Of a DNA stretch of 37,864 bases, positions 1-37,864 are shown in pieces. The notes beneath the pieces are model-generated. The model worked only from the letters and a program-made list of their open reading frames with translations. It did not search any database and was not told where the DNA came from. The DNA lies in IMG/VR virus record IMGVR_UViG_3300043434_000386, positions 1 through 37,864 of that record. One strand, written 5' to 3'. The stretch is from a virus. A program made the translations under genes and the position numbers. Positions within the stretch are counted from its first letter, which is position 1. Each line of letters starts with the position of its first letter.

Positions 1-162
1 CAGATCACAGAAGCTCCAAAAATATATGGAGCAAGTACCAATCCCGAAGTTATCAAAGGAGTTCGTGATGCTACCGGTGGTAGGCTTACACCAAAATCTT
101 TACCCAGTTTACCTCCGTTAAGCACCGGCGGTGGTGTCGGTGGCGGCCTAGGAGGAGCATAA
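1..162 (+). CDS. C-terminal end of an unidentified protein (5' truncated)
   Basis: An open frame enters from the left edge and encodes 53 residues before TAA at 160-162. The visible tail is rich in Pro, Ser and Gly and ends in a run of Gly residues, typical of a flexible C-terminus. The stop overlaps the next start as TAATG. Its place directly before the gp4 head completion gene suggests a virion or assembly protein, but the visible part is too short to name. Confidence 0.7.
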   Translation, partial: QITEAPKIYGASTNPEVIKGVRDATGGRLTPKSLPSLPPLSTGGGVGGGLGGA

Positions 163-440
163 TGAACTACGAAGCTTCTAGATTTGATATGTTATATGGC
201 AAACTTTTAAATAAAAAAGTACCGCAGACTTTGGCAAAGCAACTAACAGTGGCTATACTTAAAATAAGTGACACCACCGGTGAAGATGTGGATTCTATAA
301 TAAAATATGTTACTGCCAATGGACTTAAATTCGACAATCATGTTTATGATATCTTAAATAAATCAAGAACAAACAGCAGTCAAATAGGATTTTTAGATAC
401 TGCAAACATACCCCGCAGTATTTCCAGACAGGTTATATAA
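162..440 (+). CDS. Conserved-type small hypothetical protein (92 aa)
   Basis: I do not recognise this 92-residue protein. It is mostly helical in appearance, with no signal peptide or membrane segment. It has a strong ribosome binding site (GGAGGA at about 150-155, inside the end of the upstream gene) and its start overlaps that gene's stop. It is also coupled to the gp4 gene behind it by a TAATG overlap at 438-442, so the three genes are probably translated together and this one is likely involved in head or neck assembly by association. That role is inference only. Confidence 0.75.
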   Translation: MNYEASRFDMLYGKLLNKKVPQTLAKQLTVAILKISDTTGEDVDSIIKYVTANGLKFDNHVYDILNKSRTNSSQIGFLDTANIPRSISRQVI

Positions 441-910
441 TGGCCTATAATTATACGCAGGGATTCTTTACACCCACCAATCCCAGCCGTTATATAGGCA
501 GTAACCAACCTAAATATAGATCTGGCTGGGAATTAACAGTGATGCGATTCTGCGACACACACCCCGCAGTTATAGGCTGGGCCAGTGAAAGTCTACGCAT
601 ACCCTATATCAATCCTTTTACAGGAAAACAAACAACTTATTATCCTGATTTTTTAATAACGTATCAGGATAAAAATGGCAACAAAATCAGTGAAGTCATT
701 GAAGTCAAACCACGTAACCAAGCAGTATTGGAGTTATCGAAAACTCAGCAGGAAAAGGCTGCGGTTGTGTTGAATATGGCTAAGTGGGAAGCATGTAGAG
801 CATGGTGCCAAAAACACGGATTAAAATTTAGAATATTAACCGAAGAAGATATATACAACAATTGGCAACCTAATAATAAGCCAAAAGCAAAAAGAACACG
901 TAAACGATGA
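440..910 (+). CDS. 4: Head completion nuclease, T4 gp4-like
   Basis: 156 residues, about the length of T4 gp4 (also called gp50/4), the head completion protein needed before tails can join filled heads. The fold is a PD-(D/E)XK nuclease like the TnsA N-terminal domain. Visible active-site pattern: E31 in SGWELTVMRF, D70 in YYPDFL, and E88-V-K90 in EVIEVKPR. The C-terminus is a basic tail (KPKAKRTRKR). In T4-like phages gp4 is thought to trim or prepare packaged DNA ends or the portal region. Start ATG at 440 overlaps the previous stop. Its stop TGA (908-910) overlaps an ATG at 907 that appears to be the original start of the terminase small subunit gene, now separated by an inserted endonuclease. 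Confidence 0.9.
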   Translation: MAYNYTQGFFTPTNPSRYIGSNQPKYRSGWELTVMRFCDTHPAVIGWASESLRIPYINPFTGKQTTYYPDFLITYQDKNGNKISEVIEVKPRNQAVLELSKTQQEKAAVVLNMAKWEACRAWCQKHGLKFRILTEEDIYNNWQPNNKPKAKRTRKR

Positions 911-930
911 CTAAAAAATTAGAAGATTGA
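907..930 (+). pseudogene. Orphaned original start of terminase small subunit gene (7 codons)
   Basis: ATG at 907 overlaps the gp4 stop as ATGA and reads M-T-K-K-L-E-D before TGA at 928-930. The coding region that resumes after the inserted HNH gene begins I-T-K-R-L-E-E-F-F (from 1605). The two short stretches match closely in protein and in DNA (ATGACTAAA against ATTACTAAA, then GAAGA in both). I infer that the gp16 gene once started at 907, coupled to gp4, and that insertion of the HNH endonuclease gene left this 5' remnant. Confidence 0.6.
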
Positions 931-936
931 TAAATA
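930..936 (+). promoter_or_regulatory. Putative late promoter core ATAAATA
   Basis: TGATAAATATTAT matches the TATAAATA core of T4 late promoters. It ends only 4 bases before the ATG of the HNH gene, which has no ribosome binding site, so a transcript from here would have almost no leader, or would serve the downstream gp16 gene. Confidence 0.45.
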
Positions 937-940
937 TTAT

Positions 941-1603
941 ATGTTTATAAATTGCAAATATACTACTTGGTACTTCAACATAATTAATGCAGCCAAGGAA
1001 AGAATAGAGTCTGAACAAGTTTACTATGAATCTCATCATATTATTCCCAAGAGCCTTGGTGGTAACGATTCTAAATCTAATGTAATAAGATTAACAGCTA
1101 GAGAGCATTTTATCTGTCATCTATTGTTAGTAAAGGCAGTCGAAATCAAGTTCAAGAAAAAAATGAATTTCGCATATTGGAGAATGTGTAATGCAACAGG
1201 AAAACGTCATCGTCCTACCTCTCACCAATATGAAATGGGCAGACGATTATTCATAGAATCACAAACCGGGCACGAGTCGTATTTGACCTTTCACACAGAA
1301 GAAACTAAATTAAAAATCAGTAATACTGTTAAACAACAGCTATCAAAACTTAGTGATGATGAACGCCGTAATAGAGTACTGAAATCGTGTTGTAAACCAG
1401 AATCATATACAGCGGAGCGCATTGAAAAAGCTCGACTCGGTATGATAGGGAAAAAGAAAACAAAAACAAGTAAATTATTAGCCGCTGAAGAACGCCGAAG
1501 AAATAGATCTTCGGAAGAAAAATTAAAATGTGGCGCGGCAAATAAAGGTAAGACCTGGAGTTTAATTGACGGTAAACGAGTCTGGAAATCAAAGGAGAAT
1601 TAA
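941..1603 (+). CDS. HNH homing endonuclease inserted at the start of gp16
   Basis: 220 residues. The N-terminal HNH nuclease core lies at about residues 29-61: His pair H32-H33 in the HHIIP motif, N47 and H56/H60 in AREHFICH. The C-terminal half is basic, with repeated short helical segments like the NUMOD DNA-binding repeats of phage homing endonucleases. It closely resembles the HNH protein at 16416-17135 (shared MFIN start, HHIIP, SLGGND, LTAREHFICH), so the two are paralogues. It lies between gp4 and the terminase small subunit gene and has displaced the latter's start. There is no clear ribosome binding site before ATG 941, unlike its paralogue. Homing endonucleases of this type cut a related genome lacking the insert and spread by repair. 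Confidence 0.88.
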   Translation: MFINCKYTTWYFNIINAAKERIESEQVYYESHHIIPKSLGGNDSKSNVIRLTAREHFICHLLLVKAVEIKFKKKMNFAYWRMCNATGKRHRPTSHQYEMGRRLFIESQTGHESYLTFHTEETKLKISNTVKQQLSKLSDDERRNRVLKSCCKPESYTAERIEKARLGMIGKKKTKTSKLLAAEERRRNRSSEEKLKCGAANKGKTWSLIDGKRVWKSKEN

Positions 1604-1604
1604 A

Positions 1605-2111
1605 ATTACTAAACGTCTTGAAGAATTTTTTAATGTAGATAACACCGAATCTGACCGAAACGACACTGACGAGCTACAGTTGCCGCTGTCTACAAATGTT
1701 ATTCCAATGACAGTTCCTGATTCCAGTGAGTTTACTACGCAGATGGATATTGCAGATAGGATCGATAAAGCATTACCTCAGGTGCGAGGTTTGGAAACAG
1801 AAGACAGAGACTTGGACGATTATGCTCAACAGGCCATGGATAGTTTTGGTAAGCTAATGGACCTTGGTTTTAATATGGATGATAGAAATGCAGGTAAGGT
1901 ATTTGAAGTTGCCAGTACCATGATGAGCAACGCAATTACAGCCAAAACAGCTAAATTAGATAAAAAGCTAAAAATGGTGGAACTTCAACTCAAAGCGGCT
2001 AGACTTGCTCAAACGCAAAAACCCGAAGAGGAAGCACAGAATAATAATGGTGAATTAAGCACAGACAGAAATGCTATATTAAATCTCATTAATCAGAACA
2101 TGAAAAAGTGA
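1605..2111 (+). CDS. 16: Terminase small subunit, gp16-like, with probable ATT start
   Basis: Predicted small terminase subunit that recognises DNA and regulates the gp17 packaging motor. Evidence is the position before gp17 and between gp4 and virion genes, the acidic helical sequence and the long C-terminal coiled-coil-like stretch (about residues 95-150); there is no catalytic motif. The frame is open from TTG 1566, but the sequence resembling the native N-terminus starts at 1605 with ATT, preceded by AAAGGAG at 1591-1597 with 7 bases of spacing, so I choose ATT. The alternative TTG 1566 also has a weak GGAG and would add 13 residues encoded by the end of the HNH gene. ATT starts are rare but real (infC of E. 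coli). Length about 168 residues, near T4 gp16 (164). Confidence 0.7.
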   Translation: MTKRLEEFFNVDNTESDRNDTDELQLPLSTNVIPMTVPDSSEFTTQMDIADRIDKALPQVRGLETEDRDLDDYAQQAMDSFGKLMDLGFNMDDRNAGKVFEVASTMMSNAITAKTAKLDKKLKMVELQLKAARLAQTQKPEEEAQNNNGELSTDRNAILNLINQNMKK

Positions 2112-2117
2112 TAAATA
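2111..2117 (+). promoter_or_regulatory. Putative late promoter core ATAAATA
   Basis: GATAAATAA lies directly after the gp16 stop and 17 bases before the ATG at 2135, with a GGAG ribosome binding site (2125-2128) in between. This spacing fits a late promoter with a short leader. Confidence 0.55.
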
Positions 2118-2134
2118 ATTTATCGGAGAAAAGA

Positions 2135-2737
2135 ATGCCAACATTATTAGAATACTTAGAATCTGTTAAAAAGCAACATAAGGTAAGAATCAAACTAGCC
2201 TGCGGTTGCAGTAACGAGGTTCTTGATAAAATTGAACGTCACTTAGAAAAGTATGACGTAGAGCAAGTAACTGCTCCACAGAAAACTATACTTCAAAAGC
2301 GTCCTCTAGACTTTCCGCAGTTAGATCAAGCAGAAGTTTATATCATTGACTTTACTGCTAATTTACCTGTTAGCCTACAGCAATTACACAGCGAATTAGC
2401 CAGTATGTTGCGTGTACCAGAGGGTCTTGTAGTAGTTCGTAGCCCAGAAGATCCACGCGAAACGCAGGACGACGCAGGCAAAACACTGGCCAAAGAGCCA
2501 TTGTTAACCACAGAGCTGACGGCAACTACACAAGAGGAAACATTTGGTGATAAGTTTAATACGAACTTACTCAAAGAATTAAAAGCGTTATCTGACAAAC
2601 GCAAAGAAAATTTACAACATGCCAAAGTTACAGACCCAGATGTGCCTGCAACTGAACCAGAAATCGGAGACAGCGCCAGCACAAACAAAACTAGCCCTGT
2701 ACGTAAATTTGTAGCCCCAATGGGTAAAGGAAAATAA
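2135..2737 (+). CDS. Virion-associated type protein between terminase subunits (200 aa)
   Basis: Not recognised by name. The N-terminal half (about residues 10-105) is a compact mixed alpha/beta domain (VRIKLACGCSNEVL, then VYIIDF and LVVVRSPEDP), followed by a low-complexity Thr/Glu/Lys-rich tail. I recall similar proteins beside the terminase genes of marine T4-like phages, annotated hypothetical or structural. I prefer ATG 2135 (GGAG at 2125-2128, spacing 6) over the upstream GTG at 2108, which lacks a good site. The next gene starts 2 bases after its stop. Confidence 0.75.
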   Translation: MPTLLEYLESVKKQHKVRIKLACGCSNEVLDKIERHLEKYDVEQVTAPQKTILQKRPLDFPQLDQAEVYIIDFTANLPVSLQQLHSELASMLRVPEGLVVVRSPEDPRETQDDAGKTLAKEPLLTTELTATTQEETFGDKFNTNLLKELKALSDKRKENLQHAKVTDPDVPATEPEIGDSASTNKTSPVRKFVAPMGKGK

Positions 2738-2739
2738 TC

Positions 2740-3762
2740 ATGAATTTTGAAACTATTTTAAAAAGGCTAAACGCCATAGGCGGTTTACAAGGTGCCGTCA
2801 CAGAAGAAAAGAAGCCAGATGCTGACAAAGACGGTGTACCTGATTGGGCAGATAAAAAGCCAGGCGCAGATGACACTGAAGACAAAAAAGAAAAAGCTAA
2901 CGAAGATATCATAAATGTAATGCGCGGTCTTAAAGCTATTCAAGAAGCAGAAGATGAGCATTGCTCCAAGTGTGATTGCACACCCTGTGAGTGTAAAGAT
3001 GAAAAAGTCGACGAAGCACTTAATACAAGTAAGCTAGCAGACACTATGGGTGTTGATGCCCAACGTTTACGTGGTGCAGTTGCTCGCGCAACAGCAGGCA
3101 AGCAAACACGCAGTGATATAATGTTGTTGTCTGATACATTTGTTAAGTTATTAAACAATCCAGACGATACCGCTATCCAAGCAGTGGCTAACTTAATTAA
3201 ATCAGGCAATTCAGTTTCTAAACCAGAAAAAGAAATGCCTGACATAGTTATGAAACAAGAAGGCAACGAATTCAGTGGCGCATTAAAAGCAGCCAAAGAT
3301 GCCGGCGAGGAAGAATTCGAAGTTGGCGGTAAGAAATATAAAGTAAATGAGTGTGGTGATGACATGGGTATGCCACCAATGGCAGCGATTGCAACAGCAC
3401 CAGAAGAAAGCAAAGATCGTTATACACTGACAATTACTAAAGCAGACGGTAGCACATTAAATGCCACAACAGACATGCCACAAGATATTGCTAATTTAAT
3501 TAAGTTAGCTGGTATTCCTGGAACAACGTCGGTATCAAACGCACCAGCACAGCCAGAAGCAGATGTCGAAGAAGCGTTTGGGAATACTCCAGCACAAACA
3601 CAGGAACGCGAGCCACGCAGTTTTGGTGATACAAAAAATTGGGGATTGCCTGGCACAGCAAGAGCAGATGTTCGCTATACACCACCGCAACAGGGTGACA
3701 ATCCAATGAAAGAAGAAGTTGGAATGTTTGAGGAATACAAAGTATTTAAAGAGAGTAAATGA
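2740..3762 (+). CDS. Acidic virion-like protein with calcium-binding-type repeat and Cys cluster
   Basis: 340 residues, very acidic. Residues about 26-45 read DADKDGVPDWADKKPGADD, like a thrombospondin type 3 or EF-hand-like calcium-binding repeat. Residues about 74-86 hold a Cys cluster (HCSKCDCTPCEC, spaced C-x2-C-x-C-x2-C-x-C). A helical block follows (about 95-150), then a small beta segment (EEFEVGGKKYKVNE) and a Pro-rich tail. No signal peptide or membrane segment. Position just before gp17, overlapping it as ATGA at 3759-3762, suggests a head-related role. Name and exact role unknown. Confidence 0.75.
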   Translation: MNFETILKRLNAIGGLQGAVTEEKKPDADKDGVPDWADKKPGADDTEDKKEKANEDIINVMRGLKAIQEAEDEHCSKCDCTPCECKDEKVDEALNTSKLADTMGVDAQRLRGAVARATAGKQTRSDIMLLSDTFVKLLNNPDDTAIQAVANLIKSGNSVSKPEKEMPDIVMKQEGNEFSGALKAAKDAGEEEFEVGGKKYKVNECGDDMGMPPMAAIATAPEESKDRYTLTITKADGSTLNATTDMPQDIANLIKLAGIPGTTSVSNAPAQPEADVEEAFGNTPAQTQEREPRSFGDTKNWGLPGTARADVRYTPPQQGDNPMKEEVGMFEEYKVFKESK

Positions 3763-5285
3763 GCGACTTCATCAAGGCGCCCTATAAGAAGGAAAATTAT
3801 ACAGAGGATCAGATAGCGGAGATTGTAAAATCCGCCACTGATCCTGTATACTTCTTAAAGGAGTACATGTGGATTCAACATCCCACAAAAGGTAAAGTAA
3901 GATTTGAACTCTACGATTATCAAGTAGATCTAATCAATGCGTACCATAACTTCAAATACAGTATTAATATGCTGGGTCGTCAGATGGGTAAGAGTACCTG
4001 TGCGGCTGGTTACCTATTGTGGTACGCTATGTTTGTTCCGGATAGTACTATTTTAATTGCCGCACACAAATACACTGGATCTCAGGAAATTATGCAACGT
4101 GTTCGTTTTATGTACGAACATTTGCCTAATTGGATTAAAGCAGGTGTAACAAGTTATAACAAAGGCAGTATTGATTTTGACAATGGCAGTCGTATAGTAA
4201 GCGCCACAACAACAGAAAATACTGGTCGTGGTATGTCTATCACTCTAGTATACTTAGATGAGTTTGCATTCGTTCCGCCACGTATTGCCAAAGAATTCTG
4301 GACAGCTCTGAGTCCAACGTTATCAACTGGTGGTAAGTGTATTATTACAAGCACACCTAGCCAGGACAATGACCAGTTTGCGCAAATTTGGAATGATGCC
4401 ATTAAAAATATAGACGAGTATGGTAATCCAAGAGCCGTTGGTAAAAATGGCTTTAAGAGTATCAAATATATTTGGAGCGATCATCCTGACAGAGACGAAG
4501 CCTGGGCGGAACATGAACGCAGTAAAATTGGTGAAGATAGGTTCTTTCGAGAACATGAGTGTAAGTTTATTGCCGCAGATGAAACATTGATTAATAGTAT
4601 CAAGTTGGCTAACTTAGAGGGCATAGACCCCATGGACAGAATAGGCCAGCTTAGAATATATGAAAAAATAAACAAAGAAAAGACATATGCCATAGGCTGG
4701 GACCCTAGTTTGGGTACAGGTGGTGACAGCGCGGCTATTCAAGTATTCAGCTTGCCCGATCTAGCGCAAGTTGCGGAATGGCAACATAATAAAACAGATG
4801 TACGAGGTCAGTTGCGAGTGTTAGTCTCATTGTTAAACTGGTTAAAAGATCAAGGTCTGGAAAACGAGCAAATGTACTGGAGCGTTGAAAACAATACTCT
4901 TGGAGAAGCGGCGCTGGTAGCAATTGTAGAATATGGTGAAGACAATATCCCTGGATATTTTCTCAGTGAACCCGGTGCAAAGCGTAAAGGATTTAATACT
5001 ACAAATAAAAGCAAGCTGGCTGCCTGTACCAAGTTAAAATACTACATAGAGTCAGATAAAATGAAGCCAAAAAGCAAAAATCTAATACAAGAACTAAAAA
5101 CATTTGTTGCTCATGGTGCAAGTTTTGCCGCCAAAGAAGGCGAAACTGACGATTTAGTCATGGGCACAATACTTGCAGTTAGGCTAGTAGAGCATTTAAT
5201 GAAGTACGATGAAAACACGTATAATGCATTGGTAGAACGCGGCAGCAGTGATTTTGTTGCGCCCATGCCAATAGGTATAATATAA
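3759..5285 (+). CDS. 17: Terminase large subunit, gp17
   Basis: 508 residues; T4 gp17 is about 610. This is the ATP-driven packaging motor and headful nuclease. Seen in order: Q-motif-like YDYQ at 53-56; Walker A GRQMGKST at 73-80; Walker B LVYLDEFA at 163-170 with D167 and catalytic E168; coupling motif STPS at 198-201; then an RNase H-like nuclease domain with D315 (GWDPSLGTGGDS), E377 (WSVENN) and D464/D465 (TDDLVMG). All key residues are present, so it should be active. The start overlaps the stop of the upstream gene (ATGA), indicating translational coupling. Confidence 0.97.
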   Translation: MSDFIKAPYKKENYTEDQIAEIVKSATDPVYFLKEYMWIQHPTKGKVRFELYDYQVDLINAYHNFKYSINMLGRQMGKSTCAAGYLLWYAMFVPDSTILIAAHKYTGSQEIMQRVRFMYEHLPNWIKAGVTSYNKGSIDFDNGSRIVSATTTENTGRGMSITLVYLDEFAFVPPRIAKEFWTALSPTLSTGGKCIITSTPSQDNDQFAQIWNDAIKNIDEYGNPRAVGKNGFKSIKYIWSDHPDRDEAWAEHERSKIGEDRFFREHECKFIAADETLINSIKLANLEGIDPMDRIGQLRIYEKINKEKTYAIGWDPSLGTGGDSAAIQVFSLPDLAQVAEWQHNKTDVRGQLRVLVSLLNWLKDQGLENEQMYWSVENNTLGEAALVAIVEYGEDNIPGYFLSEPGAKRKGFNTTNKSKLAACTKLKYYIESDKMKPKSKNLIQELKTFVAHGASFAAKEGETDDLVMGTILAVRLVEHLMKYDENTYNALVERGSSDFVAPMPIGII

Positions 5286-5294
5286 TAAGAAAAG

Positions 5295-5301
5295 GTAAAT
5301 A
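5295..5301 (+). promoter_or_regulatory. Weak late-promoter-like motif GTAAATA
   Basis: GGTAAATAATAC is one base off the ATAAATA motif and ends 5 bases before ATG 5307. It could be a degenerate late promoter giving a leaderless mRNA, but AAGG at 5292-5295 could also act as a weak ribosome binding site for read-through transcripts. Confidence 0.25.
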
Positions 5302-5306
5302 ATACT

Positions 5307-6557
5307 ATGGCCGTTGATTTCAATACTGTAGCAGATAGAATTTTTGACCAGCTCAAGGGCTTTGGTTATCAGATAGCCATTTTTGATGCAGGTGGCAAAC
5401 AAACACAGAACGCACAAGAAGGCAGACGATTTTATAGTATGGATCAGAAGTTTACTGTTGAGCTATCTGAAAAAGAAAACGTTATCAAAATTAAATTTGG
5501 CGAAAGCACAGATAAAAATAAATTAAAACAGTTACAGCGAACTATCAAAGGTGGGATCGCCAAAAAATACTTAATAGGAGTTGATGTTATGCCTTATTCA
5601 GGTACAGACATAGAATTAAAACATGCAGAAAACATGGTAAGTGAGAGTTTGGGACCTAGCATGGGTTCTGTAAAAACAAGCTACCAACAAACAGAAGGTG
5701 CTAAATTAATTATACGCCACAATAAACCAGTTAATGAAGAAGTTCGTGGCAGTCGCAGTCGCAACATTAGTGCATTGTTTATTGAAAATGCACAAGGCGA
5801 GCGATTCAAATATCCGCATACTCACTTGGCAGGCGCTCGTATAATGACGCAACACGTTGCCGAAGGCGGCACACCCTACGATGAAGTTGGACAAAAGATC
5901 ATTGGTCTAAGTGAAGAGCGCTCACAGTTAATGCGTGTAACTCAGTATATTCGTTCCAATGGCCTACAAGAACAGGCAGGTGACATTGGTTCTGTGGTTC
6001 AAATGCGTTTATCTGAAATTAAACAAATTCTTGGTAGATACAATGCAGAATCATTGATGAGTGATGTTCATGAAAGTGACGACACTGATGTAGATTCCCT
6101 AAAAGAACGTTTAACAAAAAACGTTTTTGATGAAAGCATTGGCGAAATGTTACCAAAATTAAATGGTTATATGAAGTCATATCAATCAAAACTACAGGCA
6201 GAATCTGCTATGTCAGCGTTAAGGCAAGAAGTTGAAGAAAGCGCACATATTTACTTCAGTGAAATACCTGATGTTGAAATGTCTGAAATGATTGTCTACG
6301 AAAGTCCTACTATCAATACTACCGAACTTATCAATATGGTACTGCCGGCATTGGAAGACGAATCAGTCAAACAAAAATTAACCGCGGTGGCGTCACATGT
6401 ACAGGAAGGCTTGCTAGATCCTGCACTGGTTGATAATATAACTAGAAGCATTGTAAGCAAGGCTGCACTAGCAGAAAAGGTTTCTGATGTTTTGGATACC
6501 AACACATTCTTTGAATCGGCAATGTCTAAATTCTCTATCAGAGAAATATTGAAGTAA
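5307..6557 (+). CDS. Virion-associated type protein (416 aa), conserved in T4-like phages
   Basis: 416 residues with an N-terminal alpha/beta region (about 1-110), a central segment around residues 150-215 (FIENAQGERFKYP, HLAGARIMTQHVAEGG, EVGQKIIGLSEE) and a long helical C-terminal half. I recall the central motif from conserved proteins of large T4-like phages annotated as structural or hypothetical. No enzyme motif is evident. It follows gp17 and ends the packaging block before a terminator. The protein ends in SIREILK; compare the RELK ends of two other proteins in this window. Confidence 0.75.
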   Translation: MAVDFNTVADRIFDQLKGFGYQIAIFDAGGKQTQNAQEGRRFYSMDQKFTVELSEKENVIKIKFGESTDKNKLKQLQRTIKGGIAKKYLIGVDVMPYSGTDIELKHAENMVSESLGPSMGSVKTSYQQTEGAKLIIRHNKPVNEEVRGSRSRNISALFIENAQGERFKYPHTHLAGARIMTQHVAEGGTPYDEVGQKIIGLSEERSQLMRVTQYIRSNGLQEQAGDIGSVVQMRLSEIKQILGRYNAESLMSDVHESDDTDVDSLKERLTKNVFDESIGEMLPKLNGYMKSYQSKLQAESAMSALRQEVEESAHIYFSEIPDVEMSEMIVYESPTINTTELINMVLPALEDESVKQKLTAVASHVQEGLLDPALVDNITRSIVSKAALAEKVSDVLDTNTFFESAMSKFSIREILK

Positions 6558-6560
6558 TGA

Positions 6561-6568
6561 TATAAATA
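6561..6568 (+). promoter_or_regulatory. Late promoter, TATAAATA
   Basis: Exact match to the T4 late promoter core TATAAATA, just after the stop of the upstream gene and upstream of gp32. A transcript from here would start near the following stem-loop. gp32 would then have both an early-type promoter (6604-6633) and a late one. Confidence 0.6.
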
Positions 6569-6574
6569 TCAATG

Positions 6575-6602
6575 TGCAAAATAGCCAAAAGGCTATTTTG
6601 TA
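6575..6602 (+). terminator. Stem-loop terminator before the gp32 promoter
   Basis: A 10-bp perfect stem CAAAATAGCC / GGCTATTTTG with an AAAA loop, extendable by two more pairs. The A-rich left arm and T-rich right arm make it plausible in both directions. It ends 2 bases before the -35 box of the next promoter. Confidence 0.75.
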
Positions 6603-6603
6603 C

Positions 6604-6633
6604 TTGACGTAGCATGCAATAGCATGTTACAAT
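6604..6633 (+). promoter_or_regulatory. Sigma70-type promoter of gp32 with direct repeat in the spacer
   Basis: -35 TTGACG (6604-6609), 18-base spacer, -10 TACAAT (6628-6633) with an extended TG (6625-6626). The spacer holds a 7-base direct repeat, TAGCATG at 6610-6616 and 6620-6626, with a 10-base period, which would place both copies on one face of the helix and could be an operator. The expected start is near 6640. Confidence 0.7.
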
Positions 6634-6638
6634 TCGTT

Positions 6639-6712
6639 CACTAACTGGGAGTAGTTAGTGTTCCAGGCAACTAAATTTGGTTAAACCCTGGCATTTTAAA
6701 GGAAGAAAAATT
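6639..6712 (+). promoter_or_regulatory. Structured mRNA leader of gp32 (possible autoregulatory site)
   Basis: About 73 bases of leader follow the promoter. Hairpin 1: CACTAACT / AGTTAGTG (6639-6646 / 6653-6660), loop GGGAGT. Hairpin 2: CCAGG / CCTGG (6663-6667 / 6687-6691) closed by an inner AACTA / TGGTT stem. The ribosome binding site AAAGGA is at 6698-6703. T4 gp32 represses its own translation by binding a folded leader; the same position and a folded leader here make that mechanism plausible but unproven. Confidence 0.5.
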
Positions 6713-7720
6713 ATGGCAACATTAGCAGAAATCCGTGCTCGTTTGATGGAGCAGGAAAACAAAACACAAAACAACACTCAAAAGTCCGCAATGGACAATG
6801 CGGTGTATCCGTTCTGGAACGCACCAGAAAATTCAACAACAACTATTCGTTTCCTCCCCGACGGAGACGACACAAATACATTCCCCTGGCGCGAACGCCA
6901 AATGATCCGTCTGTCATTTCCCGGTGTTAAGGGCGGTGACGAGGGTAAACCTGTAACAGTTACCGTGCCTTGTATGGAAATGTGGAAAGAAACTTGCCCT
7001 ATCCACGCAGAGATTCGTCCTTGGTATAAAGATCCAGGACTTAAGGATCTAGCAAACAAATACTGGAAAAAGCGCAGTTACTTGTTCCAGGGCTTGGTTG
7101 TAGACAGTAAACTGGCTGAAGAAAATCTGCCAGAGAATCCAGTTCGTAGATTCATTGTAAACCCAAGTATCTTTAACATTGTTAAGGCAGCTTTGATGGA
7201 TCCTGAAATGGATAATCTGTTTACAGACATAGAGAATGGTACAGACTTCCGTCTGACAAAGACTACCAAGGGACAATATGCAGACTATTCTACAAGTAGC
7301 TTTGCACGTCGTGAACGCGGACTAAGTGAAGTAGAACGTGCGGCTATTGATCAATATGGCCTGTACAACCTAAATGACTTCATGCCTAAGAAGCCCACCA
7401 AAGAAGAAGTTGATATCATTTATGATATGTTCAAGGCAAGCATTGATGGTGAGCTCTATGATCCACAACGCTGGGGTCAGTACTTTAAACCAGCTGGTCT
7501 AAACGTGGGCGGTTCTAATAGAACAGAATCCGCCGGAGACGAACCCGCACCTCGTCCAACTGCACCAGCGCCAGTGGCTAAGCCAGCAGTGGCCGTAGTT
7601 GCATCGCAGGTAGATGAGGATGAAGATCCTCCTTTTGACGCAGATACTACAACAGCGCCAGCTGCCAAGAAAGACGTCAACGATATCTTGGCAATGATTC
7701 GTAATCGACAAAAGCAATAA
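6713..7720 (+). CDS. 32: Single-stranded DNA-binding protein, gp32-like
   Basis: 335 residues. gp32 coats single-stranded DNA in replication, recombination and repair and recruits the phage replication proteins. The core has the IRFLPDGDD segment (45-53), a Cys/His set C87-x7-C95-x2-H98 that resembles but does not copy the T4 zinc site (H-C-C-C), and a domain typical of T4-like SSBs. The C-terminal part is a Pro/Ala linker (about 275-300), an acidic stretch DEDEDPPFDAD, and a final helix (DVNDILAMIRNRQKQ). I choose ATG 6713 (AAAGGA at 6698-6703) over the in-frame TTG at 6677, which lies inside the leader hairpin. Flanked by a promoter/leader upstream and a terminator downstream, so it is its own transcription unit. 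Confidence 0.9.
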   Translation: MATLAEIRARLMEQENKTQNNTQKSAMDNAVYPFWNAPENSTTTIRFLPDGDDTNTFPWRERQMIRLSFPGVKGGDEGKPVTVTVPCMEMWKETCPIHAEIRPWYKDPGLKDLANKYWKKRSYLFQGLVVDSKLAEENLPENPVRRFIVNPSIFNIVKAALMDPEMDNLFTDIENGTDFRLTKTTKGQYADYSTSSFARRERGLSEVERAAIDQYGLYNLNDFMPKKPTKEEVDIIYDMFKASIDGELYDPQRWGQYFKPAGLNVGGSNRTESAGDEPAPRPTAPAPVAKPAVAVVASQVDEDEDPPFDADTTTAPAAKKDVNDILAMIRNRQKQ

Positions 7721-7742
7721 AACAAGGGCTTAGGCCCTTGTT
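7721..7742 (+). terminator. Stem-loop terminator after gp32
   Basis: Perfect 9-bp stem AACAAGGGC / GCCCTTGTT with loop TTAG, directly after the gp32 stop codon. The T-tract is poor, so it may be leaky and let transcripts continue into the uvsX group. Confidence 0.7.
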
Positions 7743-7762
7743 AGCTTATATTCAGGTTTGAT

Positions 7763-8035
7763 ATGACACTACCAGACGAAAGATATCGTGCTGTAATGTG
7801 GGCTGAACGTTTTCTAAGAGAACTAGCCCATGATACTAAAAAGTATCCTAGGATTTCCAAACAGGTAAGACAGGAAGCGTATTCCATTATGAGACATTTC
7901 CCAAGTGCATGGGATATGAAACGTGCGGCAGACGCCAGTCCTGAGGTTTTTCAAGAACGCATGGAACCATTGACAAGGATGCTGGAAGTATATAAAATAG
8001 AACAAAAGGAAGAAAAAAATGACTCGTCCATTTGA
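7763..8035 (+). CDS. BPSL0761-like small protein (90 aa)
   Basis: 90 residues, all helical. The opening MTLPDERYRAVMWAERFLRE and later VRQEAYSIMRHFPSAWDM resemble the BPSL0761 family of small Betaproteobacterial proteins (pattern: P-x-ER-x-RAV near the start, then LRHFPSA). Its function is unknown. It overlaps the uvsX start by 17 bases, so it is co-transcribed with the recombination genes. If the family call is right it points to a betaproteobacterial host and to acquisition from it. The family assignment is from memory. Confidence 0.7.
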   Translation: MTLPDERYRAVMWAERFLRELAHDTKKYPRISKQVRQEAYSIMRHFPSAWDMKRAADASPEVFQERMEPLTRMLEVYKIEQKEEKNDSSI

Positions 8036-9086
8036 CGTAAGTAAATTTAGAAAAGAAATCACTAAGAGCATTGAAGGTCTTAGTATTGGTTTCAATGACC
8101 CAACAGACTGGATCAGTACAGGTAATTACACGCTAAATTACCTGATCAGTGGCGACTTTTTCAAAGGCGTGCCTATGGGAAAGGTTACTGTGTTTGCCGG
8201 TGAATCTGGCGCAGGTAAAAGTTATATCTGCTCAGGCAACTTGATTCGCCATGCACAAGAGCAAGGCATATATGTTGTCTTGATTGACAGTGAAAACGCA
8301 CTGGACGAAGCATGGCTTCATGCACTGGGCGTGGATACCGGTGAAGACAAGTTGCTTAAACTCAATATGGCTATGATCGATGACGTTGCTAAAACTGTTA
8401 CTAAGTTCGTGGCAGATTATAAGGCACTGCCCGAAGACAATCGTCCCAAGGTCTTGTTTGTAGTAGACAGCCTGGGCATGTTGCTAACACCCACAGACGT
8501 TAATCAGTTTGAAGCAGGTGACCTAAAAGGTGACATGGGTCGTAAGCCAAAAGCACTAACAGCACTTGTTCGTAACTGTGTTAACATGTTTGGTAACTTA
8601 AACATTGGTCTAGTCGCCACTAACCACACATATGCCAGCCAAGATATGTTTGACCCTGACGATAAGATCAGTGGCGGACAGGGCTTTATCTATGCCAGCT
8701 CTATTGTAGTTGCTATGCGTAAGTTGAAATTGAAACTAGACGAAGATGGTAATAAAACTACAACAGTTAACGGTATTCGTGCTAGTTGTAAGATTATGAA
8801 AACTCGTTACGCCAAGCCCTTTGAAACAGTTCACGTGCAGATTCCATACTCTACAGGTATGAGTCCCTACAGTGGTTTATTTGATATGCTGGAAGAACGT
8901 GGCTTACTCAAGCGCGAAGGCAACAGTTATACATACATTACCAAAGACGGTGAGATCTTAAAAGCCATGCGTAAAGGTTGGACTAACGATCTATTGGACA
9001 AAGCTATGGCTGATATAATGATCAGAGATATGACCGAAAGTGTAAATACAGCGGACATTGTTAAGGAGGAAGAAGATGTTGCATGA
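8019..9086 (+). CDS. uvsX: Recombinase UvsX (RecA-like)
   Basis: 355 residues. RecA-family strand-exchange protein driving phage recombination and recombination-dependent replication. Walker A GESGAGKS at 61-68, VLIDSENA near 87-94, Walker B VLFVVDS near 146-152, the ISGGQGFIYASS segment and the C-terminal acidic tail (KEEEDVA) are all visible. Start ATG 8019 has AAAGGA at 8005-8010. It is followed by a small acidic protein and UvsY, the usual recombination cluster. Confidence 0.96.
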   Translation: MTRPFDVSKFRKEITKSIEGLSIGFNDPTDWISTGNYTLNYLISGDFFKGVPMGKVTVFAGESGAGKSYICSGNLIRHAQEQGIYVVLIDSENALDEAWLHALGVDTGEDKLLKLNMAMIDDVAKTVTKFVADYKALPEDNRPKVLFVVDSLGMLLTPTDVNQFEAGDLKGDMGRKPKALTALVRNCVNMFGNLNIGLVATNHTYASQDMFDPDDKISGGQGFIYASSIVVAMRKLKLKLDEDGNKTTTVNGIRASCKIMKTRYAKPFETVHVQIPYSTGMSPYSGLFDMLEERGLLKREGNSYTYITKDGEILKAMRKGWTNDLLDKAMADIMIRDMTESVNTADIVKEEEDVA

Positions 9087-9339
9087 TGATGAGGTTAATC
9101 TTATTGTCGATGTTTGGACGAGTATTAAGACATATATCGATAAAAAAGAAAGATATGATGCCGCTAGTACGTTGTTGAGAACACTAGAAAATCACTATGA
9201 CATGGACAGTGTCAGTGAAGAACTATTGGGCAATGACTCGGTGCTGGACACTGTGATCAAAGATATCTACACGGTTGACGACATCGTCGACGATGAAGAT
9301 GATTACAGTGAAGACAACTACGACTACGATGATGATTGA
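9076..9339 (+). CDS. Small very acidic protein between uvsX and uvsY (87 aa)
   Basis: 87 residues: a helical N-terminal part and a C-terminal tail made mostly of Asp, Glu and Tyr (DDEDDYSEDNYDYDDD). ATG 9076 has a perfect AAGGAGG at 9063-9069; the frame opens earlier at TTG 9058 but that lacks a site. It overlaps uvsX by 11 bases and uvsY at TGATG. I recall similar proteins after uvsX in marine T4-like phages. The acidic tail could contact gp32 or UvsX or mimic DNA; that is inference. Confidence 0.8.
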   Translation: MLHDDEVNLIVDVWTSIKTYIDKKERYDAASTLLRTLENHYDMDSVSEELLGNDSVLDTVIKDIYTVDDIVDDEDDYSEDNYDYDDD

Positions 9340-9800
9340 TGAGTGATTGGTATAGACGTGTATCCAGCAACTTAGCAGAGTTACCGGATGCCATATCCTA
9401 CTTTGAATCCGAGATATCTTCTGCTAGATCTGACACTAGCATTAAAGGTAACTTGGAGTCAAACGCCAGACTGATGCCCGGTATCGTAGAATATAGGTTC
9501 AATCAACTACAAGAAGTAGAAGCTATTTTAGAATGGCTTAACATTCAACTCAGAAAAAAGCGCAGTGAAATGTTTAGGAAATACACTGAAAATTACAACC
9601 GCGCCTTAACTAGTAGAGATGCTGAAAGGTATGTTGATGGTGATCCAGAGGTAGTTGAATGGCAATTATTGATCAATGAGTTTGCCATGGTTAGGAACAA
9701 GTATCTTGGTTTGATGAAAGCTATAGATGCAAAACAATATCAAATCAACAATATTACAAAACTACGAGTCGCTGGCATGGAAGATACTACAATGGGCTAA
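9339..9800 (+). CDS. uvsY: Recombination mediator UvsY-like
   Basis: 153 residues (T4 UvsY 137), basic and almost wholly helical. The layout fits UvsY: helical N-terminus, a central YRFNQLQEVEAILEWLNIQL helix, a linker (YVDGDPEVVEW), then a helix bundle ending KQYQINNITKLRVAGMED, like the end of UvsY. UvsY loads UvsX onto gp32-covered DNA as a hexamer. Position directly behind uvsX supports the call. Start at ATG 9339, overlapping the previous stop (TGATG). Confidence 0.75.
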   Translation: MSDWYRRVSSNLAELPDAISYFESEISSARSDTSIKGNLESNARLMPGIVEYRFNQLQEVEAILEWLNIQLRKKRSEMFRKYTENYNRALTSRDAERYVDGDPEVVEWQLLINEFAMVRNKYLGLMKAIDAKQYQINNITKLRVAGMEDTTMG

Positions 9801-9819
9801 TGCTTATCATGCTATGACG

Positions 9820-9842
9820 AACCCGGGGTAACCCGGGTTTTT
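9820..9842 (+). terminator. Strong rho-independent terminator after uvsY
   Basis: 8-bp GC-rich stem AACCCGGG / CCCGGGTT (9820-9827 / 9832-9839), loop GTAA, followed by TTTTT. It separates the uvsX-uvsY unit from the next promoter. Confidence 0.85.
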
Positions 9843-9863
9843 CACGTCAAAAATACCCAAAAA

Positions 9864-9892
9864 TAGACATAAATTCGTTTTTGCGCTATAAT
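9864..9892 (+). promoter_or_regulatory. Sigma70-type promoter of two small genes
   Basis: -35 TAGACA (9864-9869), 17-base spacer, -10 TATAAT (9887-9892). It shares the bases around GACATAAATTCG with the promoter at 10376 (GACATCAATTCG) and has a similar leader (TATCGGTTAA against TATCAGTTAA), so the two look related by descent. Confidence 0.8.
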
Positions 9893-9922
9893 ACGTTATC
9901 GGTTAAAAGACAAGGACTTCAA

Positions 9923-10189
9923 ATGCGTAAACAGCAAATTATCCAGGGTATGAATAACAGCCAAAAAATCCGCTTTATTGTCAATGGTTTTGGTATGTAT
10001 TGTAAAGTGTCTGACATTGAAAACTTTGCTACCACTTCGCATCGTGTAGCAGTTATTTCTGCTCTACAGCACCTACAATGCGATCGTGAGCTCTATAAGA
10101 GCAAAGGTCGCAAAGAGTTGCCCACAGGCTTTGGTACCCGTAGTACCTTCCAGGGCGTTGATATCGATGTTCAAGTGGATTTGGCATGA
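9923..10189 (+). CDS. Small hypothetical protein under a strong promoter (88 aa)
   Basis: 88 residues, basic, not recognised. A helical N-terminus (MRKQQIIQGMNNSQKIRFIV) is followed by a segment resembling a small DNA-binding or substrate-binding fold (VAVISALQHLQCDREL). ATG 9923 has AAGGA at 9912-9916; the upstream in-frame TTG at 9881 overlaps the -10 box and cannot be the start. Coupled by ATGA to the 59-residue gene behind it. The strong consensus promoter suggests an early role such as host takeover; inference only. Confidence 0.7.
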   Translation: MRKQQIIQGMNNSQKIRFIVNGFGMYCKVSDIENFATTSHRVAVISALQHLQCDRELYKSKGRKELPTGFGTRSTFQGVDIDVQVDLA

Positions 10190-10365
10190 TTACAGGCCCT
10201 TTGAACCCCTTTGAGGTTATGTTAGTAACCGCTGACCTTGAGAAAAAGGGCATAAAACACTACGAAATGCGTCCCGGAAATGACTGTATCTGGGTTAATT
10301 ATGGATTAGTAAATTGTTATTACATTTTCCACGCAGGAAAAATTGTAGACATCCAATTCGATTAA
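10186..10365 (+). CDS. Very small hypothetical protein (59 aa)
   Basis: An uninterrupted frame of 59 codons from ATG 10186, overlapping the previous stop by ATGA, to TAA 10363-10365. The protein reads like a compact beta-rich unit with two Cys (N-D-C-I-W-V-N-Y-G-L-V-N-C-Y-Y-I-F) and ends FHAGKIVDIQFD. Exact coupling to the upstream gene and the fact that it fills the space up to the next promoter support a real gene. Function unknown. Confidence 0.65.
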   Translation: MITGPLNPFEVMLVTADLEKKGIKHYEMRPGNDCIWVNYGLVNCYYIFHAGKIVDIQFD

Positions 10366-10367
10366 TT

Positions 10368-10404
10368 CCCGTAAATTGACATCAATTCGGGTCTAGTGTA
10401 TAAT
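10368..10404 (+). promoter_or_regulatory. Perfect-consensus sigma70 promoter within a stem-loop
   Basis: -35 TTGACA (10376-10381), 17-base spacer, -10 TATAAT (10399-10404): an exact consensus. The -35 lies in a hairpin made of CCCG / CGGG (10368-10371 / 10388-10391) and AATTG / CAATT (10374-10378 / 10383-10387), which may also act as terminator or attenuator for the gene upstream, though no T-tract follows. Confidence 0.88.
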
Positions 10405-10436
10405 ACTTGTATCAGTTAACGAAACAGGAGTTTTTA

Positions 10437-11513
10437 ATGGCTAGTGTAACAGTTTTTAGCGGAAAGTATCGTAATTTTGAGATCCGTAACAGTACCTTTC
10501 GTCTTGTTCAAGATGTGCGCGAAGGTGCCAAAGGTATGTATATTACTGTAGAAGACAATGGTAGTCTAGGACAAGGCGAAGGCAAAGAAGTTCGCGTCCG
10601 CATCGATAGCAGAGAGGACATTTCAGTGACAGGTAAAAGTGTGGCAGACATGTCGGACAGTGAAATCCGACAATCAAATAAAGATGACAATGTGTTCAGC
10701 ATTGTTAAACCCAAAGAGTCAGAAGTAGAAGCTACCCCGGAAAGCGATGAAGCCGCCATTGAACGTATTCGTGAACGTTTTGATATCCTAGATCAAATGG
10801 CAGAAGGTTGTACGACAGGCGCAGTTCGTGCTATGATTGTCAGTGGCCCTCCTGGCGTAGGTAAGAGTTTCGGCGTCGAGCGAGTTCTCGATCAAGCAAG
10901 CCTGTTTGATAAAATGGCAAATCGCAAGCCTCGCTCAGAAGTTGTTAAAGGTGCTATGAGTCCCATTGGACTCTACTGCAAATTGTTTCAATTCGCAGAT
11001 GCAAATAGTGTGCTTGTATTTGACGACTGCGACAGTATCTTGCTTGACGACCTGAGCTTGAACATTCTCAAGGCAGCTCTGGATTCTGGTAGTAAGCGTA
11101 CGATTTCTTGGAACAGTGACAGTCATATGTTGCGCCGTGAAGGCGTTCCAGATCGCTTTGACTTTAAAGGTAGTGTGATTTTTATCACTAACATTAAGTT
11201 CGAACACGTTCGCAGTAAGAAGCTGAAAGATCACTTGGATGCTCTGGAATCACGTTGCCACTATCTGGATCTGACTATGGATACTCAGCGTGACAAGTAC
11301 CTGCGTATTAAACAGATTGTACGTGATGGCATGCTGGACAGCTACGATTTTGAAGACAGTGCACCCCAAGAAATTGTAGACTTTGTCTGGGAACAACGTG
11401 CTCGCCTGCGTGAACTGAGTTTGCGTACAGTATTGAAGATCGCAGATCTGCGTAAAATGAGCGTACATAACTGGAAAAAGCTAGCAGAAACAACTATTTT
11501 GAAACGCGCATAA
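10437..11513 (+). CDS. AAA+ ATPase
   Basis: 358 residues. N-terminal part (1-105) is a beta-rich domain and acidic linker of unknown role; the AAA+ core follows with Walker A GPPGVGKS at 137-144, Walker B VLVFDDCD at 192-199, a sensor-like VIFITN segment near 248-253 and an Arg-containing region (ALESRCHYLDL). Such stand-alone AAA+ proteins occur in many T4-like and jumbo phages; their substrate is not established. It is not the clamp loader gp44 by context or sequence. ATG 10437 has AGGAG at 10426-10430; the in-frame TTG at 10407 is too close to the -10 box. Confidence 0.85.
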   Translation: MASVTVFSGKYRNFEIRNSTFRLVQDVREGAKGMYITVEDNGSLGQGEGKEVRVRIDSREDISVTGKSVADMSDSEIRQSNKDDNVFSIVKPKESEVEATPESDEAAIERIRERFDILDQMAEGCTTGAVRAMIVSGPPGVGKSFGVERVLDQASLFDKMANRKPRSEVVKGAMSPIGLYCKLFQFADANSVLVFDDCDSILLDDLSLNILKAALDSGSKRTISWNSDSHMLRREGVPDRFDFKGSVIFITNIKFEHVRSKKLKDHLDALESRCHYLDLTMDTQRDKYLRIKQIVRDGMLDSYDFEDSAPQEIVDFVWEQRARLRELSLRTVLKIADLRKMSVHNWKKLAETTILKRA

Positions 11514-11521
11514 GTGTGCCA

Positions 11522-11553
11522 AAAACCCAATTAATTGATATTAATTGGGTTTT
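11522..11553 (+). terminator. Terminator whose loop is the -35 box of the next promoter
   Basis: 13-bp perfect stem AAAACCCAATTAA / TTAATTGGGTTTT (11522-11534 / 11541-11553) with a 6-base loop TTGATA at 11535-11540. The right arm ends in TTTT. The loop is exactly the -35 hexamer of the following promoter. Confidence 0.85.
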
Positions 11554-11563
11554 GTGTTATAAT
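11535..11563 (+). promoter_or_regulatory. Sigma70-type promoter of the secreted protease gene
   Basis: -35 TTGATA (11535-11540), 17-base spacer, -10 TATAAT (11558-11563) with an extended TG at 11555-11556. The gene's ATG (11592) has AGGA at 11582-11585. Confidence 0.82.
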
Positions 11564-11591
11564 TAATGTATTAAGCAACATAGGAATTCAA

Positions 11592-13676
11592 ATGAAATTC
11601 AAACTTACTCTTGTAGCAGTAGCAGTTTCTACTTTATCGCTGAGCACACAAGCCCAGATTTTCACTAATCGAGAAGCAGAAACACAGACAAAGTTCTTGA
11701 CGGCTGTGGGTGCACCACAAGCATGGGCACGTGGTATTACAGGTAAAGGTGTGATCATCGGCATCGTAGACAATGGATTCGATGCCAATCACAGTGATCT
11801 CAAAGGCAAAGTGCTCGGTGTCACTAATACTGGTGCAACAAAAACAGCAGTAGGCGTACACGGTACACAGATGGCCAGTATTGCCGCAGGTAAGTTGGAT
11901 GGCTGGGGTACGGTTGGCGTCGCACCCGATGCCCAACTAGTGTTGTTTCAAGCAAATAGTTCAGTTAGTTCGTCTACTGGTCTTGCAGGCCCAGGTATTA
12001 ACATGGATGCAGTGCTTCGAGGTATGACTCTGGCAGAAAAGGCAGGAGCCAGTGTTATTAATCTTAGCCTAGGCTCGAACTACGACCCTACATTTATTAA
12101 AACAACTGTAGAAGTCAGTCCTGGAATTTTTAGAGCACCCAATAATTATAACAGTGCGGTTACCGGTGGTAAAAGTTACCTCTATGGTACTACAATGAAG
12201 TCCGTGGCGGCATTTGCCAATGCTACTTCTACACCAGTGTTGGTTGTCGCATCAGGTAATGCAGGTACTGGTTATGCACAGATGCCAGCGGCATTCGCTA
12301 CACAAACCGATGCCAATGGCAACTTGCTCATGGGTGGTCGTGTATTGATTGTTGGCAACGTAGTAGGTGATGGTAAGGGCGGCTGGACTATGAACGCCAA
12401 CAGCAATCGTGCAGGTACATTATGTAACAGTTTTACAGGCAATGTCTGCAACGACAAATATTATGTCAAAGATTTTTATGTTGTAGCACCGGGCACAGGC
12501 ATGCTGGGCGCAGTACCTGACGCAGGCAGGTCTGCCGCAGGTATCAAGTCAGGTGGCACTAACGGTATTGGCAGTGTCAGTGGTTCAAGCCCAGCCGCCG
12601 CTGTGGTAAGTGGCGGTGTGGCATTGCTCAAGCAGGCATGGCCGCAACTTAGTTCGGCACAGATTGTGCAATTGGTAAAAACAACTGCCACTGACATGGG
12701 TAAACCAGGTGTAGACGAAGTCTACGGTTATGGTATGGTGAACTTTGATCGTGCAACTCAGCCACAGGGTTTGCTTAAAATTGCCGACTTCAAAGGTTAT
12801 AATAAAGCTATTCCGCTAACAGCTTCGGGTGTTGCATCCAGTGGTAGTGCGAGTCTTAAAACCAGTAGTGTTCTTCAAAACGTACAAGGCTTAGATAGTT
12901 ACAACCGCAATTATACACTGGACATGACTCGTGCGGTGGTTGCTAATCCGGTTATGACATATCGCAGTTCTAGTTCCTACCTGGCACTGAACTCTGCGTC
13001 TTACAATGAAGTTTCCGTTCCGGTCAATGACAACTACAGCTTCAAACTTATGCAAAGTCAAGCAGGTTTTGCAACTGAAGTAACTCACAGTGATAACAAT
13101 ACCAGCTACAGTATGCAGTTTGGTTCTATGACAGAAAAGTCAGGTTTCCTTGGTAACTATGGCGCAGGTGCTTTGGCATTTGGCGACAGCGGCACCAGTT
13201 ATCTGCAACTAGGCACTGAACAAAAGTTTGGTGATCTAGCGGTATTTGGTAGTTATGGTTTTGGTAGCACTCGAGCAGGAAGTGTGCAAGATAGTATGAT
13301 CCAACTTGGTAATCGCATTAGCAGTGACACTTGGAGAATGGGTGTTGCTAAGAACAATGTATTTCAAAATAAAGACTCGCTGAGCTTTACTGTAGTTCGT
13401 CCGGTAAGTGTACGCAGTGGTTCAGCAACCGTAACTGGTGTAACTGGCTACGAGTTTACTGACAATGGCGATGGTGCCGATGCCCATGCCATTGTCAGCA
13501 CCGAAACAATCAGCTTGCGAGCACAAACGAAACCCATTGACTTGGTGCTTGGTTATACCGTATCTGGTCGAGGCTATGATCGAGTTAATGTAAACATTGC
13601 CAAACAATTTAACGTAGGCGGCGTTGCAGGTAACAGTGCCTATGGTGTAGGTGTTATGGCAGTTAAATCGTTTTAA
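11592..13676 (+). CDS. Secreted subtilisin-like (S8) serine protease with barrel-like C-terminus
   Basis: 694 residues. A signal peptide is clear: MKFK, a hydrophobic stretch (LTLVAVAVSTLSLS), then AQA before Q23. The S8 domain spans about 35-395 with the triad D60 (IGIVDNGFD), H90 (GVHGTQMA), S333 (GSSPAAAV, in place of the usual GTSMAAP) and oxyanion N223 (ASGN). The last 290 residues are beta-rich with alternating pattern and end in a terminal Phe (VMAVKSF), as in autotransporter or outer-membrane barrels, so the protease may be displayed on or released from the host surface. Secreted proteases are unusual in T4-like phages. It sits between two stem-loop promoter cassettes, next to a lipoprotein, consistent with an acquired accessory gene. 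Start ATG 11592; the frame's upstream TTG at 11535 is the -35 box. Confidence 0.9.
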   Translation: MKFKLTLVAVAVSTLSLSTQAQIFTNREAETQTKFLTAVGAPQAWARGITGKGVIIGIVDNGFDANHSDLKGKVLGVTNTGATKTAVGVHGTQMASIAAGKLDGWGTVGVAPDAQLVLFQANSSVSSSTGLAGPGINMDAVLRGMTLAEKAGASVINLSLGSNYDPTFIKTTVEVSPGIFRAPNNYNSAVTGGKSYLYGTTMKSVAAFANATSTPVLVVASGNAGTGYAQMPAAFATQTDANGNLLMGGRVLIVGNVVGDGKGGWTMNANSNRAGTLCNSFTGNVCNDKYYVKDFYVVAPGTGMLGAVPDAGRSAAGIKSGGTNGIGSVSGSSPAAAVVSGGVALLKQAWPQLSSAQIVQLVKTTATDMGKPGVDEVYGYGMVNFDRATQPQGLLKIADFKGYNKAIPLTASGVASSGSASLKTSSVLQNVQGLDSYNRNYTLDMTRAVVANPVMTYRSSSSYLALNSASYNEVSVPVNDNYSFKLMQSQAGFATEVTHSDNNTSYSMQFGSMTEKSGFLGNYGAGALAFGDSGTSYLQLGTEQKFGDLAVFGSYGFGSTRAGSVQDSMIQLGNRISSDTWRMGVAKNNVFQNKDSLSFTVVRPVSVRSGSATVTGVTGYEFTDNGDGADAHAIVSTETISLRAQTKPIDLVLGYTVSGRGYDRVNVNIAKQFNVGGVAGNSAYGVGVMAVKSF

Positions 13677-13677
13677 A

Positions 13678-13684
13678 ATAAATA
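13678..13684 (+). promoter_or_regulatory. Putative late promoter core ATAAATA
   Basis: AAATAAATATAAAT starts at the stop of the protease gene and ends 20 bases before ATG 13705, with AAAGG as ribosome binding site between. It would allow late expression of the lipoprotein separately from the protease. Confidence 0.45.
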
Positions 13685-13704
13685 TAAATTTTAAAGGTTA
13701 GTCC

Positions 13705-14859
13705 ATGAAAAATATTTTTGCTTTGTCTACAATTGCTTTATTGATAACAGCCTGCGGTGGAGGTGGTAGTGCGGGCACGATTACCCCTCCTGTATCAGCT
13801 AATTACTGTGATGTCAATCAACAAGTTCTTAGTAAGATCAACACAGCACCCATTTATACTTTTCGTGGTCTAACCAGTAGCTGGGCTAATCAGGATAGTG
13901 TACCAGGTGCTCGAGAAGGCGAATGGTTCACTATTGCAGTTATCCATGCATCCACTGTAGCGTCTAAGACAAACGATATTGAACTTAAAAAGAATATTGT
14001 TGATAATTTATACATCTGGGCAAATGCAGACGCATACACAGGTACTTATAAATGTTATGTTGCAAGCAAACCGTTTAATGGTGGTACAGCGGCCTGGAAT
14101 CCTGTTTGTACCCAGTGGACCGTAGATGCTGGCACGGATCTATCAGCGATACAAGATGGAAACTATGTTGGAGAAAAAGTCAACGCTATACGCAGGGCTT
14201 ATGCACTTATTTCACCCTGGGCCAAAGTGCAGGAGCCAGCTAAACATGCCAGAATTAAACAATGGTTGGATTATTGGATTGAATACACGCCACAGGCAAA
14301 TGACGTATATTTTGGCATGGGCATGGGAAGGTATCACCATCAAATGCAAATCGCAGAGGATAATGGCAATCTTGCAGAAGCCAAGAATCTTGCTACTAGA
14401 CTAATGGCAGGTATAGTGCCCTTGGTCAAGGCAGATGGATCTATAGTAGATCGTACAACACGCGGTGACCGCGGACTGTGGTATCACTATGCGTCTTTGA
14501 ATGAAATTACAACGTCTGTTCATCTTGCTAAAAGATATGGTGCGACAGTGCCTGCGGAATTAGAAAAGAATCTACATACGGCAATATCATTATTTTTAAA
14601 TACTCTGGATAATCCTGCATATATTCTTCCCTGGGCCAGTATAGGACATAATAACGGTGGTGATGGTACCAACCAAAACTTTAATTTCTCTACTTGGTTC
14701 GATGATCCCTATGGTGGAAATTGGATTTATTTGTATGCACGTTGGTATCCAGATCATGAAAATACAAAACGATTACAAGCAAAAGTACCTTATGGTAATG
14801 CTAAATCAGAAGCACTAGACATACAGTTTGGAGAAGGATTAGGATGCACAACATCCTAA
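13705..14859 (+). CDS. Lipoprotein with alginate-lyase-like domain
   Basis: 384 residues. A lipoprotein signal is clear: MKNIF, hydrophobic stretch, lipobox LITAC with C17, then a Gly/Ser linker. From about residue 145 the sequence resembles the alpha/alpha-barrel alginate lyase family (PL5-type): AIRRAYALISPW, then GMGRYHHQMQIA (Y210-H211-H212), DGSIVDRTTRGDRGLWYHYASL (DGS at 244-246, R253, R256, Y260, H261) and ITTSVHLAKRYG. The basic and aromatic residues fall where the family keeps its catalytic His, Arg and Tyr, but the usual NNH motif is not conserved, so activity and substrate are uncertain. The protein would be anchored in the host envelope. A terminator follows it. Likely acquired from a bacterium together with the protease. 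Confidence 0.8.
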   Translation: MKNIFALSTIALLITACGGGGSAGTITPPVSANYCDVNQQVLSKINTAPIYTFRGLTSSWANQDSVPGAREGEWFTIAVIHASTVASKTNDIELKKNIVDNLYIWANADAYTGTYKCYVASKPFNGGTAAWNPVCTQWTVDAGTDLSAIQDGNYVGEKVNAIRRAYALISPWAKVQEPAKHARIKQWLDYWIEYTPQANDVYFGMGMGRYHHQMQIAEDNGNLAEAKNLATRLMAGIVPLVKADGSIVDRTTRGDRGLWYHYASLNEITTSVHLAKRYGATVPAELEKNLHTAISLFLNTLDNPAYILPWASIGHNNGGDGTNQNFNFSTWFDDPYGGNWIYLYARWYPDHENTKRLQAKVPYGNAKSEALDIQFGEGLGCTTS

Positions 14860-14861
14860 AC

Positions 14862-14887
14862 AAAAAGGCTACTTTGGTAGCCTTTTT
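14862..14887 (+). terminator. Rho-independent terminator after the lipoprotein gene
   Basis: 11-bp stem AAAAAGGCTAC / GTAGCCTTTTT (14862-14872 / 14877-14887) with loop TTTG and a built-in T-tract. It abuts the -35 box of the uvsW promoter. Confidence 0.9.
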
Positions 14888-14889
14888 CA

Positions 14890-14918
14890 TTGACTTTGTT
14901 TAATAATAAATGTATAAT
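14890..14918 (+). promoter_or_regulatory. Sigma70-type promoter of uvsW, 5 bases before its ATG
   Basis: -35 TTGACT (14890-14895), 17-base spacer, -10 TATAAT (14913-14918). ATG 14924 follows after 5 bases, where transcription would be expected to begin. No ribosome binding site is present, so the mRNA is probably leaderless. Confidence 0.8.
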
Positions 14919-14923
14919 GTGTT

Positions 14924-16384
14924 ATGGAATGTACTATACACATAAAAGACGAAGTTAATATAAAAATATCTGGACTAGAAGTTGGTACTAGACGAAAGCT
15001 AGAAAAAGAATTTAAATTCTTCATGCAATATGCACGTCATACGCCTGCTTATAAACTAGGACGCTGGGATGGATGTGTAAGTTTCTTTTCACTGGGCGGC
15101 GCAAGTTATTTCAATCTGCTAGATAAGATTTTACCTATTATAGTGGATCAAGGATATAAAATTAACATAGACGATAGTAGACCGGTCTATGATTTTAATT
15201 TTATAGAAGTTACAGAAACAACTCATGAGCAAACTATTTGGCCCAAAGGACACTCGCAAGAGGGTAACCCTGTTTTGCTTCGTGACTATCAGGTAGATGC
15301 TATCAATAAGTTTTTACAGAATCCGCAGTGTGTTCAAGAGATAGCAACGGGCGCAGGTAAGACCATTACAACTGCCACTTTGTCTAAAAGTGTGCAAAAT
15401 TATGGTAGAAGCCTAGTTATTGTCCCTAATAAAGACCTAGTTAAACAAACACTGGAAGACTACGAACTACTGGGACTTGATGTAGGCGTTTACTTTGGTG
15501 ACAAAAAAGAACTAGGAAAAACACATACTATCTGTACCTGGCAAAGTTTACACAGTTTACAGAAAAGATTCAAAGAAGGTCTGAGTCCTATAGGGTTAGA
15601 TGAATTCGGAGAAGACTTGATAGCACTGATCGTAGATGAAGCGCACCAAGCCAAAGCAGATGTGCTTAAACAATTACTTAGCGGACCTTTTGCCAATGTT
15701 CCTATTCGCTGGGGGCTTACTGGTACAATTCCCAGGGAAGATTTTGAAAGAATAGGACTAGTGGCATGTCTGGGCAATGTGGTAAATAAGATCGCCGCCA
15801 AAGATCTTCAGGACCTAGGAGTACTTGCAAATTGTACCGTGAATGTGCTACAATTACAGGATACAGTGGCTTACCCCACGTATCAGGAAGAATTAACATT
15901 TCTAACAACAAACAAAACAAGAATAGACTATATATCCAGTCTGGTATCGACATTGTCGGAATCAGGAAATACATTAGTTTTGGTTGATCGCGTGAAGTGT
16001 GGAGAAATGCTTTGTGAGCGATTGCCCGACAGTATATTTGTCAGTGGCACTATGAAAACAACTGATAGAAAAGAACACTACGATGAAATCAAAACTAGCG
16101 ATAAAAAGATTATTGTGGCGACTTATGGTGTGGCCGCTGTGGGCATTAATATTCCTCGTATTTTTAATCTGGTTCTTTTGGAGCCCGGAAAGAGCTTTAC
16201 ACGGGTTATACAAAGTATTGGGCGAGGCATTAGACGAGCTCAGGATAAGGACCATGTAGAAATATGGGACATAACCAGTAGTGCGAAGTTTAGTAAGAAG
16301 CATCTTACCGTAAGAAAAAAATATTATGAGGATGCATCGTACCCGTATAAAATTACTAAAGTTGACTATTTGAAAAAATCTTAA
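14924..16384 (+). CDS. uvsW: DNA helicase UvsW (superfamily 2)
   Basis: 486 residues, close to T4 UvsW (about 500). UvsW remodels replication forks, drives branch migration and unwinds R-loops in the switch to recombination-dependent replication. The N-terminal domain (1-90) matches T4 UvsW in pattern, including the YKLGRWDG segment at 43-50, so the ATG at 14924 is the true start. Helicase motifs: LLRDYQVDAI (118-127), Walker A ATGAGKT (141-147), VDEAH (237-241), GLTGT, then in domain 2 a LVDRV and VATYGV segment and QSIGRGIRR. All key residues present. The gene has its own promoter and a very short or absent leader. Confidence 0.93.
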   Translation: MECTIHIKDEVNIKISGLEVGTRRKLEKEFKFFMQYARHTPAYKLGRWDGCVSFFSLGGASYFNLLDKILPIIVDQGYKINIDDSRPVYDFNFIEVTETTHEQTIWPKGHSQEGNPVLLRDYQVDAINKFLQNPQCVQEIATGAGKTITTATLSKSVQNYGRSLVIVPNKDLVKQTLEDYELLGLDVGVYFGDKKELGKTHTICTWQSLHSLQKRFKEGLSPIGLDEFGEDLIALIVDEAHQAKADVLKQLLSGPFANVPIRWGLTGTIPREDFERIGLVACLGNVVNKIAAKDLQDLGVLANCTVNVLQLQDTVAYPTYQEELTFLTTNKTRIDYISSLVSTLSESGNTLVLVDRVKCGEMLCERLPDSIFVSGTMKTTDRKEHYDEIKTSDKKIIVATYGVAAVGINIPRIFNLVLLEPGKSFTRVIQSIGRGIRRAQDKDHVEIWDITSSAKFSKKHLTVRKKYYEDASYPYKITKVDYLKKS

Positions 16385-16392
16385 TAGGAAGC

Positions 16393-16399
16393 ATAAATA
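16393..16399 (+). promoter_or_regulatory. Putative late promoter core ATAAATA before the second HNH gene
   Basis: GCATAAATAAAAT ends 16 bases before ATG 16416, with AAAGGAG at about 16404-16410 as ribosome binding site. Confidence 0.5.
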
Positions 16400-16415
16400 A
16401 AATAAAGGAGAATTT

Positions 16416-17135
16416 ATGTTTATAAACAACAAGTACAAAAGATGGTATGATTCTATAATATCCAATGCAATGATTAAAAATTTAAGTACCATCGATGAAT
16501 ATACTGAAAAACATCATATTATACCTCGCTCACTTGGTGGAAATGATAATGATACAAATTTAGTAGCATTAACTGCAAGAGAGCATTTTATTTGTCATAT
16601 GCTATTAATTAGGTTTGTAGAAGGGATATACAGGAAAAAGAAAATGCAACATGCATTGGGAATGTTTATTCAAAATAATAAAAAACAAAATCGAATTTTA
16701 ACTTCTAGACAATATGACCTTGCAAGGAAAAATATAAGTTCTGCCAGAATTGGTTCAGTAGTACGCAGTGAAACAAAAGATAAAATTAGTAAAAGTTTAA
16801 AAGGCAACATACCTTGGAATAAAGGACTGATCGGAGTTATAAAGCATTCAGAAGAATCAAATAAAAAACGATCAGAAACATTAACAGGCAAAACTTTTGT
16901 AGATCGATATGGAGAAGATAAAGCAAAAGAAGTAAAAGAAAAATTATCTGAAATAAAAAGAGGTAAACCATCTGGTATGGCAGGTAAACATCATTCTAGT
17001 GAAACAAAAAAATTAATGAGTAAAAATATGAAAGGACCTCGAGGTCTGCAAACAAGGATAGATATCTGTCCTTGTTGTAATGAAAAAAATGTTACAAGTC
17101 GCCATATTAAATTTTGCAAAGAGAGAAATAAATGA
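16416..17135 (+). CDS. HNH homing endonuclease, free-standing
   Basis: 239 residues, paralogue of the HNH protein at 941-1603. HNH core at about 31-62: H33-H34 (HHIIP), N48, H57 and H61 (AREHFICH). The C-terminal half has NUMOD3-like repeats (SEETK/SETKDKISKS, HSEESNKKRSE, HSSETKKLMSKN) and ends in a small zinc-finger-like motif, CPCCNEKNVTSRHIKFC. It lies between the intact uvsW gene and the 17132 gene, which it overlaps by ATGA. Its codons are more A/T-rich than those of its neighbours, a sign of separate origin. It has a good ribosome binding site and its own late-type promoter motif. Confidence 0.88.
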   Translation: MFINNKYKRWYDSIISNAMIKNLSTIDEYTEKHHIIPRSLGGNDNDTNLVALTAREHFICHMLLIRFVEGIYRKKKMQHALGMFIQNNKKQNRILTSRQYDLARKNISSARIGSVVRSETKDKISKSLKGNIPWNKGLIGVIKHSEESNKKRSETLTGKTFVDRYGEDKAKEVKEKLSEIKRGKPSGMAGKHHSSETKKLMSKNMKGPRGLQTRIDICPCCNEKNVTSRHIKFCKERNK

Positions 17136-17632
17136 ACGTACTAACTTCTAACAATGAAGCCTTTGAGTTGAATTCTTTACCAGAGGAAGTAGAAGATCTT
17201 CGGTACGGAGTTCTTGATTGGAATGACCCTAAAAACGTGGATTATCATTTTGTCCCACTGATCTTTATGGAAACGTTTCATGCACCGGCAGCAGTGTTAA
17301 AGATCGGTGATTATGTTATCCAAGTACCTTTAGATTGGTATATTGTAATCGGAGAACCAGATCACGGAGACCCTGAAATAGTTCCAATCATGAATGTCAA
17401 TGATCGAGGTTTCAGTGCCTTTGTATTCAATCCAATTAGCAGTTTTAGACTGGAATTCAAGCCACTAGAAATAATTAATGTATTCCAAGATGTTAGATGG
17501 TTCACTCCAAAACTAAAACACGGGCATATATTAGCAGTGCCACTAACACAGGGCGATAAACCAGTGTGTGCATATTTTGTAAAAGAAACGACTAAATTAC
17601 CGGAAGTTCTTAGCATTGAAAAAATGTTATAA
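17132..17632 (+). CDS. Conserved hypothetical protein of the replication region (166 aa)
   Basis: 166 residues, mainly beta strands with no membrane or signal segment: LKIGDYVIQVPLDWYIVIG, then VNDRGFSAFVFNPISSF and WFTPKLKHGHILAVPL. I recall similar proteins in marine T4-like phages but know no function. It lies directly before the probable clamp loader small subunit, so a replication-related or regulatory role is a guess from context. It starts within the end of the HNH gene (ATGA overlap). Confidence 0.78.
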   Translation: MNVLTSNNEAFELNSLPEEVEDLRYGVLDWNDPKNVDYHFVPLIFMETFHAPAAVLKIGDYVIQVPLDWYIVIGEPDHGDPEIVPIMNVNDRGFSAFVFNPISSFRLEFKPLEIINVFQDVRWFTPKLKHGHILAVPLTQGDKPVCAYFVKETTKLPEVLSIEKML

Positions 17633-17638
17633 TAGCAC

Positions 17639-18151
17639 ATGGCGACTAAAAAGAAAACAGCAAGTACGAACAGGGAACCACCTAAACTCGATATGTTCAA
17701 GCGGGTGTTACCCAGTGCAGATCGGCGCAATAGACAATTTTACGATTCACTGAATGACGAAGAACGCAAGGAGTTCGACAGTGGTTGGCTAATAATGCGA
17801 TATCTAAGCAGTGCCGAGCACAGTAATGCTGGTGTATTGGAACGCTATCTAATTTACACCAATGAACTAGTTAATGTTAATTTTAGTGACATGGATCCTG
17901 AGCTACGCTGGAAATTGATGACAGTGGTGGGCTGTGGACAAAGTGTTCAGCATCCATTTATCAGACCTCCCAGTGGAAAACGTAAAAAGAAAAATCCATT
18001 TAAAGATTGGCTAGCATCACAAAATCCACATCTCAGTGATCAAGAACTAGATATATGGTTAAGTGGCATGGATAAAAAGTCCGCCAAAGATATGCTAGAA
18101 CAATTCAACGTTAAAAACAAAGATATTATTGCCAGTGCAAATGACCTTTAA
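17639..18151 (+). CDS. 62: Probable clamp loader small subunit, gp62-like
   Basis: 170 residues. Not obvious at first sight, but the order of features follows gp62 of marine T4-like phages: a helix WLIMRYLSS, then YLIYTNELVN, a helical stretch ELRWKLMTVVG, a basic turn PPSGKRKKKNPFKDWL, and a C-terminal helical region (LSDQELDIWLSG). gp62 joins gp44 to load the sliding clamp. gp44, gp45 and the polymerase are not in this window, so context is only partial (uvsW, primase and helicase nearby). Alternative: an unrelated replication accessory protein. An extended -10-like TGTTATAAT lies just upstream but has no -35. Confidence 0.5.
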   Translation: MATKKKTASTNREPPKLDMFKRVLPSADRRNRQFYDSLNDEERKEFDSGWLIMRYLSSAEHSNAGVLERYLIYTNELVNVNFSDMDPELRWKLMTVVGCGQSVQHPFIRPPSGKRKKKNPFKDWLASQNPHLSDQELDIWLSGMDKKSAKDMLEQFNVKNKDIIASANDL

Positions 18152-18821
18152 ATGCAAATATTGTAACAGAGACTTTGCTAGAGAAACCACGCTGATGTCA
18201 CATATGTGTGAACAAAAGCGTAGAATAATCTGCAAAGATGACAAAGTCAATCGTATCGCATATCAGAGCTGGCTAATTTTTAGACGCATTAGTATAGCCA
18301 ATGTTAAGCATGACAGGCCCTATGAAGATTTTGTCGCCAATACTTACTTTACGGGCTTTATGAAGTTAAGTAAATATATGATAGATTTGAATTTATCAGA
18401 CACAGAAGATTTTGTTAGGTATCTGATCACTAACAGTATTAAGATGCGAGATTGGACTAAGTCTTTTGTTCTTCATGAGTATGTCAAGCAAAAACTGCGA
18501 ACAGAAACTGCCGACAGGGCAATAGAAAGAACAATATTGCATATCAAGCAGTGGTCTGAAAGCACAAATAGAGACTGGCGTGAATATTTTAAATTGGTAC
18601 CACCGGCGCAATTTGTGCATGATTTTAAATTAGGTAGGCTTAGTCCCTGGTGTTTGTTTGCCACCGATCAAGGAAGTAGATTAGTTGACAGGCTAGAACC
18701 TGGGCAAGTAGAAGACTTAGTTAAGTTTGTGGAACCACAGAGTTGGCGAGCAAGAATGTTAAGAGACCCCGGTGAACGAGATTGGGTGCAAAAAGTTTTT
18801 AATGAAGCGGAAATACTATGA
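18141..18821 (+). CDS. C2HC zinc-finger protein of the replication region (226 aa)
   Basis: 226 residues. The N-terminus is a zinc finger: CKYC at 5-8 (C-x2-C), then H-x-C after 12 residues (TLMSHMCEQKRR). The rest is helical with many Trp and Tyr residues (VHDFKLGRLSPWCLFATDQGS, QSWRARMLRDPGERDWVQKVF). I recall this zinc-finger family as a conserved hypothetical protein of cyanophages. DNA or RNA binding is likely; role unknown. I choose ATG 18141 over TTG 18129 because the finger begins right after it; it overlaps the upstream gene by 11 bases. Confidence 0.8.
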   Translation: MTFKCKYCNRDFARETTLMSHMCEQKRRIICKDDKVNRIAYQSWLIFRRISIANVKHDRPYEDFVANTYFTGFMKLSKYMIDLNLSDTEDFVRYLITNSIKMRDWTKSFVLHEYVKQKLRTETADRAIERTILHIKQWSESTNRDWREYFKLVPPAQFVHDFKLGRLSPWCLFATDQGSRLVDRLEPGQVEDLVKFVEPQSWRARMLRDPGERDWVQKVFNEAEIL

Positions 18822-19054
18822 ATCAATACACAGAAAAACGACAAGTTGCAGCTCTACTGAAGACCACTTCAGAAATAGAAAGCAGTACTTTTAAAGTTAT
18901 CAACGGTATGGTAGAGTTTACCATGGATGGACAAAGAGTATATGTACCTACAGCAGAAGCATTCAGCATGTTACTGAAAAAAGTATCAGTTCTAGAGCAA
19001 CGTCTGATGTCTGTGGATAATAAAGTAATCAATGCACGTAGGCGCAAAGAATGA
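18818..19054 (+). CDS. Small hypothetical protein with coiled-coil end (78 aa)
   Basis: 78 residues: a beta hairpin-like middle (KVINGMVEFTMDGQRVYVPT) and a C-terminal heptad-like helix (FSMLLKKVSVLEQRLMSVDNKVINARRRKE). Overlaps both neighbours by ATGA, so it belongs to one tightly coupled operon from 17132 to 19617. Function unknown; the helix suggests oligomerisation or binding to a partner. Confidence 0.75.
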   Translation: MNQYTEKRQVAALLKTTSEIESSTFKVINGMVEFTMDGQRVYVPTAEAFSMLLKKVSVLEQRLMSVDNKVINARRRKE

Positions 19055-19617
19055 GTACAGATGTCGACATTGACCTTGCCAATAGAGAGCAAATAGTAGA
19101 ACTATTAAAGCCAATTCCAGCCATGCAACTGGATAATGGCAAACCTAGAAAACATAACACAGGTGTTTATTTTCATAATGTACCGGTGAATCCATTTACA
19201 GGACTGGCCACAATAAATTATAAACAGGCCGAAGATCGAGGTTGGTTTAAGATAGACTTACTTAATGTTGGTATCTATGGTGATTTTGAAAGTAATAATC
19301 AAATAGATAATTTGCTGGAAAAAGAACCAATCTGGGAATTATTGGAGCACAGAGAAATAATTGAACAATTATTTCATATACACAGCCACGCCGATACCGT
19401 AATTAAAATGCGTCCTAGAAGCTTGGAACAGTTGGCCATGGTGCTGGCTTGCATACGTCCTGGTAAAAAGCATTTAATTGGTAGAAGCTGGGCAGATGTT
19501 GAGCGTGAAGTATGGGTTAAACCAGACAACGATGATTACTATTTTAAGCGTAGTCACAGTTTTGGTTATGCTCAAGCGATTGTATTACAAATGAATAAGA
19601 TGAGTTATAGTTTTTGA
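19051..19617 (+). CDS. Short protein resembling part of DNA polymerase III alpha (DnaE)
   Basis: 188 residues. Three segments match conserved DnaE blocks in the right order: GWFKIDLLNVG (64-74; DnaE G-x-x-K-x-D-x-L-G), MRPRSLEQLAMVLACIRPG (120-138; DnaE KP-x-x-x-EDI-x-AL-x-A-x-YRPGP) and FKRSHSFGYAQAIV (165-178; DnaE F-x-KSH-x-x-x-YA). The catalytic PD-x-D-x-D motif of the polymerase palm and the PHP domain are absent, so it should not be a polymerase. I recall similar small proteins in marine T4-like phages. It may act as an accessory or decoy at the replication fork; that is inference. Its 3' end overlaps the convergent gene 19605-19973 by 13 bases. Confidence 0.7.
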   Translation: MSTDVDIDLANREQIVELLKPIPAMQLDNGKPRKHNTGVYFHNVPVNPFTGLATINYKQAEDRGWFKIDLLNVGIYGDFESNNQIDNLLEKEPIWELLEHREIIEQLFHIHSHADTVIKMRPRSLEQLAMVLACIRPGKKHLIGRSWADVEREVWVKPDNDDYYFKRSHSFGYAQAIVLQMNKMSYSF

Positions 19618-19973
19618 ACTAGTTGTATCTGTCTGCGTTTGATACGTTTAGTAATTATATTCTGAAGACTAATCGGTACGCCATGTAATATTTCAAAGTC
19701 TTTTACATTATATGTTTTAAGACAATAACTAAATTGTTTGAATTTAGGACCTATGACAAGGTTTATGGGCAACAGTCTATTACTGCCCCACCACCATTCT
19801 TCACCGCAGTCCAAAAAGCCCTGCTTGTCTTCTATGCAATTTAATACATTATAGACGTAAACACTGGCTATGGTATTGGTGTAATTTTGTATTATTCCTA
19901 GAAATTCGTCCTCTCCGCTTTTGCACAAGCTCAAGAAAGGGAATTTTTCTAATATTTCTGTATGATTCGCCAT
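19605..19973 (-). CDS. Conserved hypothetical protein on the - strand (122 aa)
   Basis: 122 residues, one of only two - strand genes. Pattern: FPFLSLCKSGEDEFLGIIQN, GEEWWWGSNRLLPINLVIG, LKTYNVKDFEILHG, KRIKRRQIQLVQKL. I recall this family, with the WWW-x-SNR-x-x-PIN motif, from T4-like cyanophages, where it is of unknown function. It has no ribosome binding site; a CTAAATA motif on the - strand ends 6 bases before its ATG, so a leaderless late transcript is possible. It converges on the DnaE-like gene and diverges from the 20026 gene. Confidence 0.8.
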   Translation of the reverse strand: MANHTEILEKFPFLSLCKSGEDEFLGIIQNYTNTIASVYVYNVLNCIEDKQGFLDCGEEWWWGSNRLLPINLVIGPKFKQFSYCLKTYNVKDFEILHGVPISLQNIITKRIKRRQIQLVQKL

Positions 19974-19979
19974 CGGAAA

Positions 19980-19986
19980 TATTTAG
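19980..19986 (-). promoter_or_regulatory. Late-promoter-like motif CTAAATA on the - strand
   Basis: On the - strand the sequence reads ATAGCTAAATATTTCCG then ATG (19973). It is one base off ATAAATA and faces the + strand motif at 20014-20020 across a 52-base divergent intergenic space. Confidence 0.35.
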
Positions 19987-20013
19987 CTATCATTTCATTT
20001 AAGTGAAAATTAA

Positions 20014-20020
20014 ATAAATA
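20014..20020 (+). promoter_or_regulatory. Putative late promoter core ATAAATA, 5 bases before ATG
   Basis: TAAATAAATATAGCT precedes ATG 20026. There is no ribosome binding site and the start of transcription would fall at or next to the ATG. Confidence 0.5.
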
Positions 20021-20025
20021 TAGCT

Positions 20026-20808
20026 ATGAGCGATACAATTTCATTTTTGCAATATCCACAGCGTAGCATACTTATTGACGCCCAGGGGTACAGTAGGACA
20101 ACCAATATGCCATTTAATACAACACGTAAGACCATATACAAAGGTGTGGATAGCACACTGGGTTTTGATATAAAAAATCAAGATAGAAAACCTGTGAATC
20201 TTTTAGGTAAGACTGTGATGATCAACCTAATGCAAGTTAGAACCGGTGAACTTTTGATTCAACGCAGAGCAGATCTTATCAAACCCGAAGATGGCTTTTG
20301 TGAGTTCACAGTATTCAGCAGTGACTTAATAGACAAGCCTCCGGGAATATATCAGATCAGCGCCGTAGTCTACGACTCTGACGGCATAGCACGTAGTTTA
20401 TATACAGACAACAATCGAAGAGCTACCATGGAAATAGAGCTAATGGATGGTGCTTATCCCAAGTACATTCCAAGCGTTGAATTAACTTTTACACAGTCCA
20501 GCGGCACTTGGACTAGCCAGCCAGTTAAAGCTAATTCTCAACCAAATGACAGCAGTACCTTGCATACCATACAGGTATCGGTTACGGGGTTCAAAGGTAA
20601 CGTGCAGGCTTTGATCAGTTTAGAATATGAAAGTGATGGCAACTACTTTCCAGTGAAATTTGTTAATAATGAATATCTGATCAATTTCGATGGGATCACA
20701 GATATACAAGGTTGGAATTTTCTTGGCAGTGCACGTTGGGTAAAAATAATGTTCACCCCTGACGGCGATAACACCGGAACAGTTGACAAAATACTATACA
20801 GAAGTTAA
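20026..20808 (+). CDS. Probable baseplate or tail-fibre type virion protein (260 aa)
   Basis: 260 residues, almost all beta. Residues about 38-150 resemble the immunoglobulin-like N-terminal domain of phage upper baseplate (BppU-type) proteins: a KGVDSTLGFDIKNQDRKPVNLLGKTVMINL start and a PPGIYQISAVVYDSDG strand pair. A second beta domain follows (SVELTFTQSSGTW ... LISLEYESDGNYFPVKF). No signal or membrane segment. A late-type promoter motif directly upstream fits a virion role. The exact position in the particle cannot be read from sequence. Confidence 0.65.
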   Translation: MSDTISFLQYPQRSILIDAQGYSRTTNMPFNTTRKTIYKGVDSTLGFDIKNQDRKPVNLLGKTVMINLMQVRTGELLIQRRADLIKPEDGFCEFTVFSSDLIDKPPGIYQISAVVYDSDGIARSLYTDNNRRATMEIELMDGAYPKYIPSVELTFTQSSGTWTSQPVKANSQPNDSSTLHTIQVSVTGFKGNVQALISLEYESDGNYFPVKFVNNEYLINFDGITDIQGWNFLGSARWVKIMFTPDGDNTGTVDKILYRS

Positions 20809-20819
20809 AATAGTAAGGC

Positions 20820-21794
20820 ATGGCAGCCTTACAAACATTAATTAGAAGTAGATTGACTGGACGCCCTAGCCCCAAAGGCTGGGTAAGTTTCAACTGTCCA
20901 ATGTGCACTCTCAACGGACAGTCTAGAGCAGATACAAAACGTCGCGGCGGCATAATGTATAATCCCGACGGTGCAGTAAGCTATCACTGTTTTAACTGTC
21001 AATATAAAACAAGTTGGCAACCTGGTCGCACTCTAAGTTTCAAAATGCGTAAGTTGCTTAGACAACTTGGTTTTGACGAAGCAGAAGTGCAACGACTGAA
21101 TCTAGAATTATTAAGTCAAGCAGATGTAGAAACTTTAGTAAACAGGGAGCCAGAACCAACGTGGACACCCAACTGGCCCGATTATAGTCTAGGATTTGAC
21201 GTGCGGCCCATTGAAGATCCAGAAAAAATAGATTACTTAGAACACAGACAAGTCTATAATCTAGCAGTTTGGCTGGAAACAGATTCAGAGTATGCAGGGT
21301 TAAACAATAGAGTGATACTACCTTTGACCTATGAGAACAGACTAGTGGGATTCCAAAGTAGACACGTTGTAGGGGAATTGTCTGATAAGTTTTCTAAGTA
21401 TTATAAAAAGGCACCTGCAGACTATGTATTTGGTTTAGATCGTCAACGAGATAACAGGCAGTTTGTTATTGTCACAGAAGGCGAGATGGATGCGCTACTT
21501 ACCTCTGGATTAAGTATTGGCAGTAATAATCTAAGCGATCGTCAAGCACAGTTGATCGAGGACTTAAATATAGAACCTATTGTGATCCCAGACGCAGACA
21601 AGGGCGGAAGACCCTTAGTAGAACGAGCCGCAGACTATGGCTGGAGTGTAAGTTTTCCAGAATGGGAAAACTGTAAAGACGTCAGTGACGCAGTAATGAA
21701 ATATGGACGATTGTTTGCTATTAACAGCATACTACAGGCCGCAGAACATAGTCCAACAAAAATAAGATTAATGGGAAAGAGATATTGTCAATGA
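20820..21794 (+). CDS. 61: DNA primase, gp61-like
   Basis: 324 residues (T4 gp61 342). Makes RNA primers for lagging-strand synthesis with helicase gp41. N-terminal zinc ribbon: C26-x2-C29 (NCPMC) and C57-x2-C60 (HCFNC, with H56). TOPRIM domain: E220 in VTEGEMDALL and D258-A-D260 in IPDADKGG, the metal-binding acids. Start ATG 20820; its stop overlaps the helicase start by ATGA at 21791-21794, so primase and helicase are made together. Confidence 0.92.
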   Translation: MAALQTLIRSRLTGRPSPKGWVSFNCPMCTLNGQSRADTKRRGGIMYNPDGAVSYHCFNCQYKTSWQPGRTLSFKMRKLLRQLGFDEAEVQRLNLELLSQADVETLVNREPEPTWTPNWPDYSLGFDVRPIEDPEKIDYLEHRQVYNLAVWLETDSEYAGLNNRVILPLTYENRLVGFQSRHVVGELSDKFSKYYKKAPADYVFGLDRQRDNRQFVIVTEGEMDALLTSGLSIGSNNLSDRQAQLIEDLNIEPIVIPDADKGGRPLVERAADYGWSVSFPEWENCKDVSDAVMKYGRLFAINSILQAAEHSPTKIRLMGKRYCQ

Positions 21795-23182
21795 GTGATG
21801 AAATTAAAGAATATAGCACAGACTTACAAAAACTATTTTTGGAGTTTCTAGTAAGCGACAAGGAGTTACTGAGCCGCTGCCAAAATGTCTTGGACGAAAC
21901 GCATTTTTCTCGGGGACTACAGGATACGGCAAAATTTATCAAAGATTACGCCAACAAATACAGTGATAGCCCAACCACAGAACAAATCACAGCAGTAACT
22001 GGTACGGAATTAAAACAGATTCCCGGAGAAGCAGCCAGCCACAGGGAATGGTTCTTAACAGAGTTTGAACAGTTTGCTAGACACAAGGCCCTAGAGAAAG
22101 CCATTCTCAAAAGTGCAGACTTGTTGGATAAACAACGATATGGTGAAGTTGAGCGACTCATCAAAGATGCCAGCAGTGTTGGTCTGCCAAGAAGTTTTGG
22201 TACAGACTACTTTGAAGATCCTCGCGGTCGCTTGGAAGCTCTGAGAAGTAATAATGGACAAGTAAGTACAGGCTGGAAAAGTATTGACGAAAAGTTATAT
22301 GGCGGCTTTAACCGAGGCGAGTTAAACATTTTCGCCGCGCCATCGGGTGGCGGTAAATCATTGTTTTTACAGAATCTTTCGTTGCACTGGTCCATGCAAG
22401 GACTTAACGGAGTTTATTTTAGTCTAGAACTAGCAGAAGGATTATGTAGCAAGCGCATAGATAGTATGCTAACCGGTGTTCCTTCCAGGGACATCTATAG
22501 AAACTTGGATGATGTTGAATTAAAGGTTAGATCTATAGGTAAAAAATCCGGTAAACTACAAATTGTTCAGCTCACACCTGGTGTAACAGTCAATGATTTA
22601 AAGAGCTGGCTTAAAGAATTCCAGATCTTCAGTGGAGCCAAAATAGATTACGTAATTGTAGACTACTTGGATCTGATGCATCCTGTTAGCGTTAAAGTTA
22701 GTGCTGAAAATTTGTTTATCAAGGACAAATATGTCAGTGAAGAACTTCGAGCTCTTGCCACACAGGGCAAGTATTTGTTTGCAACAGCGAGTCAGTTGAA
22801 TCGTGGCGCCGTTGAAAGTGTGGAATTCGATCACAGTCATATCAGTGGTGGTTTAAGTAAGATTCAAACAGCGGATAATGTTATTGGTATCTTTAACAGT
22901 ATGACAATGCGTGAACGGCAACGAGTACAGATACAGTTTATGAAAACTCGTAGTTCCAGCGCAGTAGGTACCAAGGTAGAACTGCAATTCAACACAGATA
23001 CCTTGCATATCACTGACTTGGATGAAAATGCAGAACCTGCACCCACTACCGCAGATGTATTGCATGAAAATTTAAAACGTCAAAGTCAACAGTTTAACAG
23101 TGGAAAAGTTGTTGAACCCACAGTGTCTATTAGAACTATGGATAGCAACAACTTTGTTAGAGATCTGCTTAAAAAGAGCTAA
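21791..23182 (+). CDS. 41: Replicative DNA helicase, gp41 (DnaB-like)
   Basis: 463 residues (T4 gp41 475). Hexameric 5'-3' helicase at the fork. N-terminal helical domain (1-135), then a RecA-like core with Walker A APSGGGKS at 183-190, FSLELAE near 209-215, Walker B DYVIVDYLDLMH near 286-297, a TASQLNRG motif (DnaB motif H3 like) and an Arg-rich MKTRSS segment. I choose ATG 21791, which overlaps the primase stop, rather than TTG 21785. Its stop abuts the stop of a convergent gene with no bases between. Confidence 0.93.
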   Translation: MSDEIKEYSTDLQKLFLEFLVSDKELLSRCQNVLDETHFSRGLQDTAKFIKDYANKYSDSPTTEQITAVTGTELKQIPGEAASHREWFLTEFEQFARHKALEKAILKSADLLDKQRYGEVERLIKDASSVGLPRSFGTDYFEDPRGRLEALRSNNGQVSTGWKSIDEKLYGGFNRGELNIFAAPSGGGKSLFLQNLSLHWSMQGLNGVYFSLELAEGLCSKRIDSMLTGVPSRDIYRNLDDVELKVRSIGKKSGKLQIVQLTPGVTVNDLKSWLKEFQIFSGAKIDYVIVDYLDLMHPVSVKVSAENLFIKDKYVSEELRALATQGKYLFATASQLNRGAVESVEFDHSHISGGLSKIQTADNVIGIFNSMTMRERQRVQIQFMKTRSSSAVGTKVELQFNTDTLHITDLDENAEPAPTTADVLHENLKRQSQQFNSGKVVEPTVSIRTMDSNNFVRDLLKKS

Positions 23183-23659
23183 TTATTTTAATTCTCTCAT
23201 TGCAGGAGGCTTTTCAGTTTCTGGAGCTCCTGCAAGTTTTGGCTCTTCTTCGGTGTCATCTACTTTGGGTTCTTCCTCTTGATCTTCTGGTTTTGCTTCT
23301 TCTCTGTCTTCTTTGGCTAAATCCGCTTTTAATCTCTGGAACAAACTAGTGTCTTCGGCAACATATGCCAGCATTGTTTCCAGCAAATCCATTAGAGCAG
23401 ACATTTGCTGTAAATTAGGTCTACGATTCATATACATCGCACGTATACCAGCTTTTAGTGCATTGAAATGCTCTTCTGCAACAGCATCCTTGATAGATGA
23501 CAATCGTTGCATGGTTCTAGTAAAGCTGGCACTGTCAATTTCTTTGCCGCCGGCTTCCATACCAGGATCGTGATGAATAGAATTTTCACCATCTTCGGCA
23601 ATAGCCCTTAATTTGTTCATTACCCCTGACATATCAAATCTTGTACTTTGGAAAGTCAT
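23183..23659 (-). CDS. Acidic virion-like protein on the - strand (158 aa)
   Basis: 158 residues, helical and acidic, with a Glu/Pro-rich C-terminal tail (about 110-150) that ends PPAMRELK. The ribosome binding site CGGAG lies 6 bases before the ATG on the - strand. Not recognised. The acidic tail and the shared RELK end with the protein at 27396-28076 suggest that both are virion or scaffold components; inference. A late-type promoter motif GATAAATA lies 22 bases upstream of its ATG. Confidence 0.78.
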   Translation of the reverse strand: MTFQSTRFDMSGVMNKLRAIAEDGENSIHHDPGMEAGGKEIDSASFTRTMQRLSSIKDAVAEEHFNALKAGIRAMYMNRRPNLQQMSALMDLLETMLAYVAEDTSLFQRLKADLAKEDREEAKPEDQEEEPKVDDTEEEPKLAGAPETEKPPAMRELK

Positions 23660-23680
23660 ATTTTACTCCGTTGTTTTATG

Positions 23681-23697
23681 TATTTATCGGATAAATA
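23681..23697. promoter_or_regulatory. Back-to-back divergent late promoter pair
   Basis: TATTTATCGGATAAATA contains GATAAATA on the - strand (23681-23688) and again on the + strand (23690-23697), separated by one base. The two copies serve the - gene ending at 23183 and the + gene starting at 23717, each with a good ribosome binding site. Confidence 0.65.
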
Positions 23698-23716
23698 TTA
23701 GAAAGGATTTTAACTG

Positions 23717-23965
23717 ATGCGTAAGCAAACACGTTCATTGCTAGAAGAAATTACCAATATTGTACCACAGCGTGACAAAGAGAGCTTTGTGGAAAATAAA
23801 GCTATTAATGTTATCGCAGGTACCAAATATTTGGTAGAATATATTCAAGAAAATTTTGATAAAGACTCCAGCGAGGATTTAATTAAAAGATTATTCAACA
23901 GTTTGAGAACCGGTGACGACAGTAAATTCCGCAGAGGAATTAAACAAATAAAAGAAACAAAATGA
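23717..23965 (+). CDS. Conserved-type small hypothetical protein (82 aa)
   Basis: 82 residues, helical: MRKQTRSLLEEITNIVPQRD, NKAINVIAGTKYLVEYIQEN, LIKRLFNSLRTGDDSKFRRG. I recall similar proteins in T4-like cyanophages with the same helices and DSKF-type ending; function unknown. AAAGGA precedes the start. Overlaps the next gene by ATGA. A late-type promoter lies upstream, which favours a virion or morphogenesis role. Confidence 0.8.
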   Translation: MRKQTRSLLEEITNIVPQRDKESFVENKAINVIAGTKYLVEYIQENFDKDSSEDLIKRLFNSLRTGDDSKFRRGIKQIKETK

Positions 23966-24738
23966 CAGAACAAATTACAGAAGACTTTGCACATTTAGAA
24001 TCCTGGGACTTATTGGTTGAAAGTCGTCAATATAGAGCCGGCGGCCTAGGTAGAATGAATCTGCGTGATGTTGCAAATTTTGCTTTTCTTGACCTCGTTG
24101 GTTTGTTTATCTTAAACTCTGAATACGAAACTGCATCCGTTGCAAGTACATACAGTACTAGAACCATGGGGTTTAGAAATTTTAACAAACCAAGACTGAT
24201 AGGCACAGATCTTTATGTCAGTTTGAATATAATCAGTAATCCAAACAGCGCCTTTAGCAAAGCAATAGCAGACAACCCGGAACAAGACAGTATTCTACGT
24301 AAAAAACTCAGACCACAATTACCCACTGTAAAACGTTATTTAGACCTAGTATCTGAAAATTCTATAAGATCTGAAGATGCGGCAGTATTGCTTTTGCGTC
24401 TAGAAAAGCAGTTGAATATAACAGATAGTACTCTCAGAAGCATACGCAGACTGGCACAGGATTGGCCTAATATCAATCACATGCAAAGAGAGTTAGTAAT
24501 TTCTAGAATGATGCAATACTATCGCAGGTTTGCAAAACGCAGTGAGATAGCCGAGTTTTTAGGTGATTTAGGAAAAACCAAGGGCTATGATCTCAAAGGA
24601 CCTATAGATGCAGAACTGGCTAACCTTGGTATGGGCGCCGACGACAAGAAAGCACATGGCGGCTGGGTTAAATCTATGGCGCCATTACTTGCTTTTTACG
24701 CTGGTTATAACCTAGTTCGCAATAAGAAAGATAAATAA
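23962..24738 (+). CDS. Conserved-type hypothetical protein, probably virion-related (258 aa)
   Basis: 258 residues. A hydrophobic patch near the N-terminus (VANFAFLDLVGLFIL, about 34-48) is followed by a helical bundle with heptad-like stretches (LLLRLEKQLNITDSTLRSIRRLAQDW) and a less polar C-terminus (KSMAPLLAFYAGYNLVRNKKDK) that could touch a membrane. No enzyme motif. Coupled to the upstream gene by ATGA and followed by a late-type promoter motif overlapping its stop. Function unknown. Confidence 0.75.
   Translation: MTEQITEDFAHLESWDLLVESRQYRAGGLGRMNLRDVANFAFLDLVGLFILNSEYETASVASTYSTRTMGFRNFNKPRLIGTDLYVSLNIISNPNSAFSKAIADNPEQDSILRKKLRPQLPTVKRYLDLVSENSIRSEDAAVLLLRLEKQLNITDSTLRSIRRLAQDWPNINHMQRELVISRMMQYYRRFAKRSEIAEFLGDLGKTKGYDLKGPIDAELANLGMGADDKKAHGGWVKSMAPLLAFYAGYNLVRNKKDK
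24731..24737 (+). promoter_or_regulatory. Putative late promoter core ATAAATA
   Basis: AGATAAATAAAATT overlaps the stop codon of the upstream gene and lies 49 bases before ATG 24787, giving a leader of about 40 bases with CAGGAG as ribosome binding site. Confidence 0.5.
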
Positions 24739-24786
24739 AATTAAGAAAACATAGTTTTTCGAAGAAACAATCAGGAGAATTTTATT

Positions 24787-25026
24787 ATGGCAAGAAATGC
24801 AGCCCCGTTCGCAGCAATCGGTCGCGAAATATTCATTAAGTCTTTTGCTAAGACAAACATCACTCAGGACGAGTTGAATGATCTAGTAAAAGCAGTTCAG
24901 TTGACAAGCACAATTACAGCTATTGGCGCTTTCACAGCTGGTACAAGCGATGTAGTTAACATGATCATCGAAGGCAAAGACGTAACAGAAGTTGACGGTT
25001 TTGACGTTGGTGACGTAGCATTCTAA
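24787..25026 (+). CDS. Small hypothetical protein, own transcription unit (79 aa)
   Basis: 79 residues: MARNAAPFAAIGREIFIKSF, a helical middle and a threonine/glycine-rich segment (STITAIGAFTAGTSDVV). I recall similar short proteins in marine T4-like phages but no function. It has a late-type promoter, a good CAGGAG ribosome binding site and a strong terminator behind it, so it is expressed as a single-gene unit; this often marks an abundant virion protein, which is inference. Confidence 0.8.
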   Translation: MARNAAPFAAIGREIFIKSFAKTNITQDELNDLVKAVQLTSTITAIGAFTAGTSDVVNMIIEGKDVTEVDGFDVGDVAF

Positions 25027-25055
25027 TTTTTAGAATGTAATTATTTCGGGATGGG

Positions 25056-25090
25056 AAGCCGCAGTATCGTAAGATCTGCGGTTTTTCTTT
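25056..25090 (+). terminator. Rho-independent terminator
   Basis: Stem CCGCAG / CTGCGG (25059-25064 / 25076-25081), extendable to 9 pairs with the flanking AAG / TTT, loop of 11 bases, followed by TTTTTCTTT. Confidence 0.85.
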
Positions 25091-25102
25091 GGCTGAAGAA
25101 GA

Positions 25103-25109
25103 TTAAATA
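25103..25109 (+). promoter_or_regulatory. Late-promoter-like motif TTAAATA
   Basis: GATTAAATATAG, one base off ATAAATA, lies 18 bases before ATG 25128 with AAAGGAG between; the spacing equals that of the exact copies. Confidence 0.4.
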
Positions 25110-25127
25110 TAGTAAAGGAGTTTTATT

Positions 25128-25580
25128 ATGACTACAAGAAACGGCACGGGTCGCACAGGTGAATTTATAGGCGGCAACGTGGAATATTTTTCATGCTATA
25201 CATTGGTTGATATATCAGATACTGGTATTTTTGACCCAAATGCAGGTACAGTATATGAACAAGCACAAAACTTAAATGCTTTATTGCAAGCAATTAGCCT
25301 AGGCAGTCAGCCCACATTATCCAGTGTTGAAAAAATCACTGCCATGGAGCTAGATGATTTTAATTTTGGTTCAGATTTTACAGGTGCGCACAACTTTTGG
25401 GTATTACGATTTGCCAGTGAACGTGTGGGCAGTATCACAGTGGATACATTGGTTAGGGACATAGACGGCTTACCCGTGTACACAGACCTGGATGAAACAG
25501 CGGTATTTGATACAGATGTATTTGAAACCAATAGTTCTCAGAGAAAGAATATATACTTTATTCGCAACGACAATCTGTGA
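25128..25580 (+). CDS. Hypothetical protein, probably virion (150 aa)
   Basis: 150 residues, mixed alpha/beta: RNGTGRTGEFIGGNVEYFSCYTLVDIS, an Ala/Gln/Leu helix (YEQAQNLNALLQAISLG) and a beta half (FTGAHNFWVLRFASERVG ... TVDTLVRDIDGLPVYTDL). Not recognised. Single gene behind a terminator with its own late-type motif, strong AAAGGAG and a further late-type motif after it. Confidence 0.72.
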   Translation: MTTRNGTGRTGEFIGGNVEYFSCYTLVDISDTGIFDPNAGTVYEQAQNLNALLQAISLGSQPTLSSVEKITAMELDDFNFGSDFTGAHNFWVLRFASERVGSITVDTLVRDIDGLPVYTDLDETAVFDTDVFETNSSQRKNIYFIRNDNL

Positions 25581-25584
25581 TTAG

Positions 25585-25591
25585 ATAAATA
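25585..25591 (+). promoter_or_regulatory. Putative late promoter core ATAAATA
   Basis: AGATAAATAAAAAG lies just after the stop of the upstream gene, about 90 bases before the coding region at 25685. Confidence 0.5.
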
Positions 25592-25684
25592 AAAAGTAAG
25601 TTTTTAGGCACCCGTCCATTGGCACAATATTCAGGCACAAAAATAATAAATTTAATAACACGTTTTTACAAGGAGTTTGTGTTA

Positions 25685-25993
25685 ATGGTGAAATCAGCAG
25701 CGGAACGATTGGGAATAGTTGAGACCAAAGTAGAAAATCTTGACAGTAAAATGGATGAATTGAAATCTGATGTCAAAGAAATGCATGATTGTCTTGATAA
25801 GACCAGAGATGATTTAAAAGCTAAGTTAGATGAAATGTATGGCGCCAGCTGTACACAACATGCAGAACTTGCTAAAAAAATGTCCGAAATGGAAAAATTA
25901 AAAGATAAATGGACATACACCGCTGCTGGCGCGTTGGTGGTGTTAAGCTGGGCAACGGCTCACATAGATAAGATCATGGCGGTACTAAAATAA
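25685..25993 (+). CDS. Coiled-coil protein with one C-terminal membrane segment (102 aa)
   Basis: 102 residues. Residues about 8-75 are a long heptad coiled coil rich in Lys, Glu and Asp; a single hydrophobic segment follows (WTYTAAGALVVLSWATAHI, about 76-94) and a short basic end. This layout resembles XhlA-type lysis-associated proteins or other tail-anchored phage proteins. AAGGAG at 25670-25675 points to ATG 25685; an in-frame TTG at 25619 would add 22 residues without a ribosome site. Overlaps the next gene by TAATGG. Lysis role is only a possibility. Confidence 0.75.
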   Translation: MVKSAAERLGIVETKVENLDSKMDELKSDVKEMHDCLDKTRDDLKAKLDEMYGASCTQHAELAKKMSEMEKLKDKWTYTAAGALVVLSWATAHIDKIMAVLK

Positions 25994-26295
25994 TGGAATT
26001 CGAAGTCATTGTCGAAGACACAGCGGAACCTTTGACAGAGGCTAAACGAGTCTGGGCCAAACGTGGTAAGAAATTAAAGCGCATGATTCGCTGTACCAGT
26101 GGTAGAAAAAAGGGTAGAACTGTGGCAAGTACTGGTGCGTGCAGTAAAGCCATAGACATGAAAAAGCGTTTTAAGATGAAGCGAATTAGAAAACGCTTTA
26201 ACGCTAAAATCGTTAGGAAAAGTGCACGAACAAAAAAGTTTAATCCGCTAAGTAAGAGATTAAAGACTATGAATAAAGCAGCAAATAGGAGTTAA
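25993..26295 (+). CDS. Very basic small protein (100 aa)
   Basis: 100 residues, with Lys and Arg making up a large share of residues 19-100 (for example KRGKKLKRMIRCTSGRKKG and KKRFKMKRIRKRF). A short acidic N-terminus precedes. The RCTSGRKKGR-x-VA segment and RRTKRFNP-like end recall a conserved basic protein of marine T4-like phages. It should bind nucleic acid; a packaged DNA-binding or head-internal protein is plausible but unproven. Overlaps its upstream neighbour, and the next gene starts 2 bases after it. Confidence 0.78.
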   Translation: MEFEVIVEDTAEPLTEAKRVWAKRGKKLKRMIRCTSGRKKGRTVASTGACSKAIDMKKRFKMKRIRKRFNAKIVRKSARTKKFNPLSKRLKTMNKAANRS

Positions 26296-26297
26296 CC

Positions 26298-26714
26298 ATG
26301 GAGCGCAGCCTAACAGATTTAATTAGATTTTTGGATCAAAGTGGTAGTATGTCAGATTCTGATGTATCCAATGTATCACAAAAGATGAAATTTACCGACG
26401 TCTTAGATGTTGTCACCGCTATGAGCAAAGGTGACGAAACCGCCGCAAGAACTATAATGGCAAATTACGATGATAGATTTACAGTGGCACAGGAATATAG
26501 TTCAGTACCAACGGCTAGTAGGACATCTGGATTCAAACCCATCAAGCCCGTGGGCTCCAGTCCCACAATAGCCGGTAAACCAACCAACCCCAATGGACCA
26601 CAGGCACAGGACGACGAGGAGCAGGATGTAAATAATATGATAGCAGACCCTGCCAATAAAAATAAACCAGAAGTAAAGCAGATACAAAGCCTGTTACAAA
26701 GGATGCAACGATGA
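26298..26714 (+). CDS. Hypothetical protein with Pro-rich linker (138 aa)
   Basis: 138 residues. The N-terminal 60 residues are helical (SLTDLIRFLDQSG, FTDVLDVVTAMSKG), then a Pro/Gly/Ser linker (FKPIKPVGSSPTIAGKPTNPNGP), an acidic patch (DDEEQDVNNMI) and a C-terminal helix (EVKQIQSLLQRMQR). The form suggests a flexible tether between two binding ends, common in virion assembly proteins. Coupled by ATGA to the next gene. Confidence 0.7.
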   Translation: MERSLTDLIRFLDQSGSMSDSDVSNVSQKMKFTDVLDVVTAMSKGDETAARTIMANYDDRFTVAQEYSSVPTASRTSGFKPIKPVGSSPTIAGKPTNPNGPQAQDDEEQDVNNMIADPANKNKPEVKQIQSLLQRMQR

Positions 26715-26926
26715 GAATGGGCGAGTTATTCAACGGCCTACGTTGTATGATAACCAACGAACAGCGAGGTTTCTTTGAAATGCTCAAAGAAATGGAATCT
26801 GTTACCAACAAAGATTTAGATGAACGCAGCCAGCGACTAGCAGAAGAATTAACAAGTCTCGGTCTTATTAAACGACAGTACAATGAAGACAACAAAGAAA
26901 TCAAATATACCCTTTTCAAAAGATAA
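26711..26926 (+). CDS. Small winged-helix-like protein (71 aa)
   Basis: 71 residues, short helices followed by a possible beta wing: ITNEQRGFFEMLKEME, LDERSQRLAEELTSLGLIKRQ, NEDNKEIKYTLFKR. The pattern helix-helix-helix-wing resembles a small winged helix but the similarity is weak. Starts at ATG 26711, overlapping the upstream stop. It overlaps the following gene by 44 bases, more than usual here. Confidence 0.65.
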   Translation: MRMGELFNGLRCMITNEQRGFFEMLKEMESVTNKDLDERSQRLAEELTSLGLIKRQYNEDNKEIKYTLFKR

Positions 26927-27371
26927 AATAGACACTAGGTTGCTGAGTAAGCAAGTGTCAAAATTAATAGAAGAAGCGGTACCGAAAAATATAATAGGGC
27001 TACTGGCACTTGCAGTAGATGACGATACAGGTGTAATACTGGCAAAACGTTATAAATTATCCGCCGTGGATAAAAATGATTATTTTATAATAGACATACA
27101 ATCCGGCGACGTAATATACGAACATATTGCTTTGTTATCCAGCGCTCTTAACATTGTTTGGTGGCTGACAAAACCTATTACAAGTCCCAAGCAAAAAGAT
27201 AAAATAATATACGAATTAGACCAAGAGTATTATAGATGTCTAGAAGATATACGATACTATCGGGAAAAAACAGCCAAAGACACTGAATTACAAGACCTTT
27301 TCAACATAAGATTGAGTCAGGCCAAGTTTAGATTGCAAGATATCAAAACTGAAATATCTAAAATATATTGA
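26883..27371 (+). CDS. Conserved-type hypothetical protein (162 aa)
   Basis: 162 residues: a short basic N-terminus, an alpha/beta middle (LLALAVDDDTGVILAKRYKLSAVDKNDYFIIDIQSGDVIYE) and a helical C-terminus (YELDQEYYRCLEDIRYYREK, LSQAKFRLQDIKTEI). I recall a protein of this form in T4-like cyanophages with no known function. ATG 26883 lies inside the previous gene (44-base overlap); a later start is possible but no better one is visible. Confidence 0.72.
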   Translation: MKTTKKSNIPFSKDKIDTRLLSKQVSKLIEEAVPKNIIGLLALAVDDDTGVILAKRYKLSAVDKNDYFIIDIQSGDVIYEHIALLSSALNIVWWLTKPITSPKQKDKIIYELDQEYYRCLEDIRYYREKTAKDTELQDLFNIRLSQAKFRLQDIKTEISKIY

Positions 27372-27377
27372 TAAATA
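27371..27377 (+). promoter_or_regulatory. Putative late promoter core ATAAATA
   Basis: TGATAAATAAAACT overlaps the upstream stop and ends 18 bases before ATG 27396; AAAGGA sits between. Confidence 0.55.
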
Positions 27378-27395
27378 AAACTAAAGGATACCACT

Positions 27396-28076
27396 ATGAA
27401 CACCTCCGAAATTTTTAACCCGGCGCAACGCAAACAACGTGTCGTTGAGAACTTCTTAACAAGCCAATATGGCTTAAAATTAGCTGCCTACGGCGATGCA
27501 GTTAAAGTACAAACTATGATAGCCAAGTTGGTTACAGAAAACCAACACATGTCTACTTCTGTAGTAGATTACCAACGCAATGATCGTTATGTTAAAAACA
27601 CTATGATCATTGAAGCATTAAAAACAATTCTAAAAGAGATTGGACCTGCAAGACCCAAGCGCAAGTTAGGTGAACAAAGCGGAGAAGATCTTGCTCAGGC
27701 GGAACTAATTTTAGTTGCTAAGAACATGGTAGAAAAACTACAGGGTATGGCAGAAGATGTTGCTAAAATGGCCACAGATGAATTAATGCCACTGGCTGAA
27801 AAACTAAAAGTTAGTTTTGGTCAAGAAGTAGGTAACCAATTCAATGATGCCGCAGACGCCGCATTGCAGACATTATTACAGTCTGTAAAAGCAGGCAAAG
27901 ATGAACTAAGCAACGCAGTTGGTGTACTAACTGGTGAAGCACCAGCAACAGCCCCAGACCTATCAGGCGGTTTACCTGATCCTACAGCTGATTTAGGCAT
28001 GGATGGTGACGAGTTTGCCACAGCCGACGCGGCCAGTGGTGAAGAAGAACTACCAACAGGCCGTGAGTTGAAGTAA
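27396..28076 (+). CDS. Virion or scaffold-like protein (226 aa)
   Basis: 226 residues, helical throughout (ILVAKNMVEKLQGMAEDVAKMATDELMPLAEKLKVS), then an acidic Gly/Pro/Asp-rich tail ending EEELPTGRELK. Helical body plus acidic tail is typical of prohead core or head-assembly proteins of T4-like phages. The C-terminal RELK is shared with the - strand protein at 23183-23659. The gene has a late-type promoter and is coupled to the next by TAATG. Confidence 0.7.
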   Translation: MNTSEIFNPAQRKQRVVENFLTSQYGLKLAAYGDAVKVQTMIAKLVTENQHMSTSVVDYQRNDRYVKNTMIIEALKTILKEIGPARPKRKLGEQSGEDLAQAELILVAKNMVEKLQGMAEDVAKMATDELMPLAEKLKVSFGQEVGNQFNDAADAALQTLLQSVKAGKDELSNAVGVLTGEAPATAPDLSGGLPDPTADLGMDGDEFATADAASGEEELPTGRELK

Positions 28077-28411
28077 TGCGCTTATACGAATTTGTTGACT
28101 CTGATTCACAGCTATTGGATACTCTAACCAGTATTCTAGTTCGTGCCAAAGCAGAGGGTGTGGAACACATTGACATGCAACAGCTAATCAATGATCTAGG
28201 AGATAGAACTGTAACTCCTGAATTATTGGTTAGCATTATCAATGGCCACACCGGCCAACTCAAAGATCTTATCGCCAATGCTACTTTGGATCAAATAGAT
28301 ATAAACACTGGCGTAAGTAAAAAAGTGCAACAACAAACAGACAGAGACACCAATAGAATGAAAGCCACTGCGGCCAAGCAGGCACTTGATAATTTGGATA
28401 GTTTATCATGA
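28076..28411 (+). CDS. Hypothetical protein (111 aa)
   Basis: 111 residues, helical (DSQLLDTLTSILVRAKAEG, MQQLINDLGDRTVTPELLVSIINGH), ending in a basic amphipathic helix. Not recognised. It is coupled to both neighbours (TAATG at 28074-28078, ATGA at 28408-28411), so it probably works with the scaffold-like protein before it. Confidence 0.72.
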   Translation: MRLYEFVDSDSQLLDTLTSILVRAKAEGVEHIDMQQLINDLGDRTVTPELLVSIINGHTGQLKDLIANATLDQIDINTGVSKKVQQQTDRDTNRMKATAAKQALDNLDSLS

Positions 28412-28746
28412 CAGGAATAATGTTAACTGCATCACAGGCCAGAGCTAAGTCTAGAAACGATATTATTATTTTCAATGAAATTCGAACACTGGAATTGGCT
28501 ATTCTAACAGCCTCCGGTGAAGGTGAATTAAGTGTTGAGATCACAGGTACTCTTATGACTAATACCACAGACGATATTAATTCTGCAAGAGAATACTTTA
28601 AGGCCTGGCAGGGTAGTGTACCAAATAGAGTCAAAGAACAACAAATGGCCACAATTGTCGATTATTTTTATGGTCTAGGCTATCAGATCGACAGACGGGT
28701 AAATGGTACAACTGGTGATACGTTTAAGTGGTCTGTTTATTGGTAA
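28408..28746 (+). CDS. Conserved-type hypothetical protein (112 aa)
   Basis: 112 residues: a helical N-terminus (ASQARAKSRNDIIIFNEIRTLELAI), then NTTDDINSAREYFKAWQG and a beta end, VDYFYGLGYQIDRRVNGTTGDTFKWSVYW. I recall the YFKVWQG ... YF-x-x-LGY-x-I-x-R pattern from T4-like cyanophage proteins of unknown role. Last gene of the 27396 operon; a sigma70-like promoter follows. Confidence 0.75.
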   Translation: MTGIMLTASQARAKSRNDIIIFNEIRTLELAILTASGEGELSVEITGTLMTNTTDDINSAREYFKAWQGSVPNRVKEQQMATIVDYFYGLGYQIDRRVNGTTGDTFKWSVYW

Positions 28747-28755
28747 TAAAACAGG

Positions 28756-28784
28756 TAGACATCTAGGAATTAAACAAGTATAAT
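28756..28784 (+). promoter_or_regulatory. Sigma70-type promoter 6 bases before a nuclease ATG
   Basis: -35 TAGACA (28756-28761), 17-base spacer, -10 TATAAT (28779-28784). ATG 28791 follows after 6 bases and no ribosome binding site is present, the same layout as uvsW. Confidence 0.7.
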
Positions 28785-28790
28785 TACTAG

Positions 28791-29456
28791 ATGCTTTTCA
28801 ACTCAGTATATACATATCAAAAATTAAAACGAGACGAATCCACAGGTAAGCGATTATACGCTTGCCCTGATGGATTCAAAGTGCCCAGTGTTACCACAGT
28901 GCTGGATTCCACCAAAGATAAGACTTTTCTTTTAGAATGGCGCAAACGTGTGGGCGACGCAGAAGCTACTAGGATCAGTACAGAGTCAGCAGGTCTTGGA
29001 ACCTTGGTGCATACGCACTTAGAAAATTATGTGCTGGGCAAAGATCGCCCCTCGGGTAACAATCAAGTTCAGATCATGGCCAAGGCCATGGCAGACACTA
29101 TGATCAATGAAGCGTTCTGTGATATCGATGAAGTCTGGGGCATTGAAGCGGCACTGTACTATCCCGAACTGTATGCCGGTACCAGTGACATGATAGGTGT
29201 ACACAAGGGCGTCCCCGCTATCATTGATCACAAAACTACTAAGAAAACTAAAAAGAAGGAATGGATCGAAGACTATTTCCTACAGTGTTGTGCATATGCA
29301 CTGGCGCACAACGAAGTACACGGTACAGATATCAAGAAGGCAGTTATTAACATAGTGGACAGAGATGCCAAGTTACAGAGCTTTATCATAGAGGGCAGCG
29401 AATTTGATCATTATGCCGCACAGTGGGTACAGCGTGTAGATCAGTATTACAGATAA
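28791..29456 (+). CDS. RecB-like PD-(D/E)XK nuclease
   Basis: 221 residues. Motifs of the RecB/Cas4-type nuclease family in order: GTLVH at 70-74, E119 (WGIEAALY), D133 (AGTSDMIG), D146-H-K148 (IIDHKTTKK) and Q165-x-x-x-Y (YFLQCCAYAL). The early PSVTTVLDS segment is also family-typical. Similar genes in cyanophages are called exonucleases. A role in host DNA breakdown or recombination is likely. No Cys cluster for an iron-sulfur centre is seen. It has its own promoter placed right before the ATG. Confidence 0.88.
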   Translation: MLFNSVYTYQKLKRDESTGKRLYACPDGFKVPSVTTVLDSTKDKTFLLEWRKRVGDAEATRISTESAGLGTLVHTHLENYVLGKDRPSGNNQVQIMAKAMADTMINEAFCDIDEVWGIEAALYYPELYAGTSDMIGVHKGVPAIIDHKTTKKTKKKEWIEDYFLQCCAYALAHNEVHGTDIKKAVINIVDRDAKLQSFIIEGSEFDHYAAQWVQRVDQYYR

Positions 29457-29459
29457 ATA
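29453..29459 (+). promoter_or_regulatory. Putative late promoter core ATAAATA
   Basis: AGATAAATAG overlaps the stop of the nuclease gene and ends 8 bases before ATG 29468. No ribosome binding site is visible. Confidence 0.5.
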
Positions 29460-29467
29460 GTTTTACT

Positions 29468-30166
29468 ATGGCAGAAACAATAATTGCAAAAATACAAGTT
29501 CGTAGAGGCGACTTAGATGACTTACCAGTATTAGACGAGGGTGAGTTCGGCTACGCAGTGGACTATCGCAGACTTTTTATTGGAAACACTCCTTTAGAGT
29601 TTGTCACCGACGGCGAAACTACTAGATTTACTATCAGTGATAAAAGTCTGATCCCGGGCCAAATGAAAATACTAGTGGACGGAGTTGAACAAGCTCCTGG
29701 TATTAATTTTCGTTTAGATGGTACAGACTTAGTCTGGGATACTGCACCACCTGCAGGTGTACTAGTAACAATAACCTATAACACAGAACTTTCTGTGATC
29801 AATAACACCATTAATCCTACCATGGAAATGACACAGTTATTGAATAATGTTATTAACAGAGACACTGGATTAAACTGGAATATTGCCAATGGCAATTCTG
29901 CTATATTAAATTATAGTATTGTAAATACAGCTGGAGATATGCACATAGGCATATTAAAATTGATAACAAATGCAAATATATTACCTACACCAGTGAATCC
30001 TGACGACATCGTTGTTGGAGTCACAGACATAGGTGGCGGCATGGGCACGTCAGGTATTACATTTGATGCAAGAATAGAAAATAATAGAGTTCACTTAACA
30101 TACACGAACCCTACAGTACATCACGCGAATTTTTACTATAACATACAACTTTGGAACACGATCTAA
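29468..30166 (+). CDS. Tail fibre or adhesin-like virion protein (232 aa)
   Basis: 232 residues. The N-terminus (IAKIQVRRGDLDDLPVLDEGEFGYAVDYRRLFIGN) matches the short module that begins many phage tail-fibre and tropism proteins (RRG-x-x-x-x-x-P-x-L-x-x-GE-x-GY-x-x-D-x-x-x-x-x-IG). The rest is beta-rich with segments like GQMKILVDGVEQAPG and ends FYYNIQLWNTI. It should be part of the particle. ATG 29468 is preferred over the earlier open frame from 29423, which lies inside the nuclease gene. No ribosome binding site; a late motif is just upstream. Confidence 0.78.
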   Translation: MAETIIAKIQVRRGDLDDLPVLDEGEFGYAVDYRRLFIGNTPLEFVTDGETTRFTISDKSLIPGQMKILVDGVEQAPGINFRLDGTDLVWDTAPPAGVLVTITYNTELSVINNTINPTMEMTQLLNNVINRDTGLNWNIANGNSAILNYSIVNTAGDMHIGILKLITNANILPTPVNPDDIVVGVTDIGGGMGTSGITFDARIENNRVHLTYTNPTVHHANFYYNIQLWNTI

Positions 30167-30603
30167 CACATTGGTACGGTAATACAACTGAGAAAATTCT
30201 TAGTTGGAGAGACCTTAGAAAGAAATCTGCCGAAGCCGGCAAGGAAATGGCCATTAAATTGATTAATGATTGGTGGACATATGCACCCTGGGTGCGAAAA
30301 ACAATAGACCCATATAAGCCTGAGACTTGGCCCACACCCTGGGACATGATAAGTACAGGACAATTTTGCCGCAGTGCAATAGCATTGGGTCAAGCATATA
30401 CTTTTTGGACTTTATATCCAGACATGAACTGTGAACTATGGTTAATCAATAATAAGTCAGAGCAAGACATACATCTAGTTGTCGCCATTGATAAAACATT
30501 GATTTTAAACTATATTATGGGTCATATAGAACATGTAGACGACATGGACTACGAGTTGCTGGCAGTAACAGTCAGAGGCGACCTGGCACATATTAAAATA
30601 TAA
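30151..30603 (+). CDS. Conserved-type hypothetical protein with TTG start (150 aa)
   Basis: 150 residues, Trp-rich: DLTHWYGNTTEKILSWRDLR, LINDWWTYAPWVRKTIDPYKPETWPTPWDMIS, FCRSAIALGQAYTF. I recall the DLT-x-WY-x-NTT-x-KI and WPTPW-x-LI motifs from T4-like cyanophages; function unknown. The frame opens only 9 bases before TTG 30151 and the first ATG would remove 32 residues of the conserved part, so TTG is the likely start. It overlaps the stop of the fibre-like gene by 16 bases. Confidence 0.75.
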   Translation: MEHDLTHWYGNTTEKILSWRDLRKKSAEAGKEMAIKLINDWWTYAPWVRKTIDPYKPETWPTPWDMISTGQFCRSAIALGQAYTFWTLYPDMNCELWLINNKSEQDIHLVVAIDKTLILNYIMGHIEHVDDMDYELLAVTVRGDLAHIKI

Positions 30604-30624
30604 TAGAATAATAAGTTTGCTAGG

Positions 30625-30631
30625 TTAAATA
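30625..30631 (+). promoter_or_regulatory. Late-promoter-like motif TTAAATA upstream of nrdA
   Basis: GGTTAAATAGAAC lies 40 bases before ATG 30672 and is one base off ATAAATA. No convincing sigma70 pair was found for nrdA, so its promoter remains uncertain. Confidence 0.3.
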
Positions 30632-30671
30632 GAACACTAAAAGAAGTTTAAGAATAAAGGAAAAAATAATA

Positions 30672-33014
30672 ATGTCATCAGCCAAACCCATCACCGTTAT
30701 TAAAAGGAATGGAAGTAAAGAGTTACTAGCAGTAGAAAAATGGCAAGCACAGATCGCCAAAGTATGCAGTGGTATCGCCGACGTAAGTCAAAGTATGATA
30801 GAGATCAAGGCTCAGCCGCATTTCTACGATGGTATAACTACCAAGGAAATTGATGAAATTACACTTAGAGCCATAGTTAATCTTATCGATGTAGAAGCCA
30901 ATCCGGACGTGGGTCATACCAACTATCAGTATGTGGCAGGTAAACAGCGTCTAAGTATGTTGCGCAAAGATGTATATGGAGATTATCAACCACCGCATCT
31001 CTATGACATTGTTTTAAAAAATGTTGCAACCGGTCTTTATACCAGTGAATTATTGGAATGGTATACTCGAGAAGACTGGAATAAGATGAATGATATGCTT
31101 GAGCATGACAAAGACGAACAATATAGTTATGCCGCTATTGAACAATTAATTGAAAAATATTTAGTTCGTAACAGGGCCACAAAAGAAATTTATGAAACTC
31201 CCCAGATTAGATACATGGTGGCCGCTGCCACAGTCTTCCACAAAGAGGAACCAAACAACGCAAGACTTAGATTCATCAAAGAATATTACAACGCGGCTAG
31301 TGATGGCTTATTTACTCTTGCTACTCCAGTACTTGCTGGTCTGGGCACTCCCACCAAGCAATTTAGTTCATGCGTGCTTATACGCAGTGATGACGATCTT
31401 GACAGTATCTTTGCTAGTGGCGAAATGATGGCCAAGTATGCCAGCAAACGTGCTGGCATTGGTTTAGAAATTGGGCGACTACGTCCTTTAGGAAGTCCCA
31501 TTAGGGGCGGCGAAATCATGCACACAGGTATGATTCCATTTTTAAAGAAATGGTTTGGAGACCTGCGTTCATGTTCACAAGGAGGAATTCGCAATGCAAG
31601 TGCTACTGTCTTTTATCCAATCTGGCATCACCAGTTTGACGACCTTATTGTACTTAAAAACAACCAAGGAACAGAAGAAACCCGAGTCCGTCATATGGAT
31701 TATGGGATTGTGCTGTCGGCTTTCTTCTGGAGACGATTCAAAAACAAGGAAGCGATAACATTCTTTGACCCCAACGAAGTACCAGATTTATACCAAGCAT
31801 TTTATAGTAACACTAAACTATTCGAAGAACTCTATGTAAAATATGAAAAGCAGTCTGGCCTTCGTAAGAAAACAATGTCAGCAGAAGAAGTATTCAAGTC
31901 TGGCATTTTAAAAGAACGCACAGACACTGGACGTATATATCTAGTGTTCGTTGACAACGTAATGAATCAAGGCCCATTCGATCCTGAGTACCATACAATT
32001 TATCAAAGTAATCTCTGCTGTGAAATTCTACTTCCTACTAAGTCTTTTAAGCGTCTCGACGATGCTGATGGTCGTATTGCCCTTTGTACTCTTGGCAGTA
32101 TTAATTGGGGAGCATTCCGTAACCCCGAGGATATGCGCCGTGCTTGCCGTATTTTACACCGCAGTCTTAACAATATTCTTGATTACCAAGACTTCTTAAG
32201 TATTCAAAGTAAACTAAGCAACGACGAAATTCGTCCACTAGGTATTGGCATTACTAACCTAGCATACTGGCATGCCAAGCGCAGTCTTAAGTACGGCGAC
32301 AAAGATGCACTTCATGAAGTTAAATCTTGGATGGAACACCAAGCATACTATCTAACTGAAGCCAGCGTTGAGTTAGCCAAAGAACGTGGTGCATGTTTAG
32401 GCAGCGATAAGACACGTTATGGACAAGGCATATTCCCTTGGGAATTGCGTGCCAGTGGTGTTAATGAATTAACAGACTTTACACCTGAATTAGACTGGGA
32501 AACATTACGTGCCAATATGAAAGAATATGGCGTTCGTAATGCTACACAAATGGCAATTGCCCCCGTAGAAAGTTCCAGTGTTGTTATCAATTCAACTAAC
32601 GGTATCGAAATGCCAATGAGCTTGATTAGCACCAAAGAAAGTAAAGCTGGATCATTTACACAAGTTGTACCAGAATATCATAAGTTGAAAAACAAATATC
32701 AGTTGATGTGGGAACAACGAGACTGTGATGGTTACTTGAAGACAGCAAGTGTTATTGCAGCCTATGTTGATCAAAGTATTAGTACTAATACATTCTATAA
32801 TCCTGCGCACTTTGCTGATAGAAAAGTCCCTACAACATTGATTGCTAAGAATTTAATGCAAGCTCATTATTGGGGCTTGAAGACATTCTACTATAGCTTG
32901 ATTAATAAAGCGGGTAGTCGTGCGGTAGAAGAACAGCAACCAGACAATGTCATTAGTTTGAATTTTAATCAACAAGACGAACTTGATGATGACTGCGAGG
33001 CATGTAAACTATAA
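30672..33014 (+). CDS. nrdA: Ribonucleotide reductase, class Ia, large subunit NrdA
   Basis: 780 residues. Converts ribonucleoside diphosphates to deoxy forms with NrdB. Seen: N-terminal ATP cone (about 6-100), redox Cys C234 (FSSCVLI) and C472 (ALCTLGSINW), radical-site N447-x-C449-x-E451 (SNLCCEI), the YY pair for radical transfer (LKTFYYSLI) and C-terminal redox Cys pair C775-x2-C778 (CEACKL). E. coli has C-x4-C at this place. All catalytic residues are present. AAAGG precedes ATG 30672. The stop overlaps the next start as TAATG. Confidence 0.96.
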   Translation: MSSAKPITVIKRNGSKELLAVEKWQAQIAKVCSGIADVSQSMIEIKAQPHFYDGITTKEIDEITLRAIVNLIDVEANPDVGHTNYQYVAGKQRLSMLRKDVYGDYQPPHLYDIVLKNVATGLYTSELLEWYTREDWNKMNDMLEHDKDEQYSYAAIEQLIEKYLVRNRATKEIYETPQIRYMVAAATVFHKEEPNNARLRFIKEYYNAASDGLFTLATPVLAGLGTPTKQFSSCVLIRSDDDLDSIFASGEMMAKYASKRAGIGLEIGRLRPLGSPIRGGEIMHTGMIPFLKKWFGDLRSCSQGGIRNASATVFYPIWHHQFDDLIVLKNNQGTEETRVRHMDYGIVLSAFFWRRFKNKEAITFFDPNEVPDLYQAFYSNTKLFEELYVKYEKQSGLRKKTMSAEEVFKSGILKERTDTGRIYLVFVDNVMNQGPFDPEYHTIYQSNLCCEILLPTKSFKRLDDADGRIALCTLGSINWGAFRNPEDMRRACRILHRSLNNILDYQDFLSIQSKLSNDEIRPLGIGITNLAYWHAKRSLKYGDKDALHEVKSWMEHQAYYLTEASVELAKERGACLGSDKTRYGQGIFPWELRASGVNELTDFTPELDWETLRANMKEYGVRNATQMAIAPVESSSVVINSTNGIEMPMSLISTKESKAGSFTQVVPEYHKLKNKYQLMWEQRDCDGYLKTASVIAAYVDQSISTNTFYNPAHFADRKVPTTLIAKNLMQAHYWGLKTFYYSLINKAGSRAVEEQQPDNVISLNFNQQDELDDDCEACKL

Positions 33015-33673
33015 TGTTAGAAACAATTTGCGATATTATGGTAGACGCTTACAAGCGTAACTGGATTACTAGTCGTGACGGTAATGTAAGTATTCGCCAT
33101 CACGATCGTGATCACTTTTATATTACACCCAGCGGAGTTCGGAAACAAACTCTACAACCAGATCAATTTAAAAAGATCGCCATTGATAAAAGTATTCACA
33201 GTGGCTATGGAAGCGCCGCCTTTAATTATAGTTGGCGTGATCTTCCCTACACTGATATCAGTAAGAACTTAGTACCCAGCGGAGAAATTCCTTTACATTT
33301 TGGCTTACAAAAAGAAATGGGTCAGCACAAAGATGATGTGCGAGTAATAGTGCATGTGCATCCAACATACTGTATTGCCGCCATGCATGCTGGCATAGAT
33401 TTGAGTACCATCAGCGATGCTTTCCCAGAACTCAATCGTTATACAAAGGTAGCACCAAATGTAGGCGATGTAGCTCCGATTAGTCAAGAGCTTGCAGACC
33501 AATGCCATAAGCAGTTACAATTAGACAATAACGGCAATATTGCCTATGATATTGTAGGTATTAAAGGACACGGAGTAGTTGCAATAGATAACACTCCTTG
33601 GCGTGCATATGAGCATATAGAACGCCTTGAACATATTTGCAAGATAGTACTTGCATCAGGAAATTACAAATGA
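33014..33673 (+). CDS. Class II aldolase/adducin-type protein within the nrd operon
   Basis: 219 residues, full length for the FucA/AraD/MtnB-type family (zinc-dependent aldolases, epimerases and dehydratases acting on sugar phosphates). Motifs: GNVSIR (23-28), ITPSGV (37-42), catalytic-type E91 (VPSGEIPLH), zinc ligands H114 and H116 (VIVHVHPTYC), H186 (KGHGVVA). The substrate cannot be told from sequence. It sits between nrdA and nrdB, joined to both by overlapping start/stop codons (TAATG and ATGA), so it is made in step with ribonucleotide reductase. A role in sugar-phosphate supply or nucleotide salvage is a guess. Confidence 0.85.
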   Translation: MLETICDIMVDAYKRNWITSRDGNVSIRHHDRDHFYITPSGVRKQTLQPDQFKKIAIDKSIHSGYGSAAFNYSWRDLPYTDISKNLVPSGEIPLHFGLQKEMGQHKDDVRVIVHVHPTYCIAAMHAGIDLSTISDAFPELNRYTKVAPNVGDVAPISQELADQCHKQLQLDNNGNIAYDIVGIKGHGVVAIDNTPWRAYEHIERLEHICKIVLASGNYK

Positions 33674-34770
33674 GCAAACAACAATATAACTTAACTACTA
33701 AAACAGATTATTTAAATCGTAAGATGTTCCTGGACCCAGAAGGCCCAGTGACCATTCAGAGATTTGAGGAAGTCAAGTACAAAAAAATTGCAGACTTTGA
33801 AACAACAGCACGTGGTTTCTTTTGGGTACCAGAAGAAGTATCACTGACCAAAGATGCCAGCGACTTTAAGGATGCCAGTGATGCAGTCAAGCATATCTTT
33901 ACCAGTAACTTACTGCGTCAAACCGCACTGGATAGTTTGCAGGGCCGTGGCCCAAGCCAAGTGTTCGCACCTGTTATTAGTTTACCCGAACTAGAAGCTT
34001 TGGTATACAACTGGACATTCTTTGAAACAAACATTCATAGTCGTAGTTATAGTCACATTATTCGTAACATTTACAACGTGCCTAAAGAAGTATTCAATAC
34101 TATTCACGATACAAAAGAGATTGTGGACATGGCATCAAGCGTTGGTCGTTACTACGATGCATTGCATAAACTTAATTGTATCAAAGAAGTCGGCGGCGAA
34201 GTCATAGAAAAAGATTATGTACGAGCAATTTACATGGCGTTACACGCGAGTTATGCATTAGAAGCTTTCCGTTTTATGGTATCATTTGCTACAAGTTTGG
34301 CAATGGTGGAGAACAAGATCTTTATTGGTAACGGTAACATTATTAGTTTGATTTTACAAGACGAATTGTTACACAAAGGCTGGACTGCATACATTATCAA
34401 TCAAGTGGTCAAAGAAGATCCTAGATTCGCTGCCATTAAGCAGGAATGTGAACAGGAAGTATATCAACTGTACATGGATGTTATACGTGAAGAAAAAGCC
34501 TGGGCAGACTATTTGTTTAAGATGGGCCCTGTTATTGGATTAAATGCTAACATTCTTAAAGAATTTGTTGATTATACAGCGGCAAATGCTTTAAAGGAAA
34601 TAGGCATTAAATATCAAAGTCCTGCACCAAAGTCGACACCAATACCTTGGTTTAACAAGCACAGCGATACAAGTAAAAAGCAAACAGCATTACAAGAAAA
34701 CGAATCGACTAATTATGTTATCGGTGTGATGAGTGATAGTATTGACTATGATGCGTTACCTGCGTTATAA
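33670..34770 (+). CDS. nrdB: Ribonucleotide reductase, class Ia, small subunit NrdB
   Basis: 366 residues. Holds the metal/tyrosyl radical cofactor. By alignment with E. coli NrdB: D88 (TALDSLQGR), E119, H123 and Y127 (FFETNIHSRSY), then the second half ligands in YALEAFRF and QDELLH. The first-half motif is E-x3-H (E119, H123) where E. coli, T4 and human have E-x2-H, that is, one extra residue (N121) between the two ligands; the distances D88-E119 (31) and H123-Y127 (4) are normal. The C-terminal tail DSIDYDALPAL is the expected NrdA-binding end. ATG 33670 overlaps the aldolase stop. Confidence 0.93.
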   Translation: MSKQQYNLTTKTDYLNRKMFLDPEGPVTIQRFEEVKYKKIADFETTARGFFWVPEEVSLTKDASDFKDASDAVKHIFTSNLLRQTALDSLQGRGPSQVFAPVISLPELEALVYNWTFFETNIHSRSYSHIIRNIYNVPKEVFNTIHDTKEIVDMASSVGRYYDALHKLNCIKEVGGEVIEKDYVRAIYMALHASYALEAFRFMVSFATSLAMVENKIFIGNGNIISLILQDELLHKGWTAYIINQVVKEDPRFAAIKQECEQEVYQLYMDVIREEKAWADYLFKMGPVIGLNANILKEFVDYTAANALKEIGIKYQSPAPKSTPIPWFNKHSDTSKKQTALQENESTNYVIGVMSDSIDYDALPAL

Positions 34771-34771
34771 T
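34742..34771 (+). promoter_or_regulatory. Possible sigma70 promoter inside the end of nrdB
   Basis: -35 TTGACT (34742-34747), 18-base spacer, -10 TATAAT (34766-34771), the -10 overlapping the nrdB stop codon. ATG 34782 follows after 10 bases with GGGA between. Part of the match comes from the stop codon, so chance is possible. Confidence 0.4.
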
Positions 34772-34781
34772 AGGGAACACT

Positions 34782-35216
34782 ATGAAAATAAACGAAGTGG
34801 TTGTACCGCAGATTAATGATACTTGGTTTAATCAAGGTAGTTTTAAAACATTTAAAAAACCTGCTCGAGAACGCTACGAGATTGCCACTGAACCGGGAAC
34901 TATTGAAACACTGGAAGGCCCTGTTAAGTATGACGCTGGCTTTTATATCATGACAGGACCAAAAGGTGAGCAGTATCCAATTACACCTGAACGTTTTAAA
35001 GAACTTAAAGACGATTTAGGTAACGGTGTTGCTAGTCCTAAAAAAATAATTAAACTAGCTAAACTTGCTGATCATGACGGTAGCGTTCCTACATCATGGG
35101 GAGAAACAATGCATTATACAGCAGGTAATGATTATATCGTTAAACACGATACAAACGATTATGGTGTAGTAAAGAAAGATATCTTTGCACAAACTTATGA
35201 TACAACAGGAATTTAA
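34782..35216 (+). CDS. PGDYG-like small protein with repeated motif (144 aa)
   Basis: 144 residues. The segment DAGFYIMTGPKGEQYPITPERFKELKDD (about 51-78) resembles the PGDYG domain (pattern G-x-Y-I-x-TGP-x-GE-x-x-PI-x-x-x-x-F). A second, more divergent copy may follow (AGNDYIVKHDTNDYGVVKKDIFAQTYD, about 113-140). Function of the domain is unknown; in other genomes it occurs with a range of small metabolic proteins. Its place after nrdB suggests a link to nucleotide metabolism by context only. Confidence 0.65.
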   Translation: MKINEVVVPQINDTWFNQGSFKTFKKPARERYEIATEPGTIETLEGPVKYDAGFYIMTGPKGEQYPITPERFKELKDDLGNGVASPKKIIKLAKLADHDGSVPTSWGETMHYTAGNDYIVKHDTNDYGVVKKDIFAQTYDTTGI

Positions 35217-35217
35217 T

Positions 35218-35391
35218 ATGCAAATAAGAGTAAAAGATAAAAAAGACAACGGCGATGATTTTGGTGCTTGCGGCTGTGGTCGTAGTCCCAATGGCAAGTG
35301 CATTGGCTGGCATGGGCTAACCGAAGAACAATATCAGGAAGCCCTAGAAGAATATGAAAAAAATTTATTTGAAGACGGAGCAGGAATATGA
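35218..35391 (+). CDS. CDGSH-like mini-protein (57 aa), possible iron-sulfur protein
   Basis: 57 residues. The core GACGCGRSPNGKCIGWHGL has three Cys and a His spaced C-x-C-x7-C-x3-H, one residue shorter than the CDGSH 2Fe-2S motif (C-x-C-x8-C-x3-H, where the last Cys and His follow as CDGSH). A short acidic helix follows. It lies between a PGDYG-like gene and glutaredoxin, in the nrd group, and overlaps the glutaredoxin start by ATGA. A redox or iron-sulfur role near NrdA/NrdB is plausible but unproven; it could instead bind zinc. ATG 35218 follows the upstream stop by one base; an earlier in-frame TTG at 35185 is inside the previous gene. Confidence 0.75.
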   Translation: MQIRVKDKKDNGDDFGACGCGRSPNGKCIGWHGLTEEQYQEALEEYEKNLFEDGAGI

Positions 35392-35627
35392 AAGTAGAAA
35401 TTTATACAAAAGACGCATGCCCGTATTGTGTACAAGCAAAAAACTTGTTTAAAAGCAAGGGCTGGGAATTCACTGAGCATTATATTACGGCAGAAACAAG
35501 AGAGACATTGTTAGAAAATCTAACAACAAGATTGGGGGCAGCACCACGCACAGTGCCTCAGATCTTTATTGATGATCAGGCCATTGGTGGTTATACTGAT
35601 CTAGTAGCGTGGTTAAAAACTCAATAA
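35388..35627 (+). CDS. nrdC: Glutaredoxin
   Basis: 79 residues, standard glutaredoxin length. Active site C11-P-Y-C14, cis-proline segment TVPQIFIDDQ and the GGYTDL glutathione-binding segment. Supplies electrons to ribonucleotide reductase; its position with nrdA/nrdB fits. Overlaps the upstream mini-protein gene by ATGA, indicating co-translation. Confidence 0.93.
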   Translation: MKVEIYTKDACPYCVQAKNLFKSKGWEFTEHYITAETRETLLENLTTRLGAAPRTVPQIFIDDQAIGGYTDLVAWLKTQ

Positions 35628-35633
35628 TTCAAT

Positions 35634-35942
35634 ATGTTAAAAGAAAATAAAATCGGAAAAACAATAAGCATGAAGCTTTCCAGTGGCGATGAAGTCGTTG
35701 GGAAAGTCACAGGACAAACCTCAGAAGGTCTTACTATCAGTAAGCCAGTTATTCTAGCTGCCAGCAGAGAAGGACTACAAATGGTTCCTTTTATGATGAC
35801 CGCCAATCCCGACGGTGAATACATATTCAAAGCACACAATATTATGTGTGTAGTGGACACGGGCGATCAAGTTGCAGATGCTTATCTTGAAAGTACCACT
35901 GGTATTAAGCCAGTTAGAAACAGCAGTAGTATCATAGTCTAA
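35634..35942 (+). CDS. Small beta-barrel-like conserved protein (102 aa)
   Basis: 102 residues. IGKTISMKLSSGDEVVGKVTGQTSEGLTISKPV has the strand-turn-strand pattern of Sm-like or small beta-barrel proteins (K-x-x-x-x-x-L-x-x-G-x-x-x-x-G-x-V). The second half (GLQMVPFMMTANPDGEYIFKAHNIMCVVD) is also beta. I recall related proteins in marine T4-like phages. RNA binding or assembly role possible, unproven. Next gene starts 1 base after its stop. Confidence 0.7.
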   Translation: MLKENKIGKTISMKLSSGDEVVGKVTGQTSEGLTISKPVILAASREGLQMVPFMMTANPDGEYIFKAHNIMCVVDTGDQVADAYLESTTGIKPVRNSSSIIV

Positions 35943-35943
35943 T

Positions 35944-36207
35944 ATGCCAGAAGTTCACAGATTGGGCGATGCCAATGACGATGGAGGTGACATTGCAGAT
36001 ACTGTACAAAATACAGTATTTGCAAATAACTTACCAATAGCTGTCAACGGTAGTTCTGTGAACGGGCATGGTTTAGATTTCCCCACTGTAACAGCCAATG
36101 GCAGTGCAACAGTGTTTATTAACGGGATTCCTGTGAACCGCAGTGGCGATGAAGATGAATGCGGGCACGTCAGAGATCAGGGTAGTCCAGATGTATTCGT
36201 GGAGTAG
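35944..36207 (+). CDS. PAAR-domain tail spike tip protein (gp5.4-like)
   Basis: 87 residues, typical PAAR length. Repeated beta-hairpin pattern with Gly turns: VNGSSVNGHGLDFPTVTANGSATVFINGIPVNRSGD, and metal-site candidate residues H22-like and late C/H (DECGHVRDQGSP). PAAR proteins form the sharp, zinc- or iron-tipped end of the baseplate spike that pierces the outer membrane. It opens the baseplate/virion part at the right side of the window. Confidence 0.88.
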   Translation: MPEVHRLGDANDDGGDIADTVQNTVFANNLPIAVNGSSVNGHGLDFPTVTANGSATVFINGIPVNRSGDEDECGHVRDQGSPDVFVE

Positions 36208-36209
36208 CG

Positions 36210-36216
36210 ATAAATA
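36210..36216 (+). promoter_or_regulatory. Putative late promoter core ATAAATA
   Basis: CGATAAATATCT ends 20 bases before ATG 36237. No ribosome binding site is visible in the short leader. Confidence 0.5.
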
Positions 36217-36236
36217 TCTAAATATATTGGATTATT

Positions 36237-37864
36237 ATGGCCAGCCCACTAAAAATAACATTTCCCGCTAATTTACCTAAGAATGAAAAAGATCTCATTT
36301 GTATGCTACTGGCCGGTAGATTAAAAGATCTTTTCAAAGGTAGATTAGTCTGCGCCCAACTTGCTATAGATGATTTAATTAAAGAAACAACAGGTATCAG
36401 TGCTCTTGGTACCTTGCGTGAATCGTTGGTTAATATGAATTCTGCGATTAACGGACTGAAAGCTGCCACAGGCTACAATGCAATATTGAACGGTGTCAAT
36501 CAAGCACTAGGACAAATCAATAATGTATTCAGTTTAGGTGGGTTGTGCCCCAGCCCAGTTCATGCCCCTAAGATACCAGATGTATTGGCACAACTTAACG
36601 CAAATTTATTTGGTCAAGCTAATAATATATTAAACGCACTTGGTAAGGCAATGAACCCAAGTATGTGTCTTGGTGGAGGTCCGGGAGGTTTTGGAATTAA
36701 CTGGAACAGCTTTCCCGGAGATTTAAAAAATCTTAAGGCAGCAATAGCTCACGCAAAGTCCACTAATGGAGGTATGACACAGGCATTATTGGCATTTGAG
36801 AGAAATTTAAAATCTCAGGTAGAGAGAATGAATTCTGAGATCAAACGATTGCAACAAAACCTAGCGGACCCTCTGGGCCTTAACAGTAAACTTAATACTT
36901 CAAGATCTCTACAACGAGCCAAGAGTACAACAGACGGGTATCCGGTCAGAGACGCCCAGGGGATATTACATAAAAACGCACTGCGATCAATCGTTGCAGC
37001 CGATATAGAAGCAGCCATTGATAATGGTGACAAAACTATAATCACTTATAAAACAGTACCTATATTAAATTATTGCGGAGACATAGAAGGTTATAAGAGA
37101 GTGGCAGTATCTGGTCCGCTTGAGTACGCCGGATGGGACCCTAACAATACCGCCTTGAATGCAGACACTCCTACGATAAATCCAACGGCTACATATCTGA
37201 ACTATGATTATTTGTTCAAAGAAGAAAATAATTTAATAACTGTTTATGACACCACTGGAACAGTTGTAACCAGCATAAACATATCACGAGGTAATGCATA
37301 CAGATTTGGTTTTGAGTTAGTTACTAGCGAGATTAAATTTTACTCAAACAATGATTATACCACAGTCTGGACGGATGGTTTTACTTATAGCAGATCACCT
37401 GACAATGGCGGCGATCTAGAAGTATTGTTCCCAGACGACACTGTATCTTATATTCGAGGTGACTTAGACTGGAGGGTACTAATAGAAAACCCCACTACCC
37501 CTAATACATTATACTGGAAATCAACTAATAATCAACACGGTAATATTAATGTTGATCCTCTTAGCCCAACGGTAATACCAGAAGAAGACAGAACATATGA
37601 CATTGCCATGGCAATGAAAAAATCATACCTACATTTAAAGACAGTACTTGCCACTACTGAAATACCAGTAGACTATGACGTCACGGATACGGAAATACAA
37701 TTCATGGACACTGCCGGTTCAGATGTTACAGTTAATGTAGTAGATGACGTAGAAACAACAGATATAAATGGTAACTCTGATTCTAATAATAAAATAATCA
37801 AAACAATCGTAAATGTTAATGGAAAATATTTAATTATCAAACGTTTTGTTAATACAGAAAATTT
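36237..37864 (+). CDS. Large virion structural protein (3' truncated by window end)
   Basis: Open frame of at least 542 codons from ATG 36237 running off the right edge. The N-terminal 220 residues are helical with Asn/Gly-rich stretches (LRESLVNMNSAINGLKAATG; NLFGQANNILNALGKAMN) and a coiled-coil-like end near residues 195-215 (RMNSEIKRLQQNLADPLGLN). A conserved-looking block follows (RSLQRAKSTTDGYPVRDAQG), then a beta-rich domain from about 260. I recall similar large proteins next to PAAR genes of marine T4-like phages, annotated as baseplate or virion structural. No enzyme motif is visible in the part seen. Confidence 0.8.
   Translation, partial: MASPLKITFPANLPKNEKDLICMLLAGRLKDLFKGRLVCAQLAIDDLIKETTGISALGTLRESLVNMNSAINGLKAATGYNAILNGVNQALGQINNVFSLGGLCPSPVHAPKIPDVLAQLNANLFGQANNILNALGKAMNPSMCLGGGPGGFGINWNSFPGDLKNLKAAIAHAKSTNGGMTQALLAFERNLKSQVERMNSEIKRLQQNLADPLGLNSKLNTSRSLQRAKSTTDGYPVRDAQGILHKNALRSIVAADIEAAIDNGDKTIITYKTVPILNYCGDIEGYKRVAVSGPLEYAGWDPNNTALNADTPTINPTATYLNYDYLFKEENNLITVYDTTGTVVTSINISRGNAYRFGFELVTSEIKFYSNNDYTTVWTDGFTYSRSPDNGGDLEVLFPDDTVSYIRGDLDWRVLIENPTTPNTLYWKSTNNQHGNINVDPLSPTVIPEEDRTYDIAMAMKKSYLHLKTVLATTEIPVDYDVTDTEIQFMDTAGSDVTVNVVDDVETTDINGNSDSNNKIIKTIVNVNGKYLIIKRFVNTEN

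What the first reader, a model, noticed from the sequence alone, without database searches (positions are those of the whole stretch)
13705..14859. Phage-encoded lipoprotein with an alginate-lyase-like domain
Lipobox LITAC plus a domain with the PL5-like GRYHHQ and DGS...RG-x-R...WYHY segments. Phage depolymerases are usually tail proteins; one with a lipoprotein signal would sit in the host envelope. Paired with the secreted protease, it suggests a two-gene surface-remodelling module acting during infection or at lysis.
Basis: partly seen in the sequence, partly recalled or inferred. Interest (0 to 1): 0.75.

Follow-up and report, generated by a model that had tools for sequence, protein, structure and literature searches.

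The report
Exported alginate-lyase-like phage lipoprotein
A giant bacterial virus carries a gene for a sugar-polymer-cutting enzyme that looks built to be exported and fixed in the infected cell's outer envelope rather than mounted on the virus tail, and its relatives keep swapping such exported surface proteins in and out of one genome slot.

Summary
The ORF (13705-14859, 384 aa) is real and its relatives are under purifying selection. It has a lipoprotein signal (LITAC-GGGG) and a C-terminal Alginate_lyase domain (PF05426, just over cut-off). A 12-sequence AlphaFold2 model (pLDDT 68) has alginate lyases, mostly PL5, as its 26 best PDB matches. Profile comparison with bacterial PL5 gives E about 1e-11; shuffled controls give nothing. 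R253 and Y260 align with the PL5 catalytic Arg/Tyr. H211/H212 do not fit: H211 is Gln in one relative, H212 is Trp in the others, and no Asn-His dyad is invariant. I call it PL5-like, not PL5. Lyase and upstream subtilase form one transcription unit here, but the pair is not conserved: a sister phage has subtilase and terminator without the lyase. In other relatives the lyase sits in the neck operon, in a slot that is empty in what appears to be the window's own phage and elsewhere holds other exported proteins, including an unrelated polysaccharide lyase behind nearly the same signal peptide. Best reading: an exported, envelope-anchored acidic-polysaccharide lyase from an exchangeable surface-effector cassette. 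Activity and purpose (release or superinfection exclusion) are untested.

The parts
11522..11553 (+). Inverted repeat aaaacccaattaat[TGAT]attaattgggtttt overlapping the promoter; possible terminator of the upstream gene and/or operator
   Evidence: A stem of 10-16 pairs at this place in most of 21 subtilase loci, with paired changes between loci
11535..11563 (+). Sigma-70-type promoter TTGATA-17-TATAAT, extended -10
   Evidence: 11 of 12 consensus matches; a like promoter at the same place in 17 of 21 subtilase loci
11592..13676 (+). Exported S8 subtilase (694 aa) with putative outer-membrane C-terminal domain, first gene of the unit
   Evidence: PF00082 2e-29; best PDB hit 8e7f extracellular serine protease 1e-22, which I take to be the Serratia Ssp autotransporter; D60/H90/S333 invariant and C-terminal Phe in all 21 aligned; barrel itself not identified by Pfam
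13705..14859 (+). PL5-like (alginate-lyase-like) lipoprotein gene, 384 aa
13705..13755 (+). Lipoprotein signal peptide, lipobox I14-T-A-C17, Gly at +2
   Evidence: sequence; lipoboxes in relatives L111, L114, L116, L122, L140 and in distant family 2
14422..14619 (+). PF05426-matching segment (residues 240-305), including R253 (14461-14463), Y260 (14482-14484) and H261
14862..14887 (+). Intrinsic terminator AAAAAGGCTACTTTGGTAGCCTTTTT, shared with the lyase-free sister phage
14890..14918 (+). Promoter-like TTGACT-17-TATAAT of the following UvsW helicase gene

Best explanation
The gene encodes an exported uronic-acid polysaccharide lyase of PL5-like alpha/alpha-barrel fold. Sec exports it and the lipobox Cys is lipidated, so it is anchored in the host envelope (outer membrane most likely, since +2 is Gly and not Asp). 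There it cleaves acidic exopolysaccharide or capsule by beta-elimination using Y260 and R253, thinning the polysaccharide of the infected cell so that progeny escape and diffuse; removing glycan receptors is the next most likely benefit. In this phage it was inserted behind a conserved exported subtilase with its own sigma-70-type promoter. In relatives it occupies an exchangeable slot for exported surface proteins in the neck/tail operon. Shown by computation: ORF, lipobox and export-signal conservation, fold-level and profile-level PL5 kinship, Arg/Tyr conservation, purifying selection, operon layout, empty sites, slot exchange. Inferred: lipidation, location, enzymatic activity, substrate, timing, benefit.
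For: Fold: the 26 best PDB structural matches are alginate/polysaccharide lyases, nearly all PL5 (Smlt1473, AlgL, PanPL, A1-III), then 3nnb and PL38, prob 1.00, TM to 0.66. Profile-profile E 7e-12 over 296 columns; reversed and six column-shuffled controls prob at most 0.2 percent. R253 and Y260 keep the A1-III R239/Y246 spacing of 7 and are invariant in all 14 aligned members of both phage families. dN/dS 0.03-0.11 among relatives. Cys117, Cys135 and Cys381 invariant across both families, fitting an oxidising compartment. Lipobox in six family-1 lineages and in family 2; the others have a cleavable-type signal peptide. Same slot in L175 holds an unrelated polysaccharide lyase (PF14099, 1.2e-23) behind a 24/25-identical signal peptide. 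One-unit operon with promoter and terminator.
Against: No invariant Asn-His dyad, which PL5 uses beside Tyr/Arg; two alignments put Val201 where the His should be, so catalysis may be altered or lost. Model confidence is moderate (pLDDT 68, residues 114-151 and 312-323 below 50) and TM-scores are only 0.5-0.66. PF05426 score is barely over cut-off. FG-GAP propellers and a beta-lactamase-family protein share the slot, so the slot is not purely glycan-cutting. Host, substrate and expression timing are unknown.
Confidence: 0.6

Rival explanations
1. Superinfection exclusion: the lipoprotein removes or masks surface glycan that kin phages need as a receptor, like an enzymatic counterpart of T5 Llp. 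Fast turnover of the slot would then reflect phage-phage competition.
For: Phage lipoproteins of the Llp/Cor kind exclude superinfection (PMC9586334). The window gene is behind a strong sigma-70-type promoter and may be made early. Slot content differs between phages whose terminases are 98-99 percent identical.
Against: Relatives carry the gene inside the neck/tail operon, overlapping the upstream gene, which suggests late expression. Llp is a small binding protein and this is a 384-aa enzyme-like fold. No receptor known.
Confidence: 0.2
2. Auxiliary metabolism: lyase, exported protease and (in relatives) phage porins feed the infected cell with oligouronides and peptides.
For: Exported subtilase in all covered relatives and Porin_4 genes upstream of the neck operon in G031 and G041. 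Viral alginate lyases of family PL6 have been proposed as metabolic genes (PMC12285232).
Against: No uptake transporter or uronate pathway gene seen in the window; the two porin genomes have an empty neck slot. Not tested on complete genomes.
Confidence: 0.1
3. Non-catalytic glycan-binding relic: PL5 fold kept, activity lost with the Asn-His pair.
For: No Asn-His dyad; H211 is Gln in L112. Slot-mates include FG-GAP propellers, which need not be enzymes.
Against: Arg, Tyr and following His invariant across two distant phage families; strong purifying selection. Plasmid-borne PL5-like homologues with NNL instead of NNH exist, so His may be dispensable in part of the family.
Confidence: 0.15
4. 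Virion-borne tail depolymerase.
For: In relatives the gene lies among neck, sheath and tube genes.
Against: Lipobox or signal peptide in every complete member; no tail-fibre or trimer domain seen; in this phage the gene lies outside the structural operon.
Confidence: 0.05

Closest known systems
PL5 alginate/polyuronate lyases (Sphingomonas A1-III, Pseudomonas AlgL, Stenotrophomonas Smlt1473, Pandoraea PanPL)
   Same: Alpha/alpha-barrel fold, DGS..R-x6-Y segment, catalytic Arg and Tyr positions, exported
   Different: About 11-16 percent identity in the structural alignments; no Asn-His dyad; lipobox; Trp/Cys-rich segment (residues 114-151); encoded by a jumbo phage
PL38 alginate lyase (Bacteroides ovatus BoPL38)
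   Same: Next-best fold group after PL5
   Different: Weaker structural score; no sequence match seen
Phage tail-spike depolymerases
   Same: Phage-encoded surface-polysaccharide degradation (inferred)
   Different: Exported lipoprotein rather than a virion tail part; alpha/alpha barrel rather than the usual beta-helix (the latter from general knowledge)
Viral PL6 alginate lyase of estuarine viruses (PMC12285232)
   Same: Virus-encoded alginate-lyase-type gene
   Different: PL6, aligned there to PL6 enzyme structures; different fold and viruses
T5 Llp and Cor superinfection-exclusion lipoproteins (PMC9586334)
   Same: Phage-encoded lipoprotein acting from the host envelope
   Different: Small plug-jamming proteins, not an enzyme fold

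Membership tests
PL5 polysaccharide lyase | Alpha/alpha-barrel fold | tested here: met
   Top 26 PDB matches are alginate lyases, mostly PL5, then PL38, TM 0.5-0.66; model pLDDT 68
PL5 polysaccharide lyase | PF05426 above gathering score | tested here: met
   23.1 vs 22.2 bits; a PF05426 match at E up to 0.1 in all six A1 members
PL5 polysaccharide lyase | Catalytic Arg and Tyr (R239/Y246 of A1-III) | tested here: met
   R253/Y260, same spacing, invariant
PL5 polysaccharide lyase | Asn-His dyad (N191-H192 of A1-III) | tested here: not met
   No invariant Asn-His pair in 12 sequences; aligned positions read N/D-V, though that stretch falls in a gap in other alignments
PL5 polysaccharide lyase | Beta-elimination of mannuronate or other polyuronate | not testable with these tools
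   Needs an enzyme assay
Bacterial lipoprotein | Basic n-region, hydrophobic stretch, lipobox Cys | tested here: met
   MKNIFALSTIALLITAC, pattern test
Bacterial lipoprotein | Lipidation and membrane anchoring | not testable with these tools
   Needs labelling or fractionation
Phage tail depolymerase | Virion tail component without signal peptide | tested here: not met
   Export signals in all complete members
Superinfection-exclusion lipoprotein | Blocks adsorption of kin phages | not testable with these tools
   Needs an adsorption assay
Subtilase autotransporter (neighbour gene) | S8 triad plus C-terminal outer-membrane barrel | tested here: inconclusive
   Triad residues and terminal Phe conserved, 8e7f best PDB hit; no barrel model matched in Pfam

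The most novel reading that the evidence does not exclude
This jumbo-phage lineage has a dedicated, rapidly exchanging locus for host-exported surface effectors: export modules (lipobox, or signal peptide plus two repeats) recombined with different cargo (PL5-like lyase, PF14099 lyase, FG-GAP propeller, beta-lactamase-family hydrolase). Infected cells would thus be re-equipped on the outside by the phage, with a PL5-like enzyme branch that works without the Asn-His dyad.
Probability: 0.4. Interest if true: 0.8.

Novelty: new variant of a known kind. Interest (0 to 1): 0.62.

Why it matters
Phage polysaccharide depolymerases are mostly studied as tail parts acting before entry. An exported, envelope-anchored lyase would act from the infected cell, during replication or at lysis, and would make biofilm matrix or capsule a target of phage gene expression. 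The exchangeable slot gives a handle for finding more such exported phage effectors by position alone, and the missing Asn-His dyad makes a testable question about PL5 chemistry.

Tried and rejected
Pattern scans of genome contigs with the protein and with the family alignment gave no bacterial relative. Phage and plasmid tblastn with the window protein gave nothing. Single-sequence AlphaFold was useless (pLDDT 41). BFVD fold search gave nothing at E 1e-3. First motif scan was one base out of register and returned chance hits; the corrected scan found a second lyase family. T4-type late promoter before the lyase: only TATAAAT at 13683, also found inside genes, not pursued. Assembly chimera rejected: subtilase, terminator and UvsW are syntenic with the lyase-free sister. 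Recent duplication from the neck copy judged unlikely: the window lyase is equally distant (48-52 percent) from all neck lyases, which are 58-99 percent alike among themselves. Phage Y5 PL5 hit lies in a record marked UNVERIFIED and unannotated; not relied on as phage evidence.

Full report
What is in the window. The window is an IMG/VR virus record of 37,864 bases. Its genes are those of a large T4-type myophage: terminase, UvsX, UvsY, UvsW, primase and helicase, ribonucleotide reductase. The terminase is closest to Pseudomonas jumbo phage PA5oct and its relatives, at 55 percent. The ORF at 13705-14859 is open and complete.

Export. The protein starts MKNIFALSTIALLITAC-GGGG. It was the only one of 48 plus-strand ORFs of at least 80 aa that passed a lipobox test. 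Relatives have either a lipobox (L111, L114, L116, L122, L137/L140) or a small lipoprotein gene followed by a signal-peptide form with two repeats (L108-L110, L112, L113, L118, L120). Three cysteines are invariant across both lyase families, as one would expect outside the cytoplasm.

Fold and family. Pfam PF05426 passes its cut-off narrowly. The family profile finds Smlt1473 at 0.006 and A1-III at 0.03 in the PDB (7fi2 named as Smlt1473). A 12-sequence AlphaFold2 model reached pLDDT 68 and pTM 0.66. Its 26 best structural matches in the PDB are alginate or polysaccharide lyases: PL5 enzymes, one entry deposited simply as an alginate lyase (3nnb), and PL38. Against an alignment of PL5 proteins gathered mostly from plasmids, hhalign gave 97.5 percent, E 7e-12, locally and 98.8 percent globally, while reversed and column-shuffled versions gave at most 0.2 percent.

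Active site. R253 and Y260 keep the spacing of A1-III R239 and Y246 and are invariant, as is H261. Y222 of Smlt1473 and Y246 of A1-III are the reported catalytic tyrosines (PMC9655155). H211 is Gln in L112 and H212 is Trp in all close relatives aligned. No Asn-His pair is invariant anywhere in the family, and two alignments put Val201 at the His position; others leave that stretch in a gap. Whether the placed residues form a pocket could not be measured, because no coordinates are returned. Three plasmid-borne PL5-like proteins have NNL in place of NNH (L157, L159, L161). I therefore file the protein as PL5-like and not as a PL5 member.

Operon and empty site. A promoter of 11/12 matches lies at 11535-11563, inside an inverted repeat kept in many relatives, and a terminator at 14862-14887. 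They bracket the subtilase and the lyase. In contig G006, whose UvsW is 94 percent identical, the subtilase stop is followed at once by the same terminator and UvsW. The lyase is thus a single-gene insertion (or its loss in the sister), and the lyase-protease adjacency was seen only here.

The other location. In every relative that has the lyase it lies about 10 kb upstream of the terminase, between phrog_11903 and the head-tail adaptor phrog_211, followed by what I read by eye as tail sheath and tube genes. In lyase-free genomes G031 and G041 these two genes are about 50 bases apart. Contig G017 shares 6,115 bases with the window at 100 percent and extends upstream; its neck slot is empty too. 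So the window phage appears to carry the gene only beside the subtilase, as far as these contigs show.

An exchangeable slot. The neck slot holds, in different relatives: PL5-like lyases (12 distinct sequences), FG-GAP propeller proteins (L172, L174, L176), a PF14099 polysaccharide lyase lipoprotein (L175) and a beta-lactamase-family exported protein (L177). The export modules are homologous across cargo at DNA level: 81 percent over 342 bases (L172/L113), 85 percent over 327 bases (L176/L120), 85 percent over 74 bases (L175/L116), after which similarity stops. Two unrelated polysaccharide-lyase folds behind nearly one signal peptide is the strongest indirect support for a glycan-cutting role.

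A second family. A motif scan found lipoprotein lyases in another group of large phages, near a gene that looks by eye like a T4-type DNA polymerase, with PF05426 at 1.2e-8. Exported PL5-like lyases are therefore not a one-off.

How it most likely works. The protein is secreted by the host Sec pathway, lipidated at C17 and sorted to the outer membrane. It trims the host's acidic polysaccharide by beta-elimination. Release and dispersal of progeny is my preferred benefit because relatives carry the gene in a virion operon; superinfection exclusion is the main rival, favoured by the promoter arrangement in this phage. Each of these last steps is inference. Literature searches in the held library found a viral PL6 lyase (PMC12285232) and T5 Llp (PMC9586334) but no exported PL5-like phage lyase; that is a limited search and not proof of absence.

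Noticed in passing
L167:4588-5490 (+), L168:11897-12913 (-): Porin_4 outer-membrane porin genes (1.2e-25, 6e-37) just upstream of the neck operon in related jumbo phages; they look betaproteobacterial by eye, a hint to the host.
   Followed up: partly
L172, L174, L175, L176, L177 neck slot: Interchangeable exported proteins (FG-GAP propellers, PF14099 lyase, beta-lactamase-family hydrolase) sharing export modules with the lyase.
   Followed up: yes
L126, L131-L133, L135, L136, L141, L142: A second, distant family of lipoprotein PF05426 lyases in another large-phage group, without counterpart in the annotated phage collection.
   Followed up: partly
window 11522-11563: Inverted repeat containing the -35 box of the subtilase promoter, conserved with paired changes in many relatives; terminator, operator or both.
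   Followed up: partly
window 11592-13676: Subtilase resembling an autotransporter protease, conserved in every covered relative of this lineage and ending in Phe; unusual as a near-core phage gene.
   Followed up: partly
window 16416-17135: HNH-type gene (by eye) between UvsW and its conserved neighbour, absent at the same place in the close relative L164.
   Followed up: no
L157, L159, L161: Bacterial PL5-like proteins with NNL in place of the catalytic NNH, one annotated as mannuronate-specific alginate lyase.
   Followed up: no
L155 (Pseudomonas phage Y5, OQ572407): A PL5 gene much like AlgL in a record marked UNVERIFIED and unannotated; possibly host DNA.
   Followed up: no
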